In this document: in pieces, positions 1-64,000 of the stretch
How positions within the stretch are numbered: position 1 is the stretch's first letter
How the letters are laid out: each line of letters starts with the position of its first letter
Source of the DNA: Ceratodon purpureus
Taxonomy: Eukaryota > Streptophyta > Bryopsida > Pseudoditrichales > Ditrichaceae
DNA: 64,000 bases
NCBI GenBank assembly: GCA_014871385.1
Contig: CM026430.1
Span: forward strand, 3,885,040 to 3,949,039
Reading direction: 5' to 3'
Position numbers and translations under genes: made by a program
The notes under the pieces: model-generated
The model's database searches: none
What the model was told of the DNA's origin: nothing
Seen by the model: only the letters and a program-made list of their open reading frames with translations

Positions 1-3000
1 ACCAATCCTGCTTCAGTACTCCATGTCTGAGCTGGTCTAGCTCAGATTAATGCATAACCAATCAAATGGGGATAAAAATTTAAAAATTTAAAATCTAAAT
101 GTTCATAAAATTTTATTCATATTTTTATGTTTAAATAATGAAAGAAAAATACTAGGACTTAAAGTCCGTGATGATGCATTCTGTGGTGAACTTTTGATTT
201 GATTTTTTAAACAAATTGAAAAGGATAAGAAGGAGCAAAAAAAATGAAGAAAATTGACAAGCAAGTTTTTTTTTTATTTTTTTTATTTTTAATGCTCATT
301 TTGATAGGATGGAGGATGATACTGTGTGTAAGTTGCTCACAATTCAAGGCATCCAGTACTAAACTTACCATGACTGTGGTGGACTTGCAAAATACGGTCG
401 TCTGCTATTGGCAGAGCAAATGCTGTAGACATGCTCAAAGTTGTACCGTGAAACTGTTGGATGCCAGTCAAGCCCATTAGCCATCAGGTTCTGCCATCCC
501 ATATAACAACATTTGTACCAGTACATCACAAAAGTTAAGGCTCCGGTAACTTAGCAATTGGCAATTGGTGGCCGAAGCTTGTGAGCACTCCACATGGTTG
601 CATCTGAACAGTTTACCAGTGGTAAGAAGTGAAACTGTTTTGTTGCATTTTCTTGTCAGGATCGGGATTTTTCCAATGACATCAAGTGTTTTTGGGGGAA
701 TCATTGCTTCACCTTCAACTGACCATCCCGGAGCTGGCCCAAGTTGTGTGCTATCTTTGAGGTGCAAAGAATGTAACATAATGTAGAACCACCAAAAAGT
801 CCCGGGCAATAAACCTTGCCTTTGTTTCGATGACAAGGGGTCCTAAGCGGGTACCTATTGGTGGAGCTAAAATTCCCTTTAAAAGAACTTATAAATTATA
901 AAAAAAAATTGAGTCATATGAAATCAACTTATTAAGTCTTTTCTACATAAATTTTGGGGGTCTTTGATTTGACAAGTAAACTCAATTTCTTTTTAGATAG
1001 TGCCAATTTTTTCCTAAAATAGGAAACATCAATGAACTTTAATATTAAGGTAAAAAAGTTGTCAGGTTCTAATTTTGTTCTCCTATTGGAATTTTTAGAA
1101 TTATATTTTATAATCATTACTTATTTCTAGTGATTTTTCATCCAATGAAGTAGACTCGATTACAGTAATGCTTGGATTTTTTTAACAATAATTACATACA
1201 GGACCTCAACAATGTCAAATTTATGCCTTGCAAATGTAATAGTATGGAGTGCACTCGCTCCAATTCCAAGACTTTCCTAGCTGCACTTAGCTCCTATTTA
1301 TACCAATTGCCACTTCCCTACATTTGCCCTTATTTCTATTTTAAAAAGTTGGAGTGGATTTATCCCTCTCACCTCTTTTCCACCAATGGCAGTTTCTAAA
1401 AAAACTTTAAGTTGAAGTCAACATGTGAATAAAAGGCACAATTTTTAAACAAAAAATGTAAAGTTTTGTTTATTCCTCCAAATCTATAATGTTGGTGTGG
1501 TAAGACTCAAGGACTTGTTGGAAGAACAATGCATAATTTTCTTATTGTCATGGAAGTCTTTGATTGTGGTTGAGAAGCTCTTATGTGAACAATATCTTTG
1601 ATTTCAAAATAATAGCTAGTAGGTTTAATCTTTTATTGAATGATTACAAATAAAATAGAAAAAAATGTTGATGTTAGAGATGTCTTTTGGAATGCAATAA
1701 CCATGGTTTCATTAATTTGGATCATACTACCATCATTACATTTGCAAGATTATTGAAAACTTAAAATTTCCTTAAAAAAATGAAAAATCAAGAAAAATAC
1801 ATGCCGACTGCAACTCAATGCATGTGACAAAAACCGGGTAGTCAACAAAATGAGGGCCACTGTATACGTATCATAAAGTCCAAATCTTACAACATCCAAA
1901 GTCCAAAGACTTAGAATTACAAGAATCAGTCATCATATACAATTCAGCCTTTAGTCATTCAAATTGTAAAGTCCTAAGCCTAAACTTAAAGTTTAAGATC
2001 TATGAATTGAATACAAAAAACTCATATTATTTTTCCAATTTTTTTTATCAAACTAAAGAAGCATACAAGAATTTTATATGATTTTTCCATTGGTCTCACT
2101 TTTCCCACTGACTATGAGAATTCCCGTGTCTGAAAACTTTCTTTCTAAAAGCAATAAATGAGATTCAAAGGAAATTAAGAAAGTGGAATTGAATAAGTCA
2201 TTGATGAAGGTATATAAATCAGTTAAAAATATGTGGAAAAGCATTTTAATTCAAATGTTATTTGTTTTTAAGGAGTTATGATTTTATTAAATTTTGTTAT
2301 TAATGGAATGTCATAGCATTGATGTCACTAAATGCATAAGGATCAATATCAAATTATGACAAGAGTATATGTGAAGTATGACCAACCATTCATAGTTAAA
2401 GAATATTCCTTTCTTATATGTAATCAATAAAATAATTCATGTTTTTGTAGATGTTGAAAATTTTGGAAGATTCTACAATTCAACTTTATTTTCAAAGCCA
2501 AAACCTTCTAAAAGTATTGTCATGTACATACTTTAGCATATATCATACCTAGGATCGTAGTATAAAATTCCAAGGTTGATTTATCAGTTTTTGCAAATCA
2601 AATTGTTGAAATTTCTATAGACACTTAAAATGTTGATGAACTTTTGTACCAAGTCACCAACATCTTGTAGCCAAATTGCTTTCATTGTAAAAAAAAGGAA
2701 AAAAGATTGTTGTATATTTTGATTAAAATAGTCAAAAACCGTAAGTAGAAAACAATTCTACATCTAAAATAAATGTCAAAATCTGAGATTTTACTACAAC
2801 ACCATACATCATTAATATGACTACATCAAGAAAACACAAGAAAAAGTCTTAACTCCATCTACGGTCTCATTGTCCACCTTATATATTACATTATGCTTTT
2901 GAGCAAAGGTTTGAAAAGGTCTAAAGAATGTGTGATTGTAACTCAAATGAATTAAAATATTTTCCTCTGTATAAATTACACATGCACCATGATAGACATT

Positions 3001-3862
3001 GTGTGTACGAACATGACTGCAGAAAATTTAGAATCGTTGTGATGGCTAAATAGCCTTCGTGAAGTGTAATAGATTTCTTTCAGTAGAAAGGGCAAAACAA
3101 ATGAAAAGAAAAAAGGAAAAAAAGAATCACTTAGGCTAAGCAGACTCAACACACCAAAGCATTATCCGTAGAATGGGTCCATGGACTAAGCACTAGATGC
3201 TTTACCATGATTTGATGCTCATATACATTCAATGTGGCCCTCTGATTGATACCTAAGATTGGCCTCAGAAAATTCTTGTGAATATGTCAAGCTGCTGATT
3301 TAGCGTCGAGTCACGCCCCCCAACTCAGTGTAATCAAACTGTCGCCATTTGAACAGTTGATTAGATTTTCAAAAGATATTAAATAATTTTTGAGATGCAA
3401 AATAGCTAGTATAAAACATAGTGTTGACTTTCTGAATACAATCTAGATTGTGGAATTTAGTCTAGGTGACACTGTTTAGCGTAGACTCTAATGACCTTTT
3501 CAAACATGAATAATATTAGTAACGTCAAATTTAATCATAGAAAGTGAATTGACTTTTAAACAAAATTCTACTTATAATTGAAATGAGATAGTTTTTGCAT
3601 ATTTGATGATGATATTGTTTGTACTAAGATACAACAAAGACTAGTTTGAGCAGTGATAAAACTTGCGGACATCCTTCTGTACAAAAAGTAGCAGCAGTAC
3701 GGTCCATATCCTATTCTGCATGGTGCTTCCGGTGAGATGCCTACTTATCTGTTGAATTTACAATGTCACAGCTCAAATTTAATCAAGAAATGTCTCTCAT
3801 AACAAAAGATAGTTTTCGAACATGTTCCATGATTTTTGCTTGCACCACCCGGCAAAGACACA
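1..3862. other. AT-rich intergenic spacer
   Basis: I see no supportable gene here. The open frames are short, have no recognisable motif, and lie in AT-rich DNA with homopolymer runs. The least AT-rich part, about 480-850, is open for 119 codons on the minus strand, but the predicted peptide shows no known domain. The downstream end of the minus-strand SPEAR gene begins at 3863, so its 3' untranslated region should occupy the last few hundred bases. Confidence 0.6.
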
Positions 3863-6800
3863 CTACAATGCCAGCTTCAGCCTTAAGTCCAAGAACTCTC
3901 GCCTCTCGTCTCTTCCAGTTTGATTCTGACAGTCCTCTGTCATGTTGCTGGAGGAAGTCGAGGTGAATCTGCAGCTGAGGCCCACTGCACTTAAGAAGCT
4001 GTTCTCTGTGCAAGAAGGAGAGTAGGCGCCGCCCGTGACCGAGGGAGCGCTCTCCTGCAATCAATAGACACAGAAGGACGAGCAATAACTTTAGTGCTTT
4101 CGCTGAAATTTTCAACATCATGACCCTATCGTCCTCTAATTTAGAGACACTACACAGATTAGGGCTGTCAATCAGAAGTTGCACACAATCTGGTAGCTTT
4201 GGTAACACGATTAAAGGGATACCACTTTGTGTTTTACCTCTACATGACTGGTGCATTCTTAAGCGATCCAGAATGCGTAATGCGCAAAATCGAGAATCCG
4301 AAAATATAAAGTTTACCTGATGATGACTGGACATCTGAAGCTGAAGAGTATTATCTACTTCTGCTTGAGAGTTCCTTGACCGCTTCACTTGATGGCCCAC
4401 ATCCGGGCTCGTCGATTCTTTACTGTCAACTTCAACTCCGAACTGGGGACTGGTGGGATAGGAGCGGCTAGACATTCCTAAAGTGAGGAAGTCACCAGAC
4501 GTCTCGTGATCAGCTCCCATTAGCACTGGAACTTCAGGGCTTGACAGGCACCTCTGCCTGGTAACAGGCGACCCACAGGGGGAACACACACTTGAGCAAC
4601 AATCTTTGATCTTGGATTGAGGTGGACAACTGACTTTCGAGAATGAGTCCACAGAATGGAAGCCAACATCTGTGGTTGTACTTAAATTCTGAACTTCATT
4701 TTCTTGCCAGGATGCGTCCTTCAGAAGAGGTAAGGTGCTACCGAGCCCACTCCTGCAGTATGTAGACTAGTGATCAACAACCAGTACTGTCGATGCACTT
4801 CAACAAAGATATTCACAACCAAGAACTCTACATACAATAAGCTAGACCACCTGCTCTATGAGATACAAGCATCTACCCGGTAAAAAGAAGAGGAAACTGA
4901 TCAGATGCAGCTAAACAAATGGTTCACTGATCAAGATATTGAAGTAATTGTCGTAAAATATAGCTCATATCTACAGCGAGATGTTGAAAACTTGTGATCG
5001 AGGTAAAGGCCGAGCATCAGATGTTTATAAGCCAAGGATGTACCGAGTGATGCCGAGAGTGTGATGAACTTCCACTGGGCTCTCGTGACCCTGGGCAACA
5101 CAGCCACCTTGGGCTACCTCAACTTCACCGGCAGGCGCATTCAGATCCAGACTCTCTGAGTGCATCAACTTGCTAGTGTTCACCTTGAGGTCATACCATG
5201 GTCGCTTCTGCCCGCACATCTGTTTTCATCACCACACACATTCACAAACAAAAAGTATTGATTAAAAGCATGTTTTTGGTGAAAGATCAAGAATATAAAT
5301 TGTTCCACTACACAATACAGGAGAACCTAGCAAATCCCTGATCCCAAACATCTAGCATTTGCCCACACTCAGCCGTTCGCCTAAAATTGCCAGGGAGAAG
5401 TTAATCTAAATTTGATCGACTGCTGTATAAACATCTAATAGCATATGTTGAGGTCACGAAAAATCAGACGAGAAAACTAAGTTGGCATGTAAACAACCTT
5501 CTCGGTAGCAGACCATGTATTATTGCTTGAAAAGCTTTGGAAAGAAGAGAGCTCCTTCGGTCTGCCGCAATTTACCGCTAGGCCAACCTGCAATGACAAC
5601 TTAAGATCGGTGAAAAGTTCAAGCCACGACTGTAACTCAAGGCAACACCGATGTAACTCACACAACAGATGCCAAATTCTTGAGCTAATGTTCGCAGTTC
5701 CCATATGCTTAAACGTTTAACATACAAACTAGAGACCAGACCAACATTTCCCACTGTTTCCGGTTTCATATCTGATATCTCTCAGTCAGAGGAAGAGCAG
5801 ATGGCTTTCATGTTCAACAACGAAGACGCATTGTGCCAAAATTTAGACCAAGCTCATGATGTGGAACATCTGACAGACTTAAATCGTAAATACAAAGTGT
5901 AGCGTGAGTACCACTGGTAATTCAGCACGATCTTGTGGAAGGCGGCGCAATTTGGCAGGACCTGAAGAGGATTCAAAACACTGTAGACTGCTCGAACTAT
6001 AGAGCGACCCTGCACCATTCTTTCCCACTGCAGGAAAGAACTTGGCATCAACCATCCCGGCATCCCCAACCCCATTGTTGGCGACTTGGAACATGTGGAC
6101 AGACTCCCGGTCCGCCTCTGACAGGCGCTGCTCCCCCGGCTCCACATTAGATGCGAGACTATCAACTATATTAACCCCTGTCGTCAAACCATTGGAAAAC
6201 AACGAACTCTTCGCTGTGGAACTCGGAGGGGAACCAAGACAAGCCACCACACACGAAGGCAACTTCCCACTCGCCTCCTCCACGTACGCACTCGTCCCAC
6301 GAGATCCCTGGCCTCTACTCACGGGCCTCTCCGACAACGACGCCAAGCTCGGAACGGTACGCATCGACGAGCCTCCATACGAATGCTCCATACTCTCCCG
6401 ACTCCGCCCCACCATAACCGCCACCGGAGGCCCTCCCCCGCCCGGAACCCCATGCCGCGCAAACGATCCCGCAGTCGAGTGGTCGCTACTCGCCAACGAA
6501 ACAATACTCCGAAACATATCACCATCACCAACCCCCTTCCCCAGCTGCCCCCGACCATCCCCCGCAACGTAATGCGACAGCTTCTCCCCCACCCCGGCCC
6601 TCCCACTCCCAAACGAACCCCCGCCAACACCATACCCCGCTACCTGATGCGCCATCGCACCCCCGCCGCCACTCTTCATCGAACGGAAGCAAACACCGCC
6701 TCCATTCCCATCCCCGAACGCGAACGGCGGCGGCAACGCGCCCATGGACGCATAACACGCGGCCTCCTGCTTACTCTGCTCCTGCAAGCGCAGCTTCTCC

Positions 6801-6976
6801 AGCTGCGCCACGCCCAACCCCCGCTGCGGCTGCTTCTTCTGCGCATTCTTCCCCTTTCTTGCCCTACTCCTCCCCTCCACCTTCCCCCCCTCCCCGTCCC
6901 CTCCCCCTCCCCCTCCCCCAACCGCCATCTTCTCCCCCACCCCGAACTCCGGCGCCCTCATCAACAACGTCACCAT
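3863..6976 (-). CDS. SPEAR/TIE-type EAR repressor, five-exon model
   Basis: Related to SPOROCYTELESS/NOZZLE and its SPEAR (TIE) relatives, which are nuclear adaptors linking TCP-type transcription factors to TOPLESS corepressors. Inferred exons (minus strand): 6976-5912, 5587-5498, 5219-5044, 4752-4317 and 4054-3863. All junctions are GT/AG and keep phase, giving about 652 residues. Residues ~38-67 carry the family signature: a basic stretch, then KKQPQRGLGVAQLEKLRLQE. Exon 3 has KRPWYDL and LDLN. The protein ends EFLDLRLKLAL, a C-terminal LxLxLxL EAR motif, so both hallmark ends are present. The start is the first ATG of the frame; a five-codon upstream ORF (7007-6990) ends 13 bases before it. 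Exon 1 is rich in glycine and serine and is GC-rich. At ~650 residues it is much longer than Arabidopsis members (about 200-310). The exon 1 and exon 3 donors (GTACTC, GTACAT) are the weakest joins; the family call rests on the motifs, not on them. Confidence 0.85.
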
Positions 6977-7670
6977 CTCGTCTCCCCCCTCAAAACACAA
7001 CAAACATCGCTAACCCCTCCCGCCTTACCCAGGGTGCACAATGCTCCACACGAACAGGTCCCCGAGCAACAACAGATACGGCCCCGCCCCGCGGCTCATC
7101 AGACCAGACTAACGCACTTCCGTCCCAACCGAGGCGCTGGCTCTCCCGAGAAATGACGCCTCTCCGTTGCGGTCGCGGCCCTTTTGGAGTGGCGTTGGGG
7201 TGAACAGTGCGAGAGAGAGAGGCGGATTTGGTCCCGTCAGAGAGATTCCTTGTGATCTAAGAGAGGGCCACTGTAGGGAGTGGGCACCGAGAGCCGGGGA
7301 GGGAGGGAGGGGGAGGGGCGTTGGGGAGGGGAGTGAGGATTTGGAGCAAGCGGAGCGGCGCTCTTGAGGGAGCCGAGGACGGGACGGGGGCGGGGACGGG
7401 GTCAAGGGACGAGGCGGGCCCGCGTCGCGCCGCGGGGTGGAGGGGGTGAAGTGGCCGGCAGCGGCAGGCTGTGGTGGGGGTGCGGGTGGTCCTAGCCCCG
7501 TCGGGGAGGGATGGGTCGAGCTATAACGGGCCAGCTCCCCGGGTCCCGCCGGGCTCTGGCTTCTTGAGCTTCCTCGGTGGAACAGTGAATTTTGTGTTTT
7601 ACCGGGGACTCCATGCACTTCTTTGGCCCGGTATTTGGTGCAGTTTTTTTTTTTTTTTGGAAACAAGGTG
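6977..7670 (-). promoter_or_regulatory. GC-rich 5' region of the SPEAR gene
   Basis: This GC-rich block continues from exon 1 and ends abruptly near 7640, where AT-rich and T-run DNA begins. It should hold the core promoter and 5' leader of the minus-strand SPEAR gene. On the plus strand it carries GA-repeat (around 7210) and purine-rich G runs (7295-7345). A short upstream ORF (ATG at 7007, five codons then TGA at 6990) precedes the main start and could damp translation. Open frames across this block in other phases are composition artefacts. Confidence 0.6.
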
Positions 7671-7679
7671 TTAAAATTT

Positions 7680-7726
7680 CATTAAAATGTGATTTGGTGA
7701 AGTTTTCTGGTGAAGTTTTAAGGGTG

Positions 7727-7759
<33 letters not shown>

Positions 7760-10150
7760 GGTTTTGAGGGGTGGGTTTTTGGTGTGGTTTTTATGGGTGG
7801 TTATGAAAGGTGGTTTTTTAGGGTGGGTTTTAAGGGCTGGTTTTTGGGGGTGTTTTTTTGGTGGAGTTTTTTGCAAGTTTTCGTTTGGTCGGTGCAGTGT
7901 TGATTTGATATGTGGTTGTATGGCATGTGACAGCATATGGTAGTTGTTCACATCTGGTATTGTTCTTTTGAAGGTGATCCAGAAGTTGATTATGAAGGTG
8001 ACGAGTTTAAAGTTGGTTGGCCTAAAGTTGAATGGTCTTTTAGAGTTTTCTCTAGGTTCTTGCAAAATTTACGTCGTGAGTATGATTTTTTGGTGGAGTT
8101 TTTGGCAAGTTTTCTTTTGGTCGGTGCAGTGTTGATTTGATGTGTGGTTGTATGGCATGTGCCAGCATGTGATAATTGTTCGCATATGGTATTGTTCTTC
8201 TGAAGGTGATTCCAGTTCGCATATGGTATTGTTCCTCTGAAGGTGATTCCAGAGGTGATTCTGAACATGACCGGCTTAAAGTTGATTGGTCTAAAGATGT
8301 TGTTCTTATCGTGATTTCTTGGTAGAGTTTTCTGCAAGTTTCCTTTGGACGGTGCACTGTTGATTTGACATGTGGTTGCCTCGCATGTGACAACATGTGA
8401 CAGTTGTTCGCATTTGGTATTATACCTTTGAAGGTGATCCAGAAGGTGATTCTGAAGGTGACTAGCTGAAGTTGGTTGGCTGATTCACCTAAAGTTAGGT
8501 GGCCTTTATAGTTTTCTCTCTAAGGCCCAGAGAGTTATCTATTTTTTAGTGTAGTTTTTAATGTGATTTTTGTGTGGTTTCTTGAAGTGGTTTTTTGGAA
8601 TATTTTTTGGTCTAGTTTCTGGTATAGTTACTTAGTGGAGTTCTCTCCAAGTTTTGTTTGGTCACCGTAGTGTTGATTTTAAAGTGTGGTTGTATGGCAT
8701 GTGATAATTGTTCGCATCTAATATTATTCATCCAAAGGTGATTCTAAAGGTGATTTTGAATATGATCGCCGTAAAATTGATTGGCCAAGAGCTGAGTGGC
8801 CTTTTGTCTCAGTTCCTACTAATTTAACATTATCCGTGCATTTTCTAGTGTGGTTTTTTTAGTGGATTTAGAGGAGTTTTTTGTATAAGTTTCATTTGGT
8901 CGGTATAGTATTGATTTGATATGTAGCTGTATGACATTTGATTATATGTTATATTAGTCAGCATTTAATATTGTTCCTCATAAGGTGATTCTGAAGGTGA
9001 GTGACTTCAAGTTCAGTGATCTTTTAGAGCTTTCTTTGATTTAATGTAAATTTTACATTGTGCCTACATTTGTTTGGTATAGTTTTTTATAAGTTTTCTT
9101 TAGTCGGTACGCTGTTGATTTGATGTATGGCTAGATGGCATCTGACTACATGTGATATTTGTGAGCATCTAAAATTGTTCCTCCAAAGGTGATTTTGAAG
9201 GTGATTGTAAAGATAATTTTGAAAGGTTATTAGCTTAAAATTGATTGATGCTATTGAGTTCAAGGTTGATTAGCCTAAATTTGGGTGGCCTTCTAGAACT
9301 TTCTCTGAGTCTTTATGAATATGGTTCTTTTCATTATCCATACAATTCTTTGATGTAATATTTTAGTGAAAATTTTGAAAATAATTTTATAGTTGCAATT
9401 TTTGGAAAAGATTCATTTAGTAGGTTTTTGAGGATGATTTTGAAGGTGATCTTGAGGATGATTTTGAAGGTGATATTGAGGATGAATAGTTTAAAGTTGA
9501 TTGACGTGTAGCTGATTAGTGTAAATAAACTCAAAGTTGATCGGCTTAAACCTTAATGGCCTTTTGATGCTTTTTGTAAGTCCCTTTGAATTTATTTTTA
9601 TTACATTCTCCATCTTATTTTTGGTGTAGTTTTTGTGTGTTAAATTTTTTGGTTCTTTGATGTGGTTTTGATAAGTTTCATGTAGTAGGTGTTGTGTGTT
9701 GATTTGATGTGTAGTTGTATGACATCTAATTACATGTAATATTTGTCAGCATTTGATATTGTTCATCTAAAGGTCATTTTTAAGGTGATTAGATTAAAAG
9801 TTGAGTAGCCTAAAGCTAAATGGTGCATTTCAACTTAAAGTTGACTGGTCTAAAGTTCAATGGTCTTCTTGTGCTTTATCTTATTTATAGTGAATTTTAC
9901 ATTTTATATTGTCCAATGTCAATATTGGTGTGGGCTTTTAATGCAATTTTTTAATTTTAATTTTGTAGGTGTCGTATTGATTTTATATGTGGTAGTATAA
10001 CGTTTAATTTCTTGTGGCATTTTTCTGCATTTGATATTGTCCTCTAACAGCGCTTTGGAAGGTAATTCTAAAGATAATTGGTTTAAAGTTGATTGGCATA
10101 TAGCTCACTTGTGTAGCAAATTCAAAGGTTGATTGGTATAAATCAAATTT
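7680..10150. repeat. Decayed tandem array, ~230-bp unit
   Basis: A recurring landmark close to GGTCGGTGCAGTGTTGATTT, followed by TGTGGTTGTATGGCATGTGA, begins near 7887, 8119, 8347, 8660, 8898, 9102, 9683 and 9963, with a weaker trace near 9419. Each is followed by variants of GAAGGTGAT, TTAAAGTTGATTGG and CCTAAAGTTGAGTGGCC. Spacings of 204-318 bases (and one double) suggest a unit of about 230 bp with indels. The copies nearest the SPEAR promoter are most alike and the far ones most eroded. A younger 37-bp tandem duplication (8179-8215 and 8216-8252) lies inside one copy. No coding function is visible; it resembles an old local satellite. Confidence 0.75.
7739..7758 (+). repeat. Run of 20 G
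   Basis: A T run followed by 20 consecutive G residues, then a further G/T-rich tract reaching about 7860 with many GGTGG and TTTTGG words. It could form G-quadruplex on the plus strand and is a likely site of length variation or assembly error. It sits at the border between the GC-rich SPEAR promoter and the tandem array. Confidence 0.9.
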
Positions 10151-11069
10151 AAGGAATATTTCTTGGTTGATTTTTTTTTGAAGTAAAATAGATTTTCCAT
10201 GTGTTAATAGAATTTTACAAGAATAATCAATATCTAGTTAAGATCCTAGTACATTGATTTGTGCAATTAAATGTACAAAAAAGTACACCATAATCAGACT
10301 ACAGTAGTAGATTGGACCAATAAAAGATTGATTATTATTATGGTGGATTTTATCCATCTATATAACAGACATTCATTCATTTTGACATACCACCATCTAT
10401 TTTTATACATTTTCATAAATTTTATCTATACTAATTTGTATTGATTGATTTCTTTAAATCATAGTATTTGATGACTGTGGTGTTGCATTTGGTGAAATCT
10501 CTGTAAGAAATGTCGATAAAGAATTATTTTCAAGATATGTGCCAAAACCACTAAATTTGTGTATTTTTGAGATATCTCTAATAATCCACAGTTGATTAAT
10601 AGTCTACATGCCTTGATTTTTATCTTTCTAATGGTTATGGTCTAAAAATATGTTTATATATAACCGCATAATGCAACATTGTATCAAAAAATCCATGACC
10701 AAAAAAAAAAAAAAAATCACCTTTTTTGCATACATTTGTAAATATTTGGCAATGTCAAACCACTTGCCAAAAAAGAATTGTGAGTAAAATACCTATATAG
10801 AATTCTTAGACTTAAATATAAAAACACTACAAGTTAGACACAATTCATCAATAAAAAACATCACAAATAAAAGATTGAATGAAAAAGCTAGATATCAATT
10901 AATTAACTTCAAAAAAATTCCACAAATTCAATAAAAATAGTATTACAAAATTGGATGAAAATGATTTCCACTCCAAAGAAGAACAAACGCAAAATCACCC
11001 CGCACCATCACTATAATTTACGTGGGCACACTAGCTTTCTTGAAACACAAACATAAAACCAAAAAAACA
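10151..11069. other. AT-rich spacer, no gene seen
   Basis: AT-rich non-coding DNA between the tandem array and the poly(A)-tailed repeats. No open frame of note, no RNA gene and no clear inverted repeat were recognised. Confidence 0.5.
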
Positions 11070-11201
11070 CTAGGTGAGATCACCCAAGTCTCCACGGGGT
11101 GAGGTAGGTTAGAGGTTCTTGTGCAAATTCCTTCCGCTATCGTAATTGGCTTTGGGTGTAGTTTTATATTCATTGCAAGTGAACTAACTTCAATTTATGC
11201 C

Positions 11202-11246
<45 letters not shown>

Positions 11247-11400
11247 ATTTTGTTTTTTGAAAAACCAAAATTAAAAAATGGGATGCAATTGGCTCCTAGG
11301 GTGTTTTTACATTCATTTCAATAGAATTATCTATAATTTATGAAAAAAAACAAAAAACAAAAAACAAAAAACAAAAACCAAAAACCAAAAACCAATTTAT
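11070..11400 (+). mobile_element. Two poly(A)-tailed repeat copies, SINE-like
   Basis: Two related segments follow one another. The first ends AATTGGCTTTGGGTGTAG, about 40 further bases, then 42 A residues (11203-11244). The second (11287 on) starts AATTGGCTCCTAGGGTGT, has the same ~60-bp body, and ends in an A-rich tail with C interruptions (11341-11400). A shared 3' end followed by poly(A) is what retroposons such as SINEs leave. The first copy may extend upstream to ~11070, where AGGTTCTTGTGCAAATTCC loosely resembles a tRNA-type B box. I cannot assign a family, and no target duplication was confirmed. Confidence 0.4.
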
Positions 11401-11414
11401 TTTTTTGAAAACCA

Positions 11415-11760
11415 ACGGATGCAACGAACGATGGCTGGGGCTCCAACGGGGCCCGGCGCGGGGGGCGGGGGGCGGTTCAGCCCGGGTCCTGGGGTGAGCG
11501 CGGGCCCCGTGCTGCCTCTTCTCTCCGTGGGCCGGGTCAAGAATACGCTCCCCGTGGTGGAGTGACGTCATCACGACGTCACCCGACCCGTGACTCATCG
11601 CCCATTCCCAACCTCGGACCTTCCTCCACCGCATTGCATTCACTCCGAGATGCCGAGTGTTCCCCGCTTCAGGGCTCCGCCCCTTTCCATTTCGAGCTCC
11701 TCCTCACTTGCTCCCTCTGGGCCCAACCCCACTTCATCTTTCCTACGCTGTCATTTGTTT
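11415..11760. promoter_or_regulatory. Isolated GC-rich island with TGACGTCA palindrome
   Basis: A sharply GC-rich block (especially 11440-11600) in AT-rich surroundings. It contains the palindrome TGACGTCA (11563-11570), closely followed by CGACGTCACC. TGACGTCA is the classical binding site of plant TGA-type bZIP factors. The block is CpG-rich and shifts into a C/T-rich tract (11600-11760). That is how a plant promoter and leader often look, but no convincing coding exon follows. The 134-codon frame at 12013-12417 has no recognisable domain. It could be a promoter of a non-coding RNA, a promoter fragment carried by a transposon, or the relic of a lost gene. Confidence 0.4.
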
Positions 11761-13478
11761 CTCTTCTCTATTTTAATTATCCAATTATTTCTTGCTCTAA
11801 TTTAAAATAATCATTAATTACTACTCATTGTTCACTCAGCGTTTTTTTAATTTTATTTCTGGGAGTGTATTAGGTGGTGGTTTCTAGATTGCAGCGGAAC
11901 ACACAATGCACAGAGTTTCGTGCTAGATTTGCTTAGATTTTTTTGTCAATGTCTGAGTCAGCACCTAGAGAACATTCGGTGATTTTAGGTATCATTCCTT
12001 TTTGGCAACCAATTGGGTACTTGTATGGGACATGAAAAGAATTCGTTGAGTCGTTTTAACACTCAATGTGATGGTCCAATTAGGAAATGGCTCTTTATGA
12101 GTGTTTGTGTAAATTATTTGCGCGAATATGAACGAGATTTTGTGTATTACCGATTGGCAGCATTTTGTTCTAGGATTAAAGTTGTTTTTATCATGGACTG
12201 GTTGAGGATTGTGGTTCCTTTCGTGTGGGTTCCACTGGAGCAGTTTTGCAGTGTTTGTTTTTTTTGTGTTTATTTGATTCTGTTGAAATCGTCCAAAACA
12301 GCTTGTATTATTGAATCATGCGGTTTCACGAAATCAAATGTGGTGATCAAGTCATCCAAAAGAGACAGATTTGGACGCAACATACTAGTGCCGTGTGCAG
12401 GGATACATGTCCATTGAAATCCTAACTGTGGATCAATCATGCTGTGCTTCATTCCTTCCCAAATCTTTCACTCTTGTTTATGCATCCAGAGGATTTTCTT
12501 CAAGAGAGTCCAAAGCTACTAAGTTAGCTTGTATGATATCCATGGAATCTCATTTTTTCTTCAGAGCACACTCTTGTACGTCTATTGCCACTACCTAGCT
12601 TATCCACCATAAAATGAATTTGAGACTGGGCAAGTGAAGGAATTTCAAATCTACACAGTAACATCAAATGAAAATTGTCCAGGCGGGTTGCGTTTTTATC
12701 CTTCTTTACTTATTTGCTAAGGTAGCGGCACCAAGAAACCGACAAAATCAAAGCCCTTTGGTTGTTTAAATGGCATAAGATGTGTGATGAAATTATGCAA
12801 AAGTTGGGCAAACATAGAGAATATGGACCGTAAATTTTTATTTTTTTTCCTGGGAATTGTATTGAATTTTTTTGTGAATTTCCAAAGGTCCAAAAACTAA
12901 AGTTTCAATAACTGCCACCAAGTGTTTGTTCGAATGGCCACTTACCACCCTCAAAAGGTAATGAGGATTCAATTATTAGTAGGCCGATGAAGAGCCATTG
13001 GCAATAATAATGAGGAGTCATAAACTGATGCTATCATGAATTGCAAATGGAGGTATGAAATAAAGAGTTGTAGATTGTTCTCAATCATTGACACTTCTAT
13101 CTTGAACTCATTATATACACATAATGATGCCACAAGGTTTTTAATTAAGCCTACTTTAGATGTGGAGTCAAGATGATGGTTTTAAAATGATGGTTTCAAA
13201 ATAATGGTTCCAAAATGATGGTTCTTACATGGCTCTGTATGTAAACAGTAAATTAATCATTTTTGCATTGATCGATTTCTATGATAATATTAATATCACA
13301 AACCCAATTATATAATTGTCGATTTATTGCCCACATCTATCCCACATCTACCTATCTTTGTATAAATCTTCTTTATCATTCATATTATTACCATCAAACA
13401 TCGACATGTCTAAAACATAGCAAATTCAACCAATCAATTACATATCACAATATAAATTTAGATAGATGTAGGCAATTA
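11761..13478. other. Spacer with one unrecognised 134-codon frame
   Basis: Moderately AT-rich DNA. The plus-strand frame 12013-12417 is cysteine-rich and hydrophobic in its middle and has no motif I recognise. It might be part of a transcript from the GC-rich island upstream, but nothing in codon use or splice context supports it. At 13163-13230 a short imperfect repeat of AATGATGGTT units occurs four times. Nothing else was seen. Confidence 0.35.
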
Positions 13479-13795
13479 CTCCCTCCGTCTCAGAATAATT
13501 TGCTGATTTGCTTGAAAAATTTGTCTCAAAAAAATACTCTGATTTGCTAAAAAAGGTTGTCTTCCAATAAATGACAAGTCAAAGGTGTGCACAAAAAGAA
13601 CCTTGTAAATTCGTTGGTGCTTCTTGAACTAGGCTGGCTCTACTTTCCCTTTACTGCTACTACGGCTACTACGTCAGCATAGTGTCCAAGATGTGGATGC
13701 GTCAGGATTAAAAGCTTGTTACAAAGTGTGGAGACAAACTGGCCTCAAAACAACCAAATTAAGCAAATCAACAAATTATCTTGAGACGGAGGGAA
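13479..13795. mobile_element. Stowaway-type MITE (Tc1/mariner)
   Basis: A 317-bp non-autonomous element. The left end reads CTCCCTCCGTCTCAGAATAA and the right end is its inverted near-copy, ending in CTTGAGACGGAGGGAA. The terminal repeats pair over ~24 bp with about three mismatches. TA dinucleotides flank both sides (13477-13478 and 13796-13797), matching the TA target duplication of mariner elements. The CTCCCTCCGTC terminus is the hallmark of Stowaway MITEs. No coding capacity. Good terminal match suggests a fairly recent insertion. Confidence 0.92.
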
Positions 13796-16467
13796 TACAA
13801 TTGTAAAACCTAAGCTTTCAATCAATTCTTTGGAAAGTGCACATCTGAAAAATTCCAATAGTTCATCACTTTCATTGTAGTCATTATTTCTAAGATGTTA
13901 GATGTATCTCAAGAAGATAATTTGAATCCAATAAACATATAAGGATTTTTGTTAATTCAAATTTTTCAATTTGTTATTGATACTATTACTAGAGGATTGA
14001 TTATGTGGAGACTATATAAGTATGTTGTGATATATGGAGATGCTTTTCTATAATATATAGAGAATTTTTAATAATAAAAAATATGGACCTCATATTTTTT
14101 TTATTCCTATAGATTTCTACCTCTAATCGAAAGAATATTTTGATCAAATATTTCATAAAAGTACAGTTTTGAATAAAAAAGCATATCATGTTTTGTTTTA
14201 TCTAAAACAATTATGAAAATTAACTTGAATAAATTTTTAATTGAATTCGACTACATGTGCGGTTTCATGTAAAAATTGGTTGACACTCGTATGGATTGTG
14301 TTTAATGGCTTCTTGAGAATTCATAATTTTTTTAATATTTTTTTCATATACAATTGGGACAAATCCAGAAAGTTCTAAGGAGTCTTGAAGTAAAAATTTT
14401 TTTAATTTGAGGTTTAAAGATGACCAGAGGTAGGCAGCAACCCTTTACAGATGAGAGGTGCTCCTCATGACCTACATCAATTAAGTCTAGCCATTTAGGT
14501 AAATCTTGTTGCACTCCCATGTGAAGGGCCAAACAAATTTTTGCACTTTGCAACATGCAACCCTGCATGCAACCCTGCCCTAAAAGCCACTGAAGTGCTT
14601 CAGGAATTAAGGTACTCAGGGAAAGCTCTGCACATCAGCTATCATAGGGTCGAGGCAATGGTGATAGCTGTCAAGCAGCCAATGAACAATGGCAAATTGG
14701 CAACGCAGGCTGAAGCCCTTACAATGCACAAACCTGTGCAGAACTTCCACATCATAGACAAAAGTACCTAGTGCTACCGCTAAACGCAACAGGATCATTG
14801 TCTAGCATATAAGCTGTTAACTGATTTTTGCATTGTGAGTGAAGAAGGGCTTGATTTCCGCACAGCGCACAAAGCTGAGGCATCCTAATTCCAACTTCCC
14901 ACTTGGGCTTTTGACGGTGAAATGAATGCTGCAATATCCAAACTTCCGCACTTAACTACAACAAGAAGATCTTTGTCTTGTGATAAAGACAATCAGCAGT
15001 AGGTACTAGGTAGTATTTCGACCATGCAAGCACAAAATCTCAAGCCGATGAGGTGGAGGTTAATTAGTTGCAGTAACAATATCGAGGGAAAGAGAGCATC
15101 AACAACCTGGCCATTAAAGTAAAACAAACCAATTTATTACCCCGCAGCTTTTGCTGTTTTCACTGCTGCTGCCTTCATCTCGCATGATAAGTTATGACTG
15201 CTGGTTTGTACAACAGTAACTTATGTGAGACTCAGGTTCAGCCGTTCTAAGTTGCTACCCAATAGATTTCAAATTCAGTCGAATAAAGACCCATATTTCT
15301 AACCATAGCCAACGGAGTACCAGCATCAAAATTATTCATGCCACTCCAAATATTGCTCCACCATGGACATGACATGATGACCCACCCAAGTAAATTTATG
15401 CTGAAAGAAAAAATCTATAATAATTCATACGTGTGATTTTCAAATGAAGTCGACAGAAAGTGAATGTACCACCGAGTTGTTCATGTCCGAGCGTGATGGC
15501 ACACTTAGGTGCCGGCTTCTCATTCGCTACTTTCAAGAGATGTAGACATGGGCAGTGACAGCTTCAATTCTTCTAAGTTACTTCACAACATAGTCCATCG
15601 GCTGCGTTATTGCATTCATACAGTGCAAAGAAATTTTGCGGATGCACCCGTACCCGGTGTCTTCAACCCACCGAGTGCCTCCAACCAACCAGTTGCAGAT
15701 TTTGCAGCTCGCGCAATCTTCTCGGATGTGGATGGTCAAATTTACTGTGTGCATTATAACAAGTGGGTCTTGGACTCCAGCCTGGCCACTATTCAGTAAA
15801 CTTATTCCGCAATGTTAAAAAACAAGTGTCTTAATTTTCTTAAATTAATGAAGGAGATATGCAGAATAATTTAGCAAATTCAGGGGGGTCTTTCTAATAA
15901 CAAGTATTATGAGTAAAGTAGAATCAATTACAGTAATACAGTTCATAAGAAAAGCTGTTACAGAAGTGATAGTTTTAGTGGGGCGTTATAATAAGAGTTA
16001 ATTAGATCTTGTTGGCACCAATCATGGTTGGTCAGGTACAGAGGAAGCAGCCAGGAGTCAGACTCCGTTGTGATTTTATTCATTTTTTAAATTCATTTTT
16101 GGATAATCAAACCATTTTATTTTTTAGAGCACAATTTAGCAAAATATTTATATTATGACCCATGTGTTATTTATTGATACTGGAAACATGCGAAAATCTA
16201 TGTTCAAATTCAAACCCATTGATACATTTTTCAAACCATAGAAAATCTAAACCTATGTATATGTTTGCAAGGTGAAATCGGTCAATTTTTTTGAATATGG
16301 TGGGGGAGGAATATGGATAACAACAATATTTTGAATTGAAAAAAAATAAAATCAGTTTTATATATTTGTCTCGTAGACTTAAGTTCTTATACGAATTGTT
16401 AGATGTTGTGTGGAATTTATTGTTAAAAGAGCTTCAAAGATTTGGACCTGAAAAGAATCAAAATTAA
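13796..16467. other. Spacer, no supportable gene
   Basis: AT-rich at both ends with a more balanced stretch at 14340-15800. Frames in that stretch (for example 14541-14771 and 15509-15799, plus strand) are short. I could link none of them to a domain or to a consistent set of splice sites. It may hold the remnant of a gene or an untranslated transcript, but nothing firm can be said. Confidence 0.4.
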
Positions 16468-18555
16468 TCCCTAAAGGTCCAAGGTGTTTTGGCACCTCCA
16501 AAACCGAAAACTACACATTTTGACCACCTTATGGAAATTGATGAATGTTTCCAATAAAATTTGCTTTTATGGTATTTCCAACCGTAAGATCTTCAACCTA
16601 ACTACTTATACTAACACCTTTTCAAATTTCAACCGTTGGATCTTGACCATTTGTAAGATTATAACAATCAAGGTTTATTGTTTCTTTTTTTTTTTTGCTT
16701 TGTCGGAAAGGCATAGTCTAAATGGTGCTAAGGGAGACTTGATGATTGTTACCCCAAACATTTTGCTCATATTGTTTTCCATGTAGGGAACTAAGTAGGG
16801 CACCTCCATGCAAAATTTTGGAGACTCATTTTGATTTTTTGGTCTTCATGCAAATTATTTTCTAGAGGGAGGTATAAAACCCACAATATGGTCAAACTTA
16901 AATAACATTAAAGATTTTTGGTTTGCAATAAAAGTGAAAAATAAAAAGTTACATCTATGAGTTCGTGAATTTTAGAAAAAAAAGATTCTGAAAATTTCCT
17001 AAATCTCAAATTTTGACAATTTTTGAAAGGAGAAAATGTAAAATTACAAAAAACTTTGAAGCTTGTTCATGTAATTTTTGGAAGCTTCCCTTCTAAAATT
17101 GGTAATTTTTTTGACTAAGGTCACTTTGAATTTTGAGTAGTAATTTGGTTATAAACATATTTATAGTTTTTTTTAGCACTTTAGCACTTTAGCACTTATA
17201 TTTGGTTATACTCTTTAATAGCACTTATAGTTCTTTAGCACTTCCTCCTCACCAATAATCGACAACACTACTCTATATGTGCATGACCTTAGGAAGGTTC
17301 TTACTAATGCACTAGATCAATCCATTTGTAGTGGAAACAATATAAAAACTATCTGGTAGCTCTGTCCAACTTCTAACTTTCTACAACTTCAATAATAAAA
17401 TCATTGTGTGTAGATTTCCAGGAAATATACTATATTGAAATTAGTCAATACAGAATCAATAGGGGCTTTGAAATAATGCATTTTCATTATAATTATTATA
17501 GGAGGCACAATTCCCACATGGTTTTCTGTTGGAATCAATTCCATATGAGTCCCATTTGCTTGATTCATGTCCCATACATATAAAGCAAAGGCATGGGAAC
17601 CATATTGATCCCATACAAGTGGCTACATGATTGAAGATTGTTTGACAACTAATTGTTACTTTCCTGATGTAACTCTTAAAGGTCCATGATTGGAGATTGT
17701 ATGACAACTAAGATTTTTATTGGATGCTTCCTTTACCGCAAGGTGTACGTGGTAAAATTTTCAAAGTCAAATTTCAATTTTAGAACCTTCATCTAGAAAT
17801 TTTAGGTTTCAAATCGAAATAGGGCAATTTACAATTAGGATTTTTTTTTCAATTTAAAAAAACAAATTTATAACCAAATCACTATTTAAAATTTAAAGCA
17901 ACATAAGTAAAAAAATTTACCAAATTTAGAATGGTAGCCTCCAAAAATTACACGAGCAAGCTCAAAAGTTTTTTGCACTTCTACATTTTTTTCCTTTCAA
18001 AAATTGTCAAATTTAGAGATTTAGGAATTTTACATTTTTATTTTTGTTTTTCTAAAATTAAAAAACGCATAGATATATGTTTTCACCGTTCACTTTTTTT
18101 ACAAACCAGAAAACTTTAATGTTATTTAAGTTTTACCATATCGAGGATTTTGTACGGACTTTTGGAAAATAATTTGCATGAAGGTCAAAAAATCAATATG
18201 ACTCTTCAAAAATTTTCATGGAGGTGCCTAACTTAGTTGCCTACATGGAAAAAAATATGAGCAAAATGTTTGGGGTAACAATCATCAAGTCTCCTTTGGG
18301 ATCATTTAGACTATGCCTTTCGAGCAAAGCCAAAAAGAAAAGCAATAAACTTTGAACTTCATTATTTCACAAATGGTAAAGATTGAATAGTTGAAATTTG
18401 ACATAGTGTTAGTGCAAGTAGTTAAGTTAAAGACCTTCCGGTTGAAAACACCAAAAAAGAAAATTGTTTTGGAAATATACATCAATTTCCATAAGGTGGT
18501 CAAAATCTGCAGTTTTGGGTCTTGGAGGTCCCTAAACACTCTGAACCTTTAGGGG
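16468..18555. mobile_element. Long-inverted-repeat element flanked by TTAA
   Basis: A 2.09-kb symmetrical element. The left arm (16468-17155) is repeated inverted as the right arm (17869-18555). Examples: TCCCTAAAGG at the left end faces CCTTTAGGGG at the right; CTTATGGAAATTGATG faces CATCAATTTCCATAAGG; TAATTTGGTTATAAA faces TTTATAACCAAATCA. Arms of ~690 bp differ by scattered substitutions. TTAA lies immediately outside both ends (16464-16467 and 18556-18559), the duplication used by piggyBac-type transposases. A terminus beginning CCCTAAAGG is also in keeping with that group, though the link is inference. The ~710-bp centre holds GCACTTTA repeats and no clear gene. Matching short peptide frames in the two arms are mirror images, not genes. 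Any transcript through it would fold into a long hairpin. Confidence 0.75.
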
Positions 18556-19417
18556 TTAACTTGGTGGTTTATTGATTGAGTTTGTTGCTCATGCTTGATT
18601 TGTGTATATATCTAATTTGAATTTCATATCATATGGTTCCATATGATAGTGTAAGATGGAAAATTTACTTGAAGAAATTGATGAGGTTTTTATTATGGAA
18701 CCGTTCACTTTGAATATGTTGTCAAACAGTCATACCAACTCAATAAGGTCCTTCACTAAAAAGTTCTAAAAATAATTCTACATGATTTGTGGAATATAAA
18801 ACTTTGAATATAAAACTTCGATTTATCTTATATATTTTGTCACCACATGTGACTTGAAGATTAATAAAAGGCAAGACAAAGAATGGAGAGACATCTCTCA
18901 AATTGTGATTTACATTGTCTTGTGTGTTCTTTGTACATCTACAATCTCACCTCTCTTGTCTTCAATAGTTTGTAGGCTCATTCATATGAATTGTGCGATT
19001 GAAAATTTGATGGCAAACTTTGGTGGATGTAGATCTTGGAGATTTAAGAGCATTTGGAGCTATTTATTTATTTTACTTTACTTATCATTATTTAAAATAA
19101 TAATAATAATAATAAAATTTATCGCAATGAGAAGAACAATCAGCCCTCATCGGACTGAGATCCATGGCCGCAAATGGGACTTTTGGACATTTGAAGCTTT
19201 TTAGAAGATTTGAAAGTTATCCAAGCATTTGCAGGTTTAAAGAACTTTGAATATATACTTTTGAAGTTGTTTTAAGATTTGGAAATCATGAATTGTGTAT
19301 TTAAAATTTGTAAGTGTTTAATTGAATATTAGAAATGCAATAATGCACATTTGAGAGGAGAAACTATTGTATTGAGTATTAAGGATAGTCATGGACACGA
19401 GTGGGTAGAGAAGAGTT
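18556..19417. other. Spacer, no gene seen
   Basis: AT-rich DNA with an AAT microsatellite at about 19096-19116. The 116-codon plus frame at 18854-19204 includes a hydrophobic stretch but no recognisable family. It runs through the AAT repeat, so it is probably chance. Confidence 0.4.
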
Positions 19418-19616
19418 GATTTGAGTGTTTGAGATGCATAGATGTTCATTTGAATGAACAAAGGTTTGATTTGATCATTTAAGGTGTGTAAGTGCACATT
19501 TTAAGCGAAGAGGGACTGATTTGAGTATTTGAAGTGTATAAGTGCATATTTGAATGAAGAAGGGTCGAATTGAACATTTGATGTTTGATAGTACATATTT
19601 GTTTGAAGAGAGGACT
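19418..19616 (+). repeat. 50-bp tandem repeat, four copies
   Basis: Four units start at 19418, 19468, 19518 and 19567 (periods 50, 50, 49, 50). Each starts GATTTGA or GAATTGA, continues with a GTGTNTAAGTGCATATTTGA-like core and ends GAAGAGGGACT or similar. Diverged traces extend upstream to about 19300. A minisatellite with no coding function seen. Confidence 0.85.
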
Positions 19617-22600
19617 AAATTGAGGCATCATTTTAAGGTAAGACATTTAAGGTGTTTGATAGAATCCATGGAAAATTTTAGCCTAGTTGGATTCATATGA
19701 ATGAAACATCATAATTACGCATAATTGAAATAAATTTAGAATTTGTCAAAAACATGATGAAGAATCAAATCATTAAACTGGAACTTTATCATTATTATTG
19801 TTATTCATTTGGTTTTAGAAAACAAACACATGACAATCATTTACTGAAATCAATTCAATTTGTTATAATTAAATGTGATTTTGAAAAGAAAACAATGTCA
19901 TCTAATATGATACATCTAGTCCTATTGATTTAGATCTCTCATGATCATTTTAAATGCATACAATTAACATGTTCTTTCGGATGTCCCCCTATCTAAATTT
20001 TCAACTTTTATCTTCTACTTCAACAATACACATTTTATTCATATCAACTCCAATCAATATGAAATCACTTTGATTGAATCCCACTCATGATTACCAATAC
20101 ATTCAAATCCTTTCCATGACAATACCTTGTTTTTTTCTAAAGACTAGAATGTGCTTATTCCAGCCAAAATAGGTATCTCATGCTGCATTTGTCAAGACAC
20201 TAGCCAGTCACCTAACCCCTCGTCTGGCTCTCGGACTGCCAATGTGCACAATAATCACATGCACTGTGAACACTGCCTCAGGGACAAGTGGAGGATCTGG
20301 GTCTCTTCTTCACAGAAACAGTGAAAGTTGAAACCGTCTTTGGATGCATTGTTCCAAAGCTGCCAGTGCAACCTTGTTCAGCATGCTGACATTCTCTGCA
20401 CATCTCTGCAGCTAAATCCAACATCCAATGCAAATGCGTTAAGTCACGTAGAAAATTCTCCCAACAGACTCACTGGCTCAAAGACTTGCAATCGGTAGCT
20501 TTGGAATGAGAAAAAGGCGACACGACTGCAGGTGATGGGCATGCAAGTACATAAGTTATCAACAAAGACACTCTTACCATAATCATCCTACTCATCAACT
20601 CGATCATTGAATTTAGCAGCACTTGTTTGTTTAGTTGGTTCACTATTGTAAGACCACAGTCGGCCACAGTTAGGAGTAGGCATGCTCACCATGTTGTGAT
20701 TCTGTCCCACTGCCTTTTGAACCAGCTATGATCATCACGCTAAGGAATGCAACCCTTTTTGCAAGTATTGTGTGAAATATTTAGTATTTCTAATTGAAAG
20801 AAAATAGAATAGAAGATTGATGCAATTAAGGTCATAATTTTTTGTTGAAAATTGAATAAGTTATGATTTTTTAGAGAATATAGGGATAAAGGCCATTACG
20901 ACACAATCAATACTAAAGTATTATAAAATTAACCCATTACACACTAAATCAACAATAAACTATCATTGATTTTAGTCTGCAAAATCAACTTAATTCCATT
21001 TAAGTACTACTATGTATCAACCCTATTAGGACCACATGATTTTTATCAAGAACTGTAGGCATTTACTTATGTTTTCATTACCATGTTGTCTCATCTTATT
21101 CATTTTTCATTACCACACAAACTCATCACAATTGCACCAAAACTTCAGCCCATAAACACCACTTTTGCATTCATTATCAACAATAACTTGAGTTTGGTGG
21201 CTAATGAATGTATTCTTTGTAATTCTAGGTAATTTTTTGTAGATAGTACTCATGGATGAGTGGTGGTTGACGGCTGGTTCACTTTGCATACGACACCATA
21301 CAATAATTTCAAAACCTGGAAGATCAATTGAAGCCATGATAGATTTTTATAAATTAGAATACTTGATGAAGTACCTTAGAGCAAATCTTCATCTACTAAC
21401 AAAAATCAAGCCATAACTATGCATTGGCTAAGAAATGACCAAAATCCACAAAACATACATTCATTAGCCACCAAGTTCATGCTAGTGGTAGAAATTGGGT
21501 GATATAATGATGGTTATGGACTACCTGTTTTTTTACAAATAAGATAAGATAATACATGACGGTTCTGAATGGCATTAAGATGATTATGCACACATTAGAT
21601 GTCACGTATTAATTATTGATTGGGTAATAAAATTAGTCGGTTTAGTGATATAATTTTGACCTTTGGAAAATTACCTTTTGAAAATTCATAACTAAATCAT
21701 TTTTAGTTAAGAATACATCATGATTCTAATCAATGCTTTGGTTTACTAACTGTATTCACCAACCATAATTATTTTTTGATAATTTGAACAACACTTGTTC
21801 AAGTCACATTTGTCATTGTAGTCGTTACATATTTGTTTGCCTTAGGATATTTTGATTTGGTTGCATCAAATGAAGTGGTTGTGGCAAGGATGAATGATAA
21901 TGATAGTTGAGTCTTGAAAGACCATGTAAGGTGACAAATTTAATGACAAATTTGTGGAAGATGTAATCCGACATTGACTTCCTTAATTTTTTGTCTCTAT
22001 ATGATGTTTTGGATATGATGTTTATCCTCGTGATAAGTGGAAATGCCTTACTATTTAAATTCAATACATTGAACACCTCATATTTTAATAGAGATGTGTC
22101 ACTCAAATCTAAATTGTATACAAGCTATAAAACAAGTGGCATTTAGTTAGAACTCCAAGATTTATGACTTTTATACAAAAACTAAACAAGTGGATTATTG
22201 GGATGCATTGTCTTGCATGAAATTTTTTAAGGTGCGCTAGTCTCCTTATAAAAATCAAATGTTTGAGAAGATGATTGAGTTGCGTTTAAAATTAAACATT
22301 TTAGTTTTGTGGACATTAATTGTAGGTGTAATTCAAAAAAGATGCTTTATTTGCAAGAGTTCTTTTGATATTTTAAACCAAGGTTTTTTCTTATAAAGAA
22401 TTCATGTAATTGCATTAAAATCATACTTATTTTCTATAGTAGAAAACCTTACTACTGAGAAATAAATCCTTTGAGATAGTTTTTATTAGAAAATGAATGC
22501 TCCAAAGGAATTTATGACAAAGAACGTGTTCTTCATTAGAAGTGCATACTATTGACTACATATTTAAAACAAATCTTTTATGAGACCCTTCAACCAATGT

Positions 22601-24163
22601 CCATGGGAATCATTTGTTGAATTATAACTATGATTACTCCCAAAACTTAATTGAATTGTTGTCATTTGAAAAACCTTTCATATATTCTCTAATAAATGAT
22701 AGATTTCATAATTATTAATATATTGAGGTGATTTGCTTCTATGAATCATGTCTTTCAATATAAATAAAATCACGTTGACATAACATCCAATACCTAGGAT
22801 ATATTGATTACTTTGATTCTATTCTTTTATAAATAATTTATTGATACATTCATACATTGATTGTTGTTGGTAGTCTTCTGAAGTTGTTTGAAATCTAGTA
22901 TTTCATTAAAGCTTTCATCTAAGTTTTTACTACATCACAATGAAAACCATACACAAGGAATAGTTTGAGAGACAAAGGATATCTTCAACAACTATCATTC
23001 ATTTCTATTATATAAAAATTTGCAACAAACTTGAGCTTGGATAAATGATTTTCATCATGTAATTTGGACCAAATGTGTCTATAAAATCAATCATCTATTA
23101 TAGATAAGATAGAAAAATAACTAAGGCTACGCAATGCTACCCACAACCATCGACAAAAATCATAATTCATCATGTCCTTTGGTACAAACTCTATATTTTT
23201 TAATTTGAATATAAATTAAAAATATTTAACAATGAAGTGTCTATTGCGGCACTTGCAAGAGAAGTGTGAAGTCTCACATTTAGGAAGTAAATAAATAAAT
23301 ACATATTTAGATGTATATTTAGGAAGTTACAAGCGAGGCTAGATTGACAAGAACCACGACTGCGACCACGTCGACACCTATGCCTTCCAATTTCCTTTGT
23401 AAATTTTTGAGTAAAAACCTTTTCCAAGATAAATTTTGCTATAACCTTTTGAATAGCCATCTATATAATCTATATAACCTTTCAAAAAAAAATTCAAGTG
23501 TCCAACTCTAACTTCAATATTTATGACGACAACAACGGTTCTGACACCAATTTTTCTTCATATTTTCTAGGGTAAAACCCTCTCTGAGATCCTCGTCGAC
23601 GAAATTTTTTCAATAAGGATTTGAATTGAAAATGTAGACCTCACATTTGTTATAATTATAGATTATGTAAATGAGTTTTTTCGAATCATTTCACCATTTA
23701 TAATCAATAGACATTCCTTATTTGAATGAAATCCCAAACATAAATGTAGTCATTAATTTTTAAAAATCTACTAAAATTTTGATTTGATCTATCGTAAGAG
23801 CACATAATGTGAAGCATTTGGATGTTTTGTAAATATCTACATTCTATGTGCATCTCTTTGAATACACTACTTTTGAACTTGCATAATTTGTTTTATAAAG
23901 TAGGTGAATGATTAAAAAGATATTTGCATCAAAATATGTACTTCAATCAAGTGGATGAAACAATATATGTGCTCCATTCATAAATATGAACTAAGCAGTA
24001 ATGAAGGTGAGACCAGAGGTGGCATATTAGAGATATCTTAAAATGATAGGAGTTACACATGGATAACAACCATTCTTCATAAAAGTTTGCTACAATAAAA
24101 GCTCCGAGCCAACTTTGAGCAAGAGTGGCAACATAGTCCTGCCAAATCCACAAGGGGCTCTAT
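19617..24163. other. Long AT-rich spacer
   Basis: No recognisable gene in about 4.5 kb. A less AT-rich part at 20150-20720 has only short frames. Plus- and minus-strand frames elsewhere are below 95 codons and without motifs. Direct or inverted repeats strong enough to call were not seen. Confidence 0.45.
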
Positions 24164-24472
24164 GGTGAAACCACCTATAAGCGGGCATTTAAGGATTATG
24201 TAAGGAATCTATATTCTTGGGTGATGAAATGAGTGGGTTACTATTTTTCAGGGATTAGGAATAGAAAAAGATAAGTTTTCCCTATTTTTTTGATATTTTA
24301 AAGCACACACATAATTAAGTACAGATTTTCAAAGCCTTAAGAAGTGGAAACCTATAAGCGGGCACCCTATTTATGTACGCATGAAGTACATGCAAAGAAG
24401 GTTATATCTTTATAAAGGCAAGAATCTTAGGGCACGCCCATGGGGTGGTGCCCGCTGATAGGTGCTTTCACC
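24164..24472. mobile_element. MITE-like element with 24-bp inverted ends
   Basis: The left end, GGTGAAACCACCTATAAGCG plus GGCA, is repeated inverted at the right end (TGCCCGCTGATAGGTGCTTT plus CACC) with two mismatches in 24. The element is 309 bp. A third copy of the box, AACCTATAAGCGGGCACC, lies inside near 24350 in the left-end orientation, so the right part may have been rebuilt or duplicated. Flanking dinucleotides are AT/TA-rich and the exact target duplication is unclear. No coding capacity. Confidence 0.65.
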
Positions 24473-26688
24473 TTATTGGGTGAGTTTACAAACAATTCTT
24501 AAAACAAAAGTCCAGAGTACAGGCCTGGAGTTACTTCGAGTTACTGTATTCGGATGTGACTACTCATGTGATTGGAAGAGAGATCTGAGAGAGGTGTAGA
24601 GCCCTCACATGATTATCTATGGTTTCTCGAAAGGTTAACTGACCACTTAGGGTGTTAAAAGGGTGCTCATCATCATGGTTAGCTCCAAGATTGAAGGAAA
24701 GGCCAAGGCGGTGCCGAATTGCAGAATGGGAAATGGCGACTGGACACTGGTGGATTGATCGGAGAAAAAACCAACAACAACAACAACAACATCAATCAGT
24801 CAGACTGGGGAAGGAAGATGTCTCCAGGACCACCTCCAGACTGACTGACCAAGGCCAAGGCCACACAGGGTCTGTTCACAATTTGCAGGGCTTTTCTTTT
24901 TTGTTTCCCTTCCTCTTTTGAGATATTACAACTTAGCAAGGTTTTGCATGCATGACAAGCGCATAAAAACTGCAACATATCCTCAACTGAGAAGGAAAAA
25001 ACTTAGACATGAGGTGTATGAAATGTTCATGATTGGTACAGGCGTGTTACGGCAAGCACATGTTTTAAACTATTTGGTCTACAACCTTCACTTCTAGAAT
25101 GTTTCCTTGGATCCAACACTAAAGTTGTGCAAGGACAATTTGTCCTAGCCAGAATCCAATTAAAGTTATCGTCCACCTACGTATAATATATTTTTGATTG
25201 TCTTGGGTTCTTCAACTATTCCTTAACGCATGAAACTCTTTTGGCGCATATATAAAATAAAATCAAATGAACTCTTTTGACTTTTTAAATGGAAAATTGG
25301 GATTTCGGGCATGTTTTGAATTTCAAGAGTGGGATTCTAAAAGTGTTTGTGGCTATATGGAATTACAAGCGCTTTGTAGTATTACTCTTTTTCTTTTATT
25401 TGAAGGGCAATTTTGGTAAAAGGGGGTCATATGGATGGACCCCTCCACATCATAGATATTATATGAAATTTATTAAGTTTGGATGAAGAATATAGATTGA
25501 ATGATATATTTATGTAGGTGAAAAAATATTTTGGATGCAAAGTGAATTATGGATGATAATTATCATTTTGATGAAAAATTTCAGCAACCCCTCTAGATGG
25601 AAACAATTGGTTAGGTGAAAAAATGTCTATTGGATGAAAAATGTTATCAATGTGTATGAAAGGAAAAATATTGGACCGTTATTTTGCAAGTGCGCATCCT
25701 TTGAAATTTAGTCTTGTCACTTCAAGCCGTTGTGAATGACGGCAACTTGGGCAAAAAATGGAAGATTATGATTGGTTATTAGCTACCCAAACTTAGAGTG
25801 GATTCTTCTAGAATTCATAACTTTTGCATTGTAACTCCAAATGCTTTAAAATTTGCGCCATTAGAAAGCTACCATTGAAAGCTATATGTAGTATAAATTT
25901 CAAAATACACTTATATTTAGAGACCTTCGAATAGCCTGCCCGAGAATGCCATGACCACAATGTGGTCTCAAAGGATTAATAGTGTTCCATATTAATAGCC
26001 ATCTACACATGATTTGGTTGATGAATTGTTCATGGCTTATCTTAATATTCTTTGCACAATGTATACTAATTTTGGCTAGATATTGTCATTGTTTTCAAAA
26101 ACATTAAGCTCCTTATTCTTAAATTAATCAAAGAGAAATATGCATGAATTTTGATCAATACATTAATTTCATGGAAGTTGAATATCTTTAATATTACAAA
26201 TGTTTTTTGTTGAACTCAACCATGTGTTAAAGCATATTCTAGACATGTAAGATATTATGTAATTACTACAAATTGATTGAATGCTAAATCTTGTATAAAT
26301 TAAACAATACAAGTTTATAAATTAGAGTAATTTATAAATTCATTTTATTGTATCAAGAAAATGGGCAAGTAACCTTACTTGCATTAGAATATTTGTACCA
26401 ATTAAATGGACATAATGAGGTGATATTGAAGTATGTGATCCAATCATATGTATGAATGAAGCAACAAAGAAGGTGAGATAGCAGATGACATATTGGTTGA
26501 AAAAGTAGGTACATGACAAATAGTTATGATTTGTTCCACATTGTCCATGTTGATTATCTTGATTGTAATCGATTATTATTATGGTGTATATGATATATAT
26601 GGTGTAGATATCACAGTACCATAGTACGTAAATTCTAAAAATAGTTCTTTAAAGTAAAATAAAGAAATTATGAATAGAGAAAAAAATG

Positions 26689-26690
<2 letters not shown>
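24473..26690. other. Spacer, no gene seen
   Basis: AT-rich DNA. It contains a short CAA microsatellite (about 24772-24790) inside an 89-codon plus frame that otherwise has no recognisable content. No further structure was identified. Confidence 0.45.

Positions 26691-26730
<40 letters not shown>
26691..26730. repeat. (AT)20 microsatellite
   Basis: Forty bases of perfect alternating AT, preceded by GAA and followed by TTGGG. Likely to vary in length between individuals. Confidence 0.97.
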
Positions 26731-26733
<3 letters not shown>

Positions 26734-26734
26734 G

Positions 26735-26870
26735 GTAATAGTTTGCTATTTCCGAGCCATTTGAGGTCAATTTGAAATCAAGAAATTCACTTTTAGAGAA
26801 GCAAACCTCAAATTTTTTCAAGAAAAAAATACTCGTACAGGAGGTGGCGAACCTGCTGTGAGGACAAGGG
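26735..26870 (+). repeat. Dispersed repeat, copy 1
   Basis: Shares an ordered series of words with 49010-49165: GCCATTTGAGGTCA, an A-rich stretch with AGAAATTCAC, GAGAAGCAAACCTC, an A run, then GGAGGTGGCGAACCTG followed by TGAGG. The second copy has GCCATTTAAGGTCA, GAGAAGCAAATCCT, an A run and CGGTGGCAAACCTG. Both are about 130-155 bp. The family is unknown; it may be the end of a retroelement or a MITE half. Confidence 0.6.
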
Positions 26871-28576
26871 ACACTTTCAAATCTTGGTACCAATTGAAAA
26901 ATTGTATGTGGTCTACCATATATACACAGGTGCTTAATAATGCATAGCCACACGAAAAGAAATTTGACACACGCTTGACATAATGTAGTGTGAACAATAC
27001 TAAATCCACGCTATTCGAAGCGAATGGTAACCAGGATGAGAAACTCCCATAGCAGCCTCATGAAATTAAGAAATCTAGGAGAAACAGGGATTGAGAGTTG
27101 TAGAAGGTGTGTAGAAGAGCACAAGCAGGAAATCAGAGCAAATGAAACGTTGTTCAATCTAAATTACCAGAACAATACAGATCCGAAGCTAGAAAATCAT
27201 GTGTCGATGGTATAGTAGCACTGACCAACAAGTGGGAATGTTTTGTGTTGCTTTTGGCGACGATGCGTTACGCTGCGGTTACTTGTCTGTAGGTGGGAAG
27301 GGAAGCCACAATGGTAGTAAAGCTCATCACTCGTCAACAAAAGACTCACTCCGCACATTACTACTATGTCGCCACTTCGAGCTGGTCAAAAAGTTGAGAA
27401 AGGACATAACAGCACGGGCAATCACAAAATAAATTTGTAATTCATTTCAACAACACGGAACTCAAAAACTTTGTAATGTATATAAAATCGACGAAACACC
27501 TACAAACGATGGCATGAATCTGCTCACTACTCTGAAATGAACGGAGAACACATGCCCCCCGGAATCCTGGCCAGATTAAAGCGGATCCGGAATAGCAAGG
27601 GTATTGCACCATGCATAGACAATTGGCACACTCTAGCACAAGATGTGTCGACCTTTAAATTAAATCCTAACCACAGCTATTATTATTCCTAAATTTGCAT
27701 GATACAGCATGGATGAAGCATCAGGAATCTATACGACAAATTCACTACGGTCTTGCCATGTCGACACATGCTAACGCAGAAAGTACGAAAAAATAAATCA
27801 AAAGTGCAAAACATACCTCGATGAAATTAAAGCCATTTCGTGCCGGTTTCGAGAAAGAAACCTCAGATTACATGACTTCAGAGCCGCAAACAATGCTCAG
27901 GTCACTCCCTGTCTAGGTTAGTTGCTACAGAAGGCACGCACCAATACAGTCATGATAGTGCCAAGAAGAAAATGGAAGGCTTCTCGTGCAAGTACGGTGA
28001 ACACGACTTCACATCTCAAAACAAATGACATTGAAGAAGCACCCACGTTTGCATTAAATAGGAGATTATGTTACATCCCACTAAAGGCTGCCAAAGGTTG
28101 CAGGATGCAGCAGCCACATCGGAGAACAAGTCGTTTTCCAGCATTGAAACTGAGGCTCCCTTTCCCTCCAATGTGATACCAATGGTGATATATAGTACAA
28201 GAATGAGAGCACTTGCTCTATCATACAGAAACACACGTCCCTCTGCGCCTCCTCGACCAGCACATCTCAACATAATGGTCTTCACCCGTCCTGGCATCCA
28301 TTGCATCCCCCAACCTCGCGAGACCGCCCTACCCTTCATTTCCCTTCCACTATCCGCCAACCATACCAACAGCCTGTATATATCACCTTCGCAAAACAGG
28401 CAGCTCCACCAGGCGCGAGAAAAACTCCCAGATCCAACTCAGAGGCACTTGCTGCGATATACATTATGACGCGCTGCCTTCAAGCAGCACCGGCTAAATT
28501 CTATCTAGATCTCAATCTAGTCCCTCACTCCAGCTTCCAAAGCGAAGATCACGAACGCGTGACTTCGGTTCGATAT
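26871..28576. other. 3' flank of the EIN3 gene
   Basis: Downstream of the EIN3 stop on the minus strand. Part is probably 3' untranslated region. A good minus-strand splice donor context (CGAG followed by GTATGT, near 27820) hints at a spliced transcript here, perhaps a 3' UTR intron. Overlapping frames on both strands at 27922-28615 are not supported as genes. Confidence 0.4.
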
Positions 28577-30622
28577 CTATGCACCGAAGTACCATATGAG
28601 GTCCTCATCAAGTAATTCTATGGAGGGCCCCAAAGGCACAGGGGGCTCAATTCCTAAATCAAAAGAGGTGCTAAAGTTGTAGTCCGAAGGTAGGTCGACG
28701 CCGTGATGATGGTCGAACGAATGCTCGAAACCCTTTCCATCCTTCGGTAAACTGCTGTTATTTTCAATACTAACATCCGCTATATTCGAGCCCTCCCCGA
28801 AACTCTGTCCAAACACACTTTCCTCAGCCACAAGGTCCGATGCCTCCATCTGTCGCTGCTGATGGCTCACCATACCACTTTCAGATGCTAAAAGCCCACT
28901 GTTGAGCTCAGGCCCATCAAGCCCGCTGAGTCGGCCGACACCCATGGAGCTTTCCATTCCATGCATCCCACTAGGTCCGTACAGACCAACGAACAAGTCA
29001 TGCAGCGGTTGGTGATCGCCATTGCCTCCTTGCACATTCTGGGACATCGGAGACATGTTTTGCATGGGTGCAGGAAGTGAAAGGGGTGGGTAACCTGTGG
29101 CCCCTTGCATCATAGCACCATGATTGCCAGCCATTCCTCCAACTTGGAATAGACCTTTACCACTTAGCCCCTGTACCTGCGTCGTATTCCCTGAAAACAT
29201 GTTACTGTTCACAGTAGTCGGGGGAACTGGCCTAAACATGCAAGTTGACTGGTGCATGTTACGAAGGTCTCGATCCACGAAGGCATTCCGCCACTCGTTG
29301 TGTTTACAATTCAGATGTGGGCACATGTAAACCCGTTGCTCCGTGCTCTGAGCCTCCCCAGAAGAGCGTTTCTTCCGCCCACCTTCGACCACATCTCCGT
29401 CTTGCAATCTTAGCGACGATTTATCAAACTCGGAATCCAAAGAATCAGTGTCTCTGTCGGCACCACCCTTGGCCGCCGAGAACGCAGGTCGACTGCCCGC
29501 AAAGGGCTCGTAGTCATCAGTATCCACATCCTGGCCCTGGTCACTCCCAGACAGCCCCGGGGGTGAATCATCCACTCCATCCACATCAAACTCATTCAAG
29601 CTGTGCCCCGCGAGGCTGGCCCCATTGTGGCCCCCCGGCGTCCCCGCGCTCCCCCCCGCCCCGCTCTGCTGCCGCGCCAGCCCCTCCTCCTGATTCAACA
29701 CACTCAGCCATGTCGCACTCTCCTTCGCAGTCATCTTATCCTGCAAACATTTCGACTGCCTCACCAACTTGCGAATCTTCGCAATATCCGGCGACATATG
29801 CTTGATCACGGCCGTGAGAACCCCAACCTTCCACGCCTTCTTCAAATCGTGCGGCTTCTTATACGGCGGAGCCCCCTGCCCCTTGGGCAACCCTAGCTGC
29901 GGCCACCACTCCTCATCCCCACTCGGCCACCACGGGGGCGGCACCCCCTTCTCCAGCGGATACCGCCGCTGCGGCGGGTCGCAATGCTGCATGAGCGCGC
30001 TCAGCAAGCTCCCTAGCGTCGTATCCTGCAGCTCCTGCAGCGTATGAGGAGTAGGAGCCGTGCTCACGTTACCTTTAGGCTTGCCCGGCACAGCGTGATC
30101 CGCCTGATACTTCGCGATCGCCGCAGGCCCGTTCCGATCGAACCTCACCTTCTCCTTCCACCACGCCCGAATATTATCACTCGCGCCGCTCACAGGCTTC
30201 CCCTTCTCCGGAATAATCCCATACACAAACCCTTGCGCCTGACAAACCTCCATCATCTTCAACATATACTTCAAAATCCCGTCCTGCGCGCGGCTCATCT
30301 TCTTCCGCCTAGCCTGCTCCTGGCTCTGCTTATGCTGCTTCGTCCCCACCCCGCCCCCCCGCTCGCTCCCCCCGCGCTCCACCCCGCCCCCCATCTCCCG
30401 CTCCTTCTGCAGCTCCTTCATGCGCTTCAACCGCATCCTGTCGCGCCACATCCGCTTCTCCAGCTCGTCCACGTCCATCTCCTCGTCGCTCATCTCGTCC
30501 CCCTCCTGCATCCCCATCGCCATCATCCCGTCGTCGCCGTCATTCTCCGCCATGAAGTCCCCCATCGCCATATCCCCCCCGTACTCCAGATCCTCCCCTC
30601 CTCCTCCCCGCTCCATCTCCAT
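28577..30622 (-). CDS. EIN3/EIL ethylene-response transcription factor
   Basis: Intronless, 681 residues, in the usual EIN3/EIL range (about 520-640) or slightly above. The family acts in the nucleus as the terminal DNA-binding activator of ethylene signalling, turned over through EBF F-box proteins. The acidic block at residues ~43-62 ([17 protein letters not shown]) is followed by a basic region and the plant-specific DNA-binding fold (~105-330). Visible signatures are [90 protein letters not shown] and [21 protein letters not shown] conserved [19 protein letters not shown] segment lies in the middle, and the protein ends DLIWYFGA. The C-terminal half is rich in M, G, S and Q, as in activation domains. 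The first ATG of the frame is 30622. The N-terminus is unusually rich in methionine and glycine. The coding region is GC-rich at its 5' half compared with flanking DNA. No breaks seen. Confidence 0.97.
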
Positions 30623-31700
30623 CCTCAACTCCCCTTCCCTCCTCTCCTCCCCTCCCTCACCTCACCATGAACCCCCACAGCCACACCGCGCTCTCCACCA
30701 TCGCCGCCTCCATTCCCCTCACATGCCCCCCGCCCCTTAGGGTTTCATCTCCTACCCCCGTCCCCTCCCCTCACCTCGCCATCGCCATCTCTCCTCCCAA
30801 CAATCGCTCCCCCCACCTCACCTCCACTCCACACAAGCCCTCCCCCCCTCCCTCCTCAGGATCAGGGACCCCCCCGCGTTCCCCACTCCTCCCCCGCTCC
30901 CCCACGGATCTCACGCTCCCTACACCGGGTACCCTGTTCCTTATACCCGATATCCCGTTCCCTCCCCAGGTCATGAAGTTCCCTTCCCCGTGTACACCGC
31001 TCCTCTCCCGGGTATCGGAATCACTTTCCCATCCGCCGCTCCTCGTTTTCCGTCGTACCCGTCGCACGGAAAACTTCCAAAGCCGTTATATTCTACGTCG
31101 TCAGTAGATCTTATTTATAAAATATTTAGTTCTGGTAGATATTACAGGAATTGTTGGAGTGGGTACCTAAAACCGTTAATTTACTTCATCTAAGGTGGAC
31201 GAAGATTTCGGTGTTTTTTCGGTGGATGATGTGAGAGTGTGGGGGAGGGGGTATTTGAGGTTCGTAGCGGGTATTGGAGGGTGGGGACCGGGTATGGGGG
31301 GGGTCCGAGGGCGGAGGGGTCGGTGTGACCGGCAGGTGGGGGGTTGGGGAGGCGGTGGTGGGGGAGGGGGAGTGGGAGGGGGTGGGCCCCTTTGGTGGGG
31401 GGGAGTCAAGTGGGTCAAGTGGGAGCGTTGTGATTGGTTTAATGAGGGTTTTCTTTGTGATTGGTTAGTTTTTTCTGTTTTTCTTATTTGGATTTTTGTG
31501 TGTTAAGTTTTCAAGTTGGTTTGGGGCCTTTTGTATTGATGGTGGGGGGCTTTGTTTTATGTTTTGTTTTTGTTTGGGGGTGGAAAGGGAGATGCCAGCC
31601 AGTTGTTTGGGGGTTTTGGATTTGACTTGTGGGATGGGAGTTATGGCATGGGGTGTGTGTGTGTGTTGTATGGACAAGGTCTGCTGGTAGTGGAAGGATT
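30623..31700 (-). promoter_or_regulatory. GC-rich upstream region of EIN3, C-rich then G-rich
   Basis: From 30623 to about 31060 the plus strand is strongly C-rich (G-rich on the EIN3 sense strand). After an AT-rich break (31085-31200) the plus strand turns G-rich (31210-31400), with many GGGG runs. This is expected to contain the EIN3 leader, possibly a leader intron (common in EIN3 genes), and core promoter. Long open frames here (for example 30667-31107 and 31195-31506) are proline-, glycine- or tryptophan-rich composition artefacts. A GTGTGTGTGTGTGT run lies at about 31652. Confidence 0.5.
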
Positions 31701-32540
31701 CAGGATTGAGTTATATTGAGTTGATTGGGTTGTAGTAATGAGGGGTTTAGGGAGTGGACCAAAATGAGGCTCCTTGGGGTGGAGTTTGTGAAGGGGAAGG
31801 AAGAGAGATCTTTGTAGGATTGGGATTCTCCGCGGAGGGGCCTTTCCAACTCGTGCCAATCGCAATAAGTCAACACTATTCATCTCAACATGGCATTTGT
31901 CCCTCCACCAATAAGTCACTAATGTCGAGTATCTTGAAAACAATGCCTAATTGGATTGTTTCCTACGCCATTTTGCAAGCGATACTAATAAGTTATTTGT
32001 GCCTCATCTTGAAGCAATATTCAATTTAAAAAATTATTGCATGAAATAAGATTTTCTTTGTTGAAGATGTAACTTTTATAAATTTTGAAAATGTGGTTTG
32101 AACATAATGTAGAAAAAATCATAAATGCATTTAAATTTTTTTAAATTAGAATAGAAATTAATAGAATAAAAAAAATTTGAGAAGAAATTAATTATTTTTC
32201 AAATATTTTCATCTTTTGTGATGAAGTTTAATTATAATGTGAAGAACGATAAATTTATTTTGAAATGATTATAATCCACTTTTATATGTACCCAATTCTG
32301 CAATAGCCTACGTGGTATTTCAACTCTAACACATGATTATTTGTACAAGAAATTTTAGATATATTTAATTTAAATAAAAAAATACATCTACTTGGCTAAG
32401 GTTTTCTTGCAATAATAAAGTACATAAATCTTTCACATAAGTCATCAATATAATAGAATTTTGAAAATAATAGTTTTTTTAATTTAATTTTTAAAGATTT
32501 TTTATAATATAGCAAAAAAAATTGCATCAAATATATCAGT
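31701..32540. other. Spacer, nothing recognised
   Basis: The base composition falls from G-rich to very AT-rich near 32020. No gene, RNA or clear repeat was seen. Confidence 0.4.
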
Positions 32541-34460
32541 TTTATGATCTTTTGATAATTAATTTTTAAGTGAATTTTTAATCTTCCAAATCTCCAAGTT
32601 TCTCTGGGAAAAAATCATGAATGCATTGTACTATACTTGAACATTTAAATTGTAGATTTCGTAAATAGATACATAAAAAAGTAAATTAAAAAATCTCAAA
32701 TCACACTCAAAACAACATTTTAAATTATAGAAGAGGTTTCATATTTAAAAAGATACATAAAATTGGTTTGTATTATTTTACATGGTTTATTTCTATTATA
32801 TCGATATGGAGAATTTTTAAGAATCAAATATACTATACCTAATGGAAAAATTCATTGATTGAATGCTAATTTTTTTATTACATAAGTTTTTGATAGATTA
32901 TAGACATGTATTTACATTGGTTTAGTTGATTTGTTTTAATTGACATGCCAATGTATAACCTAGTCTAAATAAAAATAAATTGTTCTTGAAATTTTTATTT
33001 ATTATTGTTTTGTTAAAATACTAATTTTTTTCATTTTATTGGATTAGGTTCAAATATGAAGCAAAGAATTTTTTTTAATACATGTTACACTTGAATCGTA
33101 GTATGCCAAATTGATATTGAGTACATGGTTATATTCAAAATCAAATTGAAAATTGTTAATCATTTTGATTTTTTAATTTCCAATTGGTTCAATATAGAAT
33201 GGATTTTTTTCCTACCATGTAAAGTATTTTTTTTAACAGTCCAAGAACTGTCTTCATTTGAATCTTCAATAAGTTTTTACTTCCAAATTCTTTCTTGGCT
33301 TATTGTGCAAATTATGTGATTTTCATACTAAATAACATTTTAGTTCTGAATGTTGTATTTTGTATGAAAAAATAATCCAATGAACTTCTAGCCTATTTAC
33401 AAGCTATGATGATAATTACCCTAGTTTTTTTATAATATCAATTTATATGGGTATATATTATTAAAAAATTGTGTTTCTTTGTATCTTTGTCCGTCATAAG
33501 CCAATTCCATAACAATTTTTACATGTAACCTAATTTATATGTCTTATCAAAACGTGCAACTTTTTTCATGGCTTGAAAGGTTATTTACCTAGCAGGTTTG
33601 TTCATTAATAATTTAAAGAAAAACAAAAAAAATTGGGAATGTTAAAGAAGGAAAAGCGAAAATATGAGAAATTATTTTATATGATGTGTATCTATTTTTA
33701 ATCCAACAGAATGGTATTTGAAGTGAGTTTTTTATTGAAAAGAAAAAAAGTTAAGAATGTTTTTTTTGGAGACAAATATTGTATTTAAACTGTGGTGGTT
33801 CATATCTGGAAGAGGTGTTAACTACTTCCAGGTGGGAATACCGCTTAAGTTATGAGTTTTAACTTCTGAGCATCCACGTACATTTTACACAATATAATCA
33901 TGTAGTATTTTCCATCATTGGAAATCGCTTGGCCCGGGCTCCCATCATTATTGGGTATTGACAATGAGTCCACCACTTATCTTGTAGAAGCCCCTACAAC
34001 CATGACCACAATGTACAACTAGCACATTTGCACACCAAACCATGTCATGATTTTGAACATATTGTATACAAATCACGCATCATCTACGTCTCCAAGAATC
34101 CAAGGTTGGTACATCAGTGTAGTTGATCAACTGTGGGTTCTTTTGTGGAGACACTTTGTGAATTAATTTCCTTTGTGAACAGCCAATTTAGAACATGATC
34201 GGAGCTCCCTCATTTGGAGGCCAGTTTTGAAGCTTCTTGTTGTTATTAGCATTGTGTTTCAAGCCATCTTTGTATGAGAGTGTACAAATTTGTTAATGTA
34301 TAGAATAAGTTGATTAAAATTGTCTAGTCACTTTTAATGTATCTTTTAACACAATTTTCTTATTACATGCTTTTGTATATTTTCACACAATGCATATTAG
34401 TAATGCATTCATAATTTTTTTAAATCTTAAAATTCTTGAAAATTAAACAGGTAGCTAAAA
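32540..34460 (+). repeat. Segmental duplication, copy 1
   Basis: This AT-rich block is repeated in the same order in 35020-38550. Shared landmarks: TCTCCAAGTT and GAACATTTAAATTGTAGATT (32590-32660 versus 35055-35130); ATAGACATGTATTTACAT (32900 versus 35385); GATGTTACACTTGAATGG-like (33083 versus 35905 and 37527); AAGTTTTTACTT and TTCTTTCTTG (33270 versus 37790); ATGTATCTTTTAACACAATT (34337 versus 38378). Copy 1 has about 500 bp (33800-34310) absent from copy 2 that is less AT-rich and may be an insertion. No gene is visible in either copy. Confidence 0.7.
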
Positions 34461-35019
34461 TTCGATATATTTTAAAATTTTAAAATTTGAATCTAGAATT
34501 AATAGTCAACGCAAAAATGCTTTGGCACATTATATATATTTTTAATATGTTTGTATGTATGTTTATAAAAAATATACATTTAACATGCATTTACAGTTTT
34601 TCTTTAATAATAAATTTTTTAGGATCTCTAAATTTTTAATAATAGATCTTTATAGGATTGGAGAGTCTCAGGGAGGGCGTAGTATTTACATAGAATCGCT
34701 CTTCATTTTCTGACGTAATGTGCTACGTTGCTACCCTTGGCAGTGATGATTTGTTCGCAAATGGAGAAGAAACCGAGTACTCTTTTAACCATGTCACAGC
34801 CCCTTATGGTCTCACACTCATTGATTTGGTGAGCTATAGGTACAAATTTGTTTAAACACGTCAAAATATGAATGATTCAACCTTGGTTAGTACTTTGATT
34901 GTTTCATGTTTAGTGAATACTCCATCTTCACGTTTTCAATGTATGTGTGTTTTTATTTATAATGTGATAAGTGTTTTTTTCATCAATTATATTAGTTTTT
35001 GATTCAAGATACTTTTAAC

Positions 35020-38000
35020 AAAAAATATATTTAAAAGCCATTTTTTAATCCTCAAAATCTCCAAGTTCTTTGGAAAAATATCATGCAAGTAATGCATAAA
35101 TGCATTGTATATGAACATTTAAATTGTAGATTATGTAAATAGAAACATCAAAAAACTAATATTAATGAACCTCAAACTATACTTTAAACAACATTTCAAA
35201 CAATAAAAGATGTTTTATATATTTTTAAAACATAAATTAGGTTTATATAAAAGGTTTTAAATGGTTTTCTTAATATGTCAATATATAAAAAATTTAGAAC
35301 CAAAGTAATATATCTAGTGAAAAAACACATTGCTTTAGTGGATGCACTAATTTTTTAATTACACAAATTCTTGATAAATTATATAGACATGTATTTACAT
35401 CAGTTTAGCCGGGTTGTTTGAGTTGACATGCCCTTGTGTAATCTTATCTAAATAAGAATAAAATGTGTTTAAAAATTATATATATATTATATTCAATAAA
35501 AAAATTATACATAATTTATATAAGAAATCAGTTTTAACCTCTAAAAGAAATAGTCAGACAAGGAGCTTTTTGAAAATTGGAATTTTCCTATGATGTTAGT
35601 TTTAAGTACATGTTTTTTGAATTTTTAATGAATGTGGGAAATTCTAAGAGCTTTATCAAATTATGTATTTTTTTTACACCATGTCTCTAAAATATGTTAA
35701 TGGTTTCTTGTGTGGTTTTTTATATTGGTTGGTAAGGTTTGGTACCTATACTACGCCCCTTCTCCCCACTTCCTTTGAGTTTTTTATAAGCTTATTCAAA
35801 AAAACATTTAAATAGAATGAATATATGACTTCAAAAGTAATCAAAGTTTTTTCATCTTATTATGTTAGGTTCAAAAAGAAAACAAAGAAATATTTTCTAA
35901 TAGATGTTACACTTGAATGGCAGTATATCAAATTGATATTGTATACATAGTTTCATTCAAAATCAAATTGAAAAACTGTTAATAGAAATTAATTTTAATT
36001 GATTTATAGCCACATAATTACATATCATGCCAAATATAATATTTTTATTTGTTAAATATTGGTTATGTATCAAGATAAATTCCCCCACACTACGAGCAAT
36101 CTTCCCCCAGATACCACATCATCATAAAACTCCCCAAATATATCCAACACTCAAAAAACAAAAACACTAGTAACAAATCAGCAACCCTAGCTCATCTTAG
36201 ACTGTCACAACAACCACAACACCAAAGAGCAGCCGGGCCATCTTATCAATCCAACAAACCTCCAAACACAAACTGCAAATGAACACATGGACCCTCACAC
36301 AAACTAAAACATAACTCCACAACCCACACGTTGCCTGAAGCTCCATTATGTGGCTGACATAAAGGATTCTAAAAGAACTGAAGAGGCTACGGCCTCATGC
36401 ACACTATATTCTATTTCATTATATTTTAAGCCGTTAACATCAAAAACACTATCCAAAGTGAAAACACATATATTGCCAAAAAAAAACATAAAAACACTAT
36501 ACAAATCTCAAAACATCTAAGCCTCAATGGATTTTACCGCAGAATCCGCCTCTTCTTCCTCATTGTCCTGAACATCCCCAAGTCCACATCGGTTAAACTC
36601 TTCCCAGAACCACTCCCTGCCGATCTCCCTCACACGACGCACGTACTTATATGGTGGGCACGTGCCATATCGTTCCATCTATCAACCAACATGGAATAGA
36701 ACTTTTTAGTTTGCATTTGTAAAGTCTAAAACAACTTCTTCAAACCTCTTCCAACTCAGAAACCTCTTTCAATCTAGAAAATCAACAATTCAAATGTTTA
36801 CTTACAAAATCACGTTTAAAATTATCAATTCCTCCACTGCCAAGAAGGTTATGATGTGTGCGTGCAGCTGCTGCATCACGTTGTGCACGATTCCAATTTG
36901 AATTGGCACGATGGATTGCAACCTTCCGCACAAATTCATTCTAGCTGCGCTTGCTACAATCATCAGGCATTCTCTCACCTTGCTCTGCCATCTTGGGGTA
37001 TTGGCTCCGACGGTTCCTTTGCCTAGTCCCAATCGATAGCAAAACATCATTCCAAATCCAATCTCCTGCGGGAAATGCACTTACAATCTTTTTGAAGAGC
37101 CTATCCACTACTTTGGATTTTTTTTGCTTCGTTCATCGTTCATGACACTCAACAAGCAAGAGATTACACATACCCCTCACTCTTTACCGCAAAGCACGTT
37201 TGTCAGTGCGCTTCAGTTGCCCGTTGAGACGCTCTTCACGTCGATGAGTCGTACGGATCATTGGTAGTTGAGTGCCAGGTTGTCGAGGTTCTGCAACTGT
37301 AGGTGAACCTTCACGTGATTCTTCTGGATCCATAACCACACTCACTCCAAGCCACCCTGCTTCCAATTTTTTTACATAAACATTGATAAAAATAAATATG
37401 AATAATAAAAACATTCAAAAAAATCTTTATCAGTATGAATATATGACTTCAAAAGTAATCAAAGTTTTTTCATCTTATTAGGCTAGGTTCAAGAAAAAAA
37501 ATTAAAAAATAAAAAAATTCTAATAGATGTTACACTTGAATGGCAATATGTCAAATTGAAAGCCACATAATTACGTATCATGCCAAATATAATATTTCCA
37601 TTTTTAATCATTATATTAAATCTAAATTAAGAATCATATTTAAATTTAGCTTGAAAATATTTGATTTTTTTTTTCTATATCAAGCCATGTTTGTATATCC
37701 ATTCTACCACAAACCTTTGAAAATAAAAATCATTTCAATTTTTTCATTTTCAATTGATTTGGTACATAATGTTTATTTGAATCTTCAACAAGTTTTTACT
37801 TGCAAGTTCTTTCTTGACTTATTGTACAAATTATGTGTTTGTCAAACTAACTAACATTTCAATTTTGAATCTTTTATATTGTACATGAAATAAGTACAGC
37901 CCCTATTTAAAAGGTATGATGAAAATTAGCCTAATTTACTCATACTATTAACCAACATGCGTCTATATGATAAAAATATTAATCAATATGCATTTATTTA

Positions 38001-38550
38001 AAAAAAAAATAGTGTCTATCTATCCCTATGTCTGTAAGTTACAAGCCAAATCAAAATGTGCAACTTTTTTTATGACTTGTTGAAAATGTAATAGCAAGTT
38101 TGTTCATAAACAACTCTTTAAAAAAATAATTAAAAAAAAATAATTTGAGGATGGAAAAACAAAAATATAAAAAAATATTTTATGTAATATTTGTCTGTTT
38201 TTAATTTGTCAAATGCTATTTTTAATGATTTTTTTTTAAAAAATTGAAAAAATAATATTTTGGAAGATAAATCTTAAACAAGTTTTTAAACAATCCGAAA
38301 TAAAACAATTTTTTTTAGGGATGAACAAAGGTGCAATTGAAATATGATATATATTGTATAAAATTCTTTAATTACTTCTAATGTATCTTTTAACACAATT
38401 CTCTTATTACATGCTCTTGTATATCTTTACACAATGCATATTATAAATCCACTCATAATTTTTTTTTGAATCTTAAAAACACTAAAACTTATAAAAAATA
38501 GCTAAAATTTTATATATTTATGATTTTGAAGTTTGAACTTACATTTAAGA
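35020..38550 (+). repeat. Segmental duplication, copy 2, interrupted
   Basis: The diverged second copy of 32540-34460. It is interrupted at about 36050-37430 by more GC-balanced DNA with transposon-like coding remnants. The duplicated sequence immediately left of the interruption (GAATATATGACTTCAAAAGT through CATGCCAAATATAATATT, 35817-36045) occurs again immediately to its right (37434-37600). So the insertion is flanked by direct repeats of ~170-230 bp. That fits either a further tandem duplication around an insertion or an unequal exchange. Confidence 0.6.
36520..37400 (-). pseudogene. Transposon-like multi-exon coding remnant
   Basis: Minus-strand peptide frames appear in order. First is a piece starting MDPEESREGSPTVAEPRQPG (about 37332) and ending RTDKRALR. 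Next comes a piece with DWIWNDVLLSIGTRQRNRRS and, after an in-frame TAG (about 36941), NEFVRKVAIHRANSNWNRAQ, AAARTHHNLLGSGG and DNFKRDF. Last is MERYGTCPPYKYVRRVREIG through an acidic tail, with a stop at 36523. The NRAQRDAAAARTHHNLLGSG stretch loosely recalls the NRxNRxK...GTKSF region of plant Ptta/En/Spm transposon proteins, which is an inference. Position inside an interrupted duplication and the in-frame stop point to a decayed DNA-transposon gene; a short-lived host gene cannot be excluded. Confidence 0.4.
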
Positions 38551-38678
38551 GTCAATGCAAAAATGTCTTGGCTTATCATAAATTTTTTATATGTTTATTT
38601 GTATTTTTCACAAAAAATATATTCATCATGCATTTAGGTTATTCTTTAATCACAAAAAAAAATTATATCAAATTTAAA

Positions 38679-38813
38679 CGCCATATTCATTAAAATGGCC
38701 AATCTTGATTATATTGGCGGCTCAAATAGTGTGATTTCAGTTCATTTTTTCTCTTTATTTGAATAGTGTGACGAACAATATAAACAAGATTGGCCATTTT
38801 AATGAATACGGCG
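38679..38813. mobile_element. Small hairpin element with 29-bp inverted ends
   Basis: CGCCATATTCATTAAAATGG plus CCAATCTTG at the left is repeated inverted at the right (CAAGATTGGCCATTTTAATG plus AATACGGCG) with one mismatch in 29. The element is 135 bp. The centre carries two direct copies of an AATAGTGTGA word. The excellent arm match suggests a recent small MITE or an RNA hairpin. The outer flanks continue the symmetry weakly (TTTAAA / ATTTTAA). Confidence 0.75.
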
Positions 38814-41414
38814 ATTTTAATAAAACACAAAGTCTTATTGTTCTATCATTGATGTAGACTGCTTGGAATGTATATCTTTGTTGGCAATGCAAATTACCTC
38901 AACAAAATAGATGTTTAAGTATGTTTTATGGTATTGTTTCATAATGAATAAATTTGCAAAATTTTATTTAAATTTTATAAATTTTTATAAAATGTAAGTT
39001 TGAATCTAAAACTTATAAAATCATGCAAAATAAGTATGGCCCATATTTGGAATATTTTCATGATATTTACACTTTAATGTGCATTCATGTGTTTTTTTCT
39101 TAGTCACAAAATATTTTCAAGTAAAAACTAATTTGAAAAAATAATTAAAAAAATTCTATTATAATGTAACTACTTCAAAGCTATTACTACTTTGTTGTTG
39201 CAAAATACTTTAATAAAATGATTTATAAATTTATAATTACTCATAGAATGAAACGTATTGACGCTGAAGGGGCCAATATATTGACCACTACATAATCTAG
39301 TAAGAATAATAGATTTTAGAAATATAGTCATTTTTATAGTGAAAATCAACTTAAAGAACTTCAGGAGGAACATGATAATTATGTTATGATGTAATACACA
39401 CACAACAAATAATATCACACATAAAAAAACTGCAATTTCACATCCTCGTCGAAACATTCATGCTTCATCATCCAATCCTTTTCTTAACAAAAAACACCAT
39501 GACGCTAAATTGATTATACAAAGCTCACACTACTTTGGTTTAAAATAAAAATAAACCCATAATAACAACCCCCCAAACTCCAAACATTTGCACTTTCTGC
39601 TTGCACATTCCAAGCCATGCAACCTAATGCATGACTCAACAACGACAACATTGACATTGCGACCCATTAATTTAGCCTCATCCTCACCCACTTCCAATAA
39701 GAATTTCCAATGACCCATAAGTTCCAACTCATGCACACCTAAATCCACCACCCTCCCCTAAACCACCATAATATATCCTATCTATAGATTTCAGACACTT
39801 CAATGTACACCCATGGGTACATAATTCCGACACCTAAAACCACCACCCTACCTAATATATATCCCTTCTATAGATTTCAGACACTTCAATCTCCACCCAT
39901 TGGTAGATTTTGCCGGTTCCATGCATGGCTCTGTCATTACCACTCCAACAACCCAATTGAACGCCGATGGCCTGACTCAAGCCATTTATTATATTCATTC
40001 TTTTCCCACAAACAGCCACAAACTTCAAGTTGTCATTTTGTGCTTACAGACTGATCAAAGCCTGATCTAAGCCTGATCTAATTAATGCATGGCTATGTGG
40101 AGATTTTTAATTAAGTGCATGGCTCTGTCTGTGGAGATTTTTTTAGTAACTGAGGCTGCATGCATGGATTACAAATTACAACACGTAAGTTATGATTGAA
40201 ATGACTAGATCAGAATGGGTGGAATTATGGCCCATAATCTATGAGTAGAGTTTCAGTGTTGGCTCTAATTTGTTGACGAAGATGGGCATGAGAACTGGTG
40301 CAATTTGTCATGTCAGGGAATGCACTGAAGTGGTGAATTTAGTGGTGATGAGATGCTGATTGTTGTCAGGGTTGGGGACCTGGTCCAGTGGGGATCACTT
40401 GAAAGGTGGTAATTCAATTCAGTGCCTTGATATGGTTAACTCTGTCGGATGGAGCTCAAATTCAACAAGACACTGGATCGAAATGTTTGAGCTAATTCAG
40501 GTTTGCGGAACATACACCTGGTTACTTTTGAGCATTTTGTTGTATTTAGGATTATGGTAATTGTTAGCATGCGTCTCTGGACGATAGTGTGCGTCTGATC
40601 ATTATCATGTTGCGACGTTTGTCTGATCATGGAAGCTTAATTTTAATCACAGATTATAACGTTTTTCCAGAGGATCACCTATTGAGGTGTGCGAAGGTGA
40701 CATATTTGAAAACAGAATTTAGTTATTTGGTATGTACTGTACATGATCATGTTATAGGAGCTCACTGAAAAAAGATAACGTACTTCATCATGACTCACCT
40801 TTTTTTTTTCCGCCCTGTGTACAGCTTTGGAACGTGGCGTCAGGTGTTGCTTCATGGCCGCTACAGAGGATAAAAATCTGTTGCAGCAATTATGCTTTTG
40901 GTAGCTACTGTAGCTGCAAACCTGATCCTGATCTTATCCTTCTCTCTTCTGTACCTTACGTGAGCTTCTGCACAATCATTCTCATTTGGGTCATCAGAAA
41001 TTCCTCACGTCTGTGGTGGCAATCTTCTTTGACAGAATGCTTTATGTCTTTGTCTTCGATGACTGAGATTAGTACTCTCAACATCTGTGTGGGTTGTTCA
41101 TTTTGCTTGTTGAAGAAATGCCTTGCATCTTCTGTTGATGATCAAGACGTTATATCCGAAGCAGGTTGAGGTTTTTGGATGCACTTTTTGTGTCACATTT
41201 GTCCCTCCAGCGTTACAGCTCGGGAAATGAAAATGGTCCATAGAAAAGTTTTATTCCTTCCATACTTACCTCAAACACGTAAAGCTGAATCTTCTTGTCA
41301 TTTTCGGGGTCTCAACATCTCCCATTTTTTTTTGTTGAAGGTGATAATCAATCCAGGCGATGGTGATGTAGCCTGCTGCCAGGGAATGCTGACATCACAG
41401 AACTGGGGCGAGCT
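38814..41414. other. Spacer with a ~70-bp tandem duplication
   Basis: Mostly AT-rich and without a supportable gene. At 39764-39833 and 39838-39906 a ~68-bp segment is repeated in tandem, recognisable by CTATAGATTTCAGACACTTC in both and a CACCCATNGGTA word after it. Near 40090-40135 the words GCATGGCT and GTGGAGATTTTT also occur twice. From 40800 the base composition becomes more even, and candidate splice sites begin (see the next entry). Confidence 0.5.
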
Positions 41415-42050
41415 TTGGGTTCGATGATTATTCTAAGGGGTAGTATCGAAATCTTCATCCACACCCACGATGTGCTTCCGATTGAAGGAGTTCATAGCAG
41501 AAGAAAATCTCACCGGTGTTCGACTGATGAGTTTAGTACACAGCTCAAGCACAGGAAAAGTTCGAGATATTTTGCCGATGGCGGCTTTAATATCTCAGCA
41601 ACCATAGAATCCGTCTCCATGAAAGATATGGCTGAACAGGTTCACTGTCTCCTCTGTTTTCTGATCCCTTTTTCTCTCTCTTATGATGACTCTTTCAAGC
41701 TCAGGTATTTGTCATAATTGAATGGTTGATCTTTGGGATGTCTATTGGTTGGAGGAGGATGATGATGCATCCTAAGTTTCTTGTTTCTAGTTGCAGTGAT
41801 ACTTTGTTTTGTGTGACCTAGGTATGCTGTGGAGTGACGTTACACAGCACAGCAGGCTTTTTGACTTAATTTGAGATTGAGAGCAGGTCTCTCTGCGCTG
41901 GATAAATTCTGCCAGTGTCATTGCATCTTACATCGGTGCGTGTCAAAAATGGGACGATGACTTGGTGAATGACTTGAATGATCCCCTCAAAGTTGGAGAT
42001 AGAGTCTTAACCTCTCAGTCAGAGCCCATCCTCCTACTCAGGAGTCGCAG
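41415..42050 (+). CDS. Possible two exons of an unrecognised gene
   Basis: Weakly supported. An open segment ending KHRKSSRYFADGGFNISATI ... MKDMAEQ stops at a good donor (CAG then GTTCAC, near 41640). It matches in phase an acceptor (GAGCAG, near 41886) that opens VSLRWINSASVIASYIGACQ ... KVGDRVLTSQSEPILLLRSR, ending near a GTAATG donor (~42050). The joined peptide would be hydrophilic and mixed in composition, as real coding sequence is, but I recognise no family. Further possible exon-like frames lie at 42350-42450 and 42612-42818, without clean joins. It may be a real gene of unknown function or a decaying one. Confidence 0.3.
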
Positions 42051-42829
42051 GGTAATGGCATTCACCCGTTGTTAGTGGGATAATGCATTCTTTGTATTCG
42101 TTTCCTTCATTTATCGATTAATCCTACTATCGTTCTGCGTCAGTGTACTGGCTGCTCCTTGCGAGTCAGTTACAGACTAATTTGATATTAATGTGTTCGA
42201 TATATTGATACATTCTAGTTCTACTCAATAGGTTCTACTTAATAGGAACAAATCACGAATACTGTAAGTCCTGGATGAGGTCTTACATTTCTTGCATCTA
42301 AAGAGAATCGCCAGTGACTGATCTCTGGCTCCGATTCATGGTCAGGATAATGATAAGGATGAGTACAAAGAGTTGGTGTTCAATCTGCAAAGAACAAAGT
42401 CGCTTGGGATGCTTGTAGAAGGCGGCCCATCGCTCCAACAATTGCGTTGCAGCTCAAACAACTGAAAGCTTGCCGCTGGAAATTACTCCGTTAATTTGGC
42501 ACTGCCATTCACTTTCACAGGTTTGTTCACGTTCACGCACACCTTTTCTGCCACGGCGGCTTGTAATTCAACTCGCAAAACCGGAGATGGCCATTACAAG
42601 ATATTGCCATTTTGCTAGCTCTTTTGACTGAGCTCAGAAGCTGGTCTGATTTGCCACTTTCCTTTCACCTTGATATGAAAGGTAGGTTAGAACCAGAACT
42701 TGGGCTTGAGATTGACAGGAACTTAAGAAGTCGGAGCGCTGACAACCATTCGAAAATTGAGCCAAAACTGTGCAGAAAGCAGGGTCTATCTGCGTTCAAT
42801 AAACTCTACTCAGTTTAGAGTCTACAGCG

Positions 42830-43253
42830 CAGCAGCGCCCTGGGTGTTTGCGTCGATAAGCAACGTGGAGAAGTATGTTCCTGCAGGTTATATTATGATC
42901 GCTTCAACAACCACATGTACCACCCCTACTTTCCACCCATATAAGATGAACGTGGAAAATCCAATTGCGAGCAAAATCATCAACGTGGCCAAAAGCAATA
43001 AAAATGCTGGAACTCCACGAATTAGTACACCAGTTTTACACAGCCATATCCAACCGAGTTTACCTGGGTCTCTGACAAGTAGCCGAGAAAAAGCGATGTA
43101 GTTCCGAATGCGAATAAGTCGGCTGGTAATGACAACTTCCACAGCATCCCATATCAAGTGCGCTTCCGGCCATGAATATTTTAAAGGTTGAGTTGCAAAA
43201 GCTGCAAAGCATGTTTCCCGTAATTTTGCACATTGCGATGCAGGATTAGCCAT
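42830..43253 (-). pseudogene. Small membrane-protein frame with an in-frame stop
   Basis: A minus-strand frame starts MANPASQCAKLRETCFAAFA (ATG near 43253), continues QPLKYSWPEAHLIWDAVEVV and LLVRDPGKLGWIWLCKTG, then has two hydrophobic segments around GVPAFLLLLATLMILLAIGF and YGWKVGVVHVVVEAIII. A TAA follows (about 42885-42887). The same frame resumes with GTYFSTLLIDANTQGAAAL and ends at TAG (about 42830). The composition looks like a genuine small two-helix membrane protein, but I do not recognise the family. The internal TAA means either a pseudogene, a shorter protein of ~122 residues, or a missed intron. Confidence 0.35.
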
Positions 43254-44536
43254 CCTGAAACTCACATTGAATCTAACTTGTGTTTTATGAAAACTTGGAG
43301 TAAAAGCCTTTTGTAAAATTTAGGTAGAACATCATGAAATACTGAAAATTTGCAAGCCTTAGCAAGAAAAGAATCAACTCTTCTGGTGATTTAACAAACC
43401 TGCACTCGTCCTAAACATCATAATAAAGGTTCAGTGTCAGCTCCTCGACTTACCGCAACAATGCAGGTGCTTCAAAGCTGGATCGAACCTCCCTACAATT
43501 CGCTACCTTAAGATTGACGATCCTTATTTCCCTCACAGAAATGAAGCTAATTTCGAAGTTGTTCGGTGGGCTATTTGAAGACATTTAGGACATGCAATTT
43601 CGGTGGCAATTAGTTATCCTTTACATTCCCCAAATGCTGAAGCTCGTCTTCTGTGAATTCAGGCGACTCACGTTCTTTATACGATTCGTGACTACACTAT
43701 GTCAATAAACAAGTAAGAATTGATGGAAATCATTCATAAAGTATGGAATGAAGTTCCCTTAGAGCAATTGAAACGCCTCATTTCAACTATGCCTAACTGT
43801 ATTAAAGCAATGATTTCAGCTAGGGGTGAAAGTCCTAGGGTGGTAAATAGTGTATAAGGAAATTACAAATGCTTACTTATTTTTCAGGTTTATATGTACA
43901 TATTTTGTGATATTAAAATACACTTCATTAGCATTCCAATGCAATTTGAAATTCCAAAATCCATCAATTTTTGAGCAAGTTCTTGCATTCCAAAGTTTTA
44001 CAGTTTTTTTTCATTGTGACTGTGACTGCGAGTTGGCATTGTGTACCCTACTGTATATGGTTTGTCATTTTGCTTGGCAATGCAAGCATCCAAGTCCTGA
44101 AGTCTGAGTTGTAAAAAGCTGTTCTATGTAATGCAAGAATTTAATGTTGAAAATGATGACACATTCACCAGTACCCTCTCCACAGTTTTGGCAGCTGAAT
44201 AGTTTCTGGAATCTGGATCTGCCATCCTGAAGCAGTTCAATGAATAAACAGAAGCAACTTGCATGTTCCTGTTGTGACGCCCTGCGACTAATCTTGATAG
44301 ATGTACAGATCAACAGTGAAAATGGATCTTTGAATAACTTGCACATCGTCTAATAACCTCAACAATTTAGACTACAGAAAGAGTAGTTGATGTCCTACAT
44401 GGCACCACGTTCATCATCCGATAGTAATTAATTGATGTTTGGGCGTGCCATCACGAAGTTCTGTAGAAGAGTTTGCAGAAAATAGTAACTGTCGATTTTA
44501 ATGTAGAGAAGGCAGTTTTCTATTTGTGTGATGCAT
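43254..44536. other. Spacer, no gene seen
   Basis: Base composition is moderately AT-rich. Frames at 43850-44107 (plus) and 44065-44346 (minus) are short and without motifs. It may contain untranslated parts of transcripts from the 41-43 kb region. Confidence 0.4.
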
Positions 44537-44823
44537 TAAGGTTGAGACACCCATAGTCGACAAATGACCAATAGCCGATATCTTCTAATTCCTAGATTAT
44601 GAAAGAACAGATGTACCCATTTTTATATATCGGCTATTGGTTCGGAAGTACTTTTCACTTAAAAAAATTGTACAAATTTCAATATTGGGAGATAATTCAT
44701 GGAAAAATGCTCATTCTTCATGAACCTTATTTTCCTATGAACCAAAAATATCTCCTTGTCAATAACCCAAGCTTTGATATCCTAAATTGCTTTAAGTTGT
44801 CGGTTATAGGTGTTTCTACCTTA
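44537..44823. mobile_element. MITE of the TAAGGTAG family, member A
   Basis: The left end (TAAGGTTGAGACACCCATAG plus TCGACAA) is repeated inverted at the right end (TTGTCGGTTATAGGTGTTTC plus TACCTTA), 22 of 27 matching; total 287 bp. Its right half (AATGCTCATTCTTCATGAAC, CTTATTTTCCTATGAACC, AATAACCCAAG) is found again in member B at 49160-49562. If the terminal TA pairs are the target duplication, the element is of the TA-inserting (Tc1/mariner-like) kind with AGGT...ACCT ends. No coding capacity. Confidence 0.8.
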
Positions 44824-45982
44824 TTCTTTAAATGAGCAAAGAATTCTCACCTCGGCTGTCAAAGTGGTTTGTTGCAAAATTTTAGATACTGTACTGCTGA
44901 CCTTTGGTGTAACACCAAGTAAGATAGATTATAGCCTAATCTGAGTTTCAGTAAACCTTCGATGGCTTATTGGATGTACGTTGAAACGTGTAAATGCTGT
45001 ACAAGAAACACTCTTGGTAGCTGTTGCAACCCAGCCTTTGAGAAGTCCTCTAGGTTTTGCTGCTTGTGGAAACTTCTACACAACCCAGTGCTTCCAGCTA
45101 AACTTCTAGTTTCGAGGAAGATACGGTGCAACAGTTGCCAAATCTAAATTCACAAAAAACACTATTGAAATGACACGTGAGTTGCATTTACAGACACGCT
45201 CACAATTTATAAAGAGACTACTAACTTGCAACCATCGAAATTTGAACTCTATCAGTAGGATCGATACACCATGCAATGGGGTCCGGAAGTTCGAAAGACC
45301 GTATGGATGGATTTCTCGCAAGAAGTGCTCATCATCTCATCAGTAAGAAATGGAGATGTACAAATTAGCGCACATCTCAATTCTTCTGAAGCATGTTCAA
45401 GAAGAGAAAGCCTACTACAGTAGCTGGAAAAAAGCACTGCATATTTTGCTTTCTAGCTTGTCAACTCCTTTTCATCAAACATACTCCCATTTCTCACAAT
45501 TCCCACAACAAAAAACATTGATGGAAATCAAGAACCACAGAGGCTTATATAAGAAAGATGTATATAATTTCTTTACTGTATACATCAGTTATGTTACAGT
45601 CCCTAATCAAAAATGGGAGTAGCAGGATATTAAAATGTAACCACACCCTTCACAAATTGAAGGGACCTGTAGTGAGGACTAACAGATCTAGTATCTGTTT
45701 TATATCCCTATCTAATGTGCCTCTCTAGCTGCCCATCTAGGTTGAGATGTGGCAGACATAGGTTCACAACATGGCGACATCCTTTCAGGAATTCGTTGCC
45801 AAATTTGGAAATCTCTCAATATCTATACATAAATTCCACACTAAAAGACCATAACCTCGAGTCATGAGCATAACTTGCACTGACACACCTAAGTTGAATA
45901 CAAAACCGTCCTGGAGCGACTCCAAAATCAATCCAAAACTAAACCAATTACCAAAGAAATACCTGTCTCGGTCTCTCCTGGA
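44824..45982. other. Spacer and 3' flank of the GRL gene
   Basis: Contains the expected 3' untranslated region of the minus-strand GRL gene toward its right side. Short frames on both strands have no recognisable motif. No repeat or RNA gene was identified. Confidence 0.4.
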
Positions 45983-47371
45983 TCAAGCCAAGATGGTCTT
46001 ACCGAGAATAAAGAGGGTAGACGAAAACGTAACCCCAAAGATCATGTAAAGAAACCCGCGGTCCAGCACAAAGCCATACAACGAAATGCCAGCACGAGCA
46101 AATTGCAAATATGTCACCAACGCTTGCCTCTTCTGGAACGCTTCCAAATCATGAGCAAGCTCCTCCTGAACAGTCAGATCACGTTGGGTGTGCTCCAAAT
46201 CCTCAGAAGATGATCCTCGGTTCAAAAGGGGATGCGCAGGACCATACATGCGCCTAGATTGTATGATGCTGCCTGGACAGCAAGTTGCCAGAGCGTGCCA
46301 TTTGCTCACAGCGGCCACAATGTGTTGAGCTTTGTGTGTAATCTTAGCTGCTCCTTGCAAACAAAGTACCATACCCGTCAATTGCACGAGAGAGCACACC
46401 GCCAAATCTCCAGCACGGAAGAAGTTGATGTCCTTGGCAGATAAGAGAATCTGGAAGAGAGACGAGAGCTGGCTGAAGAGTATTGTAAAGAGCGCAAAGA
46501 TGAGAAAGATACGGAACCTGTGGCTGATGGTTGTGAGCTGGTTCCGAATTTTCATGTGCTCCTTGAGAATTATGGACACCTCTGAGGTCACTTCCAAAAG
46601 CTTGTTATAGCCCCTGAGGCGGAGTACCTGGAGGGAGCACATGAGCCGGAAGAGGACACACATGAAGAGGAAGACGCTTGTCCTGTAGAGCCAGGAGAAG
46701 ACAGCGGCAATAAAGAGCACCACATTGATCCTCGGTACATCGGAGACGTAAGGGAACGATAGGGTGACATAGTAATACCACCACGCTCGGTGCGCCACTG
46801 CAACCGCAAACGTTGGCAGAAGCATCCACGAGAGAATTCTGAACGAGTTTTTCAGCTTCTCCTCGTAGCCTTGCTGCACTTCTTCAGACTCCTTCACAAT
46901 CTTGTCCAGAAGAAGCGTCCTTCGTAAACCATACTTTTGTAAGATTTGCGACAGAGCAATAAATGAGACCGTCGCAAGGACGCTCTCAGATATCTGGACC
47001 AACTTCTCAAATGGATGCTGGTGCTCTTCATCACATCCCCGACACGAGACAAACGAGAAGTTGAAAATGGGCACCACAAACGCAAGTGTGACGAACAGGA
47101 TCCTCGACCATATGACTTTGGCGGTTGTCGACTGGTCATTCAGGCCATACCATGACAGACTCGTGCGAAATTGCCTCAGCTCGTCCTTCGGATTCGACAA
47201 AGATCGCTTGTACTTGTTCCGCAGCTTCGCCCTCTGCTCCTCAATCTCTGGATCGTAATCATCCTCCGAATCAGGATGGTGATTGATTTTCGGTGATCTT
47301 CCAAGTAACGGAGCTTCCACATCTGGTCGACGAGCACCTCCCTCGGAAAAAACTTCATGCACGCCATCCAT
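45983..47371 (-). CDS. DUF3537 / gustatory-receptor-like (GRL) membrane protein
   Basis: Intronless, 462 residues, matching the family's usual ~440-500. Begins GCCATGG, a good plant start context. A long polar N-terminus (~85 residues, acidic, with EDDYDPEIEEQRAKLRNKYK) is followed by seven predicted membrane segments at about 86-107, 124-147, 178-203, 216-250, 287-310, 322-345 and 438-460. Family signatures include FRTSLSWYGLNDQS near residue 68, a CRGCDEEHQHPFEKLVQISE loop after helix 1, and GAAKITHKAQHIVAAVSKWH after helix 6. A long loop (~365-430) precedes the last helix. DUF3537 proteins have been linked by fold and topology (intracellular N-terminus, seven helices) to insect gustatory/odorant receptor channels, but their plant function is unsettled. 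Acts presumably in a membrane; ligand unknown. No breaks seen. Confidence 0.93.
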   Translation of the reverse strand: MDGVHEVFSEGGARRPDVEAPLLGRSPKINHHPDSEDDYDPEIEEQRAKLRNKYKRSLSNPKDELRQFRTSLSWYGLNDQSTTAKVIWSRILFVTLAFVVPIFNFSFVSCRGCDEEHQHPFEKLVQISESVLATVSFIALSQILQKYGLRRTLLLDKIVKESEEVQQGYEEKLKNSFRILSWMLLPTFAVAVAHRAWWYYYVTLSFPYVSDVPRINVVLFIAAVFSWLYRTSVFLFMCVLFRLMCSLQVLRLRGYNKLLEVTSEVSIILKEHMKIRNQLTTISHRFRIFLIFALFTILFSQLSSLFQILLSAKDINFFRAGDLAVCSLVQLTGMVLCLQGAAKITHKAQHIVAAVSKWHALATCCPGSIIQSRRMYGPAHPLLNRGSSSEDLEHTQRDLTVQEELAHDLEAFQKRQALVTYLQFARAGISLYGFVLDRGFLYMIFGVTFSSTLFILGKTILA

Positions 47372-47451
47372 GGCGACGATTCTTCCCTTACTCGATACTA
47401 AATCGTACCAAATTCTAGCTCCGGGTCATATAGACTACCTAACCAAACCTT

Positions 47452-48070
47452 AGCCTAACGTTCCAGAACTTCAAATCCTCAAACTCTGAGCCTGAAAAGA
47501 CCACACTCTCAAAACAGAGATGTCACTTGCGTCAACAATCTACCAGTAGGGAACACCGAATGTAATCCTCTCAATCGTTCAACAGAAGCTCTAAAGAACA
47601 TAACAGTAAATCTACCTCAAGAACGATCACTCCAGAAACTCCAAGAAAAAATCGCACCCTAGCCTTACACTCCACAACTTCAAATCCTCACACTCCGAGA
47701 CCAGACCAACCGCATCGTCGCACAGCCACGACACTTGCGCAATCAACCTACCACTTTCGGAACATCAAATGCGATCCTCCAACGCTCAAAGTAAGCTCCC
47801 AAGACGAGAACTCAACAGCAACTCAACCTCAAGGACAATTGCAACAAAAACCTATACAGAGAGAAGAAACAAAACAATAGAGGAATCCTCCAACTCTCCA
47901 CTACAAAGTGCTCAACACCGAAACTCCTTCCAAAACGAACCACAAAAGCTCCCCGCACTGCAAATGCGATCCTCTCAATAGCTCAACTTAGGCTCTCGGC
48001 AGCAAATCCACCTCAAGACCAACTGCTGAAGAAGAAAACAAAATGCGATCCTCTCAATACTCAAACAGAA
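47452..48070 (-). repeat. Tandem repeat in the GRL upstream region
   Basis: Two clear and one partial diverged unit of ~205-215 bp. The first (from ~47455) has CAGAACTTCAAATCCTCAAA, CACTTGCGTCAAC and CTACCTCAAGAACGATCACT. The second (from ~47665) has CACAACTTCAAATCCTCACA, CACTTGCGCAATCAACCTAC, AAATGCGATCCTCCAACGCTC and CTCAACCTCAAGGACAATTG. A partial third and fourth (from ~47960 and ~48040) repeat AAATGCGATCCTCTCAATA and CCACCTCAAGACCAACTG. The array lies in the expected 5' leader or promoter of the GRL gene and may have spread regulatory or leader sequence. Confidence 0.7.
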
Positions 48071-49009
48071 CTCTCCGCCACTGCGCTTACAAAAAGATCG
48101 CTGCAGAAACCACAACCTACACAGAGAGAGACGGTAGACTCAATGACCAACTCAACGAACTCACGCCAACACGAAAAATTCTCCAAAATCCGCCTCTCAA
48201 CAACCCCGCACCTGCGCTGGTCTTCCTCTCCACACGCCTGATCTCTCCACAAATACGCTCCGACGAGATCCAGTCTCCACCAAACACTGTCGGAGATGAA
48301 ACCCTATCTACCGCACCGGGTCTCGAATGCCGAGAAGCTGTGAAAAGATCCGCGACCTGCTCGTCAGATCCGCGATTTATGTGAACCCTAGCATGACGGC
48401 AACTTCTTCGCCATGGCTCTGATCCCGCTGCAGAGCCGGCTGCAGTACTAGAGTCCGTGTCGAGTCCGTCGTCTCCGCCATGTGACCTCGACGCAACTGT
48501 GACGTGAAATCATTCTGCGCAATTTTCATAAACGCAAGTGCATGAAATTTCTCCCATGCAGTCACTTCGGCGGGAGACGGTCACGGAACTGGAGACTTCG
48601 GAGAGAAATGTAGATTCTAGACGAGCGGAGAGTGAATTCTAGTGAGAAGCGTAGATCTTGGGGAGGGCTGTTGAGTCTGACTAGGATAGCACCTGAAACT
48701 GCCACTGTACCTGAAGCTGACACTCTCCACCAGATCCATAGATGAAAACTTACTTATGAATTTCTTTTAGAAAAATTTAAATTGTTGGAAATTAGTTTTT
48801 ATATGCCAAAACAATTATTGTGAGAGAATTGTATTTTTATCAATTGTATTAGTACCGGTAGCATTCATTGAAGAAGTGACAAGTTCTTCAGATTTACACA
48901 ATTGTACCATAGCAGGTTTGTTAAAAAAAAAATCCAAAAAAAAAAAAAAACATACAAATTATAAAATTACGAAGTTAAGAAAATGAAATTAGAAAAAAAA
49001 ATAGTTTTT
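48071..49009. promoter_or_regulatory. Upstream DNA of the GRL gene, then AT-rich spacer
   Basis: The stretch to about 48680 keeps even base composition and contains GCAACTGTGACGTGAAATCA (ACGT-core box, TGACGTG) near 48495 and a purine-rich AGCGGAGAGTGAATTC tract near 48630. It could include the GRL transcription start, but I cannot place it. From 48740 the DNA is AT-rich and empty. Confidence 0.35.
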
Positions 49010-49165
49010 GCAATATTTTGTTATTTTTAAGCCATTTAAGGTCATTTTTTAATTATATTTTTTGTTAAAAAACAAAAATTGAGAAACCCAATTCTTGAGA
49101 AGCAAATCCTATTTTCCAAAAAAAAAAAAAAATTTGTTTGTCCGGTGGCAAACCTGATATAAGGT
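49010..49165 (+). repeat. Dispersed repeat, copy 2
   Basis: Second copy of the repeat at 26735-26870; see that entry for shared words. It ends at GGTGGCAAACCTGATATAAGG, which overlaps the left end of the MITE at 49160, so member B inserted at or within the end of this repeat. Confidence 0.55.
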
Positions 49166-49562
49166 CTACACACCCATAACCGATAATGCACCTATAATCC
49201 ATCACTAGACTTCTTAGTTGCTGAGCAATAGAAAACAATTAGCCGATAATCGATGAACAAGAGATTCAGGATACGTCCTCCAATAGAATACGTTTGTGAC
49301 TATTACAAAATAAATAGTCTTATGTTTGTTCAGTACTCTTGTTGTTGTCGGTCATGGGTGAAACTATATGCTAGTTATGGGTTCTGACCAACTTTCGAAC
49401 AAAAAAAATTGTAGTAATTATAATTTTAGTTAATTAATTTTGAAAAAAGCTCATTTTTCATGAATCTTATTTTCCTATGCACAAAAAATAACTCCTTCTT
49501 GATAACCCAAGACATACTATGCTGAAATGCTTAAGTTATCAATTATAGGTGTATATACCTTA
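49160..49562. mobile_element. MITE of the TAAGGTAG family, member B
   Basis: Left end TAAGGTCTACACACCCATAA plus CCGATAA; right end inverted, ATCAATTATAGGTGTATATACCTTA. Length 403 bp. The right half shares ordered words with member A: AAAAGCTCATTTTTCATGAATC, CTTATTTTCCTATGCAC, GATAACCCAAG. The ends are more diverged than in A. Non-coding. Confidence 0.75.
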
Positions 49563-50519
49563 GTATTACGGTAACACCTTCAACAAAGTTGATTTCGCTC
49601 TTGGAGAAAGTTAAAATTGGGTGCAGTGACGGTTTTGGGTATGCACCACACAAAAGAGGCTTTCGGTAAGGAAGGATACAAAGTAGAAGACAAAGATCAT
49701 GATGAACAGACTCCAGAAGTTGTTTGAATAAAGAGAGGATGCAGATTCCGGGCAGAATCTGGCGTTGCCCAGTCGATGCACTGTTTTGGAATCTGACAAG
49801 TCACAGAAGTTCTGTGGTGGAATTTGGAATTGTACAATGCCTGAAATAAAGGTGTTGAACTTGGTGGTGTCTTTTTGTTGGGCTCTAAAGGCGGAATTTG
49901 GAATGTGTGTTAAACAGTGCTTCTCTTTATTGTGGCCAATTATTAGTGTGGTCTTTTCATTTATTGTGCTTTTTGCATGCAATTGTTTTATGATTTGTGA
50001 AGACATTACCTTTCACCCCTTCCTACCATTAACCTCTCCATCAGCCTTACTTTGGACAATGAATGGGGAAAACTAGATATTGCTTTTTGAAAAATTCCAC
50101 GCTTAACAATCATAAATATTTTCATAAAGATTAAAAAATTACAAATTTTAGAAAAGAAACGTATTCCCATGTTATTTTGTTTACTACACTAAACACATGA
50201 TAAGAGAAGACCCATGAAAAAATTCTTATGCAGCAAATTTGTCATGTTTGTCAGAAAGATGTCACCCCTTGTGAACCAGTACATCAAATAATACAGCTTC
50301 ATACCTACCACTGACCAGTGTCACAAACAGTGCCAATTTCAAACCCAACTAACTTACCACATTCACCATTGATCTGGTCACAAAGAACAAAGAACACTTG
50401 AAACTATGATAACTTGGTATCAATACCACACGAACCTTGTGTTCAGATGATAACAGATTGTTTACTTACTCAGAGTTTGAGACAGTCTAGTATGGCGAGA
50501 GTGTCTAAATCCCCCTAAC
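49563..50519. other. Spacer, no supportable gene
   Basis: Frames at 49611-50006 (minus) and 49765-50076 (plus) overlap each other and have no recognisable domain. No other structure was seen. Confidence 0.4.
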
Positions 50520-50667
50520 GAGTGTGGCTCGGAGGCCATGTTTGGGAGGGGGTAATTTGGGCATCTGGCTCCAAATTTAGAAAAATAACCAGAAAAAAAC
50601 CACATGACCCCAAATCAGGGAGAGGCAGAAAAATGGAACCCACCCAATTGGCAACCGAGCCACGCTC
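50520..50667. mobile_element. Short MITE-like inverted repeat
   Basis: GAGTGTGGCTCGGAGGCCA at the left faces CCGAGCCACGCTC at the right (12 of 13 pairing at the core, with weaker pairing further in: GGCCATGTTTGG against CCCAATTGGC). Core length 148 bp. Outer flanks (AATCCCCCT and TGGGGAGAAAT) pair partly, so the true ends may be some 15-20 bp further out. Non-coding. Confidence 0.5.
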
Positions 50668-51621
50668 AATGGGGAGAAATAACGAGACCCTAGTATGTTG
50701 GAACTGATATCCCCGACGTTAATGAATAACTTAACCCATGATCACTGCATGTCATTCTCTTGTGATTGTTGAGGATGGATAAGTGCCTTGACAAAGACTT
50801 CATTGAAAATTTCCAAATAAAAATGGACCACGTTGCTGTTTCACATATTTGTGAAAGTTACATTTTGCTTTACATATCAGGTGTAGTTGTGGACCACATT
50901 TATGATAAGGTCACACCAAAGCAGCTGCGGCCATACCCATAAAAAACATGAACCTCAGTGACAGTAAATAAGTTAGATCATAGAAGGTGCAAACAGAGCC
51001 AACTACCTTAGCCTGATCAAAGCTTCATGAGTCTAGAGGCTAGCATGACCAAGACCAAACTCCTCACAAAGTCAGCAGTTACCATTAAGCACACTTGCCA
51101 GAATGATTTCCTTATTAGCACATATAGTGGAAATCTCAAGTCTAATTTTATTTTTTTAAAAGACAATTATGATTTTTTGCATGAATTTTTGAAATAAATC
51201 TTGTAGAACTTTAAAATTGGATGTAAATAAATCCATTTTTCTTCGCATATTATCCACCAATCAACTACCACCATGCGGATGATAGTCTATTCTACAATCA
51301 AATATTTAGCTTTATTTGTAACATACATAATATTATATTGTAAATGATATTCATATGAAGGTGCTTTCCCACCTAATTCAGTGACAAGGATGACAATTTT
51401 TTCAAATGGGAATCATCATTAATTAATTGCACTAGGAATTGATTCACCTACTCAAACACTACCAGGAAAAGGAGGGCAGGGGGATGGGCACAGTAGAAGG
51501 CATGTGTGAGGACTGTTCTCAACGCAGGCGGCTCACTGCGATTCCAACCCTTTGGGTTCAACCAAAGGGACACATGACACAACAAGTCCAGTGGCATCCT
51601 ATGCGTCCACTTTTGGACTGA
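50668..51621. other. Spacer, nothing recognised
   Basis: AT-rich, with a more balanced stretch at 51450-51620 just before the MITE end. No gene, repeat or RNA was recognised. Confidence 0.4.
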
Positions 51622-52423
51622 TAAGGTAGTAACACCTTAAACCGACAGAATAGGCCAGGGAGAATTGACCCTCACCACTGTTCGGGAAGTTTCTAATACA
51701 ATCCAGCTATTATCCCCTTTTCCATAAAAGCATTCGGTAATTTTGTATGATACCTACATGATACCTAGGTGATACCCATGTGATACTTAGGTAATATTTA
51801 AAATACGAGTCGGAAAAAATCCTAACTCTATCAAATTGAATCGGTAATTTGACAACTTCATTCGGCTGATTTACAACTGACTGCCGGATCTCCCCGATCA
51901 TTGACCCTCACACTGGTACCTTACCGGATGAAAGTCGTGGATGGTCCCTTCGGTATCTCATCCATCATGATCCAAGTAGGTAACCCATGGTTCGAACCCA
52001 TGGTTACCTTGACATGTGGATGAATGGGGCCTTTTCGGCCTTATTGTGCACTCATCCTTATGAACCCACATCCATTTAAAGGAATAATTGCAACTTGAAA
52101 GTGCCTTCCAATGAAATGAGAGGACTTAAACATTTTTGTGCACATAAGTAGGAGTGGATATCACTTGTGGTTTCATAGGAGATTTGTAAGTCAAGCACCT
52201 TTGAAGTTTTGAATGGGGTATGTTTCAAACCTTATACTTATTTGTTTTTTTTGTTTTTTTTTTTTAAATTGCATGCATTAAAAATATATGCACATTTGTA
52301 TGGTTTATATTTTAAGAGCATGTTTTTGTAACAATTTAATAATTCTTTATTTCCTAGTTTTATAGGTGTTTTTGAGTAATTACACAAAGCAGAGATAACA
52401 TTTTTTTGTAGAAATGCCATCAT

Positions 52424-53039
52424 GATGGGTATGGCTTAAAGAGTTGTGATATATTCTAAAGTTTCTCTATGATGGGTATTTCCTCCATGAGACTGTGATT
52501 TATCTCATATATAGTCCATGATGGGTATTTCTTAGAGACCAAGATGCATTTCAAAATCTCTATGATGGGTATTTCCTAGAGATCGTGATACGTTTTAAAA
52601 TTGCTCTGTGATGGGTAATACCAAGATGAGTTAACCCTAAAGATGGCGATGGATTTAAAATTATGTTGATGATGGGTATTGTCTATGGATTTAGGAGGGA
52701 TGTCCAAGTGTGCTTATTTTGATGATTGTTTCAAAGTTTTGTGATAAAACTCCATTGTGGCAATGATGGGTATTGCCCCAATGTTCTAGTGTGCCATTAA
52801 GGCAACCAAAGATAAATCTTTTTCCTAAAAAACTTGTGTATGATGGGTATTGTTTGGAGGGTTGTGATATAATACAAAGTAGATTTATGATGGGTATTTT
52901 CCCTACGTTGTGATATAATTCAGAAAGTCTTCATGATGGGTATTGTGAAGAGAGTTATGAGAGTTGTTTATGTATGCTTGCTTCGAAGATAATTTCAAGT
53001 TCTCGTGATAAATCTTACTTGGGCTTCATGATGGGTATT
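52424..53039 (+). repeat. Array of 11 GATGGGTATT boxes, left
   Basis: GATGGGTAT or GATGGGTAA occurs near 52424, 52471, 52520, 52564, 52610, 52671, 52764, 52842, 52889, 52934 and 53030, mostly as TGATGGGTATT. Spacers of 35-85 bp repeatedly contain GTGATA and AGAG words. The array lies just upstream of the transposase start and faces an inverted array downstream of that gene. Arrays of short boxes near transposon ends commonly bind the element's own transposase; that role here is inference. Confidence 0.9.
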
Positions 53040-53212
53040 GCTCAATTATGAAGGTGCATCCTTTTGTGTAGGCATGATTGTTCTTGTGTGCATACATTTT
53101 ATTTTTTTTCATTTTGCAAAATTAATACTTTATTAACTTAGACTTATTTTATTATACTTTTGATATTAATTATTTGATGTGCTATGTATTATTTCTATGT
53201 ATAGAATATAAA

Positions 53213-55725
53213 ATGCCTCGGCGAAAAGAAGATCCCATTGTACCTCAAAGTCCTCCCTTGGGACCAATTTCCTTTGAAGATCTTGTATGGAAACAAGGAG
53301 CACGAAAAGGCTATGGAAACAAGACTACCATCATGCGTGCATACATTCCCTTCGACAGAGTGGGAGATTTCTTAAGGGGACAAACATGTGAAGGTGGAAT
53401 AGAAGTGGGATGGAACGTTGCCGAGAGGATTCAGGGAACACATGTGTTAAGGCCTCAGGTAGACTCTTACATTGAGCATGTTTATTATGAGTGTCCTTTT
53501 GGTCCTAAAGATCTTAGAGGGGACCCTGCTCATCCCCATTCCAAAAAACGGGGATGTTTAGCTAGATTCTCTATCAAGCAACTCTTGCTTAGGCCAGATG
53601 TGGTTGAGGTTGCTTATTACCAGGTTGACCACAATAGGGAAGACGGGACACCTGCACATGGATTAGAAGACAAAGATTCTATAGGAAGAAAGTCAGCTTA
53701 TCAACCAAGAATGTCCCTTGAGTTGAAAAAATGGATCAAAACACGTTTAAGTGAAGGATTCACTGCTAAACAAGTTTATGAGGAGCATAGACGGAATTGG
53801 ATTGAGAGGAGGAAGATGAAATGTCCTGAGATCCGTGATGACTTTGTAGAGCTACGGGACATTGCTTATTATGAGAGCAGACTGAAGATGGGAGTATGGC
53901 GTCGACATCCTAATGATTTCGAGAGCGTGAAGATGTGGATGAAGGAACATCCTGAGAATGTCTTTATGTGGCATGAGAAGGATGATGTGACCGATTTGCC
54001 CTTCATACTTGGAATTCAAACTCCTTGGCAAAAGGAGATGATGCTAAAATATGGACATAACGGGGCCATTGCAATGGATGCAACTTTTGGTACAAATGTC
54101 CCCAAGTACCCTCTTTATTCTTTGCTTGTTTTTGATCACTGGAGAAATGGCATTCCTGTTGCTTGGGTGTTAAGTAGTCGATCATCAGAGGAGGATTTAG
54201 TAATGTGGTTAGAACCTCTTCGAAGACACTTGGAAGGTACAAGACTTGATTTTTTACCATCATGCTTTATTGTTGATGATGCTGTAGAACAGAGTCATGC
54301 TTTGAAACGGGCTTGGCCTGAATCAGAGGTTCCTATTTATTTATGTGCTTTCCATGTTCTAAAGAACTGGAAGAACCACATTTGGACCAAAGTACCCAAC
54401 CTAGGTTCTTTAAGAGAGCTTGTTTATCGGCAATTGCATTCTCTTCTGTACATGCCCATTGAGTACCAAGAAACAGAGGAGGATTTCTTGAAGCGTGCTC
54501 GTGTTAGGAGCAAAAACATGTTCAACTTTCTGTATATCAAAAGCATGGAAGAGTACATTGAGGTCTATTATGATCATCGAGGTGAGTTTCTCTTTGTACC
54601 ATTTCGAAAAGTACTTGATATTTCCATTTCCAATTCTTATAATTGTTTGTGGTTTATAGAGTGAAAGCATTATTCATGGAAGTCTGTCATTTTATGTACG
54701 AACCTCAATACCAAAATAACATTATGTATTTTATTCTTTTCACAGAGATGTATCTTATTGGTCATCGAAGGAACCCCCACTCCAATCAAGACACACAAGC
54801 TAGCATTGAGTCATACCATACTGCTCTTAAGAGGTGGATGAAGATTGACAATCACCAGCTTCGAGGGAGGAGGATGGATTCTCTAGTATGGCGGTTGACT
54901 AATCCAATAGAGACACATTACATGTACAACGATGGGAGGAAGCTAAACGGCTTTGTATTGAATAAGCACGTTGAGAAGATTGTGGCAAGCGGAATTGCCA
55001 AGGCTAAGGGTATACCTATCGAGCATATTCGAAGACATCATGCAATTGAAGGACTCTGGCAGGTGCATTCTCAAAGTGCCCTTGGGCGATGGTATGACAT
55101 TATCGATCCTTATATCAAGTATGCCTCATGTTCTTGTGAATGGGCCATACGTGGGAACATGTGCAAACATCAACTTGTTATTATCAAGTGTTCCACCAAT
55201 ATCTCTTGGAATGACATGTTAGAGTTCCTTGGTACTTACTATGGCTCGGTCCGTGGAGGGCTTCAGGCTATGTTTGAGCATAGTGTTCCAATAGACCCAT
55301 TTGAAGACATCGAAGGAGATGAAGATGAAGAGGATATTGAGGATGTTACTAACATACATGACAACTTCGCTCCACAAGACTTTGATGGAGCAAGTACGTC
55401 TAGAGATTTTGATGGTGTTAGGCAAACTCAACCTTCTATAGAAGGATCTTTACTAGTAATTGATAAACTTGTAGAAGAGTCTAGAGAATTAGCACTTGAA
55501 GGTGGTTTAGAATTGGTCCAACACCTCCAAGCCATGATGACAAAAGTCGTCACAAGCGTCAGACGAATTCGGGCACAACAAAGTGCTGAGAGTTTGCATC
55601 CTCAAACCGTATTCGAGGTAGTCGATGATGGTTTGGGCTCTTCAATTGTTCGAAGAAAGGATTACCGAGAAATAGCTATGTCAAGAATGTCCACTCAGAA
55701 GAAAAGGAAAAGTACAGCGTTGTAG
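53213..55725 (+). CDS. MULE transposase with SWIM zinc finger, two exons
   Basis: Catalyses excision and insertion of Mutator-like elements. Two exons, 53213-54581 and 54746-55725, join in phase at GT...AG (CGAG/GTGAGT; TTTTCACAG/AGATG) to give about 782 residues. The first ATG with good coding is 53213; an in-frame ATG at 53174 precedes it, but TATAG just before 53213 may be a leader-intron acceptor. The DDE core shows AMDATFGTN (D289), FIVDDAVEQ (D355/D356) and CAFHVLKNWKNH (C378). The SWIM finger CSCEWAIRGNMCKH is at 585-598. Upstream, residues ~80-130 have YYECPFGPKD ... KKRGCLARF, resembling a DNA-binding WRKY/GCM-like finger, and the C-terminus is acidic. No stops interrupt either exon, so this copy may still be coding-competent. 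Expected nuclear. Confidence 0.92.
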
Positions 55726-56057
55726 TAATTTATTGAAGACTTCTTTTGGTTGTAAAAGTTTTATTTTTTAAATTATTAAAGGTTACTGTGAAGAAGTACT
55801 ATTGCACATTAATAAATGTTTTTTTAATGAATGCATAAAATTCAAAATGTTTAGGTGGTGTGTCTTCTATAATTTTAAAGGAAACCATCAAAATAATAAT
55901 TTTAATGATTTTTGAACTCTTATTATAACTTCGTGTCTATACTCATCACAATTTTTATTTTAAAAAGAAGTTCCATCATTCTCTTGTAATTGGTTGGAAT
56001 GATGAGCTTTGTAAAATTCACCTTCACCCAAAAATTTTTTTACAAGAGCCTCAAGAG

Positions 56058-56617
56058 AATACCCATCACGAATTAGTTTTAGGCACAATAATTATATCTC
56101 TGGTTTTAAACTTCAAGGTGCTTGACCTCGGAATACCCATCTCAATGAGTCTTTGAATATATCATGAGCTTAGAGCAATACCCATCTCGTAGTTATTTTC
56201 AAGTATCACATGACCCAAGTGCGATACCCATCACGAATTTGTTTTCAACTATCACATAACTTGAGTGTAATACCCATCACGAATCAATTTTTGGCTCAAT
56301 AATTATATCTCTGGTTTTTAGAGTCAAGGTGCTTGACTCCGCAATACCCATCTCAAGGAGTCTTTGAATATATCATGAGCTTAGAGCAATACCCATGTCG
56401 AAGTTATTTTCAACTATCACATGACCCAAGTGCAATACCCATCACGAAGCAAATTTCAACTATCACATGAGTTAAGTATAATACCCATCATGAAATAGTT
56501 TTGAGCTCAATAATTATATCTCTGATTTTTAAGCCCTAAGGCTCATAATCTCAACAATACCCATTTCGAAAAACTTTGATATATCACAAAAGCTTAGGGG
56601 CAAAGGAAATACCCATC
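56058..56617 (-). repeat. Array of 11 AATACCCATC boxes, right (inverted)
   Basis: AATACCCAT or GATACCCAT occurs near 56058, 56132, 56177, 56222, 56269, 56343, 56388, 56434, 56480, 56555 and 56608, mostly followed by CACGAA or CTCG. This is the reverse complement of the left array's box, in equal number. Spacers share ATATCAC/ATATCATGAGCTTAGAG words with the left array read inverted. It lies about 330 bp after the transposase stop and before the convergent second gene. Confidence 0.9.
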
Positions 56618-56932
56618 ACGAAACAATTTTGTGGGAAATAGTTAAATCTCTAAAGTGCAAAACCTCCTAAACCTTGAACTTGGAAATACATATATTTAGA
56701 TGGTTTATAATGAACTCACAAATTCGTTTGCAAATTTCTTTTCTATAAGATGATGGAAAAGATTTATGAAATAAAGATGTTTCAAGTAATTCACAAAATT
56801 GACATTCCAAGTGAAACAATGATATGCAAAATTGGATACTTCATATTCCACAATATTGTTTCAACCATCACAATGAGGTTGGAAACAAATCAATCTAGAA
56901 GAAAGGCTACAAAACCAAAAGCACTAATGTAA

Positions 56933-58386
56933 TTAGAAATCGTAAACATCCTCTCCGTTTCCTTGGTCTTCTCTCACTTCACTTCCTTCTCCTTGAATTC
57001 CACCATTTCCTCCAACTCCACCATCTCTTGCATTATCTTCTCTTTCTTCATCTTCTTCTCCATTAGCTCCACCATCCTCTTCATGTTCTTCTTCATCATC
57101 ATGATTGTCTCCATCGTCATCATCATCGGTTTGTGAAACTATCTCTTCATAAGTATCTTCTTCAACCTCATCTTCTCCACTTCCCTCTTCTCCACTATTG
57201 AAGATATCATCACCTAGGCCATGTTTTGCACGATAGGAATCACATGCAACTTCCACACGCTCCATTCTTGACACATTCTCCATCTCATAAAACTTGGTCT
57301 TCAAAAACAAGTATCTTGCAATCCACTTATCCTCCCCCGTGATGAGACTAAACAAAAAAAAATTAAAATAATACATAAGTATATGAAAATGTAAAACTCT
57401 TAACATAAACATAAACAATGACAATCTTTAGAAGAAGAGAAGAAATTTAAACTCACATGTTTTTCATACTCTTTGCACGGTGCCACTTCACAATTGAAGC
57501 CACCAAACCCTTTCTCTCCTTCTCATTCCTTTCCCACTTGGAATAATAAAAGAGTTCTTAAAAATCCTTGGTCACTTTCTTGTTGTTTTGAGGGTTTGAT
57601 CTCACCAAATCTGCAAGGGCCTCCAAGTTGTGCAATTTCTCAATCTTGGAGAAATTGAGATTACCTTTGCCCAAAGACTCAACTCCAAGAAACTCTTCCA
57701 ACTTCCCACCGTTCTTGATGAGACTAAGTAGGAGTGGGCATTGCCCTGGAGGTGGCTCCTTCCTAGCTCTCTCCTCCAATTTCTTCCAAGACATTTGAGC
57801 CCTAATGCTCCAAGCTTCCTTCTTCTTCTCAAACTCCTTCTTCTCTCTCAAGTAAGATGTGGTCATGATCTTCAAATTCGGATTCTTGGTAGTCTTCTTC
57901 TTCTTCTTCTTGGTCTTGTCATTCTCATCTTCTTTAGGCCCGGGCTTCAATTTCTCTAACTCCAACTTATGAGCTTTCTTCATGTGTTCATTGAAGTATT
58001 ACTTGTGTTTGAAAGGTCCATATGGACACTTCCGATTGTTCACACTTACAAGGCACAAGTAGGGGTCATCTTTACCCTTACCTTTGGACCAATGCTCTCC
58101 TTCAATTGCATCACCCATCTTTTCCACCACTTGAGGTATCTCATCCCCATTCCTATTCCTCTTCACAATGGCTACAAAAAATCATAATAACAAATCATTT
58201 AGTTCCAAATAGCATTAGAACTTCTAAACTGAAAACTCCATAATTTCAAATCCAAAATAATTGCAAACATTTCCAAAAACATTTAGCTTTACCTTTAGGC
58301 AAATGCTCTCCTTGAATTGCATGGTCCAAGTTGTCCACCACTCTAAGTCTCTCACCTCCATTCTTACTCCTCTTCCTCTTCACCAT
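56933..58386 (-). pseudogene. Second MULE gene, broken: zinc-finger-like, basic then acidic
   Basis: Transcribed toward the transposase gene. A first exon (58386-58293, MVKRKRSKNGGERLRVVDNL ... EHLPK) joins an exon starting near 58171 (acceptor TTTTTTGTAG). That exon holds KCPYGPFKHK-YFNEHMKKAH, a possible C2H2-like finger, then a Lys/Glu-rich helix and QMSWKKLEERARKEPPPGQC. Two in-frame TAA codons interrupt it, one after PFKHK and one after VTKDF; both could come from CAA by C-to-T change. The last exon (from ~57347) has EDKWIARYLFLKTKFYEMEN, then a very acidic tail ending GNGEDVYDF. The first exon and its flanks are duplicated with a 217-bp offset (58080-58290 and 58297-58510). I do not recognise the family. 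Convergent placement recalls mudrB of maize MuDR, without visible homology. Confidence 0.6.
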
Positions 58387-58514
58387 GGCTACAAAAAATC
58401 ACATGTTGATTAAAATTCAATTAGTTCCAAATAACATTAGAACCCCTAAACTCAAAATTCCATAATTCTTAATCCAAAAGGATTGCAATCATTTAAAAAA
58501 AAAACTCCAAGATT

Positions 58515-59105
58515 GAATGTAATTGCAAATGGACATATAATAGGACATTTAGTACTTTGTAATACAAAACTAGAAGCCTACAATCAACATTCAACTAAAC
58601 CTCATATATGTTACACTTTAAGAAGTTCATACAATGAGCAAAGTAGCTAAAACACTAAACCCTAATTCTCCAAAAACAATACAAACTTATCAAATGTAAA
58701 TACAATCCATACATTTCTTCAACACAATTCATACATACAAGAATTGAATGATTCTAAACCAAAGCACAATGAAACATCAAGACAAATGTAGAAAATAGCT
58801 TGCATCAACATACATTAGAAATCATTTGTTCCAAGGTTGAGGCTTCTATTTCTCCTACCTAATACTAATTCTAACTCCTTTCTTTCTTCTAGAACCTACA
58901 CTTCAATCTACAAAAAGATAACAAAGAATTCTCAATATAAAATGAAAAACATCCAACTTAAAATCCTATAATATATCTAACTAAAACTTGTAATTTCAAG
59001 GTGAAAACCACTAAAGCAACCAAAACTAGACACAAAGCAAACAATAAGTAGCAATGAAGCAATCATAACAAGGAATAATAACAAGCAATGAATAAATTAA
59101 AATAC
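58515..59105. other. AT-rich non-coding part of the MULE
   Basis: AT-rich DNA upstream of the broken second gene, inside the Mutator-like element. It should hold that gene's leader or introns. No further motif was recognised. Confidence 0.4.
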
Positions 59106-59109
59106 AACG

Positions 59110-59460
59110 ACTGTACCTGAGGGCGGTTGCTGCAGGACGAGACGGACAGGGCTCCGGGGAAGGCGAGGTGGCGAGGGCAAGGTGGCGACGGCGATGGTGA
59201 CAGGCGACAGGCGACCTGCGGAGGGAGAGCGGAGACAGACAGGGTCGACGGGGGGGGAGGGCGAGGTCGCTGCGAGGCGGGAAGGCGGGAAGGGGGCGGG
59301 GGCAGTGGGAGCGGGGGGGGGGAACTGGGAGCGCGGGTGGTGAACGGCGGGCGGGAACGGCAGGGGGGGAACGGCAAGCAACTGCGGTTAGGTGGAAGGG
59401 GAGGGGATGACGCCCCACACTCTGTCCCGCGAGGGTACCAGTGTGGGGGCTGATCCTCCC
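59110..59460. other. GC-rich segment at the right end of the MULE
   Basis: About 350 bp of very GC-rich, plus-strand purine-rich DNA (GGCGGGAAGGGGGCGGGGGC-like), starting and stopping sharply in an AT-rich element. All three minus-strand frames read as Pro/Ser/Arg-rich low-complexity peptides and are not accepted as genes. The composition resembles a host promoter or 5' exon. MULEs are known to capture GC-rich host gene pieces (Pack-MULE behaviour), so capture is a reasonable inference; a native promoter for the second gene is the alternative. Confidence 0.5.
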
Positions 59461-59871
59461 TAGGCGACAGAATAAGGGAATTGGTAAGCGAGGAGTGCAA
59501 CGAGCATGAAGTGAAACCATGAACGTGTTAGCAAATTGGAGACGAAGTGTTGGGTCTTGGAATTAGTATTTTTGGACATAAGAGTAATTTTATACAAATT
59601 TTTGAAGTGAAAGTGTTGTAAACACCTAATTAAAATTGTAGGCTTCCAAAAGAATAGAAGAAACACATGGACAAAATTTGTTAATGCTTCCATCTCACTC
59701 CTTCCATCTCATTGGTTCTAATGACCATTTAGTGAAGTTGTGATCAAGTTTAGGTGTACTCCAAATCACTTCGAGGTGAAATTATAGGAGTCAAAATTAG
59801 GTACTCGCTATTTAAGGTGTTACTACCTTAGCACTCATGGTCCATTGGCGTTAATAGGGTATTCTACCTTA

Positions 59872-60317
59872 GAGCATCCGCACCCATGTTCCAAATGTGG
59901 GGCCGTGGAGCTCCATTGCGGGCCCAGAAAACTTACACCTCCCCACCAAGACTCGCATAATAGCTCATTCAGTTGCGGGCTCCTTAAAAGAGCTCTTGGA
60001 CTCGCTAGTTTGTTGTACCCTCCAAGGTTATTGCGGGCCCCAAAATCGCTAATGATTTAGCTGATTTTGTCTATTTTGACTAAAGGATTTAGTAAAGCAG
60101 TAAAGCTCACGTTCGACCCCTCAAAATGCTTATGTGGCGCATCGCCCACATGAGCAGACGCGTGGTCGCTGGAATCAAAGGCCTCCTCATTTCGGGGGTA
60201 TCAGACTCTGCCGCGTAGGGCTGAGGAGCCATGTTTTTACTGAGCCCCAAGATCCTGTAAGGGCCCTCGAAACCCAATTTATGGAGTCTCGCAGAGTGTG
60301 TAGGAGTGCGGATGCTC
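59872..60317. mobile_element. Tourist-like MITE (PIF/Harbinger)
   Basis: A 446-bp element with perfect 12-bp inverted ends, GAGCATCCGCAC (59872-59883) and GTGCGGATGCTC (60306-60317). It is flanked by TTA on both sides (59869-59871 and 60318-60320), the 3-bp duplication of PIF/Harbinger elements. The GAGCATCC terminus is common in plant Tourist-like MITEs. Internally it repeats GCGGGCCC and GCGGGCTCC words. No coding capacity. It lies between MITE C and the copia element. Confidence 0.85.
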
Positions 60318-60349
60318 TTAGGGTCCAAAACTCCCACTGGAATGAAGCC

Positions 60350-63300
60350 TGTTAGAAAGGTTCTAGAAAGGTTCGAGAAGGGTGCGACCTCGGGAGCACC
60401 GACATGCAACTCCCGGGTGTCTTAAACTGAAGTAGAGTACAACACTAAGTTAGTCATAGTTAATCCCTCAGTGTCATCACCTTGAGGGCTTTGGAGTTAA
60501 CGTTCTTGAGGCAATAAATAAGATCAGCCTGAGGAAGGCTACACACTTTCCATCTTCATTTTCCCCTTTCCTCTGAGCTTTGTAACACGTTATCAGCACG
60601 AGTTGCTCTTGATTTGTTTACTATTGCTCATTGTTTCTTACTTTTGTTCATTGCTTCTCATTATTGCTCTTACTGTTTTGCTCTCATATAGTCACTGTTC
60701 ATTTTCTCTTGCTATTTGTTTTACTCACCACTGCTCTTGTTATCTATTGTACTTGTTCATTTGGTCATTTAAGTCATTTGGTTAATTGGTAATTTATTGA
60801 TCTGCTCACAGCTAATTTGTTGATTTGTTCACAGCTAATTTTCTGCTTTGCTGCAATGTTGATTTTCTGCTCTGCTGCAGTGCTAATCTTCTGCTTTGCT
60901 GCAGGGATGCTTTTCTGATTTTCTGAGCACCCAACTGCTGATTTTCCCATCTGCTCAGTCATTGCTGATTTCCTCATCTTCTCAGTCACTGCTGATTTTC
61001 CTATCTGCTCAGTCATTGCTAATTTCCTCATCTTCTCAGTCACTGCTGATTTTCCTATCTGCTCAGTCATTGCTAATTTCCTCATCTTCTCAGTCACTGC
61101 TGATTTTCCTATCTGATCAGTCATTTGCTAATTTCCTCATCTTCTCAGTCACTGCTGATTTTCTCATCTGCTGAGTCATTGCTGATTTTCTCATTTGCTA
61201 CCTGTTATTACATTTACAGCTTTGGTTTTTATCTTTTTGGCTCTCTCATTTCTCTGCTTTTGCTCTCTGAGTTGTCTGTTTTGGCTCTGTGATTCATCAA
61301 CCTTGGTTTTTCCATCAACCTTGGTTTTTTCATCAACCTTGGTTCTTCCATCAAACCTTGGTTTTTCCATCAGTACCAAGTTGTAGGACTGTAAGCACGA
61401 GGACCGCCAACAGACCGCAAGACAGACGACTTCAGCCACAACCGGGAGTGATCTATTTCCCCTCACTCAGATTTTATTTCTACTCTTGGTTTTTGAGTTT
61501 TTGTTACTAGGTGTTGATTTCTATATCTTCCCTAGGTAACATCGGAACTCACTAACCGTGCAACGAAGGTTTCTGTCACACAGAAGTTGGAGCAGTTTGT
61601 GTGGCCGTGCCCCTCCTAGGAATTGACAAGCTTCCGAGTGGGCCAGCTCTTGAGGAGCTCTTTCCTTCGTCATGGCTAAGTCCGAAGCCAAGATCAAGAC
61701 TCTCCTGTTCGATCCTTTGGCGGCTGATGGCAGTAATTTTTTGGAATGGTCTAATGAAATGACTACCTTCCTATGTACAGAGGAATTGGACGGAGCTTTG
61801 AACGCCCAGACAGCGGCTACGCTTCAAAGTTCTTGGAAGCATCAAGCTTTGATGATACTTCGCCGTCACATTGATGCCTCATTGCGATCACAGTACATTC
61901 AAGTCAACGATCCGACAGAGTTATGGAAGCAGTTGCAAACTCGTTTCCGACATGAGAAGACTCTCTTTTTGCCACAGGCACGCACTGATTGGTATAGGTT
62001 GCGTGTGATTGATTTTCCAAACTTGAAGGCTTATGATGCAGAGATGCACCGCATTGTTGCACAACTCCGTCTATGTGGCGACGTGATCACCGAGGAGCAA
62101 CTTATTGAGAAGACACTCTCAACCTTTCCTCCTGCTAGTTCTGTTCTTGCTGAGCAATATGACAATATGAATTATAAGTGTCATTCTGACCTCATGAGTA
62201 AGTTGTATCAAGCTGAGAAGAAGGCGTTGATTCGATTGAAGAATGCGGAGGAACGACCAGTCCGGGAGATTCATTCCACTCAGAAGCCATCAACTCCTGA
62301 ACCGTCAATTGTTCCTACCAAGAAGGAGCCAGAACATGAGACTCACAGCATTGAAGCAGCCAAACGCCAACCCCGAAGTACAAGTGGTCGTGGCAGAGGG
62401 CGTGATGGTCGGTATTCCTCAAGAAGAGAAGACCACCGCTATAAATCTAACCAACGCTATCATAATGAGCGTCGAGACTATTCCAGGTACCACAACAACC
62501 ATGAATATCATCAGCGCTATCAGAGTCAGTCTAGTCAGACCGCCAGAACCAGTCCCGCTAGAGATACGTGTCACCGATGTGGACGACAGGGTCATTTTGC
62601 TAGAGAATGTCGTACTCCCGAGTACTTTGTTGAAATGTACAGGGAGTTACAGAAATTGAAAGAGGAGAAGAGAGAAGTGCACACTCTCGATGCACCCTCT
62701 TTCAATGACATTTGCCCTGAAAACTATATGGTCTATCAGTCTAGTTCACGGTCTGACACGGCACTTCTAGATAGCGCATCTACTCATTCTATTTTTCGAG
62801 ATCCTCAGTTCTTTGAGGCCAATTGCTTGGAGGGACCCTGGCAAGAGTGCACTATTACTACCATTGCCGGAAGACGGAAACTTAAGTTCCGTGAGGGCCG
62901 GGCAACAATAGTATTGCCCGGAGGATTCCCCCTCGAGTGTGAAAGAGCCATGTATGCTCCAGCCGCACCCCGTAGTCTGATCAGCTACCGGGATTTGCGT
63001 GCAAATGGGATCCACGCCTTCACCCACGGGGAACGCGATGATGAAAGGGCGCTAGCACTCCGTAAAGGAGGACAATTGCTTGCCATGGTACAAGAAGGCG
63101 CCACTGGACTTTATGAAGTATTGATTTCGGCAGCTGCAAGCAATGCCCGCTCTTGCAACCTCACAGTGATTCCTAAGACTCAGCTCTGGCACCGGCGCTT
63201 GGGACACCCGGGTGCCACTATGTTCCGCAAGATGTTGCCAGTACTTACCGGCCATCCATTAAGTACCAGTGATGCAGACAAGGTGGCTGATTGCACAGCA

Positions 63301-64000
63301 TGTATTCAAGGCAAGTATGCCAAGGCAGCATCTCGGTGGAAGCTCCCGACCGAGCTCCCTCAACCCCTTGAGCGCCTCCAGGGCGATATTTGTGGCCCCA
63401 TCAGCCCACCGGCAGGTTAGTTTTTATATTTTCTGGTCCTTGTTGATGCGTCTGGTAGTCACGCCGAAGTATCTTTGCTTACAACCAGGAACATGGCCTT
63501 TCCAAAAATTCTAGCTATGCTCATCAAGTTTAGAACCCATTTTCCTGATAAACCCATCAAGACTCTGCGTATGGACAATGCTCAAGAATTTAGATCTCAT
63601 GCCTTTGAAGACTATTGTACAGCCACAGGTATAGAGCTCACGTATGCTGTCCCATACGAGCATTCTCAAAACGGTCTAGCAGAAGCCTACATTAAGAAAA
63701 TTCAGCTTATTACCCGCCCCTTGCTTCTTCATGCTAATCTCCCTGCTTCTATGTGGGGACATGCTGTTCTCCATGCTGCTAATCTCTTGCGACTTAGACC
63801 AACTCTTCTCAATTCTCAAACTTCATTTGAGTTAGTCTGAGGCAGAATCCCTGATGTTAGCCACCTGCGAGTATTTGGTTGTCAAGTCTTCGTACCTGCA
63901 CCTGAGCCTCAAATCCGAACCATTAGTGCTCACAGGATAGAGGGCGTTTACATTGGCTTTGACTCACCCTGCATCATCAGATACTTAGTGCCTACCTCTG
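60350..64000 (+). mobile_element. Ty1/copia LTR retrotransposon, 5' part, fossil
   Basis: The element enters near 60350 and is cut by the window end. A likely 5' LTR runs from TGTTAGAAAGG (60350) to TTTGTAACA (about 60587). It is followed by GTTATCAGCACGAG, the primer-binding-type sequence seen after many plant copia LTRs. A leader of about 1.1 kb precedes gag (from ~61.67 kb). Parts visible in copia order: gag with a CCHC zinc knuckle (~62.57 kb), an aspartic protease motif LLDSASTHS (~62.77 kb), a pre-integrase HRRLGHPG motif (~63.19 kb) and the integrase core (from ~63.35 kb onward). Protease-integrase order ahead of reverse transcriptase identifies copia rather than gypsy. It looks broken, with about two interruptions in the visible part. 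Age cannot be judged because the 3' LTR is outside the window. Confidence 0.88.
60945..61190 (+). repeat. 54-bp minisatellite in the copia leader
   Basis: Units marked by CTCAGTCACTGCTGATTTTC recur at about 60981, 61035, 61089 and 61144 (periods 54, 54, 55), with TCAGTCATTGCTAATTTCCT between them. Half-unit similarity (~27 bp) suggests an older, shorter repeat. A further small repeat, CATCAACCTTGGTTTTT (~18 bp, five copies), lies at 61295-61372. Both are in the untranslated leader between LTR and gag. Confidence 0.88.

Follow-up and report, generated by a model that had tools for sequence, protein, structure and literature searches.

Spm/En, a CACTA transposon, carries arrays of a short motif near its ends, and these are bound by an element protein, TnpA, that also counters methylation. 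CACTA elements have CACTA termini and 3-bp target duplications. Terminal inverted repeats are usual, though not universal, in MULEs. In the MULE known as MuDR the two genes are convergent, as in the element described here, and the inverted repeats are much longer than the ~32 bp found in the present family; we know of no internal box arrays in MuDR. To our knowledge, the Arabidopsis VANDAL elements are the only known case of anti-silencing that is encoded by a transposon and uses short, repeated target sites.

The VANDAL elements (VANDAL21/Hiun with VANC21; VANDAL6 with VANC6) have a MULE transposase gene, an extra gene and dense one-orientation motif arrays that gain and lose tandem repeats between copies (PMC5735166), all of which the element described here shares. 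According to Hosaka et al. 2017 (PMC5735166), VANC21 targets carry the motif densely and in the same orientation in non-coding DNA, upstream of the transposase gene and elsewhere in the element. YAGTATTAY is bound by the accessory protein VANC21, with loss of methylation, and units of the motif arrays come and go rapidly (PMC5735166). MuDR of maize has a transposase gene (mudrA), a second gene (mudrB), inverted repeats and 9-10-bp target duplications, again as in the present element, and further MULEs with second genes are known (PMC6446971).

The window analyzed here, a 64-kb stretch of the Ceratodon purpureus genome (362 Mb searched), contains a whole MULE copy of 7,813 bp at 51653..59465 (+ strand), of which about 236 bp are a nested insertion and its duplicated site. 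Ten further copies from the same genome were fetched and aligned to it. The alignment started exactly at window position 51900 in nine of the ten and stopped exactly at 59465 in seven; the 3' end at 59465 was unaligned in two copies (C11a and C11b) and neither end aligned in C1c, the most diverged. The true 5' terminus of the nine copies lies 11 bases further out and reads GGCCAGGG or GGCCAAGG. In the window copy these terminal bases sit at 51653 because ~224 bp have been inserted into the 5' inverted repeat. The nested insertion (51676-51899) is flanked by ATTGACCCTCAC at 51664-51675 and 51900-51911, and it may have immobilized the window copy. It splits the 5' terminal inverted repeat (51653..51920, + strand); the 3' repeat (59434..59465, - strand) matches the 5' repeat at 24 of 32 bases when family sequences are compared. 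A 9-bp target-site duplication, GACAGAATA, borders the element at 51644..51652 and 59466..59474 (no strand assigned). Taking the best of four offsets, the duplications agreed at 9/9 bases in seven of nine elements checked and at 8/9 and 6/9 bases in the remaining two; the perfect match of copy C6a sits one base off the end. The common outer ends and the 9-bp duplications found there therefore define the element as 51653-59465, holding both genes and both arrays.

A PF10551 domain, a ~9-bp target duplication and ~32-bp terminal inverted repeats place the element in the MULE superfamily. It shares short-motif arrays with Spm/En, but it has the MULE domain, its arrays are internal, one of them 2.9 kb from the end, and its ends, GGCCAGGG or GGCCAAGG with 9-bp duplications, are not those of CACTA elements. 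The same window also contains an EIN3 gene, and adjoining the element, at 61672-63420, is an open frame with GAG-pre-integrase and zinc-knuckle domains belonging to a Copia-type retrotransposon.

The transposase gene consists of two exons, both open in the window copy, with a splice site deduced from the sequence. Exon 1 (53213..54583, + strand) carries the MULE domain PF10551 (E 3.9e-11, 43.7 bits against a curated cut-off of 27.6). Exon 2 (54748..55725, + strand) has a SWIM-type zinc finger that scores below the Pfam cut-off. Searching the same genome with the transposase gave at least 133 matches, with 88 of 1370 first-look candidates scored; four matches, the window's own included, were 96-100% identical over the query and contained no stops. 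The median dN/dS was 0.31 (range 0.14-0.78) for exon 1 and 0.41 (0.18-1.06) for exon 2.

The second gene lies on the opposite strand. Exon A (57456..58169, - strand) encodes a basic protein with a tentative C2H2-like finger and has two TAA stops in the window copy (codons 56 and 203 of 237 compared). Exon B (56933..57350, - strand), whose start is approximate and whose splice is deduced, encodes an acidic C-terminus. This is a real gene and exon A is under purifying selection (median dN/dS 0.30, range 0.09-0.60, 55 pairs); constraint on exon B is much looser (median 0.61, range 0.06-3.94). The protein, taken from copy C1a, matched no Pfam family at E up to 1, neither DUF1985 nor DUF287, and the window copy read through its stops gave one Pfam match, far below the cut-off. 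Searches of the PDB returned chance-level matches only (E 1.3 and above). More distant second-gene relatives, 37-39% identical, lie in the same genome at C4:180783, C6:97988652 and C6:33795635. Among six copies compared, one ligand of the tentative finger is missing in each of C6a and C6b. That the protein may bind DNA is a guess made from this finger. The start of the second gene also overlaps a ~210-bp direct duplication, 78-81% identical (58072-58501), with cross-matches in seven of ten copies, which may provide alternative first exons.

The box is a 10-letter word, GATGGGTATT, which with at most one mismatch occurs 24 times in the window. Shuffled sequences gave a mean of 5.1 and a maximum of 13, and none of 100 shuffles reached 24. 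All but two of the matches (single sites at 23452 and 25994) fall in two arrays. The 5' array (52424..53039, + strand) lies between the 5' end of the element and the transposase start and contains 11 boxes, nine of them exact. The 3' array (56058..56617, - strand) has 11 inverted boxes, eight exact, and separates the two genes, which converge on it with their 3' ends. The initial annotation had described 11 + 11 facing boxes around the transposase gene with the second gene outside them. Both statements hold: the box count is far above chance, the arrays enclose the transposase exons (53213 to ~55725), and the second gene occupies ~56933-58169 (- strand) beyond them. Within each array the boxes are dense, in a single orientation and in non-coding DNA, as in the VANC21 targets. 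Six of the ten intervals in the 5' array measure 44-49 bp and the remaining four 61-95 bp; in the 3' array a four-box pattern is repeated at 211 bp, as seen from box positions and alignment cross-matches. In 11 of the 22 units the box is preceded by a second word, GTGATA, against 0.33 expected from single-base shuffles, several such units being mutual duplicates.

The two arrays are inverted homologues, with ~62% identity over ~200 bp (E ~1e-10), and judged by this mutual identity they are old. A concerted origin, as had been suggested, applies only in this sense. Foldback pairing between the arrays was considered and set aside, their homology being only ~62%. Genome-wide, there are 92 + 101 exact box pairs in the same orientation 30-45 bases apart; a reversed control pattern gave 0 + 0. 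The raw genome box counts (878 + 896 vs 132 + 140) overstate the family because the inverted repeat of a MITE contains the word. Facing-box pairs ~320 bp apart, recurrent among the matches listed (all on C1), were rejected as mini-arrays, as the two examined (L002 and L008) proved to be this unrelated MITE. At ~1500-1830 in both loci the box word lies within its inverted repeat, AGATGGGTATTCCCGTCAG, in what seems to be a coincidence.

Copies differ in box number. Counting forward/inverted boxes with at most one mismatch, the window has 11/11, C11a 11/11, C1a 11/10, C1b 12/11, C6a 11/11, C11b 12/7, C6b 9/7, C1c 10/5, C6c 11/11 (one stray outside box excluded), C6d 10/11 and C6e 11/9. Over the 11 copies the range is thus 9-12 forward and 5-11 inverted boxes. 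The equal count of 11 = 11 is not a rule, because it is true of only four of the 11 copies compared (the window, C11a, C6a, and C6c without its stray box). The earlier suggestion that equal numbers reflect selection fails on counts running from 9/7 and 10/5 to 12/11. Copies differ by the part of the 3' array containing the 211-bp four-box repeat; when a 601-base 3' array query was used, only bases 230 onward matched in C6b, C11b and two other loci. C11b has ~0.9 kb inserted in the 3' array and C1c has two breaks in the 5' array, the sequence resuming beyond in each.

The box itself is better conserved than its surroundings. Across 14 sequences of the 5' array, conservation was 0.971 in box columns and 0.944 in spacer columns, and two of 615 shifted masks did equally well or better; between close copies the excess is a small effect. 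In all seven comparisons with six diverged copies (C1c, in two parts, accounts for two of them), the boxes were more similar to the window than the spacers were, by 7 to 16 points of identity. The shifted masks that did equally well in these comparisons numbered 1, 1, 12, 17, 18, 53 and 72 of 615, the two weaker comparisons (53 and 72) being L037 and L038. Between the gene-less element L058 and C1a, the 5' array is identical at 96 of 110 box positions and 411 of 507 spacer positions. Conservation over the 22 window units is 98% for the box and 52% for the ungapped flanks, a figure that is partly circular because the box was picked as the best-conserved word and some 3' units are recent mutual duplicates. 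Boxes are present in all eight further relatives examined, down to 54% transposase identity (L024/L037, five boxes). A 41%-identical relict, L059, was examined as a candidate for a different box motif; it has no GATGGGTATT box and no clear array of another kind. The proposal that the arrays are an internal binding platform therefore gains from the finding that the box outlasts the spacers; the binding of a protein to it is a prediction from sequence.

The family includes a natural deletion series. Allowing up to three mismatches, the 5' end was found 56 times and the 3' end 64 times genome-wide (controls 0), and these pair into 41 complete elements; the window copy is missing from the 41 because its 5' end is split. 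Of these elements 28 are gene-less and 1.0-3.1 kb long. Another three pairs without genes span 6.9, 18.4 and 20.9 kb and may have been matched by chance or contain insertions. By marker, the 5' array is in 39 and the 3' array in nine of the 41. Whole-array searches, in which the best 40 of 118 and the best 40 of 48 candidates were scored, added C2:19242508 to the elements with a 5' array and C5:1488876, with a partial one, to those with a 3' array, bringing the totals to 40/41 and 10/41; C6:103011054 is the remaining element with no assigned 5' array. The 5' array marker lies 557-590 bp from the 5' end at 49 of 56 5' ends, even in a 959-bp derivative. This constancy may reflect need or common descent from one founder.

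All ten complete elements with a 3' array hold the second gene, and six of them also the transposase. In the 31 complete elements lacking both genes, marker and whole-array searches (40 of 48 candidates scored) found no 3' array. L058, the sole gene-less element examined in detail, has nine 5' boxes, no 3' array and a perfect 9-bp target duplication. It transposed without a 3' array, which was therefore dispensable in cis in that event. Movement without arrays, which the initial annotation had named as refuting its interpretation, is accordingly seen for the 3' array and not for the 5' array. Four elements of 4.5-5.5 kb with no transposase match (C5:1488876-1493411, C4:5838197-5843689, C6:98636124-98640856 and C6:98815386-98820108) have a stop-free second-gene exon A and at least part of the 3' array; the two on C6 look like near twins by their equal scores. 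Pieces of the family also occur in tandem arrays. One at C11:14075492-14136784, with a period of ~1147 bp, has a unit holding a piece of the 3' box array (189 bp, 74% identity, 20 matches) and a second-gene fragment (23 matches at 59%), and this satellite looks to be derived from the box-array MULE family. Another, at C2:24117012-24143622, has a period of 964 bp, ~28 units and a more distant second-gene fragment (33-35%).

Several functions could be imagined for such arrays. One alternative in the initial annotation was that they form the extended inverted termini of a smaller element lying within a larger one. The symmetry of the layout is the only feature that suggests this, together with a deletion in C6e that removes the last part of the transposase gene and leaves 20 bp before the 3' array; even there both flanking sequences extend to the shared element termini. 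An array is not the terminus in any of the ten aligned copies, the ends are the outer inverted repeats, with perfect 9-bp duplications in seven of the nine elements checked, and the second gene lies inside the same element. The nested arrangement is almost certainly wrong. Neutral minisatellites spread by slippage, with the word conserved merely through the youth of the units, would account for the duplicated 211-bp four-box block of the 3' array and for the differing box numbers. Such an origin is very improbable, as the arrays have diverged to ~62% identity and the box has not, and as box columns outlast spacers between copies.

The boxes could be internal (subterminal) sites of the transposase itself, assembling a transposition complex in the manner of the TnpA sites of Spm/En. 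The presence of the 5' array in 40 of the 41 elements with both ends, at a near-constant distance from the 5' end, fits this main rival. It is weakened because the 3' array is dispensable and deeply internal: at 2.9 kb from the 3' end it is too far inside for an ordinary end-binding site, and gene-less elements such as L058, with its perfect target duplication, would have to make do with sites at a single end. The box is also absent from the 32-bp terminal repeats. Transposase binding is on balance doubtful. Enhancer-like sites for a host transcription factor driving the transposase gene would suit the conserved box and a 5' array that stops 173 bp before the likely start codon of the transposase. 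That account leaves the inverted homologous array downstream of the gene unexplained and is unlikely.

The best explanation, to which we give a probability of about one half, is that the arrays are an internal protein-binding platform in a two-gene MULE, most likely for an activating or de-silencing protein encoded by the element. The element would make a DNA-binding protein, most likely the second-gene product, and many copies of it would occupy the closely spaced boxes, both those ahead of the transposase gene and those separating the two genes. The loaded protein would then activate transcription or strip silencing marks from the element, as VANC does on VANDAL. The retention of a stop-free second-gene exon A and at least part of the 3' array in the four transposase-less elements favors such a platform. 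The assignment of the box-binding role to the second protein is an inference.

The element differs from VANDAL in several respects. It has ~32-bp terminal inverted repeats and the original VANDAL elements have none. VANDAL members with inverted repeats are also found in a table of PMC6446971. The second protein has neither of the VANC domains, DUF1985 and DUF287. On both strands of the window element the VANC21 and VANC6 motifs YAGTATTAY, AGTTGTAC and AGTTGTCC occur 0, 0 and 1 times. With a similar layout and a different motif, protein and terminal repeats, the element is therefore classed outside VANDAL, as one that would work in the way of a VANC target; anti-silencing by this family is predicted from that likeness. 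MULE second genes and VANDAL motif arrays are already known, and what is new is a MULE that combines facing arrays with an unrelated, conserved second gene. A limited literature search, of titles and abstracts, found no earlier description of a facing-array MULE family.

At minimum, a MULE family with full and deleted copies provides a natural deletion series. A bolder proposal, possible though not probable, is that this is a second, independently evolved sequence-specific anti-silencing system, in which a non-VANDAL MULE uses an unrelated zinc-finger-like second protein that loads on facing GATGGGTATT arrays and keeps the transposase gene open, and whose derivatives kept the protein gene and the arrays and dropped the transposase. 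If true, one box and one candidate protein would make a compact, testable pair, and the same layout with a different motif and an unrelated protein would mean that the anti-silencing strategy arises repeatedly.
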